A program made the translations under genes and the position numbers. The notes below the pieces were generated by a model. That model made no database searches, was not told the DNA's origin, and saw nothing but the letters and a program-made list of their open reading frames with translations. 49,409 nt of DNA from a virus, in IMG/VR virus record IMGVR_UViG_3300032240_001488, positions 1 through 49,409 of that record; one strand, given 5' to 3'. Of the stretch, positions 1 to 49,409 are shown piece after piece (the first letter of the stretch is position 1; each line of letters begins with the position of its first letter).

Positions 1-9
1 ATTGCTGCA

Positions 10-819
10 ATGATAATGAGTTTGTCATTGGAATTCGGTAAATTAACCGCTACAAGTTATCTGTTTAGATTTTGGAAAAAAACTCAAATATTCTTGAAAA
101 TATATTTGATAATTGCTGTGGTCATATTGAGTGTTATTACTTCACTTGGTATATTTGGATATTTAAGTGGAGCATATCAGGCGTCTGCAATTGAGAATCA
201 ATTATCCGAACAAAAAATTGCGGTTATTGAAAATCAAAAAACTTACTCTCAAACGAAAATTGATGATGCTCGAAAAAGAATTGCACAAATAACTGAATTA
301 AGAAATCAACAAGAAGTCAGGTTAAATGAATCAATGACAAATACATTGATTGCACGAAATCCGATTCAATTAGCACAAATCCAACAACAAACTCAAGATT
401 TGATTGAACAAAACCACAATGATATTGAAACTCAAAATCAAATAATTCAAAAAAGTATTAATGAATTACAAACATTTGATTCAAACATTTCGGATATTAA
501 GTTAAAAACTAGCGGTAAAAAGGATATTTTAACTTTTAAATTTGTAGCCGATGCATTTAATATGGATTTAAATACTACAGTTAAATGGTTTATCGTATTA
601 TTAATCACAGTATTTGACCCATTAGCTTTGTGTTTATTATTAGCATATAATACCGCAGTATTTAATAAGCAGGTAGATATTACTAAAATTGATGAATCTC
701 CAGTAAATGAATCTCCTACAATACCGCCAGTTACCGCACCCGTTGTGGATTCGCAACCAATTGCGGCGGAACCACCTAAAAAGAAAGAGCGAAAAGGTGG
801 AGGGATGTGGCATTTTTAA
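10..819 (+). CDS. Two-helix membrane protein with long coiled coil
   Basis: Not recognised as a named family. The 269-aa product has a hydrophobic segment at about residues 28-52, a Gln/Asn/Glu-rich coiled-coil stretch at about 60-165, a second hydrophobic segment at about 190-215 (motif FDPLALCLLLAY), and a Pro/Lys-rich tail ending in KKKERKGGGMWHF. This topology predicts an inner-membrane protein with the coiled coil on one side and both ends on the other. The frame is open to the window edge upstream of the ATG at 10, so the true start may lie outside. It precedes small proteins and the late sigma gene. A role in envelope remodelling or lysis is conceivable, but no lysis motif is visible. 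Confidence 0.7.
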   Translation: MIMSLSLEFGKLTATSYLFRFWKKTQIFLKIYLIIAVVILSVITSLGIFGYLSGAYQASAIENQLSEQKIAVIENQKTYSQTKIDDARKRIAQITELRNQQEVRLNESMTNTLIARNPIQLAQIQQQTQDLIEQNHNDIETQNQIIQKSINELQTFDSNISDIKLKTSGKKDILTFKFVADAFNMDLNTTVKWFIVLLITVFDPLALCLLLAYNTAVFNKQVDITKIDESPVNESPTIPPVTAPVVDSQPIAAEPPKKKERKGGGMWHF

Positions 820-890
820 ATAAAAAAACACTTTTGGTGATTTTATCAACTATATAATACATAATATATTAAATAATCTTATTGACAATC

Positions 891-1025
891 ATGAACGAAT
901 CTGATATTATAGAAATGTTAAAGTTATTAAAGAGTGCGTATAACAGCCAAGATTGGGATGAAATTGCCGAGGCAATTGATTATATGCAAGAATACTTGGA
1001 TGACGAAGACGACGAAGAATACTAA
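891..1025 (+). CDS. Small acidic protein, 44 aa
   Basis: A short open frame starts with ATG at 891 and ends with TAA at 1023-1025. It encodes 44 residues with a strongly acidic end (DDEDDEEY) and a likely amphipathic helix before it. It fills what would otherwise be a 209-nt gap and ends 3 nt before the next ATG, the same tight packing as elsewhere in the window. No family is recognised. Acidic C-terminal tails are common in small phage proteins that bind host proteins or mimic DNA, but nothing here shows such a role. Confidence 0.6.
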   Translation: MNESDIIEMLKLLKSAYNSQDWDEIAEAIDYMQEYLDDEDDEEY

Positions 1026-1028
1026 AAT

Positions 1029-1295
1029 ATGATATTAACAGTTATAATTTTGTCCGTGCTACTTACTATTACAATTTGTGCATTAATTGCATGTTATATT
1101 ATTATTGGTATCCAATCCGATAAAATTTCTACATATGAAAATTGGGTAGTTGAATTTAACAAAGATGTTAACGACACTTATGTTAAATTAAAAGAAGTAG
1201 ACAATCGAAATATTTTTTCCAGAGATGATGATGTAGGTTTTGCTTTTTCTCAAATTCTTTCTATTATAGAAAAATTAAAGGATAAAATTAAATGA
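1029..1295 (+). CDS. Small single-pass membrane protein
   Basis: The 88-aa product begins with a 25-residue hydrophobic helix (ILTVIILSVLLTITICALIA and onward), followed by a charged soluble domain of about 60 residues predicted to be helical. The arrangement fits an N-terminally anchored protein with its soluble part on one face of the inner membrane. Its stop overlaps the start of the sigma gene in an ATGA, so translation of the two is probably coupled. No family is recognised; similar small membrane proteins are frequent but uncharacterised in T4-like phages. Confidence 0.7.
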   Translation: MILTVIILSVLLTITICALIACYIIIGIQSDKISTYENWVVEFNKDVNDTYVKLKEVDNRNIFSRDDDVGFAFSQILSIIEKLKDKIK

Positions 1296-2122
1296 GAAAA
1301 AAATCCACACAATTAAAGACCTCCAATACAAAAAAAACTATAAAATCAAAAACTGCGGTCAAAAAGACTAAAGTTATTGAACAAAAAGTTAAGCAACCTA
1401 AAAAGAAAGAACAGGTTGTTGCTGTGGAGGAACCAAAGGTATCAAAGATGTATTTTACCAAAGATACTGAGGCGGCTATTATAGAATATAACGCTGAAAC
1501 AGATGATGCTAAACGAAATCAATTATATGAATCTCGAATAAAGTATGCATTTGAAAAATTGGTAGAAAACGTATTTAACACTTTTAAATTTACTTATTTT
1601 GACATAAGCCCGTTAGATGTCCAAAAAGAAACAGTGTCACATTTAGTTTCTAATATTCACAAATTCGACGCAAACAAAGGAAAAGCATTCGGGTATTTCA
1701 GTATTGTTGCCAAAAACTATTTAATTTTTCATAATAATGGAAATTATAAGCGTTTTAACCAACAAGTTAACATTTCCGATACTCCTTGTGAGTCATCTGT
1801 GTGTTTACAAACGCAAGATGCATACCATAAAGACATTGAAATGAATGAATTTATGGAAATGATGATTAAATACTGGGAAACAAATGTCAGAAAAATCTTC
1901 ACTAAAGAGCGTGACTTGACCATTGCTAATGCAGTAATAGAACTTTTCAGGAACTATAAGCGAATTGATTGCTTTAATAAGAAAGCATTGTATTTCTATA
2001 TTAGAGAAATGAGTGATTGTAGAACACAACAAATAACCAAAGTTATTAATAAATTCAAGTCTCATCAAGACACAATTACCCGACTATATAGAGATAACGG
2101 CACTTTTTCAGAAAAAATGTAA
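1292..2122 (+). CDS. 55: Late-transcription sigma factor, gp55-like
   Basis: Phage sigma factor that would redirect host RNA polymerase to late promoters. The best family match is residues 60-250: a helical domain with the stretch KGKAFGYFSIVAKNYLI, which corresponds to the conserved sigma-2-like block of T4-type gp55, followed by a helical C-terminal part. At 276 aa it is longer than T4 gp55 (about 185 aa). The extra length is mainly a Lys/Thr-rich N-terminal tail of about 50 residues. The ATG overlaps the upstream stop (ATGA). In T4, gp55 works with the gp45 clamp and gp33, neither of which is in this window. It is encoded immediately before the late virion genes it would control. Confidence 0.8.
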   Translation: MRKKSTQLKTSNTKKTIKSKTAVKKTKVIEQKVKQPKKKEQVVAVEEPKVSKMYFTKDTEAAIIEYNAETDDAKRNQLYESRIKYAFEKLVENVFNTFKFTYFDISPLDVQKETVSHLVSNIHKFDANKGKAFGYFSIVAKNYLIFHNNGNYKRFNQQVNISDTPCESSVCLQTQDAYHKDIEMNEFMEMMIKYWETNVRKIFTKERDLTIANAVIELFRNYKRIDCFNKKALYFYIREMSDCRTQQITKVINKFKSHQDTITRLYRDNGTFSEKM

Positions 2123-2131
2123 GCCATTTTA

Positions 2132-2139
2132 TACTTATT
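2132..2139 (+). promoter_or_regulatory. Variant TATTTATT box before 2144
   Basis: TACTTATT lies 4 nt before the ATG at 2144. It differs at one base from the recurring TATTTAT(A/T) box found at the same distance before several other genes. Confidence 0.3.
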
Positions 2140-2143
2140 ATAT

Positions 2144-2524
2144 ATGGATACTGATTTTGAAATATATAAAAATAAGAAATTTTCCAGTCTTTTAAAAGAT
2201 GTCGTTGTCAATAGTGAACAGAAACGTGGGCAAATAGACGTTTTAATATCGGAATTGCGCATTTTAATTAAAAGTCCTCAAGATGCTATCTCAATAGTGC
2301 CTCTTATCAAAGAATATTTGGATGTTGGTGTTAAAAATGACGAGCAATTGGTTAAATTAGCGGCCATTGTTCAAAGATTGGCTTCAACACAAACTTCTAG
2401 TGAAGAAGGTGGGGGGTTTGGTATAACCGATGAAGAACGTAAAGCGTTAATGGCCGAGGCAACAAAGCTCACAGAAGAAATTAATAAACCCGTTGATGTG
2501 AAGCAAGTTGAACCGTCTAATTAA
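2144..2524 (+). CDS. Conserved hypothetical phage protein, 126 aa
   Basis: Function unknown. The product is mostly helical, with an N-terminal helical region (residues 5-90) and a Gly-rich break (EEGGGFGITDEERKALMAEA) leading into a charged C-terminal helix. It sits between the late sigma gene and the spike protein, and its TAA is separated by one base from the next ATG. This suggests a virion or assembly role, but no motif proves it. Confidence 0.7.
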   Translation: MDTDFEIYKNKKFSSLLKDVVVNSEQKRGQIDVLISELRILIKSPQDAISIVPLIKEYLDVGVKNDEQLVKLAAIVQRLASTQTSSEEGGGFGITDEERKALMAEATKLTEEINKPVDVKQVEPSN

Positions 2525-2525
2525 T

Positions 2526-4118
2526 ATGTCATACATTGCAATAAAATCGGGTGCTGGGAGCTATTCAAAGATGAATGATACAGGGCTATCATCATTGAAT
2601 AACGTTACAAATGCGTCTGCTATTGAATTTTATGAAATGGAACCAGCAGTTGTGCTGGACGTTATTCTCGACGAAACTCATCCCCTTTTAAAAAATAAAC
2701 ATTTAGATGTAACTTCATATCCTGAGAATTATAAGGATGTAATTCCTCCCGCTGGTTCGATTGATTATACATGGATTGGGCGTGTATTAGTTAGACAATG
2801 TTTCAGTCAACAGGGGGTTGCGAAAGAAAAATTAAATTGGGCATTACCATTAGATGTATCAGGTGTAGTTGAATACCCGCTTATAAATGAACCAGTTGTA
2901 ATCGTTAAATATTTTGGAAATTTGTATTATACAAAACGATTGGATGTTAGGGGATTTTTAAATAACAGCGGTGATTACAAGCTTGAAAAAGTATATGGAA
3001 TTAATAGTGGTAGTGGTGTTTTTGGCCCATTATCTTTATTAACCAACAAAAAAAGTAAAACCGATGATTATGTTGGTAGTTTAGGTAAATATTTTCTAGC
3101 AAATAACAAAATCCGCCGTCTTAGAAAATTTGAAGGAGATACTACAATTGAAAGTCGTTTTGGACAATCTATAAGGTTTGCAGCATATGATGAAGTTAGG
3201 AAAAATGATGTAAGTAAATATGTGGATTATTCCGGTGATAAATCCATTACATCAGGTAATTTTGGTGGTGGCAATCCGATGTTATTAATACGAAATCGCC
3301 AGAGGAAATTATCTTTAGACCAGCCAATCAAAGTTCACGATTTACTTCCTCATATACCAGCAATTAAAGATATTGAAAAAAATGTAGGTGGTATAATTGA
3401 AGAAGACATTAACCATGATGGTAGTTCTATCCACATGACATCGGGTTTAACTGAGACAAAATGGAAATCCACCGTATATAAATCAATGTTTGGTCATAAA
3501 TCCGAAGAACAATCCAAATTCAATGGGTCAACTTCATTCACATATCCAAAATTAGATGGTGACCAAATTGTAATTAATACAGATAGATTGATTTTTAGTT
3601 CTAGGTTCGGTGAAACATTGCATTACAGCAAAAAAAAATATGGAATTTCAACGGATAGTGAATATACGTTGGATGCGCAAGACCAAATTGTTATTACCAC
3701 GAATAATAAAACTGTAATAAACAGTCCCGCAATTTATTTGGGACAATATGATGAAACCAATGAGCCTGCCTTATTAGGGCAAACAAGTGTAGATTGGTTA
3801 TATGATTTATGCACTCAATTGAACCAGTTATGCAACTGGTTAGAAAAACATGTTCATGTTGATAAAGATAATAATCACGAAACGGGTATTCCTATAGAAC
3901 AAGCTGGTGTTGTAGGTGTTCAAACGAGTATATCTCAATTACAAAATACGTTAAATACATTAATGAGTCGTCGAGTATTCATCACTGGCGGTGGACATGC
4001 TGCTGGTGCAGATGGTAAATTATCTCAAAAATATGATGGTGACGCCAAAGCAATCACTATTAATACATCTACGGGAGAGGGAGTTCCTGGTGGATTTAAA
4101 GGGGCAAACAGGAGATAA
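2526..4118 (+). CDS. 5: Baseplate central spike/hub protein, gp5-like
   Basis: Probable central spike of the baseplate, which punctures the cell envelope on sheath contraction. The 530-aa product has an N-terminal region with an OB-fold-like stretch (WIGRVLVR at 83-90, then YPLINEPVVIVKYFG around 117-131). Its C-terminal half contains short alternating beta strands (INTDRLIFSSRFGETLHYS, then QIVITTNNKTVINSPAIYLG) typical of gp5/VgrG spike proteins. No lysozyme-like catalytic domain is evident, unlike T4 gp5. A His-rich stretch (HVHVDKDNNH) near residue 440 could bind metal. I chose the ATG at 2526, one base after the preceding TAA, over an upstream TTG at 2508. It heads the gp25-gp6 wedge cluster. 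Confidence 0.65.
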   Translation: MSYIAIKSGAGSYSKMNDTGLSSLNNVTNASAIEFYEMEPAVVLDVILDETHPLLKNKHLDVTSYPENYKDVIPPAGSIDYTWIGRVLVRQCFSQQGVAKEKLNWALPLDVSGVVEYPLINEPVVIVKYFGNLYYTKRLDVRGFLNNSGDYKLEKVYGINSGSGVFGPLSLLTNKKSKTDDYVGSLGKYFLANNKIRRLRKFEGDTTIESRFGQSIRFAAYDEVRKNDVSKYVDYSGDKSITSGNFGGGNPMLLIRNRQRKLSLDQPIKVHDLLPHIPAIKDIEKNVGGIIEEDINHDGSSIHMTSGLTETKWKSTVYKSMFGHKSEEQSKFNGSTSFTYPKLDGDQIVINTDRLIFSSRFGETLHYSKKKYGISTDSEYTLDAQDQIVITTNNKTVINSPAIYLGQYDETNEPALLGQTSVDWLYDLCTQLNQLCNWLEKHVHVDKDNNHETGIPIEQAGVVGVQTSISQLQNTLNTLMSRRVFITGGGHAAGADGKLSQKYDGDAKAITINTSTGEGVPGGFKGANRR

Positions 4119-4154
4119 AACGATAAAATAACAATTTTTATATTACTAAATTGA

Positions 4155-4162
4155 TAATTATA
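4155..4162 (+). promoter_or_regulatory. Variant TAATTATA box before 4171
   Basis: TAATTATA lies 8 nt before the ATG at 4171, in the 52-nt gap after the spike gene. It matches the recurring TA-N-TTATA pattern, but the spacing is longer than the typical 4-5 nt. Confidence 0.25.
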
Positions 4163-4170
4163 TACAGAAT

Positions 4171-4740
4171 ATGAAACCGGAAGATTTTAAAAAAATAGTA
4201 AGGGCTATAGTCCAAGAGGAGCTAAAAAAACAATTACCTCAATTGATTCCTCAAATATTATCCGAGGCATTAACTGGTAAATCTATACAGCCTGTGCCAG
4301 TGGTTCAGCAACAACGAGTTCAAAGACCGCAAGTTGCACCAAGACCTCAACCGCCTAAAGAGCCAAAAGTTTATGCAAAAAATCCATTAATTAATCAGAT
4401 TTTAAACGAAACTGTCGTTAAAATTAAACCTGACCCAACGGCTCAACCATTTGCAGGATTATCTGAATCATTGGTTTCGTCCGTTGATTCAAAATTTGAA
4501 TATGCTGATGAACAACCCGTTTCATCGGATACAGGAGATGATATAGATTACTCTCTATTGAACGAATCAGTTGCACCATCTGCACCAGTTGTAGCAGATA
4601 TTCAGCCTCAAACTGAGGAGCAAGCTAAAGTTTTAGGTAAAATTAATAGAGATTTTAGGTCAATGATGAAAACTATTGACGCTAAAAAAAGAAATGGAGT
4701 TAATCCCTTCGGTGGTGGTTTAGAGTTTGATAATTCATAA
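4171..4740 (+). CDS. Hypothetical baseplate-cluster protein with Pro/Gln linker
   Basis: Unrecognised. Residues 1-35 form an amphipathic helix (FKKIVRAIVQEELKKQLPQL). A Pro/Gln/Arg-rich low-complexity linker follows at about 40-65, then an acidic, probably disordered middle, and a short conserved-looking end (INRDFRSMMKTIDAKKR). The helix-linker-helix shape fits an adaptor or assembly factor. It lies between the spike gene and gp25, with its stop 2 nt before the gp25 ATG, so a baseplate assembly role is plausible but not shown. Confidence 0.65.
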   Translation: MKPEDFKKIVRAIVQEELKKQLPQLIPQILSEALTGKSIQPVPVVQQQRVQRPQVAPRPQPPKEPKVYAKNPLINQILNETVVKIKPDPTAQPFAGLSESLVSSVDSKFEYADEQPVSSDTGDDIDYSLLNESVAPSAPVVADIQPQTEEQAKVLGKINRDFRSMMKTIDAKKRNGVNPFGGGLEFDNS

Positions 4741-4742
4741 TT

Positions 4743-5174
4743 ATGCCACAACAAATAAATCCTAATTTAAATGCGAAACCCGTCCCAATTGGTTTGAATA
4801 TACCGATTAAACGTGGAAAAGCGGGTTATTTTGATTTAAATTATGATTCCGTGTCGCAGGTTAAAGCCAATATTAAAAACTTATTAAATACGGTTCGTGG
4901 TGAAAGAAGATTTCAACCATTATTCGGTAGCGGCCTTCATAATGCAATATTTGAGCAGAATTTACAAGAAACTCCTGATATTTTAAAGGAAATCATTATA
5001 AATGATATAAATACTTGGATTCCAAATATTACGGTTACTGATGTAGAATTATCTATGACAAACATGGATAATAATCAATTGAAAGATATTTATACAGTGT
5101 ATATCAAAGTGACATTTACTGTAAATAATGTAACTGATTCAGTTGATTTGATATTACAACAGAATAGAATTTAA
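4743..5174 (+). CDS. 25: Baseplate wedge protein gp25 (GPW/gp25 family)
   Basis: Small wedge subunit that, in T4 and related contractile machines, joins the inner baseplate to the sheath and helps start sheath polymerisation. The 143-aa length matches the family. The hallmark stretch is visible at about residues 40-70: NLLNTVRGERRFQPLFGSGL followed by NAIFEQN, i.e. the L-x-T-x-x-GER-x-x-x-P-x-FG motif of GPW/gp25 proteins. The start follows the preceding stop as TAATTATG, and the gp6 gene follows with the same TAATTATG junction, as in the usual gp25-gp6 order. Confidence 0.9.
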   Translation: MPQQINPNLNAKPVPIGLNIPIKRGKAGYFDLNYDSVSQVKANIKNLLNTVRGERRFQPLFGSGLHNAIFEQNLQETPDILKEIIINDINTWIPNITVTDVELSMTNMDNNQLKDIYTVYIKVTFTVNNVTDSVDLILQQNRI

Positions 5175-5176
5175 TT

Positions 5177-7153
5177 ATGGCAACCACTACATCGAAAAAT
5201 TTTTCAAATGTAAATCAGCGTGATGTTCAGTATATGAACAGGGATTTTGGGACGTTGAAAGCGCAATTGATGAATTATGCACAGACATATTTTCCTAAAA
5301 CATACAAAGATTTTAGTGATGCTTCGCCTGGAACAATGTTTATTGAAATGGCGGCATATGTTGGTGATGTTTTATCATATTATACTGATTATCAGTTTAA
5401 GGAAAGTTTGCTTCCATATGCTCAAGAACGTCAAAATGTCATAGCATTGGCGAAGTTTTTAGGGTATAAACCAGCAGTTTCAAAAGCATCCAAAGCCAAA
5501 TTGGACATATACCAATTAGTTCCAGCCACCAGAGATTTAAATGGGAATTATGTTCCAGATACGTTATTTTGCTTAAATGTAAGAGAATACATGGAAGTAA
5601 AAAATACTTCTGGTGTAAGTTACATTACAACATCTCCTGTTGATTTTTCTGTAAATACTGCTTTAGACCCACGAATTGATTCTGTTTATAGCAGGGATTC
5701 ATATGGCATACCACAGTTCTTTTTATTACAGAAATCAGTGGATGTGATTTCTGGCACGGTTGTAAATCGAGACGTTTCAATTGGAACACCTACAGCATTC
5801 TATCAATTATCATTACCAGAAACCAATGTCCTTGACATTTTAACTGTAACAGATTCAGATAACAATAAATGGTATCAAGTTGATTATTTAGCACAAGATT
5901 TGGTTTTCATTAATGTGGACAACACTTCTACAAATGATGGAAACTACTATGTTTATAAAACGGAAGTTCCTAAATTGATTAAAAGTTTGAGAACTAATAA
6001 GAAATTTACAGTAAATGTTACAGCAGATAATTACACTTATTTGGAATTTGGCCCAAATGTAGATTCTGTAAATGATGAATTAATTTACCCAAGCGCAGGT
6101 TTATTAGGCGTGGGATTGTCAAATTTAAATAAGTTAGGAACCTCATTGGATTCATCAACTTTCTTAAAATCTAGCACATATGGACAAGCCCCGTCAAATA
6201 CGATATTGACTGTGAAATATATAGTTGGTGGCGGAATTGATGCAAATTGTCCAGTCGGTGACATTACAAATATAGTTTCCGTTAATCTATCAAACAACGT
6301 ATCTTCGATGACTCAAGCTCAAATGTCATTGTTTCAAACAATTCGAAATTCGTTGAAGGTATCTAATTCCGAGCCTGCCACTGGCGGTGCTGATGCAGAA
6401 AGTGTCGAACAAATTCGTCAAAATGCATTGATGAACTTTACATCTCAAAACAGAACTGTTACGGAGGATGATTATATCGTAAGAGTTTACAGTATGCCTC
6501 CAATTTACGGTTCAATATCAAAAGTTACCGTTAAATCTGATATGGGATTAACTGTAAATGACGTGTCTAATGGATATGTAGATTTCAATAATAACGCTAC
6601 ATTAACAGAAAATTCAAAAAATAACTATTATAGACGTATTAATTATAATAAGTCCAACCCATTTAGTGTTAATTTGTATGCATTGGGTTACGACCAAAAT
6701 AAGAATTTAACTCGATTAAATAATGCAACTATTGATAACTTGAGAAATTATTTAACGACATATAAAATGTTAAACGATGGAATCAACATTGTTGATGGGT
6801 ATATCGTTAATATTGGTGTAGATTTTCAAATATTGACATATTCCAACTATAATAAACAAGATGTGTTAAATAATTGTTTGGAAGTCGTTAAAGACTTTTT
6901 TAATATTGATAAATGGTATTTTGACATGCCAATTAATCTAGGTCAGTTGCAGTTAGCTATTGCACAAGTGGACGGCGTTCAGGCAGTTACCAAATTAACC
7001 ATAAAAAACTTGACGGCTAATGACGGTAATTATTCACCATATGAATATAACATTTCAGATGCCACTGTCAATAATATTGTTTACCCTAGTTTAGACCCAT
7101 CTGTATTTGAAGTTAAATATCCAAATAATGATATAAAAGGCTCCGTTATCTAA
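5177..7153 (+). CDS. 6: Baseplate wedge protein gp6 (gpJ-like)
   Basis: Main structural subunit of the inner baseplate ring, which dimerises between wedges. The 658-aa product is close to T4 gp6 in length. The N-terminal block is diagnostic: MNRDFGTLKAQLMNYAQTYF, then FSDASPGTMFIEMAAYVGD and an LLPYAQERQNVIALAKFLGY stretch, as in gp6/J-family proteins. A second conserved block at about residues 405-450 (EQIRQNALMNFTSQNRTVTE) matches the central gpJ-like region, and the C-terminal part is typical of the inner-ring dimer domain. It directly follows gp25. Confidence 0.9.
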   Translation: MATTTSKNFSNVNQRDVQYMNRDFGTLKAQLMNYAQTYFPKTYKDFSDASPGTMFIEMAAYVGDVLSYYTDYQFKESLLPYAQERQNVIALAKFLGYKPAVSKASKAKLDIYQLVPATRDLNGNYVPDTLFCLNVREYMEVKNTSGVSYITTSPVDFSVNTALDPRIDSVYSRDSYGIPQFFLLQKSVDVISGTVVNRDVSIGTPTAFYQLSLPETNVLDILTVTDSDNNKWYQVDYLAQDLVFINVDNTSTNDGNYYVYKTEVPKLIKSLRTNKKFTVNVTADNYTYLEFGPNVDSVNDELIYPSAGLLGVGLSNLNKLGTSLDSSTFLKSSTYGQAPSNTILTVKYIVGGGIDANCPVGDITNIVSVNLSNNVSSMTQAQMSLFQTIRNSLKVSNSEPATGGADAESVEQIRQNALMNFTSQNRTVTEDDYIVRVYSMPPIYGSISKVTVKSDMGLTVNDVSNGYVDFNNNATLTENSKNNYYRRINYNKSNPFSVNLYALGYDQNKNLTRLNNATIDNLRNYLTTYKMLNDGINIVDGYIVNIGVDFQILTYSNYNKQDVLNNCLEVVKDFFNIDKWYFDMPINLGQLQLAIAQVDGVQAVTKLTIKNLTANDGNYSPYEYNISDATVNNIVYPSLDPSVFEVKYPNNDIKGSVI

Positions 7154-7177
7154 TTTTTTGGCCTATTTTTTTCTGGA

Positions 7178-7202
7178 ATATCTATTTATACAGTATAGAT
7201 AT
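7178..7202 (+). repeat. Inverted repeat overlapping a start codon
   Basis: ATATCTA at 7178-7184 pairs with TAGATAT at 7196-7202 around an 11-nt loop that contains most of a TATTTATA box (7183-7190). The right arm includes the first two bases of the ATG at 7201. It may be a weak hairpin at the start of the next gene, or simply part of the AT-rich promoter region. Confidence 0.35.
7183..7190 (+). promoter_or_regulatory. TATTTATA box, putative late promoter
   Basis: TATTTATA lies 10 nt before the ATG at 7201, in the 47-nt gap after gp6. It is the same box found before many other transcription-unit starts in the window. Confidence 0.4.
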
Positions 7203-8628
7203 GCATACTTTTATTTATCCGAACAAAAACACATACATAACCGATGAATCGGGTTATGAGGATGGTAATTTTGGTTTAGATTCCACATTGGAAATCAAGT
7301 CCGTTAATACATTCATTCCAGTGGCACATTTATATGCTACGCAATCAATATCAAGTTCAATTGTTTGCGATTCAACGCTTTACAATTTCAATGGATACAT
7401 CAATGGAAAAATTAATGGTGCAGCGGAGTTAACTACTGCATTTTTCCGTGGCACTGGCAGTTTCAATACAAGTGATTTTACAGGCACAATTTCAAGTGCA
7501 AGCTACACAAATTTCAGCGGGTCATTAATTGGGTCGGGTAGTGGGGTTTTCAATGGAACATTCAGTGGGTCTATTTACTCAACACCAACTAACACATCTT
7601 TCATTAGTGGAACATTCTTACATTTTACAGGAAGTGTTTCGTCTGGTAGCATTTTGGTTGGAACATCCAGCTTTTACAGTCCATATGTAACATATGATAT
7701 AAATTCAACCGTGTCTCGCACGTTAATGTCATTTGATTTAACCGAGGTTTCAAAATCAATTGCATCTGGTGACATAACAGGTTCCGTTAAATATGAGATT
7801 TCATTACGTAATGCGCAGGCTAAAGAATTGCCTTTGAATTATACTATTTATGCATATCCATTAACTAGAGATTGGGTATCTGGTGATGGACGCTACCAAT
7901 TGGGAGGTTCTACATACGGCGCAAGTTGGAATTATACTGATTACTATAATGGGACGGCATGGACAAATTTTGGTGGAGATTACATTACATCTAGTTTGTA
8001 TGTATCATCACAATCATTTGCACACACGAATTCTGATATTAAAATGGATGTCACCAAAATTGTAAATGGATGGTTAAGTGGAAGTATTCAAAATTACGGA
8101 ATAATTTTATTAACTTCATTGGAAACTGCAAGTTTTGCATCAAATAATGTTTTAAGATTTTTTGGAACGGAAACAAATACTATATACTCTCCATATCTTG
8201 ATGTTTCATGGGATGATAGTGTATATATCACTGGTAGCATGTTGCCCGTGAGTCACCCTTATGGAATTGTAATTCAAGATTTGAAAAAGACGTATAAATT
8301 CGGTAGTATAGCAAGAATTGACGTATTTGCTCGTGCCAGAAACCCATTAAAGAATTTTACAAAAGGAATTCAAGCAAATTATTATTTAACATCTAGTTAT
8401 TTACCGCAAGAATCATATTACATGATTAAAGATAATGAAAGTGAAGAAGTTATCGTAGATTTTAGTGACTGCACAAAATTGAGTTGTGATGGTTACGTCA
8501 ATTATTTTTTATTTGACACTACCGCTTTCCCACAAGAAAGATATTATAAGGTGTTAATTAAAACAATTAATTCTGATGGTGAGGTTATTATTTTTGACCA
8601 CGGAAACATATTTAAAGTTACAAGATGA
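7201..8628 (+). CDS. Baseplate/tail protein with DNRLRE-like domain
   Basis: Virion protein of 475 aa inside the wedge cluster. Its start (TFIYPNKNTYITDESGY) and the region at about 165-340 (SFDLTEVSKSI, then RDWVSGDGRYQLGGSTYGASW, then VTKIVNGWLSGSIQNYGIIL) follow the pattern of DNRLRE/CBM96-like beta-sandwich domains, which carry a W-x-x-G block and end in a Y-SPYLDVSW strand. An insert at about 55-150 is made of short Gly/Ser/Thr/Phe repeats (GSGVFNGTFSGSIY type) that look like a beta-solenoid. The C-terminal 120 residues form another beta domain. Its position between gp6 and the large wedge protein suggests a gp8/gp10-like peripheral role. The exact homologue is not assigned. Confidence 0.65.
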   Translation: MHTFIYPNKNTYITDESGYEDGNFGLDSTLEIKSVNTFIPVAHLYATQSISSSIVCDSTLYNFNGYINGKINGAAELTTAFFRGTGSFNTSDFTGTISSASYTNFSGSLIGSGSGVFNGTFSGSIYSTPTNTSFISGTFLHFTGSVSSGSILVGTSSFYSPYVTYDINSTVSRTLMSFDLTEVSKSIASGDITGSVKYEISLRNAQAKELPLNYTIYAYPLTRDWVSGDGRYQLGGSTYGASWNYTDYYNGTAWTNFGGDYITSSLYVSSQSFAHTNSDIKMDVTKIVNGWLSGSIQNYGIILLTSLETASFASNNVLRFFGTETNTIYSPYLDVSWDDSVYITGSMLPVSHPYGIVIQDLKKTYKFGSIARIDVFARARNPLKNFTKGIQANYYLTSSYLPQESYYMIKDNESEEVIVDFSDCTKLSCDGYVNYFLFDTTAFPQERYYKVLIKTINSDGEVIIFDHGNIFKVTR

Positions 8629-8816
8629 ACGATTATCAACAATATATAAAGTCATTTTTAGTTACGGGGAATTTTACAAATAACATTGATGACATGGGAA
8701 ACGTGAACTTGAACACATCAGGGAGTTCTGCGAATCAAACTTTCATTGCTGTGGAATTATCTAATAATAACTACGATGATTCCAAAATAATCAGTTTATA
8801 CAATACAACAATTTAA
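8625..8816 (+). CDS. Small hypothetical protein, 63 aa
   Basis: A 63-residue product rich in Asn, Ser and Thr. The start overlaps the previous stop as ATGA, and the TAA is followed one base later by the next ATG, so it is embedded in a translationally coupled baseplate operon. No family is recognised. Such a position suggests a small linker or cofactor of the following 1335-aa wedge protein. Confidence 0.6.
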   Translation: MNDYQQYIKSFLVTGNFTNNIDDMGNVNLNTSGSSANQTFIAVELSNNNYDDSKIISLYNTTI

Positions 8817-8817
8817 T

Positions 8818-11800
8818 ATGTCGTTTCCATATTTAACAATATCTTCAAATACATCAAGCCTAAATTCAGGTTCTTTTTACACTGAAAATGATTTGTATGT
8901 ATTTAATGTTAGTCAATCAACCGATACGTTCTTTGGTAAATCCAACGAAGATTCTATAGAATTTTCAGTATTTGATATTAATGGAAATTTGAATTCGTGG
9001 AATATTCTTCCAAAAAATAACACCTACAGCGTATTGACTGGTGATTATAAAGATGTAGACCAAAATTCATTGTCTTATAAGTATTTTCAATTGAATTCTG
9101 GTTATACAATTGCCACTAACAGAAAAATTTTATTAAATACATTAAATGATTTAAGTGCGTCAGGTGTAATAAGCGGGAGTCAAGTAGTCAGCTACAACTT
9201 TGTTAGAAATGTGGCTGGCACAAACAAGTTTCCACTCATAATAAAAAGTATTTCCGCTGATAGAAAGGAACTTGAGTTAATTCCATCATTTAATTTGAAC
9301 GATGGTAATCCTGATACTCGTGTAAATTATACCCGTTTTGTTGGGTTTTCCAAAAAAGCAATATTAATTAATGACATATTAGAAAAAATCATCACCAAAT
9401 TAAGTGCTTTCAATGCATCCGAGTATTATATTGATTTATCCACTGTCGCACCCGATACAATTGCATTGATTAAATCATTATTCGGATTCAAAACCGATTC
9501 TGATATAATTCAATTTTTGAATGATATTTACACCGGATATTCCAAGAAATTAACGGTGTCTAGCAGTTTAATAAATCACAATTATGATGGTATTAAAACG
9601 TATATAACAAATTGGCTATATACAAATTACATGTCATTAACTTCCGGTAGTAGTTTAAATTCTAATTTTAAATACATTGTAAATAAGAGCGTTGATTTTA
9701 ATTTGACCAAGTTGAATTACAATTATAAGACATTGGACGTAAGTGGGTCAGTTCAAAATTTTATTGACTCGATTTACTATGACAATTTTATTTCTCCTAC
9801 AATTTCCTCGGTATTGAGCGAATACGAGAACAAATATTTATCATATTTGAAAAACGGATTAAATTTTGGAAATGGTAGATTGCTTCCAATTTTGAATCAT
9901 TCTTTTGCAATGGATGGTGACAACATAACGCTAGTTGTAAAACTACACGATTATGTTCCGCAGGATATTGGAATCCGTGATAGATGTTGGGTATCCAATA
10001 TAGCAATGAATCCTATTATTCAAAAGGTAATAGTAACACAGCCAATTATCAAGCCAAAGTATAAAATTGCTGGCCCAAATTTTGCTGTGAATCCGAAGAT
10101 TAATAGTAAACCAACAACAAAGCAAATAGATTATACAAATAAAAATCAGTTAAACTCGGCGGGGTTGTCTAATCAAATCGAATTCAATAAAAAATTACAG
10201 GCGTTGAGTGTAGATTATACAAAATTTGAAAACTTTGTATTATTTTCAAATGCGGAATTACGTGTTAAATTGTTTTCAAATAAATTATCACAACTAAATG
10301 CATTAAGTTCATCTCTTGTTTCGATGCAATCAAATGCATCAACTAACTCGTTTATTAGTGCATCTTATACATCAGATTTTAATTCTACATCAACTCAGAT
10401 TAACGCCATATACCAATCATTTGATGGATATGAATCATATTTGTATGCAAATCAAGATGTAATAAGTGGTTCGGCATATCAAAACTATCTAACTGATGCA
10501 ATTGAATATGACAGAGCTAACAGAGACAGCTTAATGAACAATGCGCCGGAATACATTAAATCCGATGATGAAAATTCGGAATATTTAGTATTCCTTTCAA
10601 TGGCAGGCCATTTCTTTGATAACATATATTTGTATATTCAGAATTTCCCGACTACTCAATATTTGAGCAATGCGTCATCGAATTCATTTATATGTTCAAT
10701 TGCAAATAATTTATTAGAGCAATTTGGTTGGAATCCGATTAGTTCTGTGGACAACACTTCTTTGGAACATTATTATTTGACAAATTCTCAATATAGCGGG
10801 TCTAATGCATTAAGTAAAAAAACTAAAATGGATATTATTTGGAGTAGATTATTGAATAATCTTCCGATGATATATAAAACAAAAGGAACCGAAGAATCCA
10901 TTAGATTGTTGGCAAATGTATATGGTGTTCCTTACAGCTTTTTAAACATTAAAGAGTTTGGTGGAAATAGCATGTCTACTGACGATAATAGTTCATATTC
11001 GTTTGATAGAAGGGTGTATTTAACAAAATTCCAAGGAAACTCTGAGTATATTGGTTTACCATACACTGATACAATCAAATCTATAGAATTCAAATTTTCA
11101 ATTGATTCCACGGTAAATTATATTTGGAACGACAGACTTTATTTACTTTACAAAGATTCTGATTTTTCTGTTTATATTGATAAAAGTAAAGAAGATTTAA
11201 TGGGAATATTGACATTTAAATTACATGATAAATTGATTTCAACTGACCCACTTCCATATTTTAATGGGGAAATATACAATGTTTTAATTCAACAACAGCC
11301 GTCCGAAAACATATATTCTTCCGATATTCCATCAATGTATCATCTTCAAGTGAATTCAGTTGATGGAGATAGAATTGTATTCAGTGACATATCGGACACG
11401 TTATTAAATAGTTCATATGAAACATATTTTAAAAATGGAAGTTATATCTATTTCGGAAATACTTTTAACGGCAATAACAATTTTTACGGCACTTTAGATA
11501 AAATTAATTTATGGAATACTGTATTGTCCAATGCAGCTTTTATTGACCATTGTAAGAGTTTTGATTCATACGATGATTATGACCCTGAAAATACTTACGT
11601 TAATTTGTATTTTAGATATGGATTTTCATATCCTACTAATTTAGCATTGAGCCAGTCAACTATTGTTCCAAACAACAGTGATGTATATGAATCTTTAGTT
11701 GGAACCGCAGTAAATTTTCCAAACTCCAATTTATTATTTGACCCTGTTAATTGTGTATATTATTCAAGTTCTATATACCCATTTCAATTTGAGCCTGTCA

Positions 11801-12825
11801 ATTTAACTCAAAATGTTACATTTTCAAGTTTTGGCCCTAATAAGTTCAAAAATTCAAAAATTAACAAAGTTAATCAAAATGTGTTGGCTCGATTGATGCC
11901 AACTGAATTAAGCACTACACCAATAAATGTAAACAATAATTCAAACTTAGTGGCAGCATATGTGTCTCCATACGAAACTCGTGATAATGATATGCTAAAC
12001 TTTATAGGTAATTATGATATTATGAATATCATAGGTGACCCAGCATATCTACACAGTTCTAGTTATGATGGATTGGATGAATTAGTATCTGATTACACCA
12101 AATTTAATTCGGCGGAACCAGTATTATATCAGGAATTTTTCACAATATATAAGAATTATATTGACCCATCATTCTTCGATTCCGTGAAGCAACTTGTTCC
12201 AGCAAGAAGTAAATTGATTGTCGGAACATTAATTGAACAATCTATTTTGGAAAGAAATAAATATCAAAATAAACCAATTGATGCACAATCTTTGAACTTT
12301 TTAGTAATGCCGACAATTAAACCAGTTCAATCATTTACAGGCACAAATATTGATGTAATTCAAGGAAATGCAAATGCACATAATAATGGAAACGTTTATG
12401 ATAAATTACAAACTAAATATTTTAGTGATGATAAAGTCAGTAGAAGAATGTCTGCAATGTCAATAAATGGAAATTGTTTTGAATTTGTAAACGGGCAAGG
12501 GTTTGTGAATAATTACATATTCAAAGAAAGTCGTTCAGATTATTATTTCAATTATATGCCGTTTTCTTCCAGCTATAATTATGTAACTGGTTCTGAAAAT
12601 GAGTATAATTTCACGCAAAATAGTGGAAGTTTTGCCGATGTCGGGTTAGATGTTGAATTATATCCAAAAGGTCATTATGCATTAAGATATAGTGGTTTTG
12701 GTCGTGTTTTTGTAACGGATAGCACAATTACCGTTAACGAAAGTGGTAGTTTGGATGGTTCGTCTCCGTTTGAAATGACTTCCACAAATCAAGACACATC
12801 AGCAAAAAAATTAGTATCAATCTAA
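8818..12825 (+). CDS. Giant baseplate wedge protein, gpI-like with LamG-like insert
   Basis: A 1335-aa structural protein. The central region contains the gpI-like tail-protein signature at about residues 680-720: WSRLLNNLPMIYKTKGTEES followed by IRLLANVYGVP. This motif is typical of T4-like wedge proteins related to P2 gpI/gp7. It is preceded by a helical region with AGHFFDNIYLYIQNFP. Residues about 740-930 look like a concanavalin/LamG-like jelly roll (NGEIYNVLIQQQP, then FYGTLDKINLWNTVLSNAAF). N-terminal 300 residues are Ser/Asn/Thr-rich beta structure and the C-terminal part contains another beta domain. It probably acts as the large arm of the wedge (gp7 equivalent) with an added glycan-binding-like module. 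Confidence 0.7.
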   Translation: MSFPYLTISSNTSSLNSGSFYTENDLYVFNVSQSTDTFFGKSNEDSIEFSVFDINGNLNSWNILPKNNTYSVLTGDYKDVDQNSLSYKYFQLNSGYTIATNRKILLNTLNDLSASGVISGSQVVSYNFVRNVAGTNKFPLIIKSISADRKELELIPSFNLNDGNPDTRVNYTRFVGFSKKAILINDILEKIITKLSAFNASEYYIDLSTVAPDTIALIKSLFGFKTDSDIIQFLNDIYTGYSKKLTVSSSLINHNYDGIKTYITNWLYTNYMSLTSGSSLNSNFKYIVNKSVDFNLTKLNYNYKTLDVSGSVQNFIDSIYYDNFISPTISSVLSEYENKYLSYLKNGLNFGNGRLLPILNHSFAMDGDNITLVVKLHDYVPQDIGIRDRCWVSNIAMNPIIQKVIVTQPIIKPKYKIAGPNFAVNPKINSKPTTKQIDYTNKNQLNSAGLSNQIEFNKKLQALSVDYTKFENFVLFSNAELRVKLFSNKLSQLNALSSSLVSMQSNASTNSFISASYTSDFNSTSTQINAIYQSFDGYESYLYANQDVISGSAYQNYLTDAIEYDRANRDSLMNNAPEYIKSDDENSEYLVFLSMAGHFFDNIYLYIQNFPTTQYLSNASSNSFICSIANNLLEQFGWNPISSVDNTSLEHYYLTNSQYSGSNALSKKTKMDIIWSRLLNNLPMIYKTKGTEESIRLLANVYGVPYSFLNIKEFGGNSMSTDDNSSYSFDRRVYLTKFQGNSEYIGLPYTDTIKSIEFKFSIDSTVNYIWNDRLYLLYKDSDFSVYIDKSKEDLMGILTFKLHDKLISTDPLPYFNGEIYNVLIQQQPSENIYSSDIPSMYHLQVNSVDGDRIVFSDISDTLLNSSYETYFKNGSYIYFGNTFNGNNNFYGTLDKINLWNTVLSNAAFIDHCKSFDSYDDYDPENTYVNLYFRYGFSYPTNLALSQSTIVPNNSDVYESLVGTAVNFPNSNLLFDPVNCVYYSSSIYPFQFEPVNLTQNVTFSSFGPNKFKNSKINKVNQNVLARLMPTELSTTPINVNNNSNLVAAYVSPYETRDNDMLNFIGNYDIMNIIGDPAYLHSSSYDGLDELVSDYTKFNSAEPVLYQEFFTIYKNYIDPSFFDSVKQLVPARSKLIVGTLIEQSILERNKYQNKPIDAQSLNFLVMPTIKPVQSFTGTNIDVIQGNANAHNNGNVYDKLQTKYFSDDKVSRRMSAMSINGNCFEFVNGQGFVNNYIFKESRSDYYFNYMPFSSSYNYVTGSENEYNFTQNSGSFADVGLDVELYPKGHYALRYSGFGRVFVTDSTITVNESGSLDGSSPFEMTSTNQDTSAKKLVSI

Positions 12826-12849
12826 ATAAAATAAACTAAAACTGGACTA

Positions 12850-12863
12850 TATTTATATTTATA
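12850..12863 (+). promoter_or_regulatory. Double TATTTATA box, putative late promoter
   Basis: Two overlapping TATTTATA copies (12850-12857 and 12856-12863) lie in the 58-nt gap before the ATG at 12884, followed by a TAGTTATA at 12862-12869. The box cluster sits inside an ACTATA/TATAGT inverted repeat. Confidence 0.45.
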
Positions 12864-12883
12864 GTTATACTGGAAATAGCATT

Positions 12884-13519
12884 ATGTCATATATAGACAA
12901 TACAAACAAAACTGTTCAAGCGATTTTGACTACTAAAGGTCGTCAATTATTGGCGCAAAATGGAACATTAAACATTACATCATTTGCATTGGCCGATGAT
13001 GAAATCAACTACAATCTTTATCAACCAAATAACCCATTGGGTAGTGCATATTACGATTTAGCTATCAGAAACACTCCTGTAATGGAACCATTGAGCGATG
13101 AAACCCAAGCATTAAAACATAAGTTGGTCACATTGCCAGCAGGTGTTACAAGCATTCCAGTTGTATCCGTTTCTCAAACCAGCATAGTTACAGATAAAAA
13201 TTATTCTGGTCAAATCATTATTGTTCCAAGCACAAATCCTACATATGATACTACATTGGGATATACCGCAATTTTGGTAAATAAAAACGTAGGTAGTTTG
13301 ACTGTTACGCAAACCAATAGCTTAAATAGCACATCTGCAACTGTTCCAACTTTCTATGGAGCAGCTATTACAGAGGCGTCTCAAGTCGTTATTGGGTTGC
13401 AATTTCAATTTATTCCAAACACCAATTTGGTAACAACAACTTCTACACAAATTATTATTATTGGTAACGAAAGTGGTGGAAGTGTTACGATTCCAGTTAC
13501 GGTTACGGTAGCAAGTTAA
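12884..13519 (+). CDS. Virion structural protein, 211 aa
   Basis: The N-terminal block (NKTVQAILTTKGRQLLAQNG, then ITSFALADDEINYNLY, later PVMEPLSDETQALKHKLVTL) resembles a widespread but uncharacterised family of T4-like marine phage virion proteins. The remaining 110 residues are Thr/Val/Ser-rich alternating beta strands, probably an Ig-like or beta-sandwich domain. It opens a sub-operon of tail/baseplate accessory proteins after its own TATTTATA boxes. Its location suggests a peripheral baseplate or fibre-attachment role. Confidence 0.65.
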   Translation: MSYIDNTNKTVQAILTTKGRQLLAQNGTLNITSFALADDEINYNLYQPNNPLGSAYYDLAIRNTPVMEPLSDETQALKHKLVTLPAGVTSIPVVSVSQTSIVTDKNYSGQIIIVPSTNPTYDTTLGYTAILVNKNVGSLTVTQTNSLNSTSATVPTFYGAAITEASQVVIGLQFQFIPNTNLVTTTSTQIIIIGNESGGSVTIPVTVTVAS

Positions 13520-13528
13520 TAAGATTTT

Positions 13529-14659
13529 ATGATATATCAAAAATTTAACAGTGGAGATGTTGTAGCAGGCAGAACTCAAACCGTATCATCTGGTTTGTTT
13601 TCCGATGGCAATTATAGTGTTAGACAAACTGGGTTTGTGACTAATCCTACTCAAATTGCACCTTTTGGAGATGGAGCATACGCTGTTCAAAATGGATTAT
13701 ATTATTGGAATGTCTATTATGGGACACAAGTTCATTTTTCACTATCTTATGGAAGTTTAAGTGGAAATGGTAGTCCTGATTCTGATATTAGAACGTCTCA
13801 AATTTTTCCATCAAAGGCAAATTATCAGTCTTATATGAATTTGTTGTTAGACCCATCACAAACCGCATTTTCATTTGTAACTGGCTCTTATAATGTAAAT
13901 TCAAACTCGTCCGTTCAATTTACAACAGTCACAGGTTCTTCGATATTTGCAATGGGTTTTGATACAAATTTATTTAAAAATCAAGTTAATCCAGGTCAAA
14001 TACAATTTGCATTAAGTGGTGCTAATGGAATATTTACATTTATTGATGATTCAAGTGTAATTAATAGAAAATCTCAAGTTTATAATATTATATCCGGCTC
14101 AATAAATCCTATTACTGGCGTTCCTACTCCATATACACCAAATTCTAATGGTGTTCAATATCAAGCCTTGGGACTTTTTTATCCTAAAAATGGGGTAATT
14201 ATATTGAATGCAAGTGTAATTAACAATTTAGTATCGTTGCCATCAGGGACAGATTCTGCTGGTAACCTCGGTGTGGCTTATACCGATGCTTACAGTGATG
14301 CTAATAATTTTGCAATGTTTCAAAGCAATCTCTACAATTCTTTATATGGAGCAGGCTTGTTGGGGGAATCAATGTATGCGATTAAATCGGAATTAATTCC
14401 TACTACACAATATTATGTGAGAATCCAAAATGCAAATTTTAATTATACCAACAATCCAACTTTCATTTCAGATGGAACTGATGGGTTGACTAAAGGAACG
14501 ATTAAAATTCCTGCATTAAGAAGCAATCCTACTACTTACATAACTACTGTTGGATTATACGATTCTTCTAATGAATTAGTGGCAGTTGCAAAATTGAGTC
14601 AACCTCTACCTAAGAGTTTTGACAACGAGTATGTTTTAAAAGTCAATTTGGCCTATTAA
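13529..14659 (+). CDS. Virion structural protein with shared C-terminal domain
   Basis: A 376-aa protein resembling T4-like virion proteins whose N-terminus reads AGRTQTVSSGLFSDG. The C-terminal region carries a module with YYVRIQNANFNYTNNPTF and TYITTVGLYDSSNELVAVAK, ending in a VLKVNLAY strand. The last about 50 residues recur at the C-terminus of the 1203-aa protein at 17166-20777 (PYITTIGLYNGADLVAVAK and a final ILVKWDF). The shared end probably mediates docking onto the same baseplate partner or trimerisation. The start is 9 nt after the preceding stop, so the two are likely co-transcribed. Confidence 0.7.
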   Translation: MIYQKFNSGDVVAGRTQTVSSGLFSDGNYSVRQTGFVTNPTQIAPFGDGAYAVQNGLYYWNVYYGTQVHFSLSYGSLSGNGSPDSDIRTSQIFPSKANYQSYMNLLLDPSQTAFSFVTGSYNVNSNSSVQFTTVTGSSIFAMGFDTNLFKNQVNPGQIQFALSGANGIFTFIDDSSVINRKSQVYNIISGSINPITGVPTPYTPNSNGVQYQALGLFYPKNGVIILNASVINNLVSLPSGTDSAGNLGVAYTDAYSDANNFAMFQSNLYNSLYGAGLLGESMYAIKSELIPTTQYYVRIQNANFNYTNNPTFISDGTDGLTKGTIKIPALRSNPTTYITTVGLYDSSNELVAVAKLSQPLPKSFDNEYVLKVNLAY

Positions 14660-14681
14660 AATAATCTGAATTTGGACAATC

Positions 14682-14700
14682 ATTACTATTTATAAGTAAT
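14682..14700 (+). repeat. Inverted repeat with TATTTATA core before 14702
   Basis: ATTACT (14682-14687) and AGTAAT (14695-14700) flank ATTTATA, so the TATTTATA box at 14687-14694 lies in the loop. The element ends one base before the ATG at 14702. It may be a dyad promoter or operator-like site; 6-bp arms in AT-rich DNA can also arise by chance. Confidence 0.35.
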
Positions 14701-14701
14701 A

Positions 14702-17158
14702 ATGATTAAGGCTTTAAACAAAACAGACGTTTTAGTAACTCCATTCGATGCACAAAAGAATTGGGAAGTTGATAATTTAAATCCTTCCGATTTAATTCAA
14801 TGGATGTCACAATCAATTGACCCGTTAACTGGCATCACTTCTTCTTTATCAGGGTCGGTGTCTTTAACATACATTGATTACGGAGATAACTCCGCACAAT
14901 ATCCGATTACGAATAGTTACTGTAATATTTCTTTACAACAACAATCCAAAGGATATGTAACCTTCCAAAAAGGTGTAGCAAATAACAACTTGTATCCATC
15001 TGCTAGTTTTTATACCAGTGATGTTGCACAATATGATGCAGCCGTTAATCCTAAAAATTTAGATGGAACATACATGAGGTTGATTTATTCACAAAATCAA
15101 CATTTATTCTATAATCAATATAATAATTTTACAAAAACATTCGGAATGGAATCTGCGGATTTAACCGACACTAATAGAACCATAACTGATACAATGGATG
15201 TTTTTACCATTCCACAAAATAAATTTGGTGAGAAAATATTGCCAAAAAGTGTAAAAATTATTGATGATAGTTTGGATAAACAATACACTATTATAGATGA
15301 TGGGAATTGTAATTTAATATTTTCGGGTAGTGTGTTTTCAATTTATGAGAGAGATAGCTTATTAAATAGTTTACAACAAAATTTATCGGCAAATGCATAT
15401 TCATACGATGTGACTGGCAGTGTTGATAACCGTTTTTCAAGTTTGCTATTTAACACCGCTGGTGATATTTCCGTAGTATCATCATCAGTTATATCAGTTG
15501 TTCCTGTTGGCGGAATTGCTCCATATTCAATTCAATGGTATATTGGTGGAGAGTTTAGAGATTTATGGACATTATCCGCAACAAATGAACCCAATATAAC
15601 GGTCAGATACAACACCATTGTTAGTCCAACTAATCAATTGTATTATTCAGACACATACGTTGTTTGTCAAATAATTGATTTGAACAACAATCAAACATAT
15701 TCAAATTTAATTTATCTAAATTCCGGCAGTGTTTCGTATTCACCAACTCCGGTAACGGGTAGCCCAATTTCAACATCAAGTGCGTTTCCTCCAACGGCCC
15801 CAACAGATGCAATACTACATTTAATAAATTCTGGTATAAGTTATACGCCAAATCAATCAGGTCAAAATGTAGATAATAGATACTTACTATATAATTATAT
15901 ACCAGATGAAAGAGTTTCAAATGGAATATCAGGGATTCCTTCTGATGTATCACCATATTCTAGTAGTTTTGTTAATCGTGCATCATCGCTATGGTTTTCA
16001 TCCAATTCAAATGTAGCGAATTGGATAACCCCTATAAATCCAACAAAAAATGGATATGGTAATATTTACGCAGGCACATATTGTTATCGAATATATTTTG
16101 ATTTAATTACCCCAAACGAAATTGCTTTAGACCCAAACGGCTTTACATTAAATGGATATATCGGAGCAGATAATTCAGCGTCTATTTTATTAAATGGCAA
16201 TCCAACGGGGAACGAATTTACTAATACCGGATATTTTTTGGATAAAACTCAATTTAATATAACTGGCGGATTTGTCTATGGGAGAAATTATTTAGATTTT
16301 ATTATATACAATTATTTCTCAGGGGATTCTTTATATGGAGTGTTTACAAACCCTACTGGTTTGTATGTAGAGTTTGACCCGTCAAATCCATTATTTTATA
16401 CCGAGACACCTCCATCGGTAATTCAGCAATCAAATAATTCAACCATTAATTTAGGTAGTCCACTGTCACTTTCTGCTACAGTGACAGGCAGTTTGCCTAT
16501 ATCATATCAATGGTATTTTAATGGAAGTGCAATTCCATATGCTATATCCCATACATTTAATAAATTATATAGTCAAACCTTTGACTCAGGTAGCTATGTT
16601 TTAAGTGCATCAAATTCATTCGGGGCAACATCAACTACTCCAATACAATTAACAATTGTTGGCCCTCAAGCGCAGCCTCCAGTTATATTAACTCAACCAA
16701 CATATACTGTCAATGGACATATATTGAATGTTACAGTCAATGCCACTGGGAACGGGACGTTGCATTATGCATGGTATCGTGACGGAATAAATATTGGCAA
16801 TGATTCTAATTTATTACAATTGGACGTGAATAATTATGCAGTTGGAGGATTTATATTAAGTGATTATTATGTTGTAGTATCAAATTCTGATGGTAGTGTG
16901 ACTAGCAATACATTGCATATAAATTATGCATTTTGTGGAGGAACTGTTGAATTAATAACCACAATTATCGGAGGATATGCAACTATTACGGTAGATAATA
17001 CTACTTATAAATACGGAACGTGGTTTGTTGACCAAGTTTCATCAACAAGTGTAAGCCGAGGTGGTGCATATGTGATTAATGGCCCTCTACCACTTACTAT
17101 AGGTGGTGGTTCCGGTGACCCTGCAATGGTTAGTAAATTTTATAGAGCAAATTGTTAA
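14702..17158 (+). CDS. Multidomain adhesin with Ig-like and CBM-like domains
   Basis: An 818-aa virion protein. Residues 1-220 form an N-terminal domain probably anchoring it to the baseplate (starts KALNKTDVLVTPFDAQKNWE). An Ig-like domain follows at about 250-345 (VGGIAPYSIQWYIGG, later TYVVCQIID). The middle, about 365-560, resembles galactose-binding-like/CBM beta sandwiches (FTLNGYIGADNSASILLNG, then NPTGLYVEFD). Two more Ig-like domains follow at about 565-655 (LPISYQWYFNGSAIPYA) and 657-745 (GTLHYAWYRDGINIG). The last 70 residues are Cys-containing beta structure. Ig-like domains on phage virions are known to bind cell-surface or mucus glycans weakly. That role here is inferred. Confidence 0.7.
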   Translation: MIKALNKTDVLVTPFDAQKNWEVDNLNPSDLIQWMSQSIDPLTGITSSLSGSVSLTYIDYGDNSAQYPITNSYCNISLQQQSKGYVTFQKGVANNNLYPSASFYTSDVAQYDAAVNPKNLDGTYMRLIYSQNQHLFYNQYNNFTKTFGMESADLTDTNRTITDTMDVFTIPQNKFGEKILPKSVKIIDDSLDKQYTIIDDGNCNLIFSGSVFSIYERDSLLNSLQQNLSANAYSYDVTGSVDNRFSSLLFNTAGDISVVSSSVISVVPVGGIAPYSIQWYIGGEFRDLWTLSATNEPNITVRYNTIVSPTNQLYYSDTYVVCQIIDLNNNQTYSNLIYLNSGSVSYSPTPVTGSPISTSSAFPPTAPTDAILHLINSGISYTPNQSGQNVDNRYLLYNYIPDERVSNGISGIPSDVSPYSSSFVNRASSLWFSSNSNVANWITPINPTKNGYGNIYAGTYCYRIYFDLITPNEIALDPNGFTLNGYIGADNSASILLNGNPTGNEFTNTGYFLDKTQFNITGGFVYGRNYLDFIIYNYFSGDSLYGVFTNPTGLYVEFDPSNPLFYTETPPSVIQQSNNSTINLGSPLSLSATVTGSLPISYQWYFNGSAIPYAISHTFNKLYSQTFDSGSYVLSASNSFGATSTTPIQLTIVGPQAQPPVILTQPTYTVNGHILNVTVNATGNGTLHYAWYRDGINIGNDSNLLQLDVNNYAVGGFILSDYYVVVSNSDGSVTSNTLHINYAFCGGTVELITTIIGGYATITVDNTTYKYGTWFVDQVSSTSVSRGGAYVINGPLPLTIGGGSGDPAMVSKFYRANC

Positions 17159-17165
17159 TTAAAAA

Positions 17166-20100
17166 ATGAATACATTCAATGTATTAATACATGGAAATTA
17201 TAGCGACATTAGAGGCGATGCGGCCATCTATATGTTGGAACGAGTTCGTCCAAATCAATGTAATATTTGGTTTTCTGGAACAACGGTTGGTATGCCCACA
17301 TCATCAGTTATAATTTCAAATGCTCTAGGTAATTATACTGCAAGTATTAATGGATTGGGATGGACTGGCAGTGGAACTGACATCATCAATTCGGCTTGCC
17401 AATCATCTTCTCCTAAAATTGATTTAATTATTTATCCTGAATTAGAAGGGGATTGGTCTAATTGGCAAAACGCTGCAATTACCGCATCGAACTATGGAAT
17501 TCCAGTGTTTACTCCACATTTTTCTGATACGAGTTCTGCGTTTAGTGTAAATCAGTTCTATGGATTTTCACCGACTGTATTAGTTGGATGGGGCAATTAT
17601 TTGACTAAAAATAGTGGGTCATATGGAAATCAATTTGAATTTTTTGATACGGTATTAGATGGTAAAACCGTGAGTTCGTCTATAGTTTTACAAGGAAACG
17701 TAAGTGGGTTATTGCAAGCAGAAAATTTGAATTATTTCAATAATAATGAATTTTCAACAAACGCACTATTTTCCCCCGTATCAACTGCTGCAAAATATAT
17801 TAATTTATGCACTGCATTAAGTGCAAGTTATAGTGTAAATTCGGGCAGTCAAAATGTTCAAATTTATACTAACTATAGAGATTATTTAAATACAAATAAT
17901 TTACAATCAAGAAAACAGTTTAATTTTGATGTAAGACAATATTTCAGACAAATTTCTACAGTGTCTTCTAGTGGATGGACACCGCAACAGGGATTCGGAA
18001 TGATTCAAATTTCAAATTATACTGGCAGCGCAGTTGGTATGCAAACTTTGACTTCTAGTTATAATTTATCAACATTGGGTGCAGGGACTCCAATGTATAT
18101 AACAGTGACGAGTCAAAGTGTCGGTGGGCCATACACATTTAATTGGCAAAACTTTGCTCAATCAGGTTTTAAAGATACAATTGTTAAAATTAATAATAAT
18201 GTAGTATATCAAGGAACAGATACATCATATACATGGATACCAGACGTTACTGTGGATAGTGCAACGGTTAAATTCTATACATCTCTGTTTAATGGAAACA
18301 TGTCCTCACCAGAGGGGAACTCTATTATTATATTAAATGGTGTTACATCTCAAGTCGGAAATTTCTTAAAATTAAATTATGGTTATAGTTGCGCCGATAA
18401 TGGAACATATATTGCTATAGGAAGTGTCAATAATGACCCATCAGTGTCTCTATCAGGTTTAGTGGATGTATTAAAATACAACAAGACGACCAATGAATAT
18501 GATAATAAATTTATAATTAAAAAATTGGTAAATCCTAGCGATTATTTTCTAATTTTAGCCGCTGAGTCTGGTAGTTTAGATGTGAATGATAATTCAATTG
18601 ATTCCGCATTTTTGATGACTGAATTATCATCATCCTTCGATGTATCGGTTCCTGTTTCATTGGGAACAGAACAAGCTGGTTCTTCTCAAAATCACATTGA
18701 AATTCAAACAGAATCCGGTAATGATTTATATGTGACATCTTCATTGGATGCATACAATAATGATTCGTTGAACATTGAAGTTGATTCAGTATTCAATTTA
18801 ATCAGTTCATATTCCGATAAATTTGGACAATCGTTATCTTTATATGGCAGTTTATTGGCCGTTGGCTGTCCGAATTACACAATAACTTTTAAAAACGGTG
18901 ATGTATATAACGGTGGAAGTGCTGATATATTTGATTTAGAAAGTTGGACTTCCGGTTCACCATATTATCCAATTGCATCGGTTTCGAGTGAAGGTGATGC
19001 CTCTTACGGAGAAAGTGTTTCATTGTCACAAGTTCAATCAGGCTCTTTGTATTTAGCGGTTGGTTCTAGCACCGCCTTTAATGGATATGGGGCGGTGTAT
19101 ATTTATGAAAGACAGGCAGAGGATAATACTAATTGGGAATTGATACAGACCATCTATGGGCCACAATCCGGTAGTTTTTTTGGTGGAAAAGTTAGATTTG
19201 AACAAAGTGGTAAAGATTATACTTTAGTTGTAGGTAATTCAAATAAATCAAATTTAAATACGGCAGTTACCATTTTCAGTAAAAATGGTGATTTGTGGGA
19301 GAAAAATGTTACATTGGTTGCAGACCATTCTATTACTCAAACATTGCCTTATTTAAATGGATTATCTCCTGTTATTTTAACAAACGCTGCTGATGGGTTT
19401 GGTAATTCTGTGGCAATTTATGGAGATAATATAGTAATTGGTTCTCCAACGGATACTTTATACACAGAATTTGAGGGAGGGATTTCAAAATACAGAGGAG
19501 CAGTGTATTTTTATCACAGATGCACGGGTGTTCGAGGTGACTCATGGGAGTTCGCTCAAAAATCATGGGGTGATATTGAAACATTGGTGAATAATGAATT
19601 TGGATATGATGTGGACATTAATAGCAAACATGCAGTTGTTACTGTCCCTAAACATGGAGTAAATTTCACTTCAAAATATATTTTAAATACGTTAGACAAG
19701 AGAATTAATTGCAATCCAAATGATTCTTATTTTGATACATTAGGACAAGTTGTAATTTTTAATCATAATGTATTGGAATCGAAGTGGGATATTTTCTACA
19801 CACAACAAAAAACTAAAGATTATGGCTATCCATATATAAATTATGGATATTGCATTGCATTATACGATGAATCTTTTGTTGTAGGCGCACCATGTTTAAT
19901 ATCTGATTATAGATTGTTAACACCATATTACCCTAATGTTATTCAGGGATATTCATATGTTTATAATTTGAATAATTTAATAACAAATCATCCAGTTGGA
20001 AACGTTTTTTATAGAGATGGTAAAATCATATTATCAAACAGTGGTTCTATTTTTGATTCTTTGATGAAAGATAAATACGATGGTAGATTTTCCGCATACG

Positions 20101-20777
20101 ATTTGACCTACACTGGAACTTTGAGATTATATGAAAAACAAATCGTATGTTCAATTAACCCCAAAGAATTTAATTTTAGCACAAATCCAACATCGTTAAT
20201 AAACAACAAGTTCTTCGGATTTAAAGATGTGGATTTGTTGTTAAAATATGCCAATAATATCATAAATGGAAATCAATATTGGTGGAATTATTTACAATTC
20301 AACGTAGTAGAACAATCTCTTTTTAACATGTATGTTGAGAATTATGACATTGTAAATACGACAATTGACTCATATTACAATCAACTATCTAGTTCATATT
20401 TGAAATGGGACGTTGATGGAAATAATAAAATCAATATTAAAGACATGACATTGATTTGGAAATACTTCACTAATACTTTGACTCAAGACGATGTATTTAT
20501 GAATGTTGAGCCGAAATCCAAGAGGAAAACTTTAACGGACATTCAAAATTACATCCAAAATAATGTTATTGTTAAGCGATATGGTGAAATTAATCCAAAA
20601 TTCTTTGAATACGACTATAGTTCATCAATAGACCCTACTGGCTCATATTTAGCTCCATATATAACTACAATTGGACTATATAATGGTGCAGATTTGGTTG
20701 CCGTGGCGAAATTGGCACAACCAATCAAAAATGGTGGTGAATTTCCATTGAATATTTTGGTGAAATGGGATTTTTAA
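17166..20777 (+). CDS. Giant adhesin: FG-GAP-like propeller plus dockerin-like loop
   Basis: A 1203-aa virion protein. Seven integrin-alpha-like FG-GAP repeats can be picked out, starting near residues 405, 551, 613, 671, 742, 811 and 893, for example FGNSVAIYGDNIVIGSP and YGYCIALYDESFVVGAP. This predicts a seven-bladed propeller of the integrin type. At residues 1082-1093 DVDGNNKINIKD matches the calcium-binding loop of a dockerin type I repeat (D-x-D-G-N-x-x-I-x-x-x-D), followed by a helix (MTLIWKYF). A clear second dockerin repeat is not visible. The last 45 residues share a module with the protein at 13529-14659. The N-terminal 190 residues form an alpha/beta domain of unknown type. A host-attachment or baseplate-decoration role is inferred. 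Confidence 0.7.
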   Translation: MNTFNVLIHGNYSDIRGDAAIYMLERVRPNQCNIWFSGTTVGMPTSSVIISNALGNYTASINGLGWTGSGTDIINSACQSSSPKIDLIIYPELEGDWSNWQNAAITASNYGIPVFTPHFSDTSSAFSVNQFYGFSPTVLVGWGNYLTKNSGSYGNQFEFFDTVLDGKTVSSSIVLQGNVSGLLQAENLNYFNNNEFSTNALFSPVSTAAKYINLCTALSASYSVNSGSQNVQIYTNYRDYLNTNNLQSRKQFNFDVRQYFRQISTVSSSGWTPQQGFGMIQISNYTGSAVGMQTLTSSYNLSTLGAGTPMYITVTSQSVGGPYTFNWQNFAQSGFKDTIVKINNNVVYQGTDTSYTWIPDVTVDSATVKFYTSLFNGNMSSPEGNSIIILNGVTSQVGNFLKLNYGYSCADNGTYIAIGSVNNDPSVSLSGLVDVLKYNKTTNEYDNKFIIKKLVNPSDYFLILAAESGSLDVNDNSIDSAFLMTELSSSFDVSVPVSLGTEQAGSSQNHIEIQTESGNDLYVTSSLDAYNNDSLNIEVDSVFNLISSYSDKFGQSLSLYGSLLAVGCPNYTITFKNGDVYNGGSADIFDLESWTSGSPYYPIASVSSEGDASYGESVSLSQVQSGSLYLAVGSSTAFNGYGAVYIYERQAEDNTNWELIQTIYGPQSGSFFGGKVRFEQSGKDYTLVVGNSNKSNLNTAVTIFSKNGDLWEKNVTLVADHSITQTLPYLNGLSPVILTNAADGFGNSVAIYGDNIVIGSPTDTLYTEFEGGISKYRGAVYFYHRCTGVRGDSWEFAQKSWGDIETLVNNEFGYDVDINSKHAVVTVPKHGVNFTSKYILNTLDKRINCNPNDSYFDTLGQVVIFNHNVLESKWDIFYTQQKTKDYGYPYINYGYCIALYDESFVVGAPCLISDYRLLTPYYPNVIQGYSYVYNLNNLITNHPVGNVFYRDGKIILSNSGSIFDSLMKDKYDGRFSAYDLTYTGTLRLYEKQIVCSINPKEFNFSTNPTSLINNKFFGFKDVDLLLKYANNIINGNQYWWNYLQFNVVEQSLFNMYVENYDIVNTTIDSYYNQLSSSYLKWDVDGNNKINIKDMTLIWKYFTNTLTQDDVFMNVEPKSKRKTLTDIQNYIQNNVIVKRYGEINPKFFEYDYSSSIDPTGSYLAPYITTIGLYNGADLVAVAKLAQPIKNGGEFPLNILVKWDF

Positions 20778-20780
20778 TCA

Positions 20781-20788
20781 TATTTATT
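20781..20788 (+). promoter_or_regulatory. TATTTATT box before 20807
   Basis: TATTTATT lies 18 nt before the ATG at 20807 and sits between a TTAATC (20774-20779) and GATTAA (20798-20803) inverted repeat. Confidence 0.3.
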
Positions 20789-20806
20789 ATATAGAAAGAT
20801 TAATAT

Positions 20807-21070
20807 ATGGCAGACCCAAATAGACCATCAACATCAACGGATTTAGTAAGTAGATACCAGAATCAAAAAGCTGGTGGTGCTTACGATGCTAAAAAAGCTG
20901 GAACTTCTACTACGGAGCCATCCAATCAGGCTGCTTCTTACGACAAAACAAACACTTTTGTTGTAAACACGCCACCGCTCGTATCTAATTTTAAAGGGAC
21001 TGAATCTAGCAATTACAATGAAATTTCATTGTATGCCAAGGGGTTAAATACCACAAAATATAAAGGTTAA
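20807..21070 (+). CDS. Small hydrophilic hypothetical protein, 87 aa
   Basis: An 87-residue, Ser/Thr/Asn/Lys-rich and probably disordered product with no recognised family. It follows the giant adhesin and is the last gene before the strand switch. Its stop codon (TAA, 21068-21070) overlaps the stop of the antisense GIY-YIG gene in a shared TTAA palindrome, so the two converge without any spacer or terminator. Confidence 0.55.
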   Translation: MADPNRPSTSTDLVSRYQNQKAGGAYDAKKAGTSTTEPSNQAASYDKTNTFVVNTPPLVSNFKGTESSNYNEISLYAKGLNTTKYKG

Positions 21071-21465
21071 ACCTTTCGTATTCTAACACGGCCTCCGACA
21101 TATTCATTATAATAATTGGAGTCATATAATGCGTTTGCAAGAATGATTTGCTTCATTTCTTCGTAACTTAAATCGGATTTGCTCTTGCACCATGCCAAAA
21201 TTTCAAAAGAAAAGTTTTCTTTTCCAATTTTTATAATATCCTCGTTTAACTGATTACAACTACCTGTATAGGTTTTCCAGTCACTTTCTTTTGTAGAACG
21301 GCGTTTATTCACTCGACCCTTTAAAGGTTTTCGAGTGACTTTAAATTTCAACAACTTTTTTCCAATGTATTTCCGGTTATTTATATTATTGGTTATCCGA
21401 TAAATAAATCCCACACATGGGTCGGGTATATCACCTGTTGCATTTGTCCAATGTCCATAATCCAT
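21067..21465 (-). CDS. GIY-YIG-like nuclease, antisense
   Basis: A 132-aa protein of the GIY-YIG nuclease superfamily. The two signature strands are GFIY at residues 19-22 and KYIG at 32-35, joined by a short RITNNINNR loop. A basic stretch (KRRSTKESDWKTYTGS) follows, then a Glu-containing helix (SYEEMKQ, E102/E103) and an Asn near the end (YYNEYVGG), which fit the catalytic Arg/Lys, Glu and Asn positions of the family. No separate DNA-binding domain is present. T4-like phages often carry free-standing GIY-YIG proteins, some of them homing endonucleases (Seg). It is one of only three minus-strand genes and sits at the junction of the virion and replication blocks. Confidence 0.75.
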   Translation of the reverse strand: MDYGHWTNATGDIPDPCVGFIYRITNNINNRKYIGKKLLKFKVTRKPLKGRVNKRRSTKESDWKTYTGSCNQLNEDIIKIGKENFSFEILAWCKSKSDLSYEEMKQIILANALYDSNYYNEYVGGRVRIRKV

Positions 21466-21509
21466 ATAAAAACTTTACTTTCAACGCTTTTTAATATATA
21501 GTATCCCAA

Positions 21510-22454
21510 ATGGCCTTACAGCAGGAAAAAATATTAAGTGTATTAAACAGACTTTTGAAGCAAAGTCCACGCATGAGAAAAGGTGGAACGGAAGCTATCT
21601 ATTTCTGTCCGAGTTGTAAACATTATAAAAGAAAACTTGAAGTATCATTAATAACTGGCAAATATCATTGTTGGGTATGTGGCTTCGCTGGTAAAAATTT
21701 TGGCACACTTTTGAAGAAGTTAAATGCTCCACGAGATTGTTATGAAATTGTTGGAGAAGTAAAAAAACTCAAGGCAAAAGAAGCATTTGACGACTTCTTT
21801 AATCCAGAAGGAGAAAAGGAAAAGATAAAATCGTTGCCAGCAGAATTTACACCTTTGAGTGAGTGTAAAAAAACTATTGAGTGTTCTCATGCCCTTCACT
21901 ATTTAGCAAAACGTGGGATTACTGATATTGATATAATTAGATACAATATTGGATATTGTGCTGACGGAGATTTTAAAAACCGAATTGTAATACCATCGTA
22001 TGATGCTGATGGAGAATTGAATTTTTATAGTTGCCGAGATTACTACGATACTTCGTGGTTAAAATATGTTAATTGCGATTTTTCAAAGAATATAGTTGGA
22101 TTTGAATTATTAGTTGATTTTTCGGATGAAGTGACTTTAGTTGAAGGTGCATTTGATGCAATCGCTGTTAGAACGAATTGTATTCCTTTGTTTGGAAAAA
22201 CAATGTCCGAGAGGTTGAAAATAAAATTACTTGAAAACAAACCTAAATGTGTTAACATATTACTTGACAATGATGCATTGGAAGATTCCATTAAAAACTG
22301 TGAATATTTAATGAAAAACGGATTGTCCGTTAAGTTAGTAGAGTTAAAAGAAAAAGACCCATCGGTATTGGGATTTGTAAATACGTGGGATTATATTGAT
22401 AATACCCCGCTATTAACATTTAACGATTTGTTTAGATTGAAAATGAATTTATGA
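21510..22454 (+). CDS. 61: DNA primase, gp61-like (DnaG type)
   Basis: Synthesises RNA primers for lagging-strand replication. The 314-aa protein has an N-terminal zinc-binding domain (CPSCKHY at about residues 33-39, then CWVCGF) and a TOPRIM domain with VTLVEGAFDAIAV near residue 210, carrying the catalytic Glu, and ILLDNDAL near 250, carrying the acidic pair. This is the DnaG/gp61 architecture without a fused helicase. The partner helicase gp41 is not in the window. Its stop overlaps the start of the Mre11-Rad50 fusion (ATGA), so replication primer synthesis and recombination are translationally linked. It is a replication gene placed inside the virion-gene order. Confidence 0.85.
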   Translation: MALQQEKILSVLNRLLKQSPRMRKGGTEAIYFCPSCKHYKRKLEVSLITGKYHCWVCGFAGKNFGTLLKKLNAPRDCYEIVGEVKKLKAKEAFDDFFNPEGEKEKIKSLPAEFTPLSECKKTIECSHALHYLAKRGITDIDIIRYNIGYCADGDFKNRIVIPSYDADGELNFYSCRDYYDTSWLKYVNCDFSKNIVGFELLVDFSDEVTLVEGAFDAIAVRTNCIPLFGKTMSERLKIKLLENKPKCVNILLDNDALEDSIKNCEYLMKNGLSVKLVELKEKDPSVLGFVNTWDYIDNTPLLTFNDLFRLKMNL

Positions 22455-25400
22455 TACAATTAAAAAACGCTATTGAAAAATTTTCCAATGTAGTTCACAT
22501 TGGAGATATTCATATTAGATTAGTTCAACGTCATGCTGAATATTTGGAAGTATTTTCCGAATTATATACTCAAATTGACAAAACACCAGACTCTACTTTA
22601 ATTGTAGTAGCTGGTGATATTTTTCATAATAAATCAGATTTAAGTCCAGAATCGGTAAGAATTGCTTCGGATTTTTTAAAAAATCTTGCAGATAGAAGAC
22701 CTACCATTTTAATTGCGGGTAATCATGATGCGACCTTAACAAATAGAAATCGTTTAGATAGCTTATCTCCGATTGTGTCTGCATTATCCCACCCAAATCT
22801 CTATTATTTGATAGATACTGATTCATACATCATTGGTGATGTATTATTTCATAATTATTCAGTATTTGATGAACCGGAGAATTATACTCCTTACGCAACT
22901 GTCCCATCAATTTATAAAAATCAAGTTTCTCATACAATTGGATTATATCATGGCCCCGTAGATGGTGCTATTACAGACGTTGGATATTCAATTTCAAACA
23001 AAAATGTGACCATTGAGAAATTTAATGGATTGCAAATGGTTATGTTGGGAGATATTCACAAACATCAAATACTTCAACAATTTGATGATATTAATGATAA
23101 ACCCGTGATTACATATTGTGGTAGTTTAATTCAACAAGACCACGGCGAAAATTTGCGTGGACATGGATATTTGTATTGGGATTTAAAAACTAAATCGTTT
23201 ACACACCACGAGTTAAAAAATGATTATGGGTTTTTTACGGTTGAAGTAAATAAAGGGGTGTTAACTACAGACATTACCAATATACCTAAAAAAGCTATAT
23301 TAAGAGTCAAATGTATTGAGAGTATTCAATCTGAAGTAAAATCGGTATTATCAGAGATAAAGGATAAAACTGAAGTTGCAGAAGTAAGTTATGTTCGGGT
23401 TGACGATTCTGCTGAAAAACAAGATTTATCATCGGTAGCTCAAGTTAACATTCAGAGCATTTCAGACGTAGAGTATCAAAATACGCTAATTAAGACTTAT
23501 TTTGAAAACAAGAAGATTATCGTATCTGATGCGGAATTAGAAAAAATCTATGAATTAAACAAGTCGTTTAATGCGGAGTTAAAAAAAGAATATACCCCAA
23601 AAAACATTAGATGGAAACCTAAAATTTTTGAATTTGACAACATGTTTAGTTATGGGGAAGGTAACATTGTTGACTTTTCTAAAATGAATGGTGTGATGGG
23701 ATTGTTTGCTAGTAATGCCAGTGGAAAGAGTAGCATTTTATCTGCATTGGCGTTTTGTTTGTTTGATAAATGTGAACGAACATCTAAAGCGTCTAGCATA
23801 TTAAATAGTCAAAAAATGACATTTAAGTGCAAGTTTAATTTTGAAATTGATGGTGTTGATTATTTCATAGAAAGAAATGCCACATCCGATAAAACAGGCA
23901 ATGTTAAGGTAGATGTCAATTTCTGGAAACTTTTGGATGGTAAAAAAGTATCGTTGAACGGAGAGAAACGTGCCAGCACAAATGATATAATCCGTGATTA
24001 TATTGGAACCTATGATGATTTCATTTTCACGACATTATCAGTTCAAAACAGTAAAGATGGTGGCTTCATTGATATGGGACACTCCGATAGAAAAGATTTG
24101 CTTGTTCAATTTATGGGATTGAATATCTTTGATAAGTTGAATGATATTGCCACCAAAAAAGCAAACAAAACAGCGACTTTATTGGAAAGTATGGTCGCTG
24201 ATGATTATGAGTCTAAAATCCAATTAACGCACTCTAAGATTGAAGAATCAAAGAATAGATTGAAGAAAACAAATGATGAATTGGACAAGTTGGTTGAACA
24301 TAAGGATAAATTGGATGCGAATATATTACAATTTACCACTTTGTTAGTTCCAATTTCAGATTCAATTGCATCTTCAAATATAACTGTTTTAGAAGCATCA
24401 AAGATTGACTTGGAAAAATCTATCAATAAAGATGAAACGGTGACGATTCCTGCAATCAAAATAGACATTTCTAAACAAGAGGCGGAATTAGAAAAAATGC
24501 GTCCAATGTTGTTGGAATTAGACGAAAAAAATCTAACGGAAAATTCTACAAAATTCAAAAAAGCGTCAATTAGACATACTGAATTGGAAAGAACTATTGG
24601 ATTAAAAATCGAACAATTAAACAATAAGAAAGAAAAACTAAAAAAATTAGAAAATCATAAATATGACCCAAATTGTGATTTTTGTGTTAATAACGTATTT
24701 GTTAAAGATGCAATTAACACGAAATCTGAAATTGAATCAGATAAGGCAGAGTTAGTTCCTTTGATGAATGAATTTAAAGAAACTAAAGCCGAATTAGAAT
24801 CTTTGAATTGGGTAGTGACCGCACAAGAATTGCATCCGAAATTATCGAATAAAATTTTATCAATAGAAAGTTCTATTTCAAAATTGAATTCTAATATTCT
24901 AAGGGTTCAAAATACTATTGATTTGAATAAATCCACACTTGTTAAAGTAGTGGAGAACATTGAAATGTATTACAAGCAAAAAGAATCTATTGAGAAAAAT
25001 ACCAAAGTTTCGAATGGAATTAAACAATTGAAAATTGAATCAGATGATACTTACAAACAAATTAAATTAAAAAATAAAGATGTGTCTGATTTAACAAATT
25101 CTATCACTGCTCATGAAACTAACCTTGTGGCATTGGAGGAATCTCTTGGAAAACGAAAAGAATTGGAATTTTTCAATAGTTGTTACTCACATTATTTATC
25201 GGCAGTTAATCGAGATGGCATTCCTTACGAATTGATTATCCAAATGATGCCTGTTATAGAAAAAGAAGTTAATGATATTTTACACCAAATTGTTGATTTT
25301 ACGTTATCATTTTCATCAGATGGTAAAAATATCATCACCAATATAGTGTATGACGATAAAAAATGGTTAGTTGAATTGGGAAGTGGTATGGAGAAGTTTA

Positions 25401-25654
25401 TCAGTTCATTGGCTATTAGAAGGGCTTTAATTAGTATAAGCAATTTACCTAGACCGAATTTTATCATATTTGATGAAGGATGGGGGACGTTGGACGCTCA
25501 ACATATCAGTGAAGTGAAGCTATTATTCGATTATTTGAAAACTCAATTCGATTTTATAATGATTATTTCACATATTGATTCAATTAAGGATTTAGTTGAC
25601 AATTTATTGGAAATTACTAAAAACGAAGGCTTTTCTCAAATAAAGTATCTATGA
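22451..25654 (+). CDS. Mre11-Rad50 (gp47-gp46/SbcD-SbcC) single-chain fusion
   Basis: One 1067-aa ORF joins the two subunits of the recombination nuclease that are separate genes 47 and 46 in T4. Residues 1-330 are a calcineurin-like phosphoesterase: HIGDIHI, GDIFHNK, GNHDA, a lone His in LYHGPV and GDIHKHQ supply the metal ligands of Mre11/SbcD. After a linker, residues about 385-1067 are Rad50/SbcC. Walker A is ASNASGKSS (A420 to S427, with Ala where the first Gly is usual). Then come long coiled coils, a zinc-hook CDFC (C742/C745), the LGSGMEKF signature and Walker B FIIFDEGWGTLD (D1008/E1009). The enzyme would process double-strand ends for recombination-dependent replication. The frame shows no internal stop. 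Confidence 0.85.
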   Translation: MIQLKNAIEKFSNVVHIGDIHIRLVQRHAEYLEVFSELYTQIDKTPDSTLIVVAGDIFHNKSDLSPESVRIASDFLKNLADRRPTILIAGNHDATLTNRNRLDSLSPIVSALSHPNLYYLIDTDSYIIGDVLFHNYSVFDEPENYTPYATVPSIYKNQVSHTIGLYHGPVDGAITDVGYSISNKNVTIEKFNGLQMVMLGDIHKHQILQQFDDINDKPVITYCGSLIQQDHGENLRGHGYLYWDLKTKSFTHHELKNDYGFFTVEVNKGVLTTDITNIPKKAILRVKCIESIQSEVKSVLSEIKDKTEVAEVSYVRVDDSAEKQDLSSVAQVNIQSISDVEYQNTLIKTYFENKKIIVSDAELEKIYELNKSFNAELKKEYTPKNIRWKPKIFEFDNMFSYGEGNIVDFSKMNGVMGLFASNASGKSSILSALAFCLFDKCERTSKASSILNSQKMTFKCKFNFEIDGVDYFIERNATSDKTGNVKVDVNFWKLLDGKKVSLNGEKRASTNDIIRDYIGTYDDFIFTTLSVQNSKDGGFIDMGHSDRKDLLVQFMGLNIFDKLNDIATKKANKTATLLESMVADDYESKIQLTHSKIEESKNRLKKTNDELDKLVEHKDKLDANILQFTTLLVPISDSIASSNITVLEASKIDLEKSINKDETVTIPAIKIDISKQEAELEKMRPMLLELDEKNLTENSTKFKKASIRHTELERTIGLKIEQLNNKKEKLKKLENHKYDPNCDFCVNNVFVKDAINTKSEIESDKAELVPLMNEFKETKAELESLNWVVTAQELHPKLSNKILSIESSISKLNSNILRVQNTIDLNKSTLVKVVENIEMYYKQKESIEKNTKVSNGIKQLKIESDDTYKQIKLKNKDVSDLTNSITAHETNLVALEESLGKRKELEFFNSCYSHYLSAVNRDGIPYELIIQMMPVIEKEVNDILHQIVDFTLSFSSDGKNIITNIVYDDKKWLVELGSGMEKFISSLAIRRALISISNLPRPNFIIFDEGWGTLDAQHISEVKLLFDYLKTQFDFIMIISHIDSIKDLVDNLLEITKNEGFSQIKYL

Positions 25655-25663
25655 TAACGGTAG

Positions 25664-25694
25664 CCATATATATTTATATTGATAGAATATATGG
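25664..25694 (+). repeat. 8-bp inverted repeat spanning a start codon
   Basis: CCATATAT (25664-25671) pairs with ATATATGG (25687-25694), which includes the ATG at 25691. The loop carries TTTATA from the TATTTATA box. A hairpin could hide the start codon until transcription or translation opens it. Confidence 0.4.
25671..25678 (+). promoter_or_regulatory. TATTTATA box before fibre gene
   Basis: TATTTATA lies 12 nt before the ATG at 25691, directly after the Mre11-Rad50 gene. It would allow the following fibre and sheath genes to be transcribed separately from the replication genes. Confidence 0.4.
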
Positions 25695-28111
25695 CAATTT
25701 CAAATACAAACCGCACGGATTTATCTAATGTTGCAGTTAATATAGAAGATAGTGCGTTTTTATCTCAATATTTCAACGTAACGGAGTTTAATTCTACATT
25801 AGGCTCTGGTAAGAATTTATTGATTGTAAACCCAACTGGCCTACTTTCACCTAATCCAAACATTCAAATTCAGGCATTGGATGGAGCCGGAAAGAAATTG
25901 TTCATTGATTCTGCTGTAATTAATGATGCGGCATCCGGTAGACAGACCTATTATTATTCTATTTTTGTAAATTCGTCCAGCACATCGGGAACTGGTAAGG
26001 TTACAATTATAGGAACTACAGCGAAAAATGAACTTGTCAGATGGAGTTCAAATATAGTCATAAATCCATTAACGGAGACTAAATCTCGCATTATATTTAA
26101 AAATAAACCACAATTGGTGATATATCCAATCATCACCAATACACTATCAAATTTTGTGGATATTAACCCGAAAACCATTTCGGGGTCATTTACATCATTA
26201 GCGGTCAGTCCACCAAAAGATTTTAATATAACTAATGAATATGATAAGAATTTACTGGATTATAGATTAATTGACACAAGTGCATCGTTTTCAAATGCTT
26301 TAGTCAATTTCCCGATAATTTTAAATGTGTCGGCTATAAAAAAGGAAAATGCTTCAACGACACAATTTGTAACAGCTTCTAATTCATTTTTGGTCAAAAA
26401 CGTAATTAATGACCATATGTTGCAATTGGCTGACCCATATGTGTTTGCAAATAACAAGATAAGTGAAATTGTATCAGCAACATATACCTGTTCATATAAT
26501 AATGTAAATTACAATTCATCGTCGTTTTTTACATCTAGCTACGCAACACAATCTACAGACTTTTCAGGCAATTACAGATATGTTAAAAATTCATATGCAT
26601 TAATTGGATATAAAAACCTTGAAACGTTTTCTGGAGATGTAAAGAAGCATAAAATTTATAAAAAGGATTTATCATCGGCTGGTGGATATATTTTAGTGGC
26701 AGATGAAATATTCGAAGATTCTGAAATGTTGGTTGATATTACTACTCCGAACAAAACATTTGAAAATTTAGGAACATTTTATTCTCAATTTCATATCAAC
26801 AATTTTTGGTTTACAAGCTCCAATGACGTGAGTTTAAAATATGATAATAGCACGTTTTTGAACAGCATGATTATAACTGCAAGTAATGATATTACAGGCG
26901 GTTACATCATAGCAAAACCAAACTCGTCGTTTACACAAAGAAATGCTCAATATTTACCATTTGATGCTGCACAAAATTTAGTTTTTACGGGTAGTGCATT
27001 TGATTCTAATTATTTACGTTTTTATCCCAATACATCGTATAATATTTCATTCAATGCTGCATTTTTGGATAAAAGCGTCAATGCCTCTGCCAGTTTGGAT
27101 TTTTATATTACAAGCAGTGCAACAACTGTAATTAATGAACCTAATTATATTTTAAATAAAGGCATAAAGGTCGGGTCAATTTCTCTGTCGGGGTTATCCA
27201 CAAGTAAAATTTTTGATACTCTACAATCCTTCGATTTCTCATTTTTAAATGAAACATGCGGTGCATTGGTCATATATCCAAAAAATTTCAAAGGGGCATT
27301 ATTGAGCGATATATCAATTACTCCGACTAAAAAATTTGGATATTCTCAAGGCACGTATATTGCAAAATTTCCGTTTGACGTAAATAAACCCAATGACATA
27401 TTTGAAATAAAAGCTGAGTTATATGATAAAGATGGCACATTGGCATATGATGATTTATTTACAATTCAGAATTTTGATAAAGATGGGGTTACTACACCAA
27501 TTTCAATAAACTCAATTGGTTCAACACTAACTGTGTCAACTATAAGTGCATCAACACTTATAATCAATGGAAACTCTCATTTAAATGGATATGTTGATGG
27601 TATTACGGCATTGATAGCAAATCAAATAAGCGCAAGTTTGTATGGAACGGCATCATGGGCATTTAACGCTGTGACTGCATCTTTTGCATTAAGCGGTGTC
27701 AGTGGCAGCGGTGGAACAGGTAGTGCATCTTTAACTACAGGGTCATATTATCCAATTACTGCAAGTTGGTCAAATACTTCAAGTAATTTATTTTTAAAGA
27801 ATTTCGTATTATTTGATTTCAGTTCCTCGATTGCGTCATTAACTAGCACTATTCTACAAGTTTCAACGGGCAGCTATAATTCAGCTTTTTTTGATTATTT
27901 TGCAGCAAGTTCGAGTAATTATAGAGCCGGAACTTTACTATGTGCGTTTTCTGGTAGTAATGTGTCATATACTGAATTTTCTTCTAATGATATTGGAAAC
28001 ACAAATCCCGTTACAATGTCAGTTGTATTGACTTCCGGTTCGATTAAATTGAATTCGACCATTCCATCAGGTCAAATATGGTTAATCAAAGCGACGGGGA
28101 GATATTTATAA
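25691..28111 (+). CDS. Tail-fibre-like adhesin with shared C-terminal module
   Basis: An 806-aa beta-rich, Ser/Thr/Asn-rich virion protein. The N-terminal half (NTNRTDLSNVAVNIEDSAFL and onward) looks like a structural shaft or adaptor. Near residue 640 it has short repeats of the TASWAFNAVTASFALSG type, a hallmark of many phage fibres. The last about 85 residues align with the C-terminus of the protein at 48690-49328: SYN-x-x-x-FDY, then GTL, then DIGNT, and a final IKA-x-x-RYL. This shared end is a candidate receptor-binding or trimerisation knob. The ATG at 25691 was preferred to an upstream TTG because it follows the box and hairpin and gives MAISNTN. Confidence 0.7.
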   Translation: MAISNTNRTDLSNVAVNIEDSAFLSQYFNVTEFNSTLGSGKNLLIVNPTGLLSPNPNIQIQALDGAGKKLFIDSAVINDAASGRQTYYYSIFVNSSSTSGTGKVTIIGTTAKNELVRWSSNIVINPLTETKSRIIFKNKPQLVIYPIITNTLSNFVDINPKTISGSFTSLAVSPPKDFNITNEYDKNLLDYRLIDTSASFSNALVNFPIILNVSAIKKENASTTQFVTASNSFLVKNVINDHMLQLADPYVFANNKISEIVSATYTCSYNNVNYNSSSFFTSSYATQSTDFSGNYRYVKNSYALIGYKNLETFSGDVKKHKIYKKDLSSAGGYILVADEIFEDSEMLVDITTPNKTFENLGTFYSQFHINNFWFTSSNDVSLKYDNSTFLNSMIITASNDITGGYIIAKPNSSFTQRNAQYLPFDAAQNLVFTGSAFDSNYLRFYPNTSYNISFNAAFLDKSVNASASLDFYITSSATTVINEPNYILNKGIKVGSISLSGLSTSKIFDTLQSFDFSFLNETCGALVIYPKNFKGALLSDISITPTKKFGYSQGTYIAKFPFDVNKPNDIFEIKAELYDKDGTLAYDDLFTIQNFDKDGVTTPISINSIGSTLTVSTISASTLIINGNSHLNGYVDGITALIANQISASLYGTASWAFNAVTASFALSGVSGSGGTGSASLTTGSYYPITASWSNTSSNLFLKNFVLFDFSSSIASLTSTILQVSTGSYNSAFFDYFAASSSNYRAGTLLCAFSGSNVSYTEFSSNDIGNTNPVTMSVVLTSGSIKLNSTIPSGQIWLIKATGRYL

Positions 28112-28128
28112 AAAATTCTATAAATATC
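28101..28128 (+). repeat. Perfect 10-bp inverted repeat of two opposed boxes
   Basis: GATATTTATA (28101-28110) and TATAAATATC (28119-28128) form a perfect inverted repeat separated by 8 nt. The left arm overlaps the end of the fibre gene. There is no T-run after it, so it is not a standard intrinsic terminator. It pairs a TATTTATA box with a T4-type TATAAATA in opposite orientation. Confidence 0.5.
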
Positions 28129-28150
28129 ATATCTTTGAATTTTTCGATTA

Positions 28151-28158
28151 TATTTATA
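28151..28158 (+). promoter_or_regulatory. TATTTATA box, putative sheath promoter
   Basis: TATTTATA lies 45 nt before the sheath ATG at 28204. Unlike most genes here, the sheath has a real leader, and GAAAGGA at 28188-28194 is one of the few SD-like motifs in the window, as expected for a highly expressed gene. Confidence 0.45.
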
Positions 28159-28203
28159 TTTAGATTTTTATATCTATTTTTAACTTTGAAAGGATAATAT
28201 ATT

Positions 28204-31200
28204 ATGCCAATAACCGAAGGTGGAAGATTTACTCCAGATAATGTAATTGTAAGTCCGGGCGTTTTTTCCCGTGAGAACGATGTTTCAGGACTCGCTCAAG
28301 GAGTCACCGACATTGGTGCAGTCGTGGTTGCACCGTTTCCAAAAGGGCCGGGTTTTAGTCCTACTTTAGTAACCAGCACGGCTGAATTACAAAGCAAATT
28401 CGGTATTCCTGATGGCGTATTTTATGGCCCATATACAGCAAATGAATATTTGAAACAAAAAGGGTTTGTTACTGTTTGCCGTGTTGGTGGATTGACTGGT
28501 TACAACCAAGCACATCCATTAGTTGTTTATGCTGACCAAGGAACTTGGAGCAGAAACGCCGATACTGGCTCATTAATTTCTCAAAGTGCATTTATTCAAC
28601 CTAGCGGTTCTTATTCTAATTTCTGGTCTGCTGGTTTGACTTTATCAAACACTTCTTCCAACACTGGAACAGGTTCTGCAATTTTGACATTTAACAATGC
28701 AAATTTTGCATTTACTTTAAGTGGAAGTCAAATTTTAGATGGAACTCCGGTTGTATATAACTACACTGGTTCTCTCGCAATTTCTTGTAGCTATAGTGCA
28801 TCTTCAGCAACTTTAGCAAGTATCTTGAGTTCTGGTAGATTGTCTGGTAGCTTTGCTAATACTGCAATTTCATTGCCCGTTTCCGATTTGTATGGAAATA
28901 CTCTCGGTGCAGATGCAATTTTGAATAGAGGATATTTGGTTCTCGATAATTCAAGTGGGTGTGCAACTCCTGTATTTAAAGTAACTGGCTCATTGAGTGG
29001 TAATTTTGGTAAATACAATGGACAATTCACTCCTACTGGCACAGCACCATCATTGGATAGTTGTGGTAATTTGGTAACTGGTAGCGGTGTCCGTAGAATT
29101 TTGGCTGTTTTGAATGACACGATGGCTGGCGGATTGGATTCTACATTAACTGCACCAGGTTTCACAGGTTCTGTATTGTCTTCTGGTAGTTTATTAAATG
29201 CAAATTCCAGCAGCATTAACCACTCATACTTGTTAACTTTGTCTTCAAGTAATGGTTTCGGTTGGGGAACTTATAATTTCAGCTTAAATGCTGGAGCAAC
29301 CGATTACATAAATACTGCATTTGGTCATTCACCAACCGCAGGAAATCCTGCAACTCAAGTTGCTGGACAAAAGATTGATGCGGCATATTTATATTCTATT
29401 TACGAAGATAGAATCGCAGAAATCACTGCTAAACCTACCGTTTGGAAACTCGGTGTAGCCGCTCCAATTGATATTAATGCTTCTGGTTTCAGTGGTTCAG
29501 TTCAACCTTTGCAATTTACGGATGCATATTCATTGAATCCTACTGCTGGCGACAGCAGATTCGGTTTAAGTAATGCAACAACTCCTTGGATTGTGTCTCA
29601 AGCAGTTGCTGGTGCTAACGGTTCTTCTTACAGATTTGAATTGTTCCAACTCGCAACTTTAAGCGATGGAACTGATGCTAATAAATCTTATAAGATTGAA
29701 ATCAGTAATGTTAAATTGGCAGGAACCGTTCCGGGTTCTGATTGGGGAACATTTACATTAGGAGTTCGTTCGTTCAGTGATACTGAAAACCGTCCTTCAT
29801 ATTTAGAAACATTCCAAAATTTAACACTTGACCCAGCATCACCTGATTATATCGCTCGCAGAATTGGCGATAGATATAACTACATTACTTCTGCTGGAAA
29901 AATTATTGAATTCGGAACATACGCCAATGTCAGCAAGCATATCAGAGTTGTAATGACTACGACTAACTATCCAGTTAGCGCAGTTCCATATGGATTTGAA
30001 GCATTATATGCTCCTTATGGTGGGGCGGTAATTGATAATATTACGCCAACTGTAAAATACACAAAGGCTTCTACTTCAACGATTAGCCCAGGCAAATTTG
30101 CATCTGGTATAGTATTCGGAGAAACTTTAACTGCGGATACTGAAATCCGTGCATTGTATCCAACAAGTTCTTATGGTAATGCATTGTATAGCGATAACCT
30201 CCAATACTTTGCTCCATTACCAACGAGCGTGTCTATCGGAAAAAATGTTGGTTTCTATCTCGATACTGACTACACTGAAAATGGTGTTGGTGCTTCTAGC
30301 TTCATCACTTCATCTGTGTCCGGTTCAATCAATGCAGTTCCTGCAACAATTACCGCAAATGAAACAACCTATGTCAAGATGCGTAAATTTGTTCTTGGAT
30401 TCCAAGGCGGATTTGACGGTCAATCTCCATCAATTCCTATCAATACTGGTAGCGATATTGTTGCTGGTAACACACAGGGTTTGAACTGTGCAACGGTTTC
30501 AAGCGCAGGTAGTGTTGCTTACAATCAATGTATCGGTGCATTAAGTAATGCTGATGTATTTGACATTAACTTGATTGTAACACCGGGTATATTCCATAGC
30601 TTACATCCTTATGTAACGCAATTGGCAATTGACTTGTGTGAATCTCGTGGTGATTGTTTCTACATCATGGATAACATCGTATTTCCAAAGACTAACCAAA
30701 GCGTTAGTATGATTGATGCGGCAATTAATGATATGACAACGGTTGATTCAAATTACGTTGCTACATATTATCCTTGGGTCAAGATTCTTGACACAAATAT
30801 CAATCAAATCGTATCTGTTCCACCATCTGTTTTGATGCCATCTGTGTATGCATCTAGTGACAATAGTGCAGCAGAGTGGTATGCACCAGCAGGGTTGAAC
30901 CGTGGTGGTATTCCACAAGCTATTCAAGTTCTTGACAGATTGACTCATCAAGAAAGAGATACGCTTTACACGAACAGAATTAATCCTATTGCAACATTTA
31001 CTGGACAAGGAATTGTAGCTTGGGGTCAAAAGACTCTCCAAGTTAAACACAGCGCACTTGACCGAATCAATGTTCGTAGATTGTTAATTAACTTGAAGAA
31101 GTTTATTGCAAGCACAAGTCAATACTTGGTGTTCGAGCAAAATACTTCGGATACACGCAACCGCTTCTTGAGTGTGGTTAATCCATATCTTGAGAGTGTT

Positions 31201-31380
31201 CAACAGCGTAGCGGATTGTATGCATACAAAGTAGTAATGGATGCATCCAACAACACTGCTGACATCATTGATAATAACATCCTCTATGGTCAGATTTACT
31301 TACAACCTGCCAAGACTGCGGAATTTATTGTCCTTGACTTCAACATTCTCCCAACTGGAGCCACGTTCCCAGGAGCCTAA
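28204..31380 (+). CDS. 18: Tail sheath protein gp18, oversized
   Basis: Contractile sheath subunit. The N-terminal core (SPGVFSRENDVSG, then AVVVAPFPKGPG, then LQSKFGIPDGVFYGPY, then FVTVCRVGG) and the C-terminal core from about residue 731 (GFQGGFDGQSP, then IDLCESRGDCFYIMD, then LNRGGIPQAIQ, then LINLKKFIASTSQYLVFEQN) are typical of T4-type sheaths. At 1058 aa it is far longer than T4 gp18 (659 aa). The extra length lies mostly between about residues 105 and 725, a Gly/Ser/Thr-rich beta insertion that would face outward on the tail. Codon use has more C-ending codons than its neighbours, consistent with high expression. A strong terminator follows. Confidence 0.9.
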   Translation: MPITEGGRFTPDNVIVSPGVFSRENDVSGLAQGVTDIGAVVVAPFPKGPGFSPTLVTSTAELQSKFGIPDGVFYGPYTANEYLKQKGFVTVCRVGGLTGYNQAHPLVVYADQGTWSRNADTGSLISQSAFIQPSGSYSNFWSAGLTLSNTSSNTGTGSAILTFNNANFAFTLSGSQILDGTPVVYNYTGSLAISCSYSASSATLASILSSGRLSGSFANTAISLPVSDLYGNTLGADAILNRGYLVLDNSSGCATPVFKVTGSLSGNFGKYNGQFTPTGTAPSLDSCGNLVTGSGVRRILAVLNDTMAGGLDSTLTAPGFTGSVLSSGSLLNANSSSINHSYLLTLSSSNGFGWGTYNFSLNAGATDYINTAFGHSPTAGNPATQVAGQKIDAAYLYSIYEDRIAEITAKPTVWKLGVAAPIDINASGFSGSVQPLQFTDAYSLNPTAGDSRFGLSNATTPWIVSQAVAGANGSSYRFELFQLATLSDGTDANKSYKIEISNVKLAGTVPGSDWGTFTLGVRSFSDTENRPSYLETFQNLTLDPASPDYIARRIGDRYNYITSAGKIIEFGTYANVSKHIRVVMTTTNYPVSAVPYGFEALYAPYGGAVIDNITPTVKYTKASTSTISPGKFASGIVFGETLTADTEIRALYPTSSYGNALYSDNLQYFAPLPTSVSIGKNVGFYLDTDYTENGVGASSFITSSVSGSINAVPATITANETTYVKMRKFVLGFQGGFDGQSPSIPINTGSDIVAGNTQGLNCATVSSAGSVAYNQCIGALSNADVFDINLIVTPGIFHSLHPYVTQLAIDLCESRGDCFYIMDNIVFPKTNQSVSMIDAAINDMTTVDSNYVATYYPWVKILDTNINQIVSVPPSVLMPSVYASSDNSAAEWYAPAGLNRGGIPQAIQVLDRLTHQERDTLYTNRINPIATFTGQGIVAWGQKTLQVKHSALDRINVRRLLINLKKFIASTSQYLVFEQNTSDTRNRFLSVVNPYLESVQQRSGLYAYKVVMDASNNTADIIDNNILYGQIYLQPAKTAEFIVLDFNILPTGATFPGA

Positions 31381-31401
31381 GTAGTAGCATATAAAAATCA
31401 G

Positions 31402-31440
31402 AAAACCCCTTGAGGTAAAATTCAAGGGGTTTTTCTTTAT
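31402..31440 (+). terminator. Strong intrinsic terminator after the sheath gene
   Basis: A 12-bp perfect stem, AAAACCCCTTGA (31402-31413) with TCAAGGGGTTTT (31422-31433), an 8-nt loop, and a T-rich tract after it. It lies 21 nt past the sheath stop and leaves only about 20 nt before the next ATG. Confidence 0.9.
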
Positions 31441-31447
31441 AAAAACA

Positions 31448-31455
31448 TATTTATA
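31448..31455 (+). promoter_or_regulatory. TATTTATA box 5 nt before ATG, putative leaderless promoter
   Basis: TATTTATA followed by TACAT and the ATG at 31461. Because a strong terminator ends just upstream, the gene at 31461 needs a promoter in this 20-nt space. With T4 late-promoter geometry the start of transcription would be the A of the ATG. Confidence 0.55.
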
Positions 31456-31460
31456 TACAT

Positions 31461-32171
31461 ATGATACTCTTAAAAGACTTGCTTCTTGAGAAAATGACTT
31501 TTAATCAGTTATTGGCCGCTTCTGATAAGGTTAGAATAGCCAAGTCTAAATCTATGGATGTTAGAGCTTTGAAAATTGTAGCAGAAAAAGACGGTGAATC
31601 ATGGACATTTTCGTATAAGAGCCGACCATCTACAACAGGACAACGTTTTCAGGGATATATACGATTTTTAAAAGGTGAATTAAAATCAGGCAAATCTGCC
31701 GATGATATGAACTGCATCGTTGACTGCACTTGTCCCGACTACAGATATTCTTTCGCATACAATAATACTAAACAAGGTGCTGGTGTAACAGGTAATAATT
31801 CTTGGAATAAAAACAATGGCAATGCTCCACAATATGATAGAAATAAAAACGTCGGACTCTGCAAGCATCTCATTGCTTTGGGCAAATATTTAAAAACGAA
31901 ATTAGATAATAAACCTACATTAAAAGAATCGGTTGATTTATCAAATGCATTGGATGGATTAATAACAGAATGTAATGGGAAATTCATTCTTGTAGAAGGA
32001 GTTTTGTTTGATTATGTCAAACAACGAATTGAGCAATTAGAAAAAGTAATACCTGAGTTGGAAGCTAAATACGACGAATTAGACAATAAGAGTTTAAGCA
32101 CGTTCAAAGTTCGCCAAGAGTTGATTAAATCCAGAAATGAATTGAGTAATTTGAAGAATATTGAATTATAA
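31461..32171 (+). CDS. SWIM zinc-finger protein with coiled coil
   Basis: A 236-aa protein with the SWIM motif C-x-C-x(n)-C-x-H: C89 and C91 (DCTCPDY) and C134, H136 (GLCKHL), with a Gly/Asn-rich spacer. SWIM domains bind zinc and usually mediate DNA or protein contacts. The C-terminal 65 residues form a coiled coil (YVKQRIEQLEKVIPELEAKY). The N-terminus, MILLKDLLLE-K, resembles the candidate capsid-targeting peptides found on other head-region proteins, with an LLE cleavage-type site at residue 10. It is the first gene after the sheath terminator and lies two genes before the terminase, so it may act in packaging or be packaged in the head. Function is not established. Confidence 0.65.
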   Translation: MILLKDLLLEKMTFNQLLAASDKVRIAKSKSMDVRALKIVAEKDGESWTFSYKSRPSTTGQRFQGYIRFLKGELKSGKSADDMNCIVDCTCPDYRYSFAYNNTKQGAGVTGNNSWNKNNGNAPQYDRNKNVGLCKHLIALGKYLKTKLDNKPTLKESVDLSNALDGLITECNGKFILVEGVLFDYVKQRIEQLEKVIPELEAKYDELDNKSLSTFKVRQELIKSRNELSNLKNIEL

Positions 32172-32195
32172 AAAAGTTCAATACTCATTATAAAA

Positions 32196-32203
32196 TAGTT
32201 ATA
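32196..32203 (+). promoter_or_regulatory. TAGTTATA box 4 nt before ATG
   Basis: TAGTTATA-TCAT-ATG at 32208. The same box and spacing recurs before 48690 (TAGTTATA-TGAT-ATG) and, with T for G, before 43386 (TATTTATA-TGAT-ATG). Confidence 0.4.
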
Positions 32204-32207
32204 TCAT

Positions 32208-32948
32208 ATGAAAAGAGCAAGCGGAAAATCAAATTTATCAATTGTAAAAGATTATGTTGAAGGGGTAAGACCATTCACACAAATTAGTGTGGCAGAGTCA
32301 TATGATTTGAAGAAACGAAAAGAGGGTGAAGAATGGGAAGATGCAAGTGGGGCTAAATGGAAAAAAGTAAATGGAAAAAAAGTTGGCATTGATAATATTA
32401 AAACTAAAGTTTTAGATGCAGTAAAAGACATTCATGTATGCAAAATTTGCAAATGCGATACCCGTTTCAGTTCGAGAAAATCTCAATATTTAGACCATAA
32501 GGTTATTTTTAAAACGGGTAAATGCTATGATTGTTTCATTGAGTTTGAAACTCATTTAAAATCAAAAGGAATATACGAATCATATTGTAGAAAAAGAGAT
32601 TTGAAATATTTAAAAGGATATTTAACTGATTTTAAAACTAAATTGGAAGACACAATTGCATGGTGTAATACCGATGATGCCAGAAAGATTCAAACATTAA
32701 ATGACACTGGGCCGGATAGTGTTGAATTAGTAATTGAAAACGATGACACTGATAGAGTGGATGTAATTAAGAAAGATGCCTTAAAGGATTTAGAATTGGT
32801 TAATGCACGATTGAATGACATTCAAGCAGAATTATCTGATTTTAAATTAAATGAGTCAGATGTAGATGGAATTGAAGAAATGATGATTTCCAAATATAAA
32901 AATGGTAGAAACACTCCCGACTTCCATATAAAAATGAAAAAATCTTAA
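32208..32948 (+). CDS. Zinc-ribbon protein upstream of terminase
   Basis: A 246-aa protein of unknown function. It has a Trp-rich N-terminal stretch (EEWEDASGAKWKKVNGKK, about residues 41-58) and a predicted zinc ribbon: C78-x-x-C81 (HVCKICKC) and C106-x-x-C109 (KCYDCF). The C-terminal half is charged and helical. It ends one base before the terminase ATG (TAATATG), where T4-like genomes often place the small terminase gene. It does not resemble gp16 in sequence, so a small-terminase role is only a positional guess. The zinc ribbon makes DNA binding plausible. Confidence 0.6.
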   Translation: MKRASGKSNLSIVKDYVEGVRPFTQISVAESYDLKKRKEGEEWEDASGAKWKKVNGKKVGIDNIKTKVLDAVKDIHVCKICKCDTRFSSRKSQYLDHKVIFKTGKCYDCFIEFETHLKSKGIYESYCRKRDLKYLKGYLTDFKTKLEDTIAWCNTDDARKIQTLNDTGPDSVELVIENDDTDRVDVIKKDALKDLELVNARLNDIQAELSDFKLNESDVDGIEEMMISKYKNGRNTPDFHIKMKKS

Positions 32949-32949
32949 T

Positions 32950-34542
32950 ATGAGCGAAAAGAGTTTAAGAGAGGTAATCAAGGAAGAATACAAGCGTTGT
33001 TTGCTTGACCCCATGTATTTCATGAAGAAATATGTGAAAATTCAACATCAAACTCGTGGCATTATTCCATTTGAATTATATCCTTTTCAAGAAGAAGCTC
33101 TCCAAGATTTCGTTGATTATGATAGAAATATTGTTTTGAAATCCCGTCAAATGGGTATTTCTACATTGTGTTCCGCTTATGCGTTGTGGACGATGATTTT
33201 TAATCCAGGTAAAAACGTATTAATTATTTCAACCAAACAGGATACTTCTAAGGAAATCGTATCTAAAATTAGATTGGCAAATAACAATTTACCCAGTTGG
33301 TTGAAAATTGCAACGGTTGAAGATAATAGATTGTCTTTAAAATTTAAAAATGAATCGAAGGTGGAAGCCGCATCATCTTCATCCGATTCCGTTCGTGGTA
33401 AATCTGCATATCTTTTGATTCTTGACGAATGCGCATTCATTGATGGAATTGAAGATATTTGGACTTCTGCACAACAAACAATGGCTACTGGTGGTAGAGC
33501 TATATTGCTTTCTACTCCAAACGGTGTTGGTAATTTTTTTCATAAACAATGGGTTGATGCAGAATCTAAAAAAAGCGCATTTCATTGTATTAATTTAAGA
33601 TGGGATAGACATCCTGAAAGAAATCAAGCATGGAGAGATAGGCAAACCACCGAGCTTGGGCCTAAAAAGGCAGCACAGGAATGTGATTGTGAATTTTTGT
33701 CATCCGGTAATACGGTTGTAGAAATAGCATTAATTGAAGCATTGAAAAAAATTGCTCCTGACCCCGTAGAAATTCGTGGAAGCGACCAGAGTTTTTGGAT
33801 ATGGGAACGTGTTGATTATAGCAAAAATTATTTAATTAGTGCGGACGTTGCTCGTGGTGATGGTAATGATTATAGTGCATTTCAGATAATTGACCCTGAA
33901 ACAATGAATCAAGTTGCGGAATACAAAGGAGTAATAGACACAAAAGAATATGGCAACATGTTGGTTGGTGTTGCAACGGAATATAATTCTGCGTTATTGG
34001 TAATTGAAAACTCGTCATACGGATGGGCAGTTATTCAACAGGTTGTTGATAGAGGGTATCAAAATTTATTTTACAGTAGTGCAGATTTGCAATACGTGGA
34101 TGTGGAAAAACATATGGTTACCAAGTTTAATGCAGATGAAAAGAAAATGGTTCCTGGTTTTACTACAAGCACCAAAACAAGACCACTTATAATTGAAAAA
34201 TTGGAGACATGCCTTCGTGAAGGAGTATTTGGTATTAAGTCAAAAAGATTGTTAGATGAATTGAGTGTTTTTATTTGGAACAATGGTAGAGCAGAGGCTA
34301 TGCGTGGATATAATGATGATTTGGTTATAAGTGCTGCTATTGGATTATGGATTAGAGATACGGCACTACGATTAAGACGTGAAGCTATGGATGTAAACAG
34401 AGTCATACTATCTGGAATTAAAAGAACAGGCGGCGAAACTGAAATAAGTCAGAAATATACCAGAAATTCTGAATTAGCTAGGAAATCTTGGAATTTTGAT
34501 ACGGGTAGAGAGAAAAATCAATCATTAAATTGGTTATTATAA
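32950..34542 (+). CDS. 17: Terminase large subunit gp17
   Basis: ATP-driven DNA packaging motor and headful nuclease. The 530-aa protein has a Q motif (YPFQEEAL, about residue 44-51), a deviant Walker A KSRQMGIST (residues 64-72, with the Lys at the start and Ile where T4 has Lys), Walker B LLILDE (D159/E160), a coupling motif STPNGVG, and a C-terminal RNase H-like nuclease with SADVARGDGNDYSAF (D299) and YNDDLVISAAIGLW. Both domains are complete. It follows the zinc-ribbon gene by one base and precedes the portal gene, the usual packaging order. Confidence 0.93.
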   Translation: MSEKSLREVIKEEYKRCLLDPMYFMKKYVKIQHQTRGIIPFELYPFQEEALQDFVDYDRNIVLKSRQMGISTLCSAYALWTMIFNPGKNVLIISTKQDTSKEIVSKIRLANNNLPSWLKIATVEDNRLSLKFKNESKVEAASSSSDSVRGKSAYLLILDECAFIDGIEDIWTSAQQTMATGGRAILLSTPNGVGNFFHKQWVDAESKKSAFHCINLRWDRHPERNQAWRDRQTTELGPKKAAQECDCEFLSSGNTVVEIALIEALKKIAPDPVEIRGSDQSFWIWERVDYSKNYLISADVARGDGNDYSAFQIIDPETMNQVAEYKGVIDTKEYGNMLVGVATEYNSALLVIENSSYGWAVIQQVVDRGYQNLFYSSADLQYVDVEKHMVTKFNADEKKMVPGFTTSTKTRPLIIEKLETCLREGVFGIKSKRLLDELSVFIWNNGRAEAMRGYNDDLVISAAIGLWIRDTALRLRREAMDVNRVILSGIKRTGGETEISQKYTRNSELARKSWNFDTGREKNQSLNWLL

Positions 34543-34553
34543 TATTTATACAC

Positions 34554-34561
34554 TATTTATT
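34554..34561 (+). promoter_or_regulatory. TATTTATT box 5 nt before portal ATG
   Basis: TATTTATT-TTTAT-ATG at 34567. A second copy, TATTTATA, lies at 34543-34550. Both sit in the 24-nt gap between terminase and portal. Confidence 0.5.
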
Positions 34562-34566
34562 TTTAT

Positions 34567-36444
34567 ATGCCTGATGCAGAATTTCAGAATTTAAAACAGA
34601 GGTCGTTATACGCCCGTCTTAAAAAGCTTTTTAGCACCGATGTAATCGTTAGAAACATTGGCGGTAAACAGTTAAAAGTTGTTGATACAGATGAAGCAAT
34701 GTATGCGACAGATAGAAATACATTGCGTGACAGGTTCAATCGTATCAGAACTTCGGCATACAATCAATATAGTCGTGATTTTTCATTAAGTTATCAAGCG
34801 TCTCGTGTCGAGTTATTCCGTGACTATGATACTATGGATGCTGACCCAATTATTGCATCTGCATTAGATATTTATGCAGACGAATCCATTACAAAAAATG
34901 AATTGGGTAATATTCTAACCGTCCATTCTGACAATGGAAATATCAAACAAATTTTAGAAAACTTATTCTATGACATATTAAATATTGAATTTAATTTATG
35001 GTCGTGGACAAGAAACTTGGTAAAATACGGTGATTTCTATTTAAAATTGCACATTTCTCCTGAGTATGGCATTTACATGGTTGAACCTATTAGTGCATAT
35101 AACGTTACTCGTGTTGAAAACAGTGATTTGAACAACAAGTCTTACGTTAAATTTCAAGTGAATTTACCTGAAGGTGGTAAAATTGAAAATCTTGAAAATT
35201 ATAATGTGGCTCATTTTAGATTATTAAGTGATAGCAATTTTCTACCATATGGTAAGAGCATGATTGAAAATGCTCGTCGTGTATGGAAACAATTGTCATT
35301 AATGGAAGATGCGATGTTAATTCATCGTATTATGAGGGCCCCGGAAAAACGTATTTTTAAAATTGATGTCGGTAATTTGCCTCCACAAGAAATTGACGCT
35401 TACATGGAAAAATTGACGGCTAAGATGCAAAAAGCTCCATATATTGATGAAAAAACTGGAGATTACAATCTTCGTTTTAACCTTCAAAATATGGCAGAAG
35501 ATTTCTGGATTCCGGTTCGTGGCGGTGATAGTGGAACAAGCATTGAGCCATTATCCGGTATGGAATTTACTGGTATTGATGACGTTGAATACTTACGCAA
35601 CAAGATGATGGCTGCGTTAAAGATTCCAAAAGCGTTTTTGACTTATGAAGAAGATTTGAGTGGTAAAGCTACTTTGGCAGGTGAAGATGTTAGATTTGCT
35701 AAGACAATATTGAGAATTCAGAGAATCTTGGTAAGTGAATTGACTAAAATTGCAATTATTCACTTATATTCGCAAGGTTATAAAGATGCCGCTTTAGTGA
35801 ATTTTAGTTTAGAATTAACCAATCCTTCCGTTATTTTTGAAAAAGAAAAAATTTCAATGTGGGGCGATAAAGTAGGCGTTGCTAAAGACATGTTAGAAGA
35901 AAAGTTGTTTAGTAAGAAGTGGATTTATACCAATATATTCCACATGTCCGAGGAAGATGCAAACACAGTATCTACAGAGGTTGTTGATGATACTAAACAA
36001 AATTACAGATTTAAGCAGATTGAAGAAGAAGGTAATGACCCTGCCAAACCGTTTGATAAAATTAAGCCAGATGGACAAGATAGTGCGCCAGCAGGCGGTG
36101 AAGAACCCGATTTAGGTGAACCTGAAAAACCTGATGGTGGTGAAAAAACCGAGGCTCCCCCGTCTCCTTTGGCCGAAAAGTCTAAAGAACCATATGTAAG
36201 ACCATCACAGGCTGGCAAGAAGAAATCTTCTGATTATCCATACGGGGAAGATAGATTGGGCAAATTAGCATTTAACCCAAAAGATGAGACTGACCCAATC
36301 AGACATGTATATAAAAATGACAGCCCATTGAATTTAGAAGGATTAAATACGTTTTTAACGTCATTAGACCAAGATAAGAGGAATTTACTTGCAGAAAACA
36401 AAGATTTTACGTCTTACATGGACGAGGTTAACGTAAAAGACTAA
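34567..36444 (+). CDS. 20: Portal protein gp20
   Basis: Dodecameric portal at the capsid vertex through which DNA is packaged and ejected. The 625-aa protein matches T4-type gp20 through the N-terminal core: SYQASRVELFRDYDTMDADP, then IIASALDIYADESI, then FNLWSWTRNLVKYGDFYLKL and VEPISAYNVTRVE. The central clip/stem region follows (MEDAMLIHRIMRAPEKRIF, then KATLAGEDVRFAKTILRIQ). The C-terminal 120 residues are Pro/Glu/Gly-rich and probably disordered (EEPDLGEPEKPDGGEKTE). Its length exceeds T4 gp20 (524 aa) mainly through this tail. Confidence 0.93.
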   Translation: MPDAEFQNLKQRSLYARLKKLFSTDVIVRNIGGKQLKVVDTDEAMYATDRNTLRDRFNRIRTSAYNQYSRDFSLSYQASRVELFRDYDTMDADPIIASALDIYADESITKNELGNILTVHSDNGNIKQILENLFYDILNIEFNLWSWTRNLVKYGDFYLKLHISPEYGIYMVEPISAYNVTRVENSDLNNKSYVKFQVNLPEGGKIENLENYNVAHFRLLSDSNFLPYGKSMIENARRVWKQLSLMEDAMLIHRIMRAPEKRIFKIDVGNLPPQEIDAYMEKLTAKMQKAPYIDEKTGDYNLRFNLQNMAEDFWIPVRGGDSGTSIEPLSGMEFTGIDDVEYLRNKMMAALKIPKAFLTYEEDLSGKATLAGEDVRFAKTILRIQRILVSELTKIAIIHLYSQGYKDAALVNFSLELTNPSVIFEKEKISMWGDKVGVAKDMLEEKLFSKKWIYTNIFHMSEEDANTVSTEVVDDTKQNYRFKQIEEEGNDPAKPFDKIKPDGQDSAPAGGEEPDLGEPEKPDGGEKTEAPPSPLAEKSKEPYVRPSQAGKKKSSDYPYGEDRLGKLAFNPKDETDPIRHVYKNDSPLNLEGLNTFLTSLDQDKRNLLAENKDFTSYMDEVNVKD

Positions 36445-36448
36445 ATAG

Positions 36449-36482
36449 TATGTAAAAATATAATAAATTCCTATTTTACATA
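36449..36482 (+). terminator. Weak hairpin after the portal gene
   Basis: TATGTAAAA (36449-36457) pairs with TTTTACATA (36474-36482) around a 16-nt loop. It lies 5 nt after the portal stop. The stem is AT-rich with no clean T-run, so it is at most a weak or factor-dependent terminator or an mRNA-stabilising hairpin. Confidence 0.35.
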
Positions 36483-36492
36483 AAATTTTATA

Positions 36493-36500
36493 TATTTATT
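36493..36500 (+). promoter_or_regulatory. TATTTATT box before 36513
   Basis: TATTTATT lies 12 nt before the ATG at 36513, after a weak hairpin. It would start the head-assembly sub-operon. Confidence 0.35.
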
Positions 36501-36512
36501 AATTGAAGAAAT

Positions 36513-37376
36513 ATGAGCAAACTCAAACATTCCAAGTTTAAAAACACAGGAATTCTGTTCGAACTATTAACCCGACAGATTACTGCGGATATTCTTGCCA
36601 ACAGAGATAATTCTCCTGCCAAGAATATATTATTTAAATATTTCGCAGAAAACAAAGAGTTGGGCAAAGAGTGGCAACTCTATCACTTCCTCTTGAACGA
36701 AAAAGCCAAGACCGAGCCACAAGCTGAAAAATACATTGATATTGTATTGAATAAGCGTTTAAAATTAAACAACAAATCATTGTTGGAAGAAAAATATAAT
36801 TTAATTAAAGAGATAAAAGAAACTTATCCGATTGAAGATTTCTTAAAATCATCAATTAAAAATTATAAAGTAAATGCATCAATTTGTAAGATGTTTGAAG
36901 ATGCCTCTAACGTGAAACATAAATTTGATATTTGCGAAATTGTTCAATCGAGAAATTGCATCACTGAACATTTGTGTGGTTCTAAAAAAGAAGTTAAAGC
37001 TCAAGCCGAAGACCAATTAGTTAATTTGTATAAACAACAAAATGAAGAAGTTAGATTGTTGAGTTACAAGATTTTAGTTGATTCTTTAAATGAGAAATAT
37101 AAAACTTTGGACGAAAATCAAAAGAATATTTTAAGAGAATATATCAACAATATTTCAAATACTAATAATTTATCTGTTATTGTTTCTAAAGAATTTGAAA
37201 AAATTAAACAAACATTAACTGAATTGAAATCTAAAATTGATAGCGATGTCGTTTTAATTAAGATAACTGAAACAATTAAGCAGTTAGATAAAATCAAACC
37301 AAAGGTTGTCAAAGACAATCATATTATGGCAATTTTATTGGGATATGAATTGATTAAAGAAATCAAGGAAAAATAA
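36513..37376 (+). CDS. Conserved head-cluster protein, 287 aa
   Basis: Function unknown. The N-terminal block (SKLKHSKFKNTGILFELLTR, then QITADILANRD) resembles a family repeatedly found between portal and prohead protease in marine T4-like phages. The rest is long amphipathic helices, with Lys/Glu/Ile composition typical of prohead-core or assembly proteins. Its stop is one base before the next ATG, as part of a five-gene run ending at 39211. A prohead-core role (such as T4 gp67/gp68) is suggested by position only. Confidence 0.7.
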   Translation: MSKLKHSKFKNTGILFELLTRQITADILANRDNSPAKNILFKYFAENKELGKEWQLYHFLLNEKAKTEPQAEKYIDIVLNKRLKLNNKSLLEEKYNLIKEIKETYPIEDFLKSSIKNYKVNASICKMFEDASNVKHKFDICEIVQSRNCITEHLCGSKKEVKAQAEDQLVNLYKQQNEEVRLLSYKILVDSLNEKYKTLDENQKNILREYINNISNTNNLSVIVSKEFEKIKQTLTELKSKIDSDVVLIKITETIKQLDKIKPKVVKDNHIMAILLGYELIKEIKEK

Positions 37377-37377
37377 T

Positions 37378-37632
37378 ATGAGTTGTAAAAAAGATTGCAA
37401 ATGTGGCGATTGTTCCAATAATAAAGAAAAGCTTTTGATTGGACGATTGAAAGAAGTAATTAAAAAACTTTTAAGAAAACAAATGTCGGAAGTATCAGGG
37501 ACAGGTGCTGTTGCTGGGATTTCGACTCCTTATGCTTTTGGCAAAACCGCTAACCCAACTGCGGGATTGAATGACCCGTCTGAAAAAGGTGGGTATAAAA
37601 AAGTTGGTAAGGATGACACTGGGACATTGTAA
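37378..37632 (+). CDS. Small Cys-rich head-cluster protein
   Basis: An 84-residue protein starting MSCKKDCKCGDCSNN, with Cys at 3, 7, 9 and 12 that could bind one metal ion. A basic helix (RLKEVIKKLLRKQMSEV) follows, then a Gly/Ala/Pro-rich tail. The tail stretch TGAVAGISTPYAFGK resembles uncharacterised small head-cluster proteins of marine T4-like phages. It lies between the head-cluster protein and an Ala/Pro-rich protein, where T4 has the small prohead-core genes 67 and 68. Homology to those is not demonstrable here. Confidence 0.6.
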   Translation: MSCKKDCKCGDCSNNKEKLLIGRLKEVIKKLLRKQMSEVSGTGAVAGISTPYAFGKTANPTAGLNDPSEKGGYKKVGKDDTGTL

Positions 37633-37635
37633 TAT

Positions 37636-38184
37636 ATGGTAAAACTTAAAACATTGTTGGAAGCTGCTCCGATTGGAAAAGACCCTGCTGCAATTGCTGC
37701 ACCAGCGGAACAACCTGCTGCACCACCAACACCGCCACCTGCCGCACAACCATCTGGTCAAGATTCTGCGGCGGAATACAGTCCAGCTTTTGATTTTAAT
37801 GATTTTGAGACTCGTTTGGCTCAAGCTACGGAAACTGCTAAAAACAATTTCCAAGAGAAATTGATGCAAAAAGTTGGTGGTAAAAAAGTGATGATTAGAG
37901 CATCGAAAGGATATGGTCAACCAAAGAAGGATTATACTATCAACGTAACTGGTGTCAGTATTGATTTCTATTACGAAAGATATGTTGTCATTTTCAAAGA
38001 TGAAAAAGATAAAGAATACTTTTTAGAAACTGGTATGAAAATTAAGATTTTAGGCCCAGCAGAAGCTAAACCTGCAAATAAGGCTAATAAGTCTTCTGCT
38101 CCAACACCAGCACCTCAAGCGGGTCAAAAACCTGCCCCTGCTCCACAAGAGCCGCAGCCAAACACCGCAACTCAAGGACTTTAA
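37636..38184 (+). CDS. Ala/Pro-rich head-cluster protein with candidate targeting peptide
   Basis: A 182-aa protein with a central folded domain (about residues 50-135, FNDFETRLAQATETAKNNF, later YTINVTGVSIDFYYERYVV) between Ala/Pro-rich disordered ends. Its N-terminus, MVKLKTLLE-AAP, is nearly identical to MIKLKSLLE-AC of the protein at 43386 and ends in an LLE site of the type cut by gp21-family proteases. It lies one gene before the protease. A prohead-core or internal protein is the favoured guess. Confidence 0.6.
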   Translation: MVKLKTLLEAAPIGKDPAAIAAPAEQPAAPPTPPPAAQPSGQDSAAEYSPAFDFNDFETRLAQATETAKNNFQEKLMQKVGGKKVMIRASKGYGQPKKDYTINVTGVSIDFYYERYVVIFKDEKDKEYFLETGMKIKILGPAEAKPANKANKSSAPTPAPQAGQKPAPAPQEPQPNTATQGL

Positions 38185-38185
38185 T

Positions 38186-38803
38186 ATGAACAAAGAATTA
38201 TTGATTGATTACATCTCATTTGACATCCCTAAAGATGTTATAAATGAAGCCGCATCAAAAGGTGGCCCATTTATAGTCAAAGGTGTATTACAACGTGCCA
38301 ATGCAAAAAATCAAAATGGTAGAATTTATCCAAAAGACGTTCTCGAAAGAGAAGCGGTGAAATACATGGAAAATTTTATTAAAGAGCGCAGAGCATTGGG
38401 GGAATTAGACCATCCAGAAAGCCAAGTAGTAAATCTTCAAAACGTTAGTCACAACGTTGTTGATATGGCATGGAGTGGAGACGATTTAGTTGGAACCGTT
38501 GAAGTATTGACGACTCCAAGTGGTAACATTTTAAGAGAGCTATTTAAATCTGGTATTAAATTGGGTATAAGTTCTCGTGGTATGGGTAGCGTCAAGAAAA
38601 ATGTTAGAGAAAGTGCAGATGAAGTTCAAGATGATTTTGAATTAATTGCATTCGATTTCGTTAGCAATCCATCAACTCGTGGAGCGTTTTTATATCCGTC
38701 TAATCAAGGTCAATTACAAGAAGGACTTGTTAAAAATCCTATTAATAATAGATGGGAAAAGACTGAAACTATTATACGAGATATATTGAACAATTTAAAT
38801 TAA
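38186..38803 (+). CDS. 21: Prohead core protease gp21
   Basis: Serine protease that cleaves scaffold, capsid protein and internal proteins at (L/I)xE during head maturation. The 205-aa protein carries the family motifs LGELDHPE (His76) and GISSRGMG (Ser129 or Ser130), with the N-terminal FIVKGVLQRANAKNQNGRIYP block. A possible self-cleavage site, LQE (GQLQEGL), lies near residue 177. Its position before the scaffold and capsid genes is the T4 order, although two antisense genes are inserted before the scaffold. The start is one base after the preceding TAA. Confidence 0.93.
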   Translation: MNKELLIDYISFDIPKDVINEAASKGGPFIVKGVLQRANAKNQNGRIYPKDVLEREAVKYMENFIKERRALGELDHPESQVVNLQNVSHNVVDMAWSGDDLVGTVEVLTTPSGNILRELFKSGIKLGISSRGMGSVKKNVRESADEVQDDFELIAFDFVSNPSTRGAFLYPSNQGQLQEGLVKNPINNRWEKTETIIRDILNNLN

Positions 38804-38808
38804 GGAAA

Positions 38809-38816
38809 TATTTATA
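38809..38816 (+). promoter_or_regulatory. TATTTATA box 5 nt before ATG
   Basis: TATTTATA-ATAAT-ATG at 38822, in the 18-nt gap after the protease gene. The predicted transcription start is the A of the ATG. Confidence 0.5.
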
Positions 38817-38821
38817 ATAAT

Positions 38822-39211
38822 ATGAAGCTAAAAACAATCATACAAGAAAATGGATTAGGTGGCTTTGGAGAGATTCAAAAAGAAAAGATGTCCCAAGAGC
38901 AGAAGAAACAATTGTTATCAATGGTCAGTCAATACAATGAGTGTGGTAAACAATTGTATGGTTATGGCGATGTTCGTCAAATCTCCGAAGCTTTATTGAA
39001 AATTTCAGAATTAGCCGAACGTTATGCATTGGAAGAATCTGATGAAGACATGTTGCAAACAAAAACAATTCATGAGGATATGAAATCCGTTCGTAAAGAT
39101 GCGGCTGAAATGCATAAAATCGCAAAAGAAGCTTGGGTGGCAAATGAACGCCTCAAAGCTCTCTATGAGAACATAGGCGGTAAATTGAGTAGATATTACG
39201 AAATTAACTAA
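38822..39211 (+). CDS. Helical head-cluster protein with candidate targeting peptide
   Basis: A 129-aa, almost entirely helical protein of unknown function (QKKQLLSMVSQYNECGKQLY, later MKSVRKDAAEMHKIAKEAW). The N-terminus, MKLKTIIQE-NG, has the same K-L-K-x-hydrophobic-hydrophobic-x-E pattern as the Ala/Pro-rich protein and the basic protein at 43386, with an IQE site for gp21-type cleavage. It is followed by a bidirectional terminator, which ends the plus-strand head sub-operon. Confidence 0.6.
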   Translation: MKLKTIIQENGLGGFGEIQKEKMSQEQKKQLLSMVSQYNECGKQLYGYGDVRQISEALLKISELAERYALEESDEDMLQTKTIHEDMKSVRKDAAEMHKIAKEAWVANERLKALYENIGGKLSRYYEIN

Positions 39212-39225
39212 AAAACACTATACAA

Positions 39226-39262
39226 AAAACCCCGACTTTAATTAGTCGGGGTTTTGTTTTTT
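39226..39262. terminator. Bidirectional intrinsic terminator
   Basis: A 12-bp stem, AAAACCCCGACT (39226-39237) with AGTCGGGGTTTT (39244-39255) and a 6-nt loop, has T-rich tracts on both strands. It separates the plus-strand gene ending at 39211 from the convergent minus-strand gene ending at 39272 and can stop transcription from both sides. Confidence 0.9.
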
Positions 39263-39271
39263 ACGATAATG

Positions 39272-39574
39272 TTAAATGTGTTCGTTTCTGGAATCAATAA
39301 ATCCGATTAACGATTCGAATGTTTTAAAGAAATGTTTTCTTCCATTTACTTCCATTACAAAATCTCCAGATTTCTTAGTCTTATAGATTTCAACATTTAG
39401 AGTTGTGTCTCCAGATTTCTCACACAATTTAAAACGAGTTTCATTTTCATATCCTTCAAATCCCATATCAGCTAAATGCATTGCATCTTTCCATTTCCAG
39501 CTATCAGGATTATCAAAATCAATTTTATGTTCGTCTAACTCTTGGTTTGGGTTTAAAAAATTACTTAATTTCAT
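39272..39574 (-). CDS. Small antisense head-cluster protein, 100 aa
   Basis: Unrecognised, with an N-terminus MKLSNFLNPNQELDE. The rest is a small alpha/beta domain (KSGDTTLNVEIYKTKKSGDF, then VMEVNGRKHFFKTFESLIGF). It starts one base after the stop of the other minus-strand gene (TAATATG on the minus strand), so the two form an antisense operon. It lies head-on to the plus-strand head genes and ends at a bidirectional terminator. Confidence 0.65.
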   Translation of the reverse strand: MKLSNFLNPNQELDEHKIDFDNPDSWKWKDAMHLADMGFEGYENETRFKLCEKSGDTTLNVEIYKTKKSGDFVMEVNGRKHFFKTFESLIGFIDSRNEHI

Positions 39575-39575
39575 A

Positions 39576-40205
39576 TTATTTAATGTCTAATTGTTGAATG
39601 AAATCGCCAAGGATGTCCAATTTTTCAGAACCCTTATCTTCGAATGGTTGTGACAATTTCATGTGAGTTTTCTTTTCCTCTGGTTTTGGTTGTGCGGATT
39701 GTTGTCCTGCTTGCGGTTTTTCTTGTTCGTCGCCAGAGTTGGATACGGTGAAAAAGCTTGCATATACTAAAGTGTTTGGGTCACTCATGTTTTTCAATTT
39801 TTTGATAATGTTGAGTTTATTGTTCCCAAACATATCACTTGTTGAAAATTTAATTTCCGTTCCATTTCTTTGAATTGTTGATTTGAGTCCCATTTCACCT
39901 TGTTTGAAAATGACTTCTTGTTTTTCTTTTTGGTCAAAAGGAATGCCCACGTTTCTATTCAATACATTTTCAATACTATCATTTTCAACTTTACTTCTCA
40001 TTATAGCTTGTTCTTCTTCTTTTAACATGCTTCTAATGATGGATTTAATTCCTTCCTTTAATTCTTCGGTTGTTGAATCCGGCACATTAGCATGTAACGC
40101 AGATAAATACTGTTTTATTGATTTTGTGGTGCATCCCACTTTTTTACCAGTGTTCTTATTGTAAACACAGTATTTATTTCCTTCTTTTTTGTAGGTGTAT
40201 GGCAT
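39576..40205 (-). CDS. Antisense hypothetical protein, 209 aa
   Basis: A 209-aa protein with an N-terminal beta hairpin (YTYKKEGNKYCVYNKNTGKK, then VGCTTKSIKQYLSALHANV) that recurs in uncharacterised phage proteins. A charged helical middle and a Pro/Gln-rich tail follow (QAGQQSAQPKPEEKKTH). It is the first gene of a two-gene minus-strand operon between protease and scaffold. Its own TATTTATT box lies 5 nt before the ATG on the minus strand. Function unknown; its place among head genes suggests a late head-related role. Confidence 0.65.
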   Translation of the reverse strand: MPYTYKKEGNKYCVYNKNTGKKVGCTTKSIKQYLSALHANVPDSTTEELKEGIKSIIRSMLKEEEQAIMRSKVENDSIENVLNRNVGIPFDQKEKQEVIFKQGEMGLKSTIQRNGTEIKFSTSDMFGNNKLNIIKKLKNMSDPNTLVYASFFTVSNSGDEQEKPQAGQQSAQPKPEEKKTHMKLSQPFEDKGSEKLDILGDFIQQLDIK

Positions 40206-40210
40206 ATAAC

Positions 40211-40218
40211 AATAAATA
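40211..40218 (-). promoter_or_regulatory. TATTTATT box, minus strand, 5 nt before ATG
   Basis: Read on the minus strand, TATTTATT-GTTAT-ATG leads into the gene starting at 40205. Box, spacing and strand match the plus-strand examples, which supports a direction-specific element rather than random AT richness. Confidence 0.55.
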
Positions 40219-40339
40219 TCAATTTTTTTTCAAATATTTTACATTTTCAAGAATTTTAATTATATTTATATTTCAGAATACAATATCTTCTATATTGTCC
40301 CAATAAATAATCTACTATTGGAGTTCGAATAACTTCAGG

Positions 40340-40347
40340 AATAAATA
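40340..40347 (+). promoter_or_regulatory. AATAAATA, T4-type late promoter of the scaffold gene
   Basis: AATAAATA lies 10 nt before the scaffold ATG at 40358 in the 152-nt divergent region. It matches the N-ATAAATA late-promoter consensus of T4-like phages in the forward direction. A further TATTTATA lies at 40263-40270; the rest of the divergent gap holds no gene. Confidence 0.45.
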
Positions 40348-40357
40348 TAAAACAAAT

Positions 40358-41503
40358 ATGTCAACATTATTAGAACAAGCTATTGCTGACGCTAAAGCCG
40401 TAAGAGCAACTGCACTTGCCAATGCCAAAGCTGCATTGGAAGAAGCATTCTTACCAAAAGCAGAAGCAATGTTAGCTCAAAAATTGAAAGAAGAAGCTGG
40501 TATTGAAACCGAAGCCGTTTTTGACCCGATTGCCGCTGGCACATCCACATCAAAAACCACTTCCGCCGCCAGCAAATATAAATCCGCTGGTTCCATTGAA
40601 AAGAACAAAGGATTGGAAACCGAAAAATGGTTAGAAGAAGCTCCTGTAGCTGATGCACCTGTTGCACCAGACGCTGCTGCCGAAGAAGGCGAAGAAGCTA
40701 TCTCTGACAAAGAATTAGATGAAATTTTAGCAGAGTTGAGTAAGGATTTGGAAGAAGAAGGTGCAGCACAACCTGTTCCTCAAGACCCAAATGCAACTAA
40801 AATCGTTGCTCCTGAAGAACCTGTAACTCCTGCAACGCCAGATGCCGGAAAACCAGAAGCCCCTGTTGCTGTTGTTGCTCCTACTGCACCTGCTGCGCCA
40901 GAAGCATCTGTTGTTCCTGCTGCACCTGCTGCTGCTGATGCAACTGCGCCAGAAGCACCTACTGGTGATTCCGCAGAAGATATTGATTTAAATGAACTTC
41001 TTAAATCTTTGAATGAAGCTTCCGATGAGGAAGAAGAAGAAGAAGAAGAAACAGTTAAAGAAGCGAAGGAAGAAGAAGAAGAAGCCGTTACTAAGGAAGC
41101 TTTTGAAGTTGTAATTAAGGAACGCAATGATGCCGTCGCCGCTGTAAATCACTACAAGAAACAACTTGATGAAGTTAGTTTGTTAAACGCAAAATTGTTA
41201 TATACTAACAAATTGTTTAAGAACTACGGTTTAACTAACGAACAAAAGATGAAGATTGTAGAAACTTTCGATTTGACCCAAACTATTCGTGAAGTCAAAA
41301 TCGCATATACAAGTTTAGCCGAATCGTTTAATTTTGGTAAATCAGCCGTTAAGAAAAATACTGCTGCACAAGCTATTACCGAAGGATTGGCGAGCAAAAC
41401 AGTAGCTTCTACGAAACCTGCACCTGCGGTTATCGTTGAAAATACTAACACCCAAGCTGAAAGATTCAAAACTCTTGCCGGAATCAAATCAGTTAAAAAA
41501 TAA
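40358..41503 (+). CDS. 22: Prohead scaffold (core) protein gp22
   Basis: Internal scaffold around which the capsid protein assembles and which gp21 later degrades. The 381-aa protein is helical at both ends with an acidic Ala/Pro/Glu-rich middle, including a run of Glu. The C-terminal block is typical of gp22 in marine T4-like phages: SLLNAKLLYTNKLFKNYGLT, then NEQKMKIVETFD and VKIAYTSLAESF. Several (L/I)xE sites are present, including LLE at residues 4-6 (MSTLLEQA). It is encoded immediately before the capsid gene, as in T4, and longer than T4 gp22 (269 aa). Confidence 0.85.
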   Translation: MSTLLEQAIADAKAVRATALANAKAALEEAFLPKAEAMLAQKLKEEAGIETEAVFDPIAAGTSTSKTTSAASKYKSAGSIEKNKGLETEKWLEEAPVADAPVAPDAAAEEGEEAISDKELDEILAELSKDLEEEGAAQPVPQDPNATKIVAPEEPVTPATPDAGKPEAPVAVVAPTAPAAPEASVVPAAPAAADATAPEAPTGDSAEDIDLNELLKSLNEASDEEEEEEEETVKEAKEEEEEAVTKEAFEVVIKERNDAVAAVNHYKKQLDEVSLLNAKLLYTNKLFKNYGLTNEQKMKIVETFDLTQTIREVKIAYTSLAESFNFGKSAVKKNTAAQAITEGLASKTVASTKPAPAVIVENTNTQAERFKTLAGIKSVKK

Positions 41504-41525
41504 GTAATGGTAAGAAAAATTAAAC

Positions 41526-41533
41526 TATAAATA
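41526..41533 (+). promoter_or_regulatory. TATAAATA, T4-type late promoter of the capsid gene
   Basis: TATAAATA, the exact T4 late consensus in forward orientation, lies 11 nt before the capsid ATG at 41545. It is followed by AAGGAAAA, one of the few SD-like motifs in the window. Scaffold and capsid genes therefore differ from the TATTTATA class. Confidence 0.55.
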
Positions 41534-41544
41534 AGGAAAATAAT

Positions 41545-43287
41545 ATGAGTGATATTAAGTCATTATTGACAAATAATCAGAACCCTCAAGCACGTTTGAT
41601 GGAAGAAACCCGTCAATTGCGTGGTAAATGGGAAAAGACTGGTTTGCTCGAAGGTCTTCGTGGCGTTGAGCAAGCAAATATGTCTATCTTGCTTGAAAAC
41701 CAAGCACAACAATTGTTGAGCGAATCTACTGCAACCGGAACTTCCGCAAACAGTGAACAATGGGCTGGCGTTGCTTTGCCTCTCGTTCGCCGTGTATTTG
41801 CTGAAATCGCTGCAAAAGAATTCGTCAGCGTTCAACCTATGAACTTGCCATCCGGCTTGATTTTCTATTTGGATTTCAAGTATGGTAATACTGCTAACGG
41901 CAAGACCTTGAATGATTCATTGTTCGGTGGTAACGGCCTCAAGCTCGGTTCCACTAACGATGCCGTCAAAGGTTTGTATGGCGCAGGTTCAGGTTACTAC
42001 ACCTCAAATCAAATCACTGCTTCTTTGACTGTTGCAACTGCATCTACTGATACAGTTTCTGCCGCAGCCACTGCAAACGATTTGCAATTTGATTCTAACT
42101 ACGTCAGCGGTTCTACCGTTGGTGTTGGTGTAACCTACCCAGGTAACTACGTTAAGATTACTCTTAACTTGGATGACAATAGCTCAACCAACAGCGGTTC
42201 TAACGGTATCTTCAATGCCGACTTGAATGCTGTTCGTGGTTGGACTGTAACTGGAACTGGTGTGTATTCCACACTTAACCAATTCGCAGAAGTATATAAC
42301 ACTGGTAGTATTTCTAACCCATACTATCAAGCCGTTCTTTTCGTATCTGCATCTACTGCATTTACGTCTTCTAACCAAGCAAACATCGTGGTTGCTTATA
42401 CTAAACAACCTACCGATTCTACTCGTGGTGACTTCGAAGATAGCCCATCAAATCCTAACGGAAATGGTAACGCTACTGGTAACACCCTTAACAGCATCGG
42501 TATTCCAGAAGTTAACTTGGAACTCAAGAGCGAACCTATTGTCGCTAAAACTCGTAAGTTGAAAGCCGTTTGGACTCCTGAATTGGCTCAAGACTTGAAT
42601 GCTTATCACAGCATTGACGCAGAAGCTGAATTAACCGCTCTCTTGAGTGAATACGTCAGCATGGAAATTGACCTCGAAATCCTCGATATGTTGATTACCG
42701 CTGCTCCTGCAATCACAACTGATGCATGGTCTGCAAACATCGGAACTGAGTTTACCAAAACTCTCACTGGTGCTAACAACCAAGTTGCGAACTTCACAAG
42801 AACGCAAGACAACACCTACAAGACTGCTTATGTCAAGTCTTCTTGGTTCCAAACCCTCGGAAACAAGATTCAAAAGGTATCTAACAAGATTCACCAATTG
42901 ACTCTCCGTGGTGGAGCTAACTTCTTGGTTTGCTCTCCTGACGTTGCAACTATCTTGGAATCTATTCCAGGTTATGTTGTTAACACCGATGGTGACAGTG
43001 CTAAGTTTGCAATGGGTGTCTCTCGTGTTGGTAGCTTCGCAAGTCGCTTCCAAGTCTACAAGAACCCATACATGACTGAAAACGTCATCTTGGTTGGTTT
43101 CCGTGGAAATAACTTCCTCGAAACTGGTGCAGTGTATGCTCCATACATTCCGCTCGTTCAAACTCCTTTGGTCTATGACCCAATTAACTTCACGCCTCGC
43201 CGTGGTGTATTGACACGTTATGCCAAGAAGGTTGTTCGTCCTGAGTTCTACGGTAAGATTTATGTTACCGATATGAACATGGTGTAA
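41545..43287 (+). CDS. 23: Major capsid protein gp23
   Basis: Main shell protein. Family blocks include QWAGVALPLVRRVFAEIAAK, then VQPMNLPSGLIFYLDFKYG, then LKAVWTPELAQDLNAYHSID and the C-terminal NFTPRRGVLTRYAKKVVRPE. At 580 aa it is slightly longer than T4 gp23 (521 aa). The T4 protein is cut after an LxE site at residue 65. Here LSE at residues 58-60 (QQLLSE-STATG) lies in the corresponding place, with LLE at 49-51 as an alternative. Codon use is distinctly richer in AAC, CTC and AAG than in neighbours, fitting very high expression. A strong terminator follows. Confidence 0.95.
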   Translation: MSDIKSLLTNNQNPQARLMEETRQLRGKWEKTGLLEGLRGVEQANMSILLENQAQQLLSESTATGTSANSEQWAGVALPLVRRVFAEIAAKEFVSVQPMNLPSGLIFYLDFKYGNTANGKTLNDSLFGGNGLKLGSTNDAVKGLYGAGSGYYTSNQITASLTVATASTDTVSAAATANDLQFDSNYVSGSTVGVGVTYPGNYVKITLNLDDNSSTNSGSNGIFNADLNAVRGWTVTGTGVYSTLNQFAEVYNTGSISNPYYQAVLFVSASTAFTSSNQANIVVAYTKQPTDSTRGDFEDSPSNPNGNGNATGNTLNSIGIPEVNLELKSEPIVAKTRKLKAVWTPELAQDLNAYHSIDAEAELTALLSEYVSMEIDLEILDMLITAAPAITTDAWSANIGTEFTKTLTGANNQVANFTRTQDNTYKTAYVKSSWFQTLGNKIQKVSNKIHQLTLRGGANFLVCSPDVATILESIPGYVVNTDGDSAKFAMGVSRVGSFASRFQVYKNPYMTENVILVGFRGNNFLETGAVYAPYIPLVQTPLVYDPINFTPRRGVLTRYAKKVVRPEFYGKIYVTDMNMV

Positions 43288-43309
43288 TCTAATTATACTG
43301 ATTAATCAC

Positions 43310-43345
43310 AAAGACCCTGTAGAAATACAGGGTCTTTCTTTTTTT
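43310..43345 (+). terminator. Strong intrinsic terminator after the capsid gene
   Basis: An 11-bp stem, AAAGACCCTGT (43310-43320) with ACAGGGTCTTT (43327-43337), a 6-nt loop AGAAAT, then CTTTTTTT. It lies 22 nt past the capsid stop. Confidence 0.9.
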
Positions 43346-43373
43346 ATAAATGATTTTTCCCTAATGATTTTTA

Positions 43374-43381
43374 TATTTATA
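43374..43381 (+). promoter_or_regulatory. TATTTATA box 4 nt before ATG
   Basis: TATTTATA-TGAT-ATG at 43386, in the 40-nt space after the capsid terminator. A nearby ATG at 43381 is stopped after two codons, so 43386 is the start. Confidence 0.5.
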
Positions 43382-43385
43382 TGAT

Positions 43386-43826
43386 ATGATTAAATTAAAA
43401 TCTTTATTGGAAGCATGTTGGAAAAATTATAAAATGGTTGGCATGAAACCAAAAGATGATAAGTTAGTTCCAAATTGTGTTCCTAAGAACGAATCTTTGG
43501 ATGAACAAACTATTGAATCCAATGAAGAATTAATTGAATTTTTAGAATATGTAATTGACCAACAATCTCAGAATTTAGGTGAAGCTGAGTATCATGGTAA
43601 AAAGGTTCCTTTAAGTAAGCCGATGCGTGGGGATGTTAAGAAATTTAAAGTTTATGTTAAAGACCCTAAAACTGGTAATGTTAAAAAAGTAAATTTCGGT
43701 GACCCAAACATGCGAATTAAGAAAAAAAATCCAAAACGCAGAAAATCTTTTAGGGCTAGACATCACTGCGATACTAATCCAGGTCCAAAAACTAAAGCTA
43801 GATATTGGTCTTGCAAGAAATGGTAA
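43386..43826 (+). CDS. Basic Cys-containing candidate internal head protein
   Basis: A 146-aa protein ending in a strongly basic region (MRIKKKNPKRRKSFRARHHC, later KTKARYWSCKKW) with four Cys at 11, 31, 128 and 143. The C-terminal block GKKVPLSKPMRGDVKKFKVY resembles an uncharacterised protein family common in marine T4-like phages near the capsid gene. The N-terminus MIKLKSLLE-AC ends in an LLE site, and a second LGE site (NLGE-AEYHG, residues 64-66) precedes the basic domain. This is the layout expected of an internal protein targeted to the prohead, cleaved by gp21 and packaged with DNA. That role is inferred. Confidence 0.65.
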   Translation: MIKLKSLLEACWKNYKMVGMKPKDDKLVPNCVPKNESLDEQTIESNEELIEFLEYVIDQQSQNLGEAEYHGKKVPLSKPMRGDVKKFKVYVKDPKTGNVKKVNFGDPNMRIKKKNPKRRKSFRARHHCDTNPGPKTKARYWSCKKW

Positions 43827-43829
43827 TTT

Positions 43830-45041
43830 ATGGCAACACAATTTGATAATGACAAAATACGCTGGCCAGGTAGTGGTAGCGCAGTCAATTTAACTACAGT
43901 TCCTTATGGATATTATTTACATGAATCAAATGTAAATACCTCAAGCATTGGTTCATTTGAATATGATTGTGCAGCATCTGCTGTTTGGGCAGCTAGACGC
44001 TTGGGTTATCCAATCGTTGACATAGAAATGATTGATGTTGATTTTTATTCATGCTTTGAAGATGCTGTCAATGAGTATGGCGCACAAGTGAATCAATTTA
44101 ACATTAGAAATAATTTGTTAAATATTCAAGGTATGAATATTTCTCAAAATCCTAATTTAAGTGGATTAAACATTGTTGGTTCTGGATTGCCGCAGGTTGT
44201 TCAAGTGGCTAAAGATTACGGAAGTTTGGTTGGAGTTGGTGGAGATGTAGAAATTAAAAAAGTTCCAATCCCAGTTACCGCAAGTCAACAGACATATGAT
44301 TTAAAAACTTTAATTTCAGATAAATATGAATCCGGTAGTAAAATTGAAGTGAGAAGAATTTTCCACACCAATTTCTCGCCAGCGTTTGCTCGTATTTATG
44401 ACCCATTTTCCATGACTGGTATGAGTTACAGTAACGTATTAAATGAAATGGGATTTGCAGGTTATTCTCCTGCTACTCAATTTTTAATGACCCCAATATT
44501 CGAAGATTTGCTTCGTGGTCAAGCAATTCAGTTTAATGATATGGTTAGAAAGAGTGCATTTAGTTTTGAAATTGTAAATAATAAATTAAAGCTTTTTCCA
44601 ATTCCGACATATACTCATCAAATTTTTGTTGAATATGTTCGTGTTGATGACATGGTTGGAACAGCAGCGTTGTTTACGACTGCAAGTAACTATAGTGTAG
44701 TTAGTGATTACAGTAATGCTCCATATCAAGAAGTTGTATATAGCAAATTAAATGCCGTTGCTCGTCAATGGATTCGTAAATATTTCTTGGCATTGTGTAA
44801 AGAAACTCTAGGTAGAATTTTACAAAAATATTCTACGATTCCTATTCCTGGTGGAGAAGTAACATTAGATGGTGGCGAATTGAGGAGTGAAGCAACTGCT
44901 GAAAAGGAAATTTTAATGACACAATTAAGAGAAAATTTGGAAGCCACTGGTCGAACGGCAATGATGGAAGCAAAGGCAACAGAGGCTGAAAAAATGCAAG
45001 ACACATTGAAGAAAGTCCCGTTGGGCATATATATTTATTAA
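43830..45041 (+). CDS. Neck/connector protein, gp13-like
   Basis: A 403-aa virion protein located after the capsid gene. The N-terminal half contains AASAVWAARRLGYPIVDIE and CFEDAVNEYGAQVNQFNIRN, a pattern I associate with head-completion/neck proteins of marine T4-like phages. The C-terminal part has a helical QWIRKYFLALCKETLGRILQ block and IPIPGGEVTLDGGELRSEA. The assignment to gp13 is from recalled family pattern and gene context rather than a strict motif. It starts 3 nt after the preceding stop (TAATTTATG). Confidence 0.55.
   Translation: MATQFDNDKIRWPGSGSAVNLTTVPYGYYLHESNVNTSSIGSFEYDCAASAVWAARRLGYPIVDIEMIDVDFYSCFEDAVNEYGAQVNQFNIRNNLLNIQGMNISQNPNLSGLNIVGSGLPQVVQVAKDYGSLVGVGGDVEIKKVPIPVTASQQTYDLKTLISDKYESGSKIEVRRIFHTNFSPAFARIYDPFSMTGMSYSNVLNEMGFAGYSPATQFLMTPIFEDLLRGQAIQFNDMVRKSAFSFEIVNNKLKLFPIPTYTHQIFVEYVRVDDMVGTAALFTTASNYSVVSDYSNAPYQEVVYSKLNAVARQWIRKYFLALCKETLGRILQKYSTIPIPGGEVTLDGGELRSEATAEKEILMTQLRENLEATGRTAMMEAKATEAEKMQDTLKKVPLGIYIY
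45032..45039 (+). promoter_or_regulatory. TATTTATT box 5 nt before ATG, inside upstream gene end
   Basis: TATTTATT-AATTT-ATG at 45045. The box lies in the last codons (Ile-Tyr) and stop of the neck gene, so it would be an internal promoter. Confidence 0.4.
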
Positions 45042-45044
45042 TTT

Positions 45045-45527
45045 ATGGCTGATTTTAATGGAAGATTCTTTAGTTTGAGAGATAGAAATTTGGTAAGTGC
45101 GTTGAATAATGAATTAAAAAATGACATTGCCGAAGTGCTTGTTACATTATTTAAGATTGCACCGAATCAAACTAATATTAACATTTACGGAGAAGTTAAA
45201 GCTGGCGAAGGAAAAACTTTCTTCCCAGGTTTGGATGTGTATTGTTGGATTCAGCGTGAAGATTTAAATGGTGAAAGTGATGGTTTTGGTGGGGATAGGT
45301 CACAAGATTTGGAATTTAGATTTACCGAAGAAGATTTGTATGAATTGCAATTTTATCCACAAAGCGGTGATTTAATCAAATTTAATGAACGCTATTACGA
45401 AGTTGATGTTGTGTTCAATGACAGACAATTGTTGGGTGGACAAGAAAGTAAAAACTTGTCATTTATAGTAAAAACACATTATACAAAACTTAGTAGTATC
45501 AATTTAATGAATCGTCAAACAGGATAA
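45045..45527 (+). CDS. Neck/head-closure protein, possibly gp14-position
   Basis: A 160-aa virion protein of a family conserved in marine T4-like phages. Key stretches are RFFSLRDRNLVSALNNELKN, then FFPGLDVYCWIQREDLNGES and LQFYPQSGDLIKFNERYYEV, with QLLGGQESKNLSFIV near the end. The beta-rich core with a GDLIKF-x-x-x-YYEV strand pair is like head-closure or tail-joining proteins. It lies between the neck and tail-terminator genes, where T4 has gp14, but sequence identity with gp14 is not evident. Confidence 0.55.
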   Translation: MADFNGRFFSLRDRNLVSALNNELKNDIAEVLVTLFKIAPNQTNINIYGEVKAGEGKTFFPGLDVYCWIQREDLNGESDGFGGDRSQDLEFRFTEEDLYELQFYPQSGDLIKFNERYYEVDVVFNDRQLLGGQESKNLSFIVKTHYTKLSSINLMNRQTG

Positions 45528-45533
45528 TAATTT

Positions 45534-46688
45534 ATGAGTTGGCACGGAAATATAACAAATAATCCTCCGAACAGAAATCAACTACCTCCTATGGTAAGTG
45601 AAGTGGTGAAATCTGAAAATAGGGCATTTAATACTCGACGTGATACGGACACCGTGAAAAATATGAGTATCACGTTGGAGGATATTGATTCGACGATATT
45701 CAATCATTTAAACGGAACTATTAACCCATTTGTATTGACAGAAGGTAATGTTAGAACAAAAGTCCCAATAGTTTACGGGAATCCTGAAAGATGGAAATCT
45801 ACGCAAATTGATGGTGTGTTCAAAGATTATAATGGAAAAATCCAATTGCCTGTGATGATGTTCATGCGTGATGGGTTTGAAAAAAATGAAAATTTAATGA
45901 CTTTAAATAGGCATTTAAAATTTCCGGTTATGACAAAATACACCGAAAAAAACAAATATGACAAATTTAGTTTGTTGACAAATCAGGCCGCACCTGTTAA
46001 TTCGGTGTATATGATTACATTGCCAGACCATATTAAAATAACATACAAGTTTATGGTATGGACTGAATTGGTTGAACAATTGAATGGAGTAATTGAACGA
46101 ATAAATTTTGCATCGGAAGATTATTGGGGAGATAAAAACCGTTATAGATTTAGGGTATATGCCAGCAATTACTCAACACCAATTGAATTATCGGTTGGTA
46201 AAGATAGAATGGTTAGAAGTGAATTCACATTAACCGTAATGGGATATTTGCTTCCCGATAATTTTGAAGATAAGTCACTTACAACACAAAAACTATTGAC
46301 TCCACGTAAAGTTGTTGTTAGTGGAGAAGCTACCACAAGTGATTTAACAAATCGCAACCCAGTTAGCAATTCTCCCGTGAAAACTGTATTAAATGATGGG
46401 TTTATTCAATTAGCAGAAGAAGCCCCTGAGTTAGAAAAACCAGTAATTAGTGGAACTGAGACTGTGGTGGATTCAACTATTCAACAAATTAAAAATGCAT
46501 ATGTTAATATGATTACGGTAAATGCTAATAAAATCGTCGAAGTAAATGCTAATATTTGGCATCCTGCGCCAACGTCTGCGGCGGATTATGGTGAGGAAGG
46601 TTGGATGGCATATGATGGTAATTTTCACTACATCTATGCAAATGGTAGTTGGAGAAGACAACCGATTACAAATTTCACAAACTTTTAA
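45534..46688 (+). CDS. 15: Tail terminator/sheath stabiliser, gp15-like
   Basis: Caps the tail tube and sheath and joins the tail to the head. The 384-aa protein shares the run of motifs seen in T4 gp15: KVPIVYGNPERWKS (T4: RVPITYASKEHF), an LPVMMFMRDGF strand, ITYKFMVWTELVEQLNGVIE and a RSEFTLTVMGYLLPD strand near residue 240. It is longer than T4 gp15 (272 aa), with a C-terminal beta extension that contains WHPAPTSAADYGEEGWMAYD, a short domain common at the end of phage fibre-type proteins. The order neck-neck-gp15 matches the T4 13-14-15 order. Confidence 0.65.
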   Translation: MSWHGNITNNPPNRNQLPPMVSEVVKSENRAFNTRRDTDTVKNMSITLEDIDSTIFNHLNGTINPFVLTEGNVRTKVPIVYGNPERWKSTQIDGVFKDYNGKIQLPVMMFMRDGFEKNENLMTLNRHLKFPVMTKYTEKNKYDKFSLLTNQAAPVNSVYMITLPDHIKITYKFMVWTELVEQLNGVIERINFASEDYWGDKNRYRFRVYASNYSTPIELSVGKDRMVRSEFTLTVMGYLLPDNFEDKSLTTQKLLTPRKVVVSGEATTSDLTNRNPVSNSPVKTVLNDGFIQLAEEAPELEKPVISGTETVVDSTIQQIKNAYVNMITVNANKIVEVNANIWHPAPTSAADYGEEGWMAYDGNFHYIYANGSWRRQPITNFTNF

Positions 46689-46690
46689 TT

Positions 46691-47356
46691 ATGTCATTGA
46701 CACCAAAAACAATATCAATACCTCAAGTTAATAATTCTGGTAATGGATTTAATGATGTTCACATATCAGGGTCAAATAATGTATTGCAAACGAACGACGC
46801 TGGTATATTGGTAGGAAAAACCACGCTGCCATCAAATATACCCGATGATTTTGTGGTGTTCAGCTACAGTAACACTTTTTTTGGTGATGATAGTTTACAA
46901 TTTAATCATTTAAGTAAATCTTTGCAACATGGGTCAAGTTCTTTAGCATCCGGTTTATACAGTCATGCTTCCGGTCTAAACACAGTTTCATCCGGTGCAT
47001 ACAGCAATGCGTTTGGAAACAAAACATATGCATACGGCGATTATCAAACCGTAGTTGGTCAGTTTAATACTATATCTCCAAAAAATACTTCAAGTTTATT
47101 TATTGTTGGTGGTGGTATTGACGATTCAAATAGAGCAGATGTATTATTGGTAGATAGAACTGGCATTACCGTTAACGGAAACGTTAGTTTAACAGGAGAG
47201 TTAATTGTCCCGACTATACAACTTCCATATTCGAGTTCAACTAATTTACTCGTCAGATTGCAAAAAACAGGGTCTGCATATTTTCAGGTATCGGGGTCTG
47301 TGAATTTATTATATATTTACAATGGAACAAGATGGGTATCAAGTTCATTGGCTTAA
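46691..47356 (+). CDS. Fibre protein with YadA-head-like repeats
   Basis: A 221-aa protein. Residues about 75-125 hold YadA/trimeric-autotransporter head-type repeats of the S-x-A-x-G form: SSLASGLYSHASGLNTVSSG, then AYSNAFGNKTYAYGDYQTVV. These fold into a left-handed parallel beta roll in trimers. A short beta shaft (ITVNGNVSLTGELIVPTIQL) and a C-terminal strand domain (LLYIYNGTRWVSSSLA) follow. A trimeric adhesive fibre is the likely fold. I chose the ATG at 46691, two nt after the gp15 stop (TAATTATG), over an upstream TTG. Confidence 0.65.
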   Translation: MSLTPKTISIPQVNNSGNGFNDVHISGSNNVLQTNDAGILVGKTTLPSNIPDDFVVFSYSNTFFGDDSLQFNHLSKSLQHGSSSLASGLYSHASGLNTVSSGAYSNAFGNKTYAYGDYQTVVGQFNTISPKNTSSLFIVGGGIDDSNRADVLLVDRTGITVNGNVSLTGELIVPTIQLPYSSSTNLLVRLQKTGSAYFQVSGSVNLLYIYNGTRWVSSSLA

Positions 47357-47391
47357 TTCTATAAAATATGAGTTTTTTGCAATATAAATGA

Positions 47392-47403
47392 TATTTATTT
47401 ATA
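47392..47403 (+). promoter_or_regulatory. Overlapping TATTTATT/TATTTATA boxes
   Basis: Two overlapping boxes (47392-47399 and 47396-47403) lie 42 nt before the ATG at 47446. A 14-codon ORF starting at ATG 47418 lies between them and overlaps the next start. Confidence 0.35.
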
Positions 47404-47445
47404 ATAATTTCATCATAATGGTGAACAACAAAGAAAGTTTAAAAT

Positions 47446-47739
47446 ATGCCAATACAAATTAACGGAAGCGGGAGTTTTGAAATTCCATCAAAAACATATG
47501 ATAGTGTGTGGATTACCAACATATCAATTGTATCTATGTCACCAACCCAGCGTTCGGTTGCTAGAATATCAGTATGTCCTTGGAATACTAGCACAAACGA
47601 AATTGATAAAACACAAACAAAAACAATTAGCATACCTGATGTGTTTGATGCTGCGACCAGTTCAAGCTATGTTGCAACTGCAATGCAAAATATTTTCGCA
47701 TACACACAACAATGCGTTATTTCCGGCAGTTTGTTTTAA
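47446..47739 (+). CDS. Small beta-rich hypothetical protein, 97 aa
   Basis: Unrecognised 97-aa protein, beginning MPIQINGSGSFEIPSKTYDS. Alternating hydrophobic and Ser/Thr residues suggest a small beta sandwich (SVWITNISIVSMS, then RSVARISVCPW). Its position among fibre and tail-completion genes suggests a minor virion protein. An overlapping frame of similar length (47477-47755) has unlikely composition and was rejected. Confidence 0.55.
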   Translation: MPIQINGSGSFEIPSKTYDSVWITNISIVSMSPTQRSVARISVCPWNTSTNEIDKTQTKTISIPDVFDAATSSSYVATAMQNIFAYTQQCVISGSLF

Positions 47740-47764
47740 TTATTCAGAAATTTGATATTTGTAT

Positions 47765-48091
47765 ATGTCAACCCCATATTATTTAAATTGGGAAGAAGAT
47801 GACGTTGTTTGGGAGTTGGAAGATAGACTTTGGGAAGAAGTCTATATAATAATTAATGAAGTAGTAGATTTGGGAGTTGGCAGAAATCCTTTTGAGGATA
47901 TTCACCACGCAGAAATCCAACATCAACTTGATAAATTAGAAAAACAGAAGCAGGATAAATTAATACAAGTGATGATAGTTTTGGGTAATGAAGATTACAT
48001 TCAAAAGAAAAAGAAGAATGAAAAAATTAGAGTCACTGTGGACGATGTTAGGACGATTGTTAAAGATTACTTGAAAATTGAAATAGGATAA
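47765..48091 (+). CDS. Acidic/Trp-rich hypothetical protein, 108 aa
   Basis: Unrecognised. The N-terminus is acidic and aromatic (NWEEDDVVWELEDRLWEEVY), followed by a long charged helix (LDKLEKQKQDKLIQVMIVLG) and a basic C-terminal part. Its ATG at 47765 was preferred over an upstream TTG at 47759. It ends 3 nt before the next ATG. It may be an assembly factor rather than a virion subunit. Confidence 0.55.
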   Translation: MSTPYYLNWEEDDVVWELEDRLWEEVYIIINEVVDLGVGRNPFEDIHHAEIQHQLDKLEKQKQDKLIQVMIVLGNEDYIQKKKKNEKIRVTVDDVRTIVKDYLKIEIG

Positions 48092-48094
48092 AAT

Positions 48095-48676
48095 ATGTAT
48101 AAACTACAATTAGATAAGGCCAGCGAATTTGAATGTAAAATTAAAGTAAGCGGAGCCAGCATTAAAAAAACTAAGGTAAATCTAGTTGTTGAAGGTGATG
48201 ACTATAGTTTAAAATTTAAAGGAACAATAAACGAAGATGGTAAAATTTCTGTTCCAATTTCAAAATTAAAAGGTATATTAGACGAAGGTAGAAAAGGAAA
48301 TTTGTTTCTCGAAGTAATTGCAGACGACACATATTTTACTCCTTACGAAACCCAATATGAAACTATTGTTTTAAGGAAAGTTGAAATGATTTCTCTTGAT
48401 AAATCAAAACAAGAATTAATCGAGCAAGAATTGAAAGGTGCTAAACCAAAAATTGTTATAAGCGATGTCAATGAGTCAAGCGACGAATTGGTGTTGGCAC
48501 ACACAAAAAATATATTAAAAGAAATCAAACGTAATAATTTGAATCCATTTTTAGCAACAAATAATAAACAAGTTGTAACAACAATCCGAAAATATTTAAG
48601 TGAAAATAACATTAATTCCACGTTAAACAAGAGCATAATGGCAAACATATATAATGTGATTTCAAGAATAAAATAA
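48095..48676 (+). CDS. Hypothetical protein, beta domain plus helical tail
   Basis: A 193-aa protein with an N-terminal beta domain (FECKIKVSGASIKKTKVNLV, later GKISVPISKLKGIL) and a helical C-terminal half (HTKNILKEIKRNNLNPFLAT, then VVTTIRKYLSENNI). The FECKIKVSGA block resembles proteins of unknown function near the neck genes of marine T4-like phages. It is coupled to the preceding acidic protein by a 3-nt gap. Confidence 0.6.
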   Translation: MYKLQLDKASEFECKIKVSGASIKKTKVNLVVEGDDYSLKFKGTINEDGKISVPISKLKGILDEGRKGNLFLEVIADDTYFTPYETQYETIVLRKVEMISLDKSKQELIEQELKGAKPKIVISDVNESSDELVLAHTKNILKEIKRNNLNPFLATNNKQVVTTIRKYLSENNINSTLNKSIMANIYNVISRIK

Positions 48677-48677
48677 A

Positions 48678-48685
48678 TAGTTATA
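48678..48685 (+). promoter_or_regulatory. TAGTTATA box 4 nt before ATG
   Basis: TAGTTATA-TGAT-ATG at 48690. It matches the element before 32208 and, with one base changed, that before 43386. Confidence 0.4.
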
Positions 48686-48689
48686 TGAT

Positions 48690-49328
48690 ATGCCGTCTTA
48701 TGATTTAACCGGAAATAAAGTATCGAAAACATACGCTCGTTTAGTTCAGTATGTAAGCGGTAGTTATTATGATGGCTTTGGAAACCCAATAACGGTTTCG
48801 GGTAGTATAGAAAGTGCAAGTTTTTCAATTTCATCTTCATATTCAGTTACATCTTCATATGCGTTAAATGGGGGAAATGGTTTAGCTACGGGGTCAACGT
48901 ATCCTATCACTTCAAGTTGGTCAGTTACAGCGTTGACGGCTAGTTATTTTAGTGGGTCTATAACGAATTCAATAAGTTCATCATATACTGCAACTGCCAG
49001 TTATGCGTCAAATGGATTTAATTCAATTCAGTATCAAGTAACCACATCTGGTAGTATTTTAACAGTGTATCAAGCATTAACCAGTTCATATAACAATATG
49101 TGGTTTGATTACGGGGTAAATGATGGGGTTTCCAATGCTCGATGTGGAACATTGTATGGCTGTTGGTTTAACGGATTAAATAAATATGCCGAACACACAA
49201 CTACTGATATTGGAAATACTGCGGATATTATATTATCAATGGATGTAAGCGGAAGTTATGTTAGGGTTTTGGCATTGACAAATACAACAAATAATTGGAA
49301 TATAAAAGCATTAATTAGATATTTATAA
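48690..49328 (+). CDS. Short fibre/adhesin sharing the C-terminal knob
   Basis: A 212-aa protein. Its N-terminal part has tandem SxS-Y and TASYA-type repeats (SFSISSSYSVTSSYALNGG, then YTATASYASNG), found in many phage fibre shafts. The last about 85 residues match the end of the fibre at 25691-28111: SYNNMWFDYG, then GTLYGCWFNG, then DIGNTADIIL and a final NIKALIRYL. It is effectively a minimal version of that fibre: shaft repeats plus knob. A receptor-binding role is inferred from this arrangement. Confidence 0.65.
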   Translation: MPSYDLTGNKVSKTYARLVQYVSGSYYDGFGNPITVSGSIESASFSISSSYSVTSSYALNGGNGLATGSTYPITSSWSVTALTASYFSGSITNSISSSYTATASYASNGFNSIQYQVTTSGSILTVYQALTSSYNNMWFDYGVNDGVSNARCGTLYGCWFNGLNKYAEHTTTDIGNTADIILSMDVSGSYVRVLALTNTTNNWNIKALIRYL

Positions 49329-49384
49329 CTAAACATCTTAAATTTTATAAATTTTAATTTTTTGGATAGTGAAGAAAAATTATT

Positions 49385-49409
49385 ATGGCAAACGAATTTG
49401 TAGCAAAAA
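49385..49409 (+). CDS. Start of a further gene, cut by window end
   Basis: ATG at 49385 follows an AT-rich 56-nt gap after the short fibre and opens MANEFVAK before the window ends. MANEF starts are common in T4-like fibre proteins, but eight residues are too few for a call. Confidence 0.4.

Follow-up and report, generated by a model that had tools for sequence, protein, structure and literature searches.

The DNA that we analyzed, a viral record of 49,409 nucleotides (IMG/VR IMGVR_UViG_3300032240_001488, positions 1 to 49,409; hereafter the window), encodes on its plus strand at 22451-25654 a single protein, the N-terminal half of which belongs to Mre11/SbcD and the C-terminal half to Rad50/SbcC. 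The frame begins with ATG and continues uninterrupted for 1067 amino acids, and two separate subunits, as in T4 gp46/gp47, are thus not what the window encodes. Very probably, the product is a covalently tethered DNA end-processing enzyme of the SbcCD/gp47-gp46 type, which would hold nuclease and ATPase in one polypeptide and serve recombination and replication. The open reading frame, Pfam, PHROGs and Foldseek agree on one joined frame, as a preliminary description of the sequence had proposed, and the functional kinship with gp47/gp46 and SbcCD proposed there is likewise supported. The features referred to below are as follows.

21510..22454, plus strand: primase gene (phrog_47 DNA primase, 3.1e-37), adjoining the fusion gene
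22451..25654, plus strand: Mre11-Rad50 (SbcD-SbcC) fusion gene, 1067 aa (open reading frame, Pfam, PHROGs, alignment, model and Foldseek)
22487..23062, plus strand: Mre11 calcineurin-like phosphoesterase domain, residues 13-204 (Pfam Metallophos, invariant columns)
23066..23104, plus strand: loop after motif V, residues 206-218, intact in the window and the split site in 16 relatives (comparison with relatives)
23213..23440, plus strand: putative Mre11 capping domain, approximately residues 255-330 (AlphaFold2 secondary structure and position)
23468..23578, plus strand: helix-loop-helix at residues 340-376, by which Mre11 presumably binds Rad50 (model helices; position agrees with PMC3175470)
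23579..23608, plus strand: linker joining the Mre11 and Rad50 halves, approximately residues 377-386 (model; 9-12 residues predicted to be sufficient, PMC3175470)
23609..24130, plus strand: Rad50 N-terminal ATPase lobe, residues 387-560, including Walker A at 420-427 (AAA_23 at 396-622, model)
24122..25207, plus strand: short antiparallel coiled coil, approximately residues 558-734 and 749-919 (model)
24674-24685, plus strand: hook cysteines C742 and C745 within the coiled-coil region (invariant in 34/34)
25220..25651, plus strand: Rad50 C-terminal lobe, residues 924-1067, with LGSGMEKF, Walker B, D1015 and H1041 (Pfam, alignment, model, Foldseek)

In searches with the 1067-aa protein, Pfam placed Metallophos at residues 13-204 (E 3.6e-11) and AAA_23 at residues 396-622 (E 3.3e-10); SMC_N, the total score of which fell below the Pfam cut-off, had its best stretch at residues 836-1059 (3.2e-7). 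The SbcD-like phrog_100 (2.8e-27) and the SbcC-like phrog_77 (1.9e-42) both matched the same protein, and a sequence search of the PDB returned SbcC, Rad50 and Mre11 chains. Consistent with these matches, a Foldseek search with an AlphaFold2 model built from 34 family members (mean pLDDT 81) recovered Mre11 (2q8u_B, target TM 0.67) and Rad50 (3auy_A, 0.62) on one chain, the overall pTM of 0.46 being too low to show how the domains are placed relative to one another. Because the model has helices at residues 340-353 and 360-376, presumed to occupy the place of the Rad50-binding helix-loop-helix of Mre11, and starts the first Rad50 strand at residue 387, the linker proper is only ∼10 residues long (∼377-386). 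The preliminary description had put the linker at residues 330-385, most of which the model assigns to the helix-loop-helix. In the model the protein therefore keeps the helix-loop-helix, and its linker length agrees with the 9-12 residues to the Rad50 N-terminus calculated by Yoshida, Claverie and Ogata from the Thermotoga maritima complex (PMC3175470).

All five Mre11 phosphoesterase motifs are present in the fusion protein (DIH, 19-21; GD, 55-56; GNHD, 90-93; H167; GDIH, 200-203), and in the alignments the metal ligands of DxH, GD and GNHD as well as H167 and H203 are invariant or nearly so. The full Rad50/SbcC set, with split ABC head motifs around a coiled coil that carries a CxxC hook, is present as well: Walker A (ASNASGKS, 420-427), the zinc hook CDFC (742-745), both cysteines of which are invariant among the 34 aligned sequences, the signature LGSGMEKF (976-983), Walker B (D1008/E1009), the D-loop (D1015) and the H-loop (H1041). 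The complete motif sets claimed earlier thus hold for CDFC, LGSGMEKF, D1008/E1009 and the location of Walker A, and need amending at two places, because motif V is the noncanonical GDIH instead of GHxH, and Ala replaces the first Gly of Walker A, a conserved feature. Given that the catalytic and ATPase residues are invariant across 34 family members that are 38-51% identical to the window protein, the protein is under selection.

The Asp of motif V, D201, stands at the position of Pyrococcus furiosus His206 and is invariant in 34/34 aligned sequences; mimivirus R555, compared here by its published description, is reported to have the same His206-to-Asp exchange (PMC3175470). As judged from the residues themselves, Asp in motif V and Ala in Walker A mean that enzyme activity is not guaranteed, and these changes, together with the location of the gene among virion structural genes, would suit a structural, DNA-binding or regulatory derivative without canonical nuclease or ATPase activity. 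We consider such a derivative improbable, however, because little or no variation is seen at the other main metal-binding, Walker, signature, D-loop and H-loop positions, and because Asp is able to bind metal and also replaces this His in the SbcD of phages that encode it separately (Bacillus phage 010DV004 and Vibrio phage D239).

The fusion gene comes from a metagenomic contig, in which a stop codon or frameshift between adjacent genes could have been lost by an assembly or sequencing error, but we give this explanation almost no credence. Among 115 distinct related gene sequences (those with full-length coverage among the fetched loci, one split sequence being only partial), 97 have the single joined frame, another 16 have their Mre11 half split, and the remaining two carry isolated lesions. 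As the 97 distinct joined genes come from numerous samples, and cultured phages have the fusion independently, an assembly join of two genes could be ruled out without raw reads. Further, the alignment revealed that a stretch before the junction is variable among relatives and that conservation of both halves runs through the junction. The variable stretch could be taken to favor post-translational cleavage of the polypeptide into Mre11 and Rad50 subunits, which the fusion would merely supply, and some relatives do make the enzyme as two pieces, though cut elsewhere; against such processing, which we regard as very unlikely, the window protein has no intein at the junction, and the split relatives are broken inside Mre11 and never between Mre11 and Rad50.

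Fusions of this type have been known since 2011, when Mre11/Rad50 (SbcDC) fusions were described in mimivirus R555 and twelve others, a set that included one phage (Bacillus phage 0305phi8-36), Deferribacter and Clostridium kluyveri plasmids and some eukaryotes (PMC3175470). The preliminary description had left open how widespread they are; our searches show them to be abundant. A profile scan of IMG/VR returned at least 550 relatives, and tblastn of annotated phages detected the fusion in Microcystis phage Mel-JY01, as well as partial or split versions of it in huge phages with genomes of 484 and 735 kb. Querying with the protein of the 735-kb phage added Tenacibaculum phages pT24, PTm1 and PTm5, Chryseobacterium phages MA9V-1 and MA9V-2 and Sphingomonas phage PAU, whose fusion products carry no annotation beyond "metallo-phosphoesterase," "DNA repair" or the like. 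The search of phage databases suggested earlier thus recovered the same two-domain architecture both in cultured phages and at many IMG/VR loci. No fusion match was detected in plasmids by tblastn of PLSDB, and none in cellular genomes by a single-sequence scan of GTDB contigs. A profile scan of the latter returned two contigs from metagenome-assembled genomes, L109, with a full fusion and an upstream primase in a Chloroflexi bin, which is probably a phage contig, and L110, with a partial Mre11 only. Overall, the Mre11-Rad50 fusion is common in aquatic phages.

The fusions described in 2011 likewise have Mre11 at the N-terminus and Rad50 at the C-terminus, a short linker and, in most, the capping and helix-loop-helix region, and they too are abundant in aquatic metagenomes beside phage primase genes. 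Those found here differ in that hundreds of phage loci are now seen as opposed to one truncated phage case, and in that the window fusion belongs to a T4-like myophage; its coiled coil is also short (∼180 residues per arm), unlike that of R555. A close counterpart in a cultured phage is the Mel-JY01 protein WWT39521.1 ("AAA domain containing protein"), which is the same fusion with 38% identity over 99% of the length, although the annotation omits the fusion; the gene is single-copy in the 190-kb genome and has a primase-like gene just upstream, with one short ORF in between. pT24, PTm1, PTm5, MA9V-1/2 and PAU (gp288) share the two-domain order in a single ORF of ∼1300 aa but are only ∼23% identical to the fusion of the 735-kb phage used as the query, and have longer coiled coils and no annotated primase neighbor. 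Compared with T4 gp47/gp46 and Escherichia coli SbcD/SbcC, the window fusion has the same domain families, motifs and D-then-C order, whereas those systems consist of two separate proteins with the canonical GHxH motif V and a CPxC hook. The fusion would resemble gp46/gp47 in its working and differs in its arrangement.

The surroundings of the gene are those of a T4-type phage, the neighbors in the window being baseplate wedge, tail sheath, terminase, portal, prohead protease, major capsid and head-tail adaptor genes. The TGA of the primase gene overlaps the ATG of the fusion gene (ATGA), which suggests coupled translation of the two, and in 158 of 168 testable related loci, near-duplicates included, a primase relative ends no more than 200 nt from the fusion. 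Phage primases were also noted on GOS scaffolds bearing R555-like genes (PMC3175470), which suggests, we infer, that these scaffolds came from phages like that of the window. RecA is encoded in Mel-JY01, in LR756508 and in 5/8 long related contigs. In Mel-JY01 and the eight long related contigs, nothing but the fusion or its split form gave a strong SbcC-type match; a second intact SbcC-like gene was absent, only weak partial matches being seen. Because the window covers only a 49-kb fragment, gp46 and gp47 may be encoded separately elsewhere in the same phage.

The preliminary description held that the fusion reverses the gene order 46-47. In T4, both genes are on the minus strand, with gene 47 (35428-36447) transcribed ahead of gene 46 (33302-34984); in E. 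coli, sbcD comes first and overlaps sbcC by 4 nt. The Mre11 gene is thus transcribed first in both. Five further phages whose separate pairs were examined (Bacillus phage 010DV004, Synechococcus phage S-SKS1, Staphylococcus phage ESa1, Vibrio phage D239 and Xanthomonas phage XaC1) all have D before C, with a 4-nt overlap in D239; the fusion therefore keeps the usual operon order, and the proposed reversal does not hold. Such D-then-C pairs, of which that of D239 overlaps, are the substrate for a fusion of this kind. Most likely, the fusion originated from a D-then-C operon when the stop that separated neighboring or overlapping genes was lost, and persisted because it guarantees a 1:1 supply.

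In trees of the two halves, all 16 phage fusion rows, including the secondarily split L027 and all found by similarity to fused queries, fell on one side of a branch, against seven separate pairs, with branch values of 94/92 for Mre11 and 98/96 for Rad50. The Tenacibaculum, Chryseobacterium and PAU fusions were on the side of the window family in both trees. These trees are consistent with one fusion event among the sampled phages, but there may have been several events, given the small sample, the bias toward fused queries and the absence of R555; several fusion events were favored in the 2011 study (PMC3175470).

With respect to mechanism, the tethered enzyme would work much as its two-subunit counterparts. 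Two copies of the fusion protein would dimerize via their Mre11 parts, ATP-bound Rad50 heads and zinc hook, giving the same machine of two nucleases and two ATPases as the canonical 2:2 complex. The Mre11 helix-loop-helix is expected to dock on the base of the Rad50 coiled coil, with the ∼10-residue linker bridging the short gap to the Rad50 N-terminus. ATP binding and hydrolysis would control whether DNA ends or hairpins reach the nuclease, the products of which would be passed to RecA/UvsX-type recombination and to replication of the large T4-like myophage. We infer this dimer architecture, the nuclease and ATPase activities and the role in infection, whereas the joined frame with its conservation and motifs, the fold of either half, the neighboring primase and the RecA genes of related phages are direct results.

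The 16 split relatives are cut in the Mre11 half at one and the same site, between motif V (GDIH) and the next strand (GSxIQQ); the gene of the window is intact at this site and free of an insert in GNHD, the metal motif in which L098 has an intein-like insert of ∼310 aa. In the split relatives the first ORF has an added acidic tail (for instance SEDEIDTINLNEWEIIEEFTK in L017, SENEIENVNFNEWEIIEEFDKIP in L125, PESKVDEYKLEGWELADV in L189), and the second ORF begins with a short head (MKYYKIKKK, MKYYKLRKK or MEDKESYVKIKRHN). Between the halves, L027 has a 305-aa ORF with a TnsA-like endonuclease domain, and L186, L187 and L189-L197 have an ORF of ∼300 aa, which gave no significant Pfam match in the five tested. 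In a 61-row tree the split state requires four changes, at least three of which are forced by well-supported branches, and the nearest relative of the window is L017, which is split whereas the window gene is intact; the split thus arose or spread repeatedly. L125 was too short for this tree, but in tail and head it is nearly identical to L017. The tail peptide had no match elsewhere in the phage collection, and the exact back-translated tail pattern was found only at the two loci already known.

A split intein in these relatives was thought unlikely, since the tails are only ∼25-35 and 5-20 residues long and the known split-intein halves are longer. A group I intron was not favored, as the ORF-less insert is only ∼150-250 nt and encodes the conserved tails. 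By analogy with phage Aeh1, where the mobE-split nrdA retains its function (PMC2988022), the split Mre11 looks like the result of repeated homing; compared by eye, the tails of Aeh1 NrdA are similarly arranged, with no clear sequence match. We regard it as evenly balanced whether the fused gene is a recurrent homing target, cut independently in at least three to four lineages at the hairpin after motif V, in which both halves are kept together by their element-borne tails, at times with an endonuclease-like gene or an unrelated ORF of ∼300 aa in between. If true, these phages would have a working Mre11 nuclease in two pieces, the fusion of which to Rad50 is never broken, and the repeated splits at one site with matching tails would form a natural series for how mobile insertion leaves an enzyme working in pieces.

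In conclusion, these genes provide phage examples, both abundant and full-length, of an enzyme form for which mimivirus and scattered genomes had been the main source, and they support the guess made in 2011 that many metagenomic "R555-like" genes are of phage origin (PMC3175470). For structural work on the whole machine, a chain of 1067 aa that combines Mre11 and Rad50 and has short coiled coils could also be convenient.

Relatives of the fusion gene in which the Mre11 domain is divided between two open reading frames all share one split site, which lies after motif V (GDIH) of the phosphoesterase half. As listed below, some of these loci carry an additional ORF between the two halves.

Relatives with a split Mre11 domain (positions within each locus)
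L017 4986-8338: split Mre11
L020 4986-8360: split Mre11
L126 2267-5583: split Mre11
L125 1907-2, minus strand: split Mre11
L027 4962-9187: split Mre11, endonuclease-like ORF between the halves
L186, L187 and L189-L197: split Mre11, ORF of ~300 aa between the halves

In the split relatives, the first ORF ends in an acidic tail and the second begins with a short head. The split state changed independently at least 3-4 times on the tree. The ~300-aa ORF had no significant Pfam match in the five copies tested.

Further features in or near the fusion gene of the window or its relatives:

L027 1316-2533: TnpB-like OrfB_IS605/Cas12f1-like TNB protein, near the split fusion of a 484-kb phage
Window 21067-21465, minus strand: SegE-like GIY-YIG putative homing endonuclease (Pfam SegE_GIY-YIG, 1.6e-33), just upstream of the primase gene and on the opposite strand
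L098 3501-7658: fusion gene carrying an intein-like insert of ~310 aa

The L098 insert is located exactly within the Mre11 GNHD metal motif, starting with CYSEDHELLTQSGW and ending with ISICGN, followed by Cys.

Lesions were found in two further fusion genes, namely a lone in-frame stop near 6321 of L085, where close relatives have a Q codon, and a frame change within the coiled coil of L096 (5777-5818); both are isolated and could be errors or decay. Besides its fusion, a 735-kb phage has a second SbcC-like match (LR756501.1 670999-672753, minus strand) containing four stop codons, which is a separate gene, broken, interrupted or recoded. Finally, the contig L109 (PCAX01000028.1), assigned by binning to a Chloroflexi MAG, carries the full fusion with primase and is probably of phage origin and misbinned.
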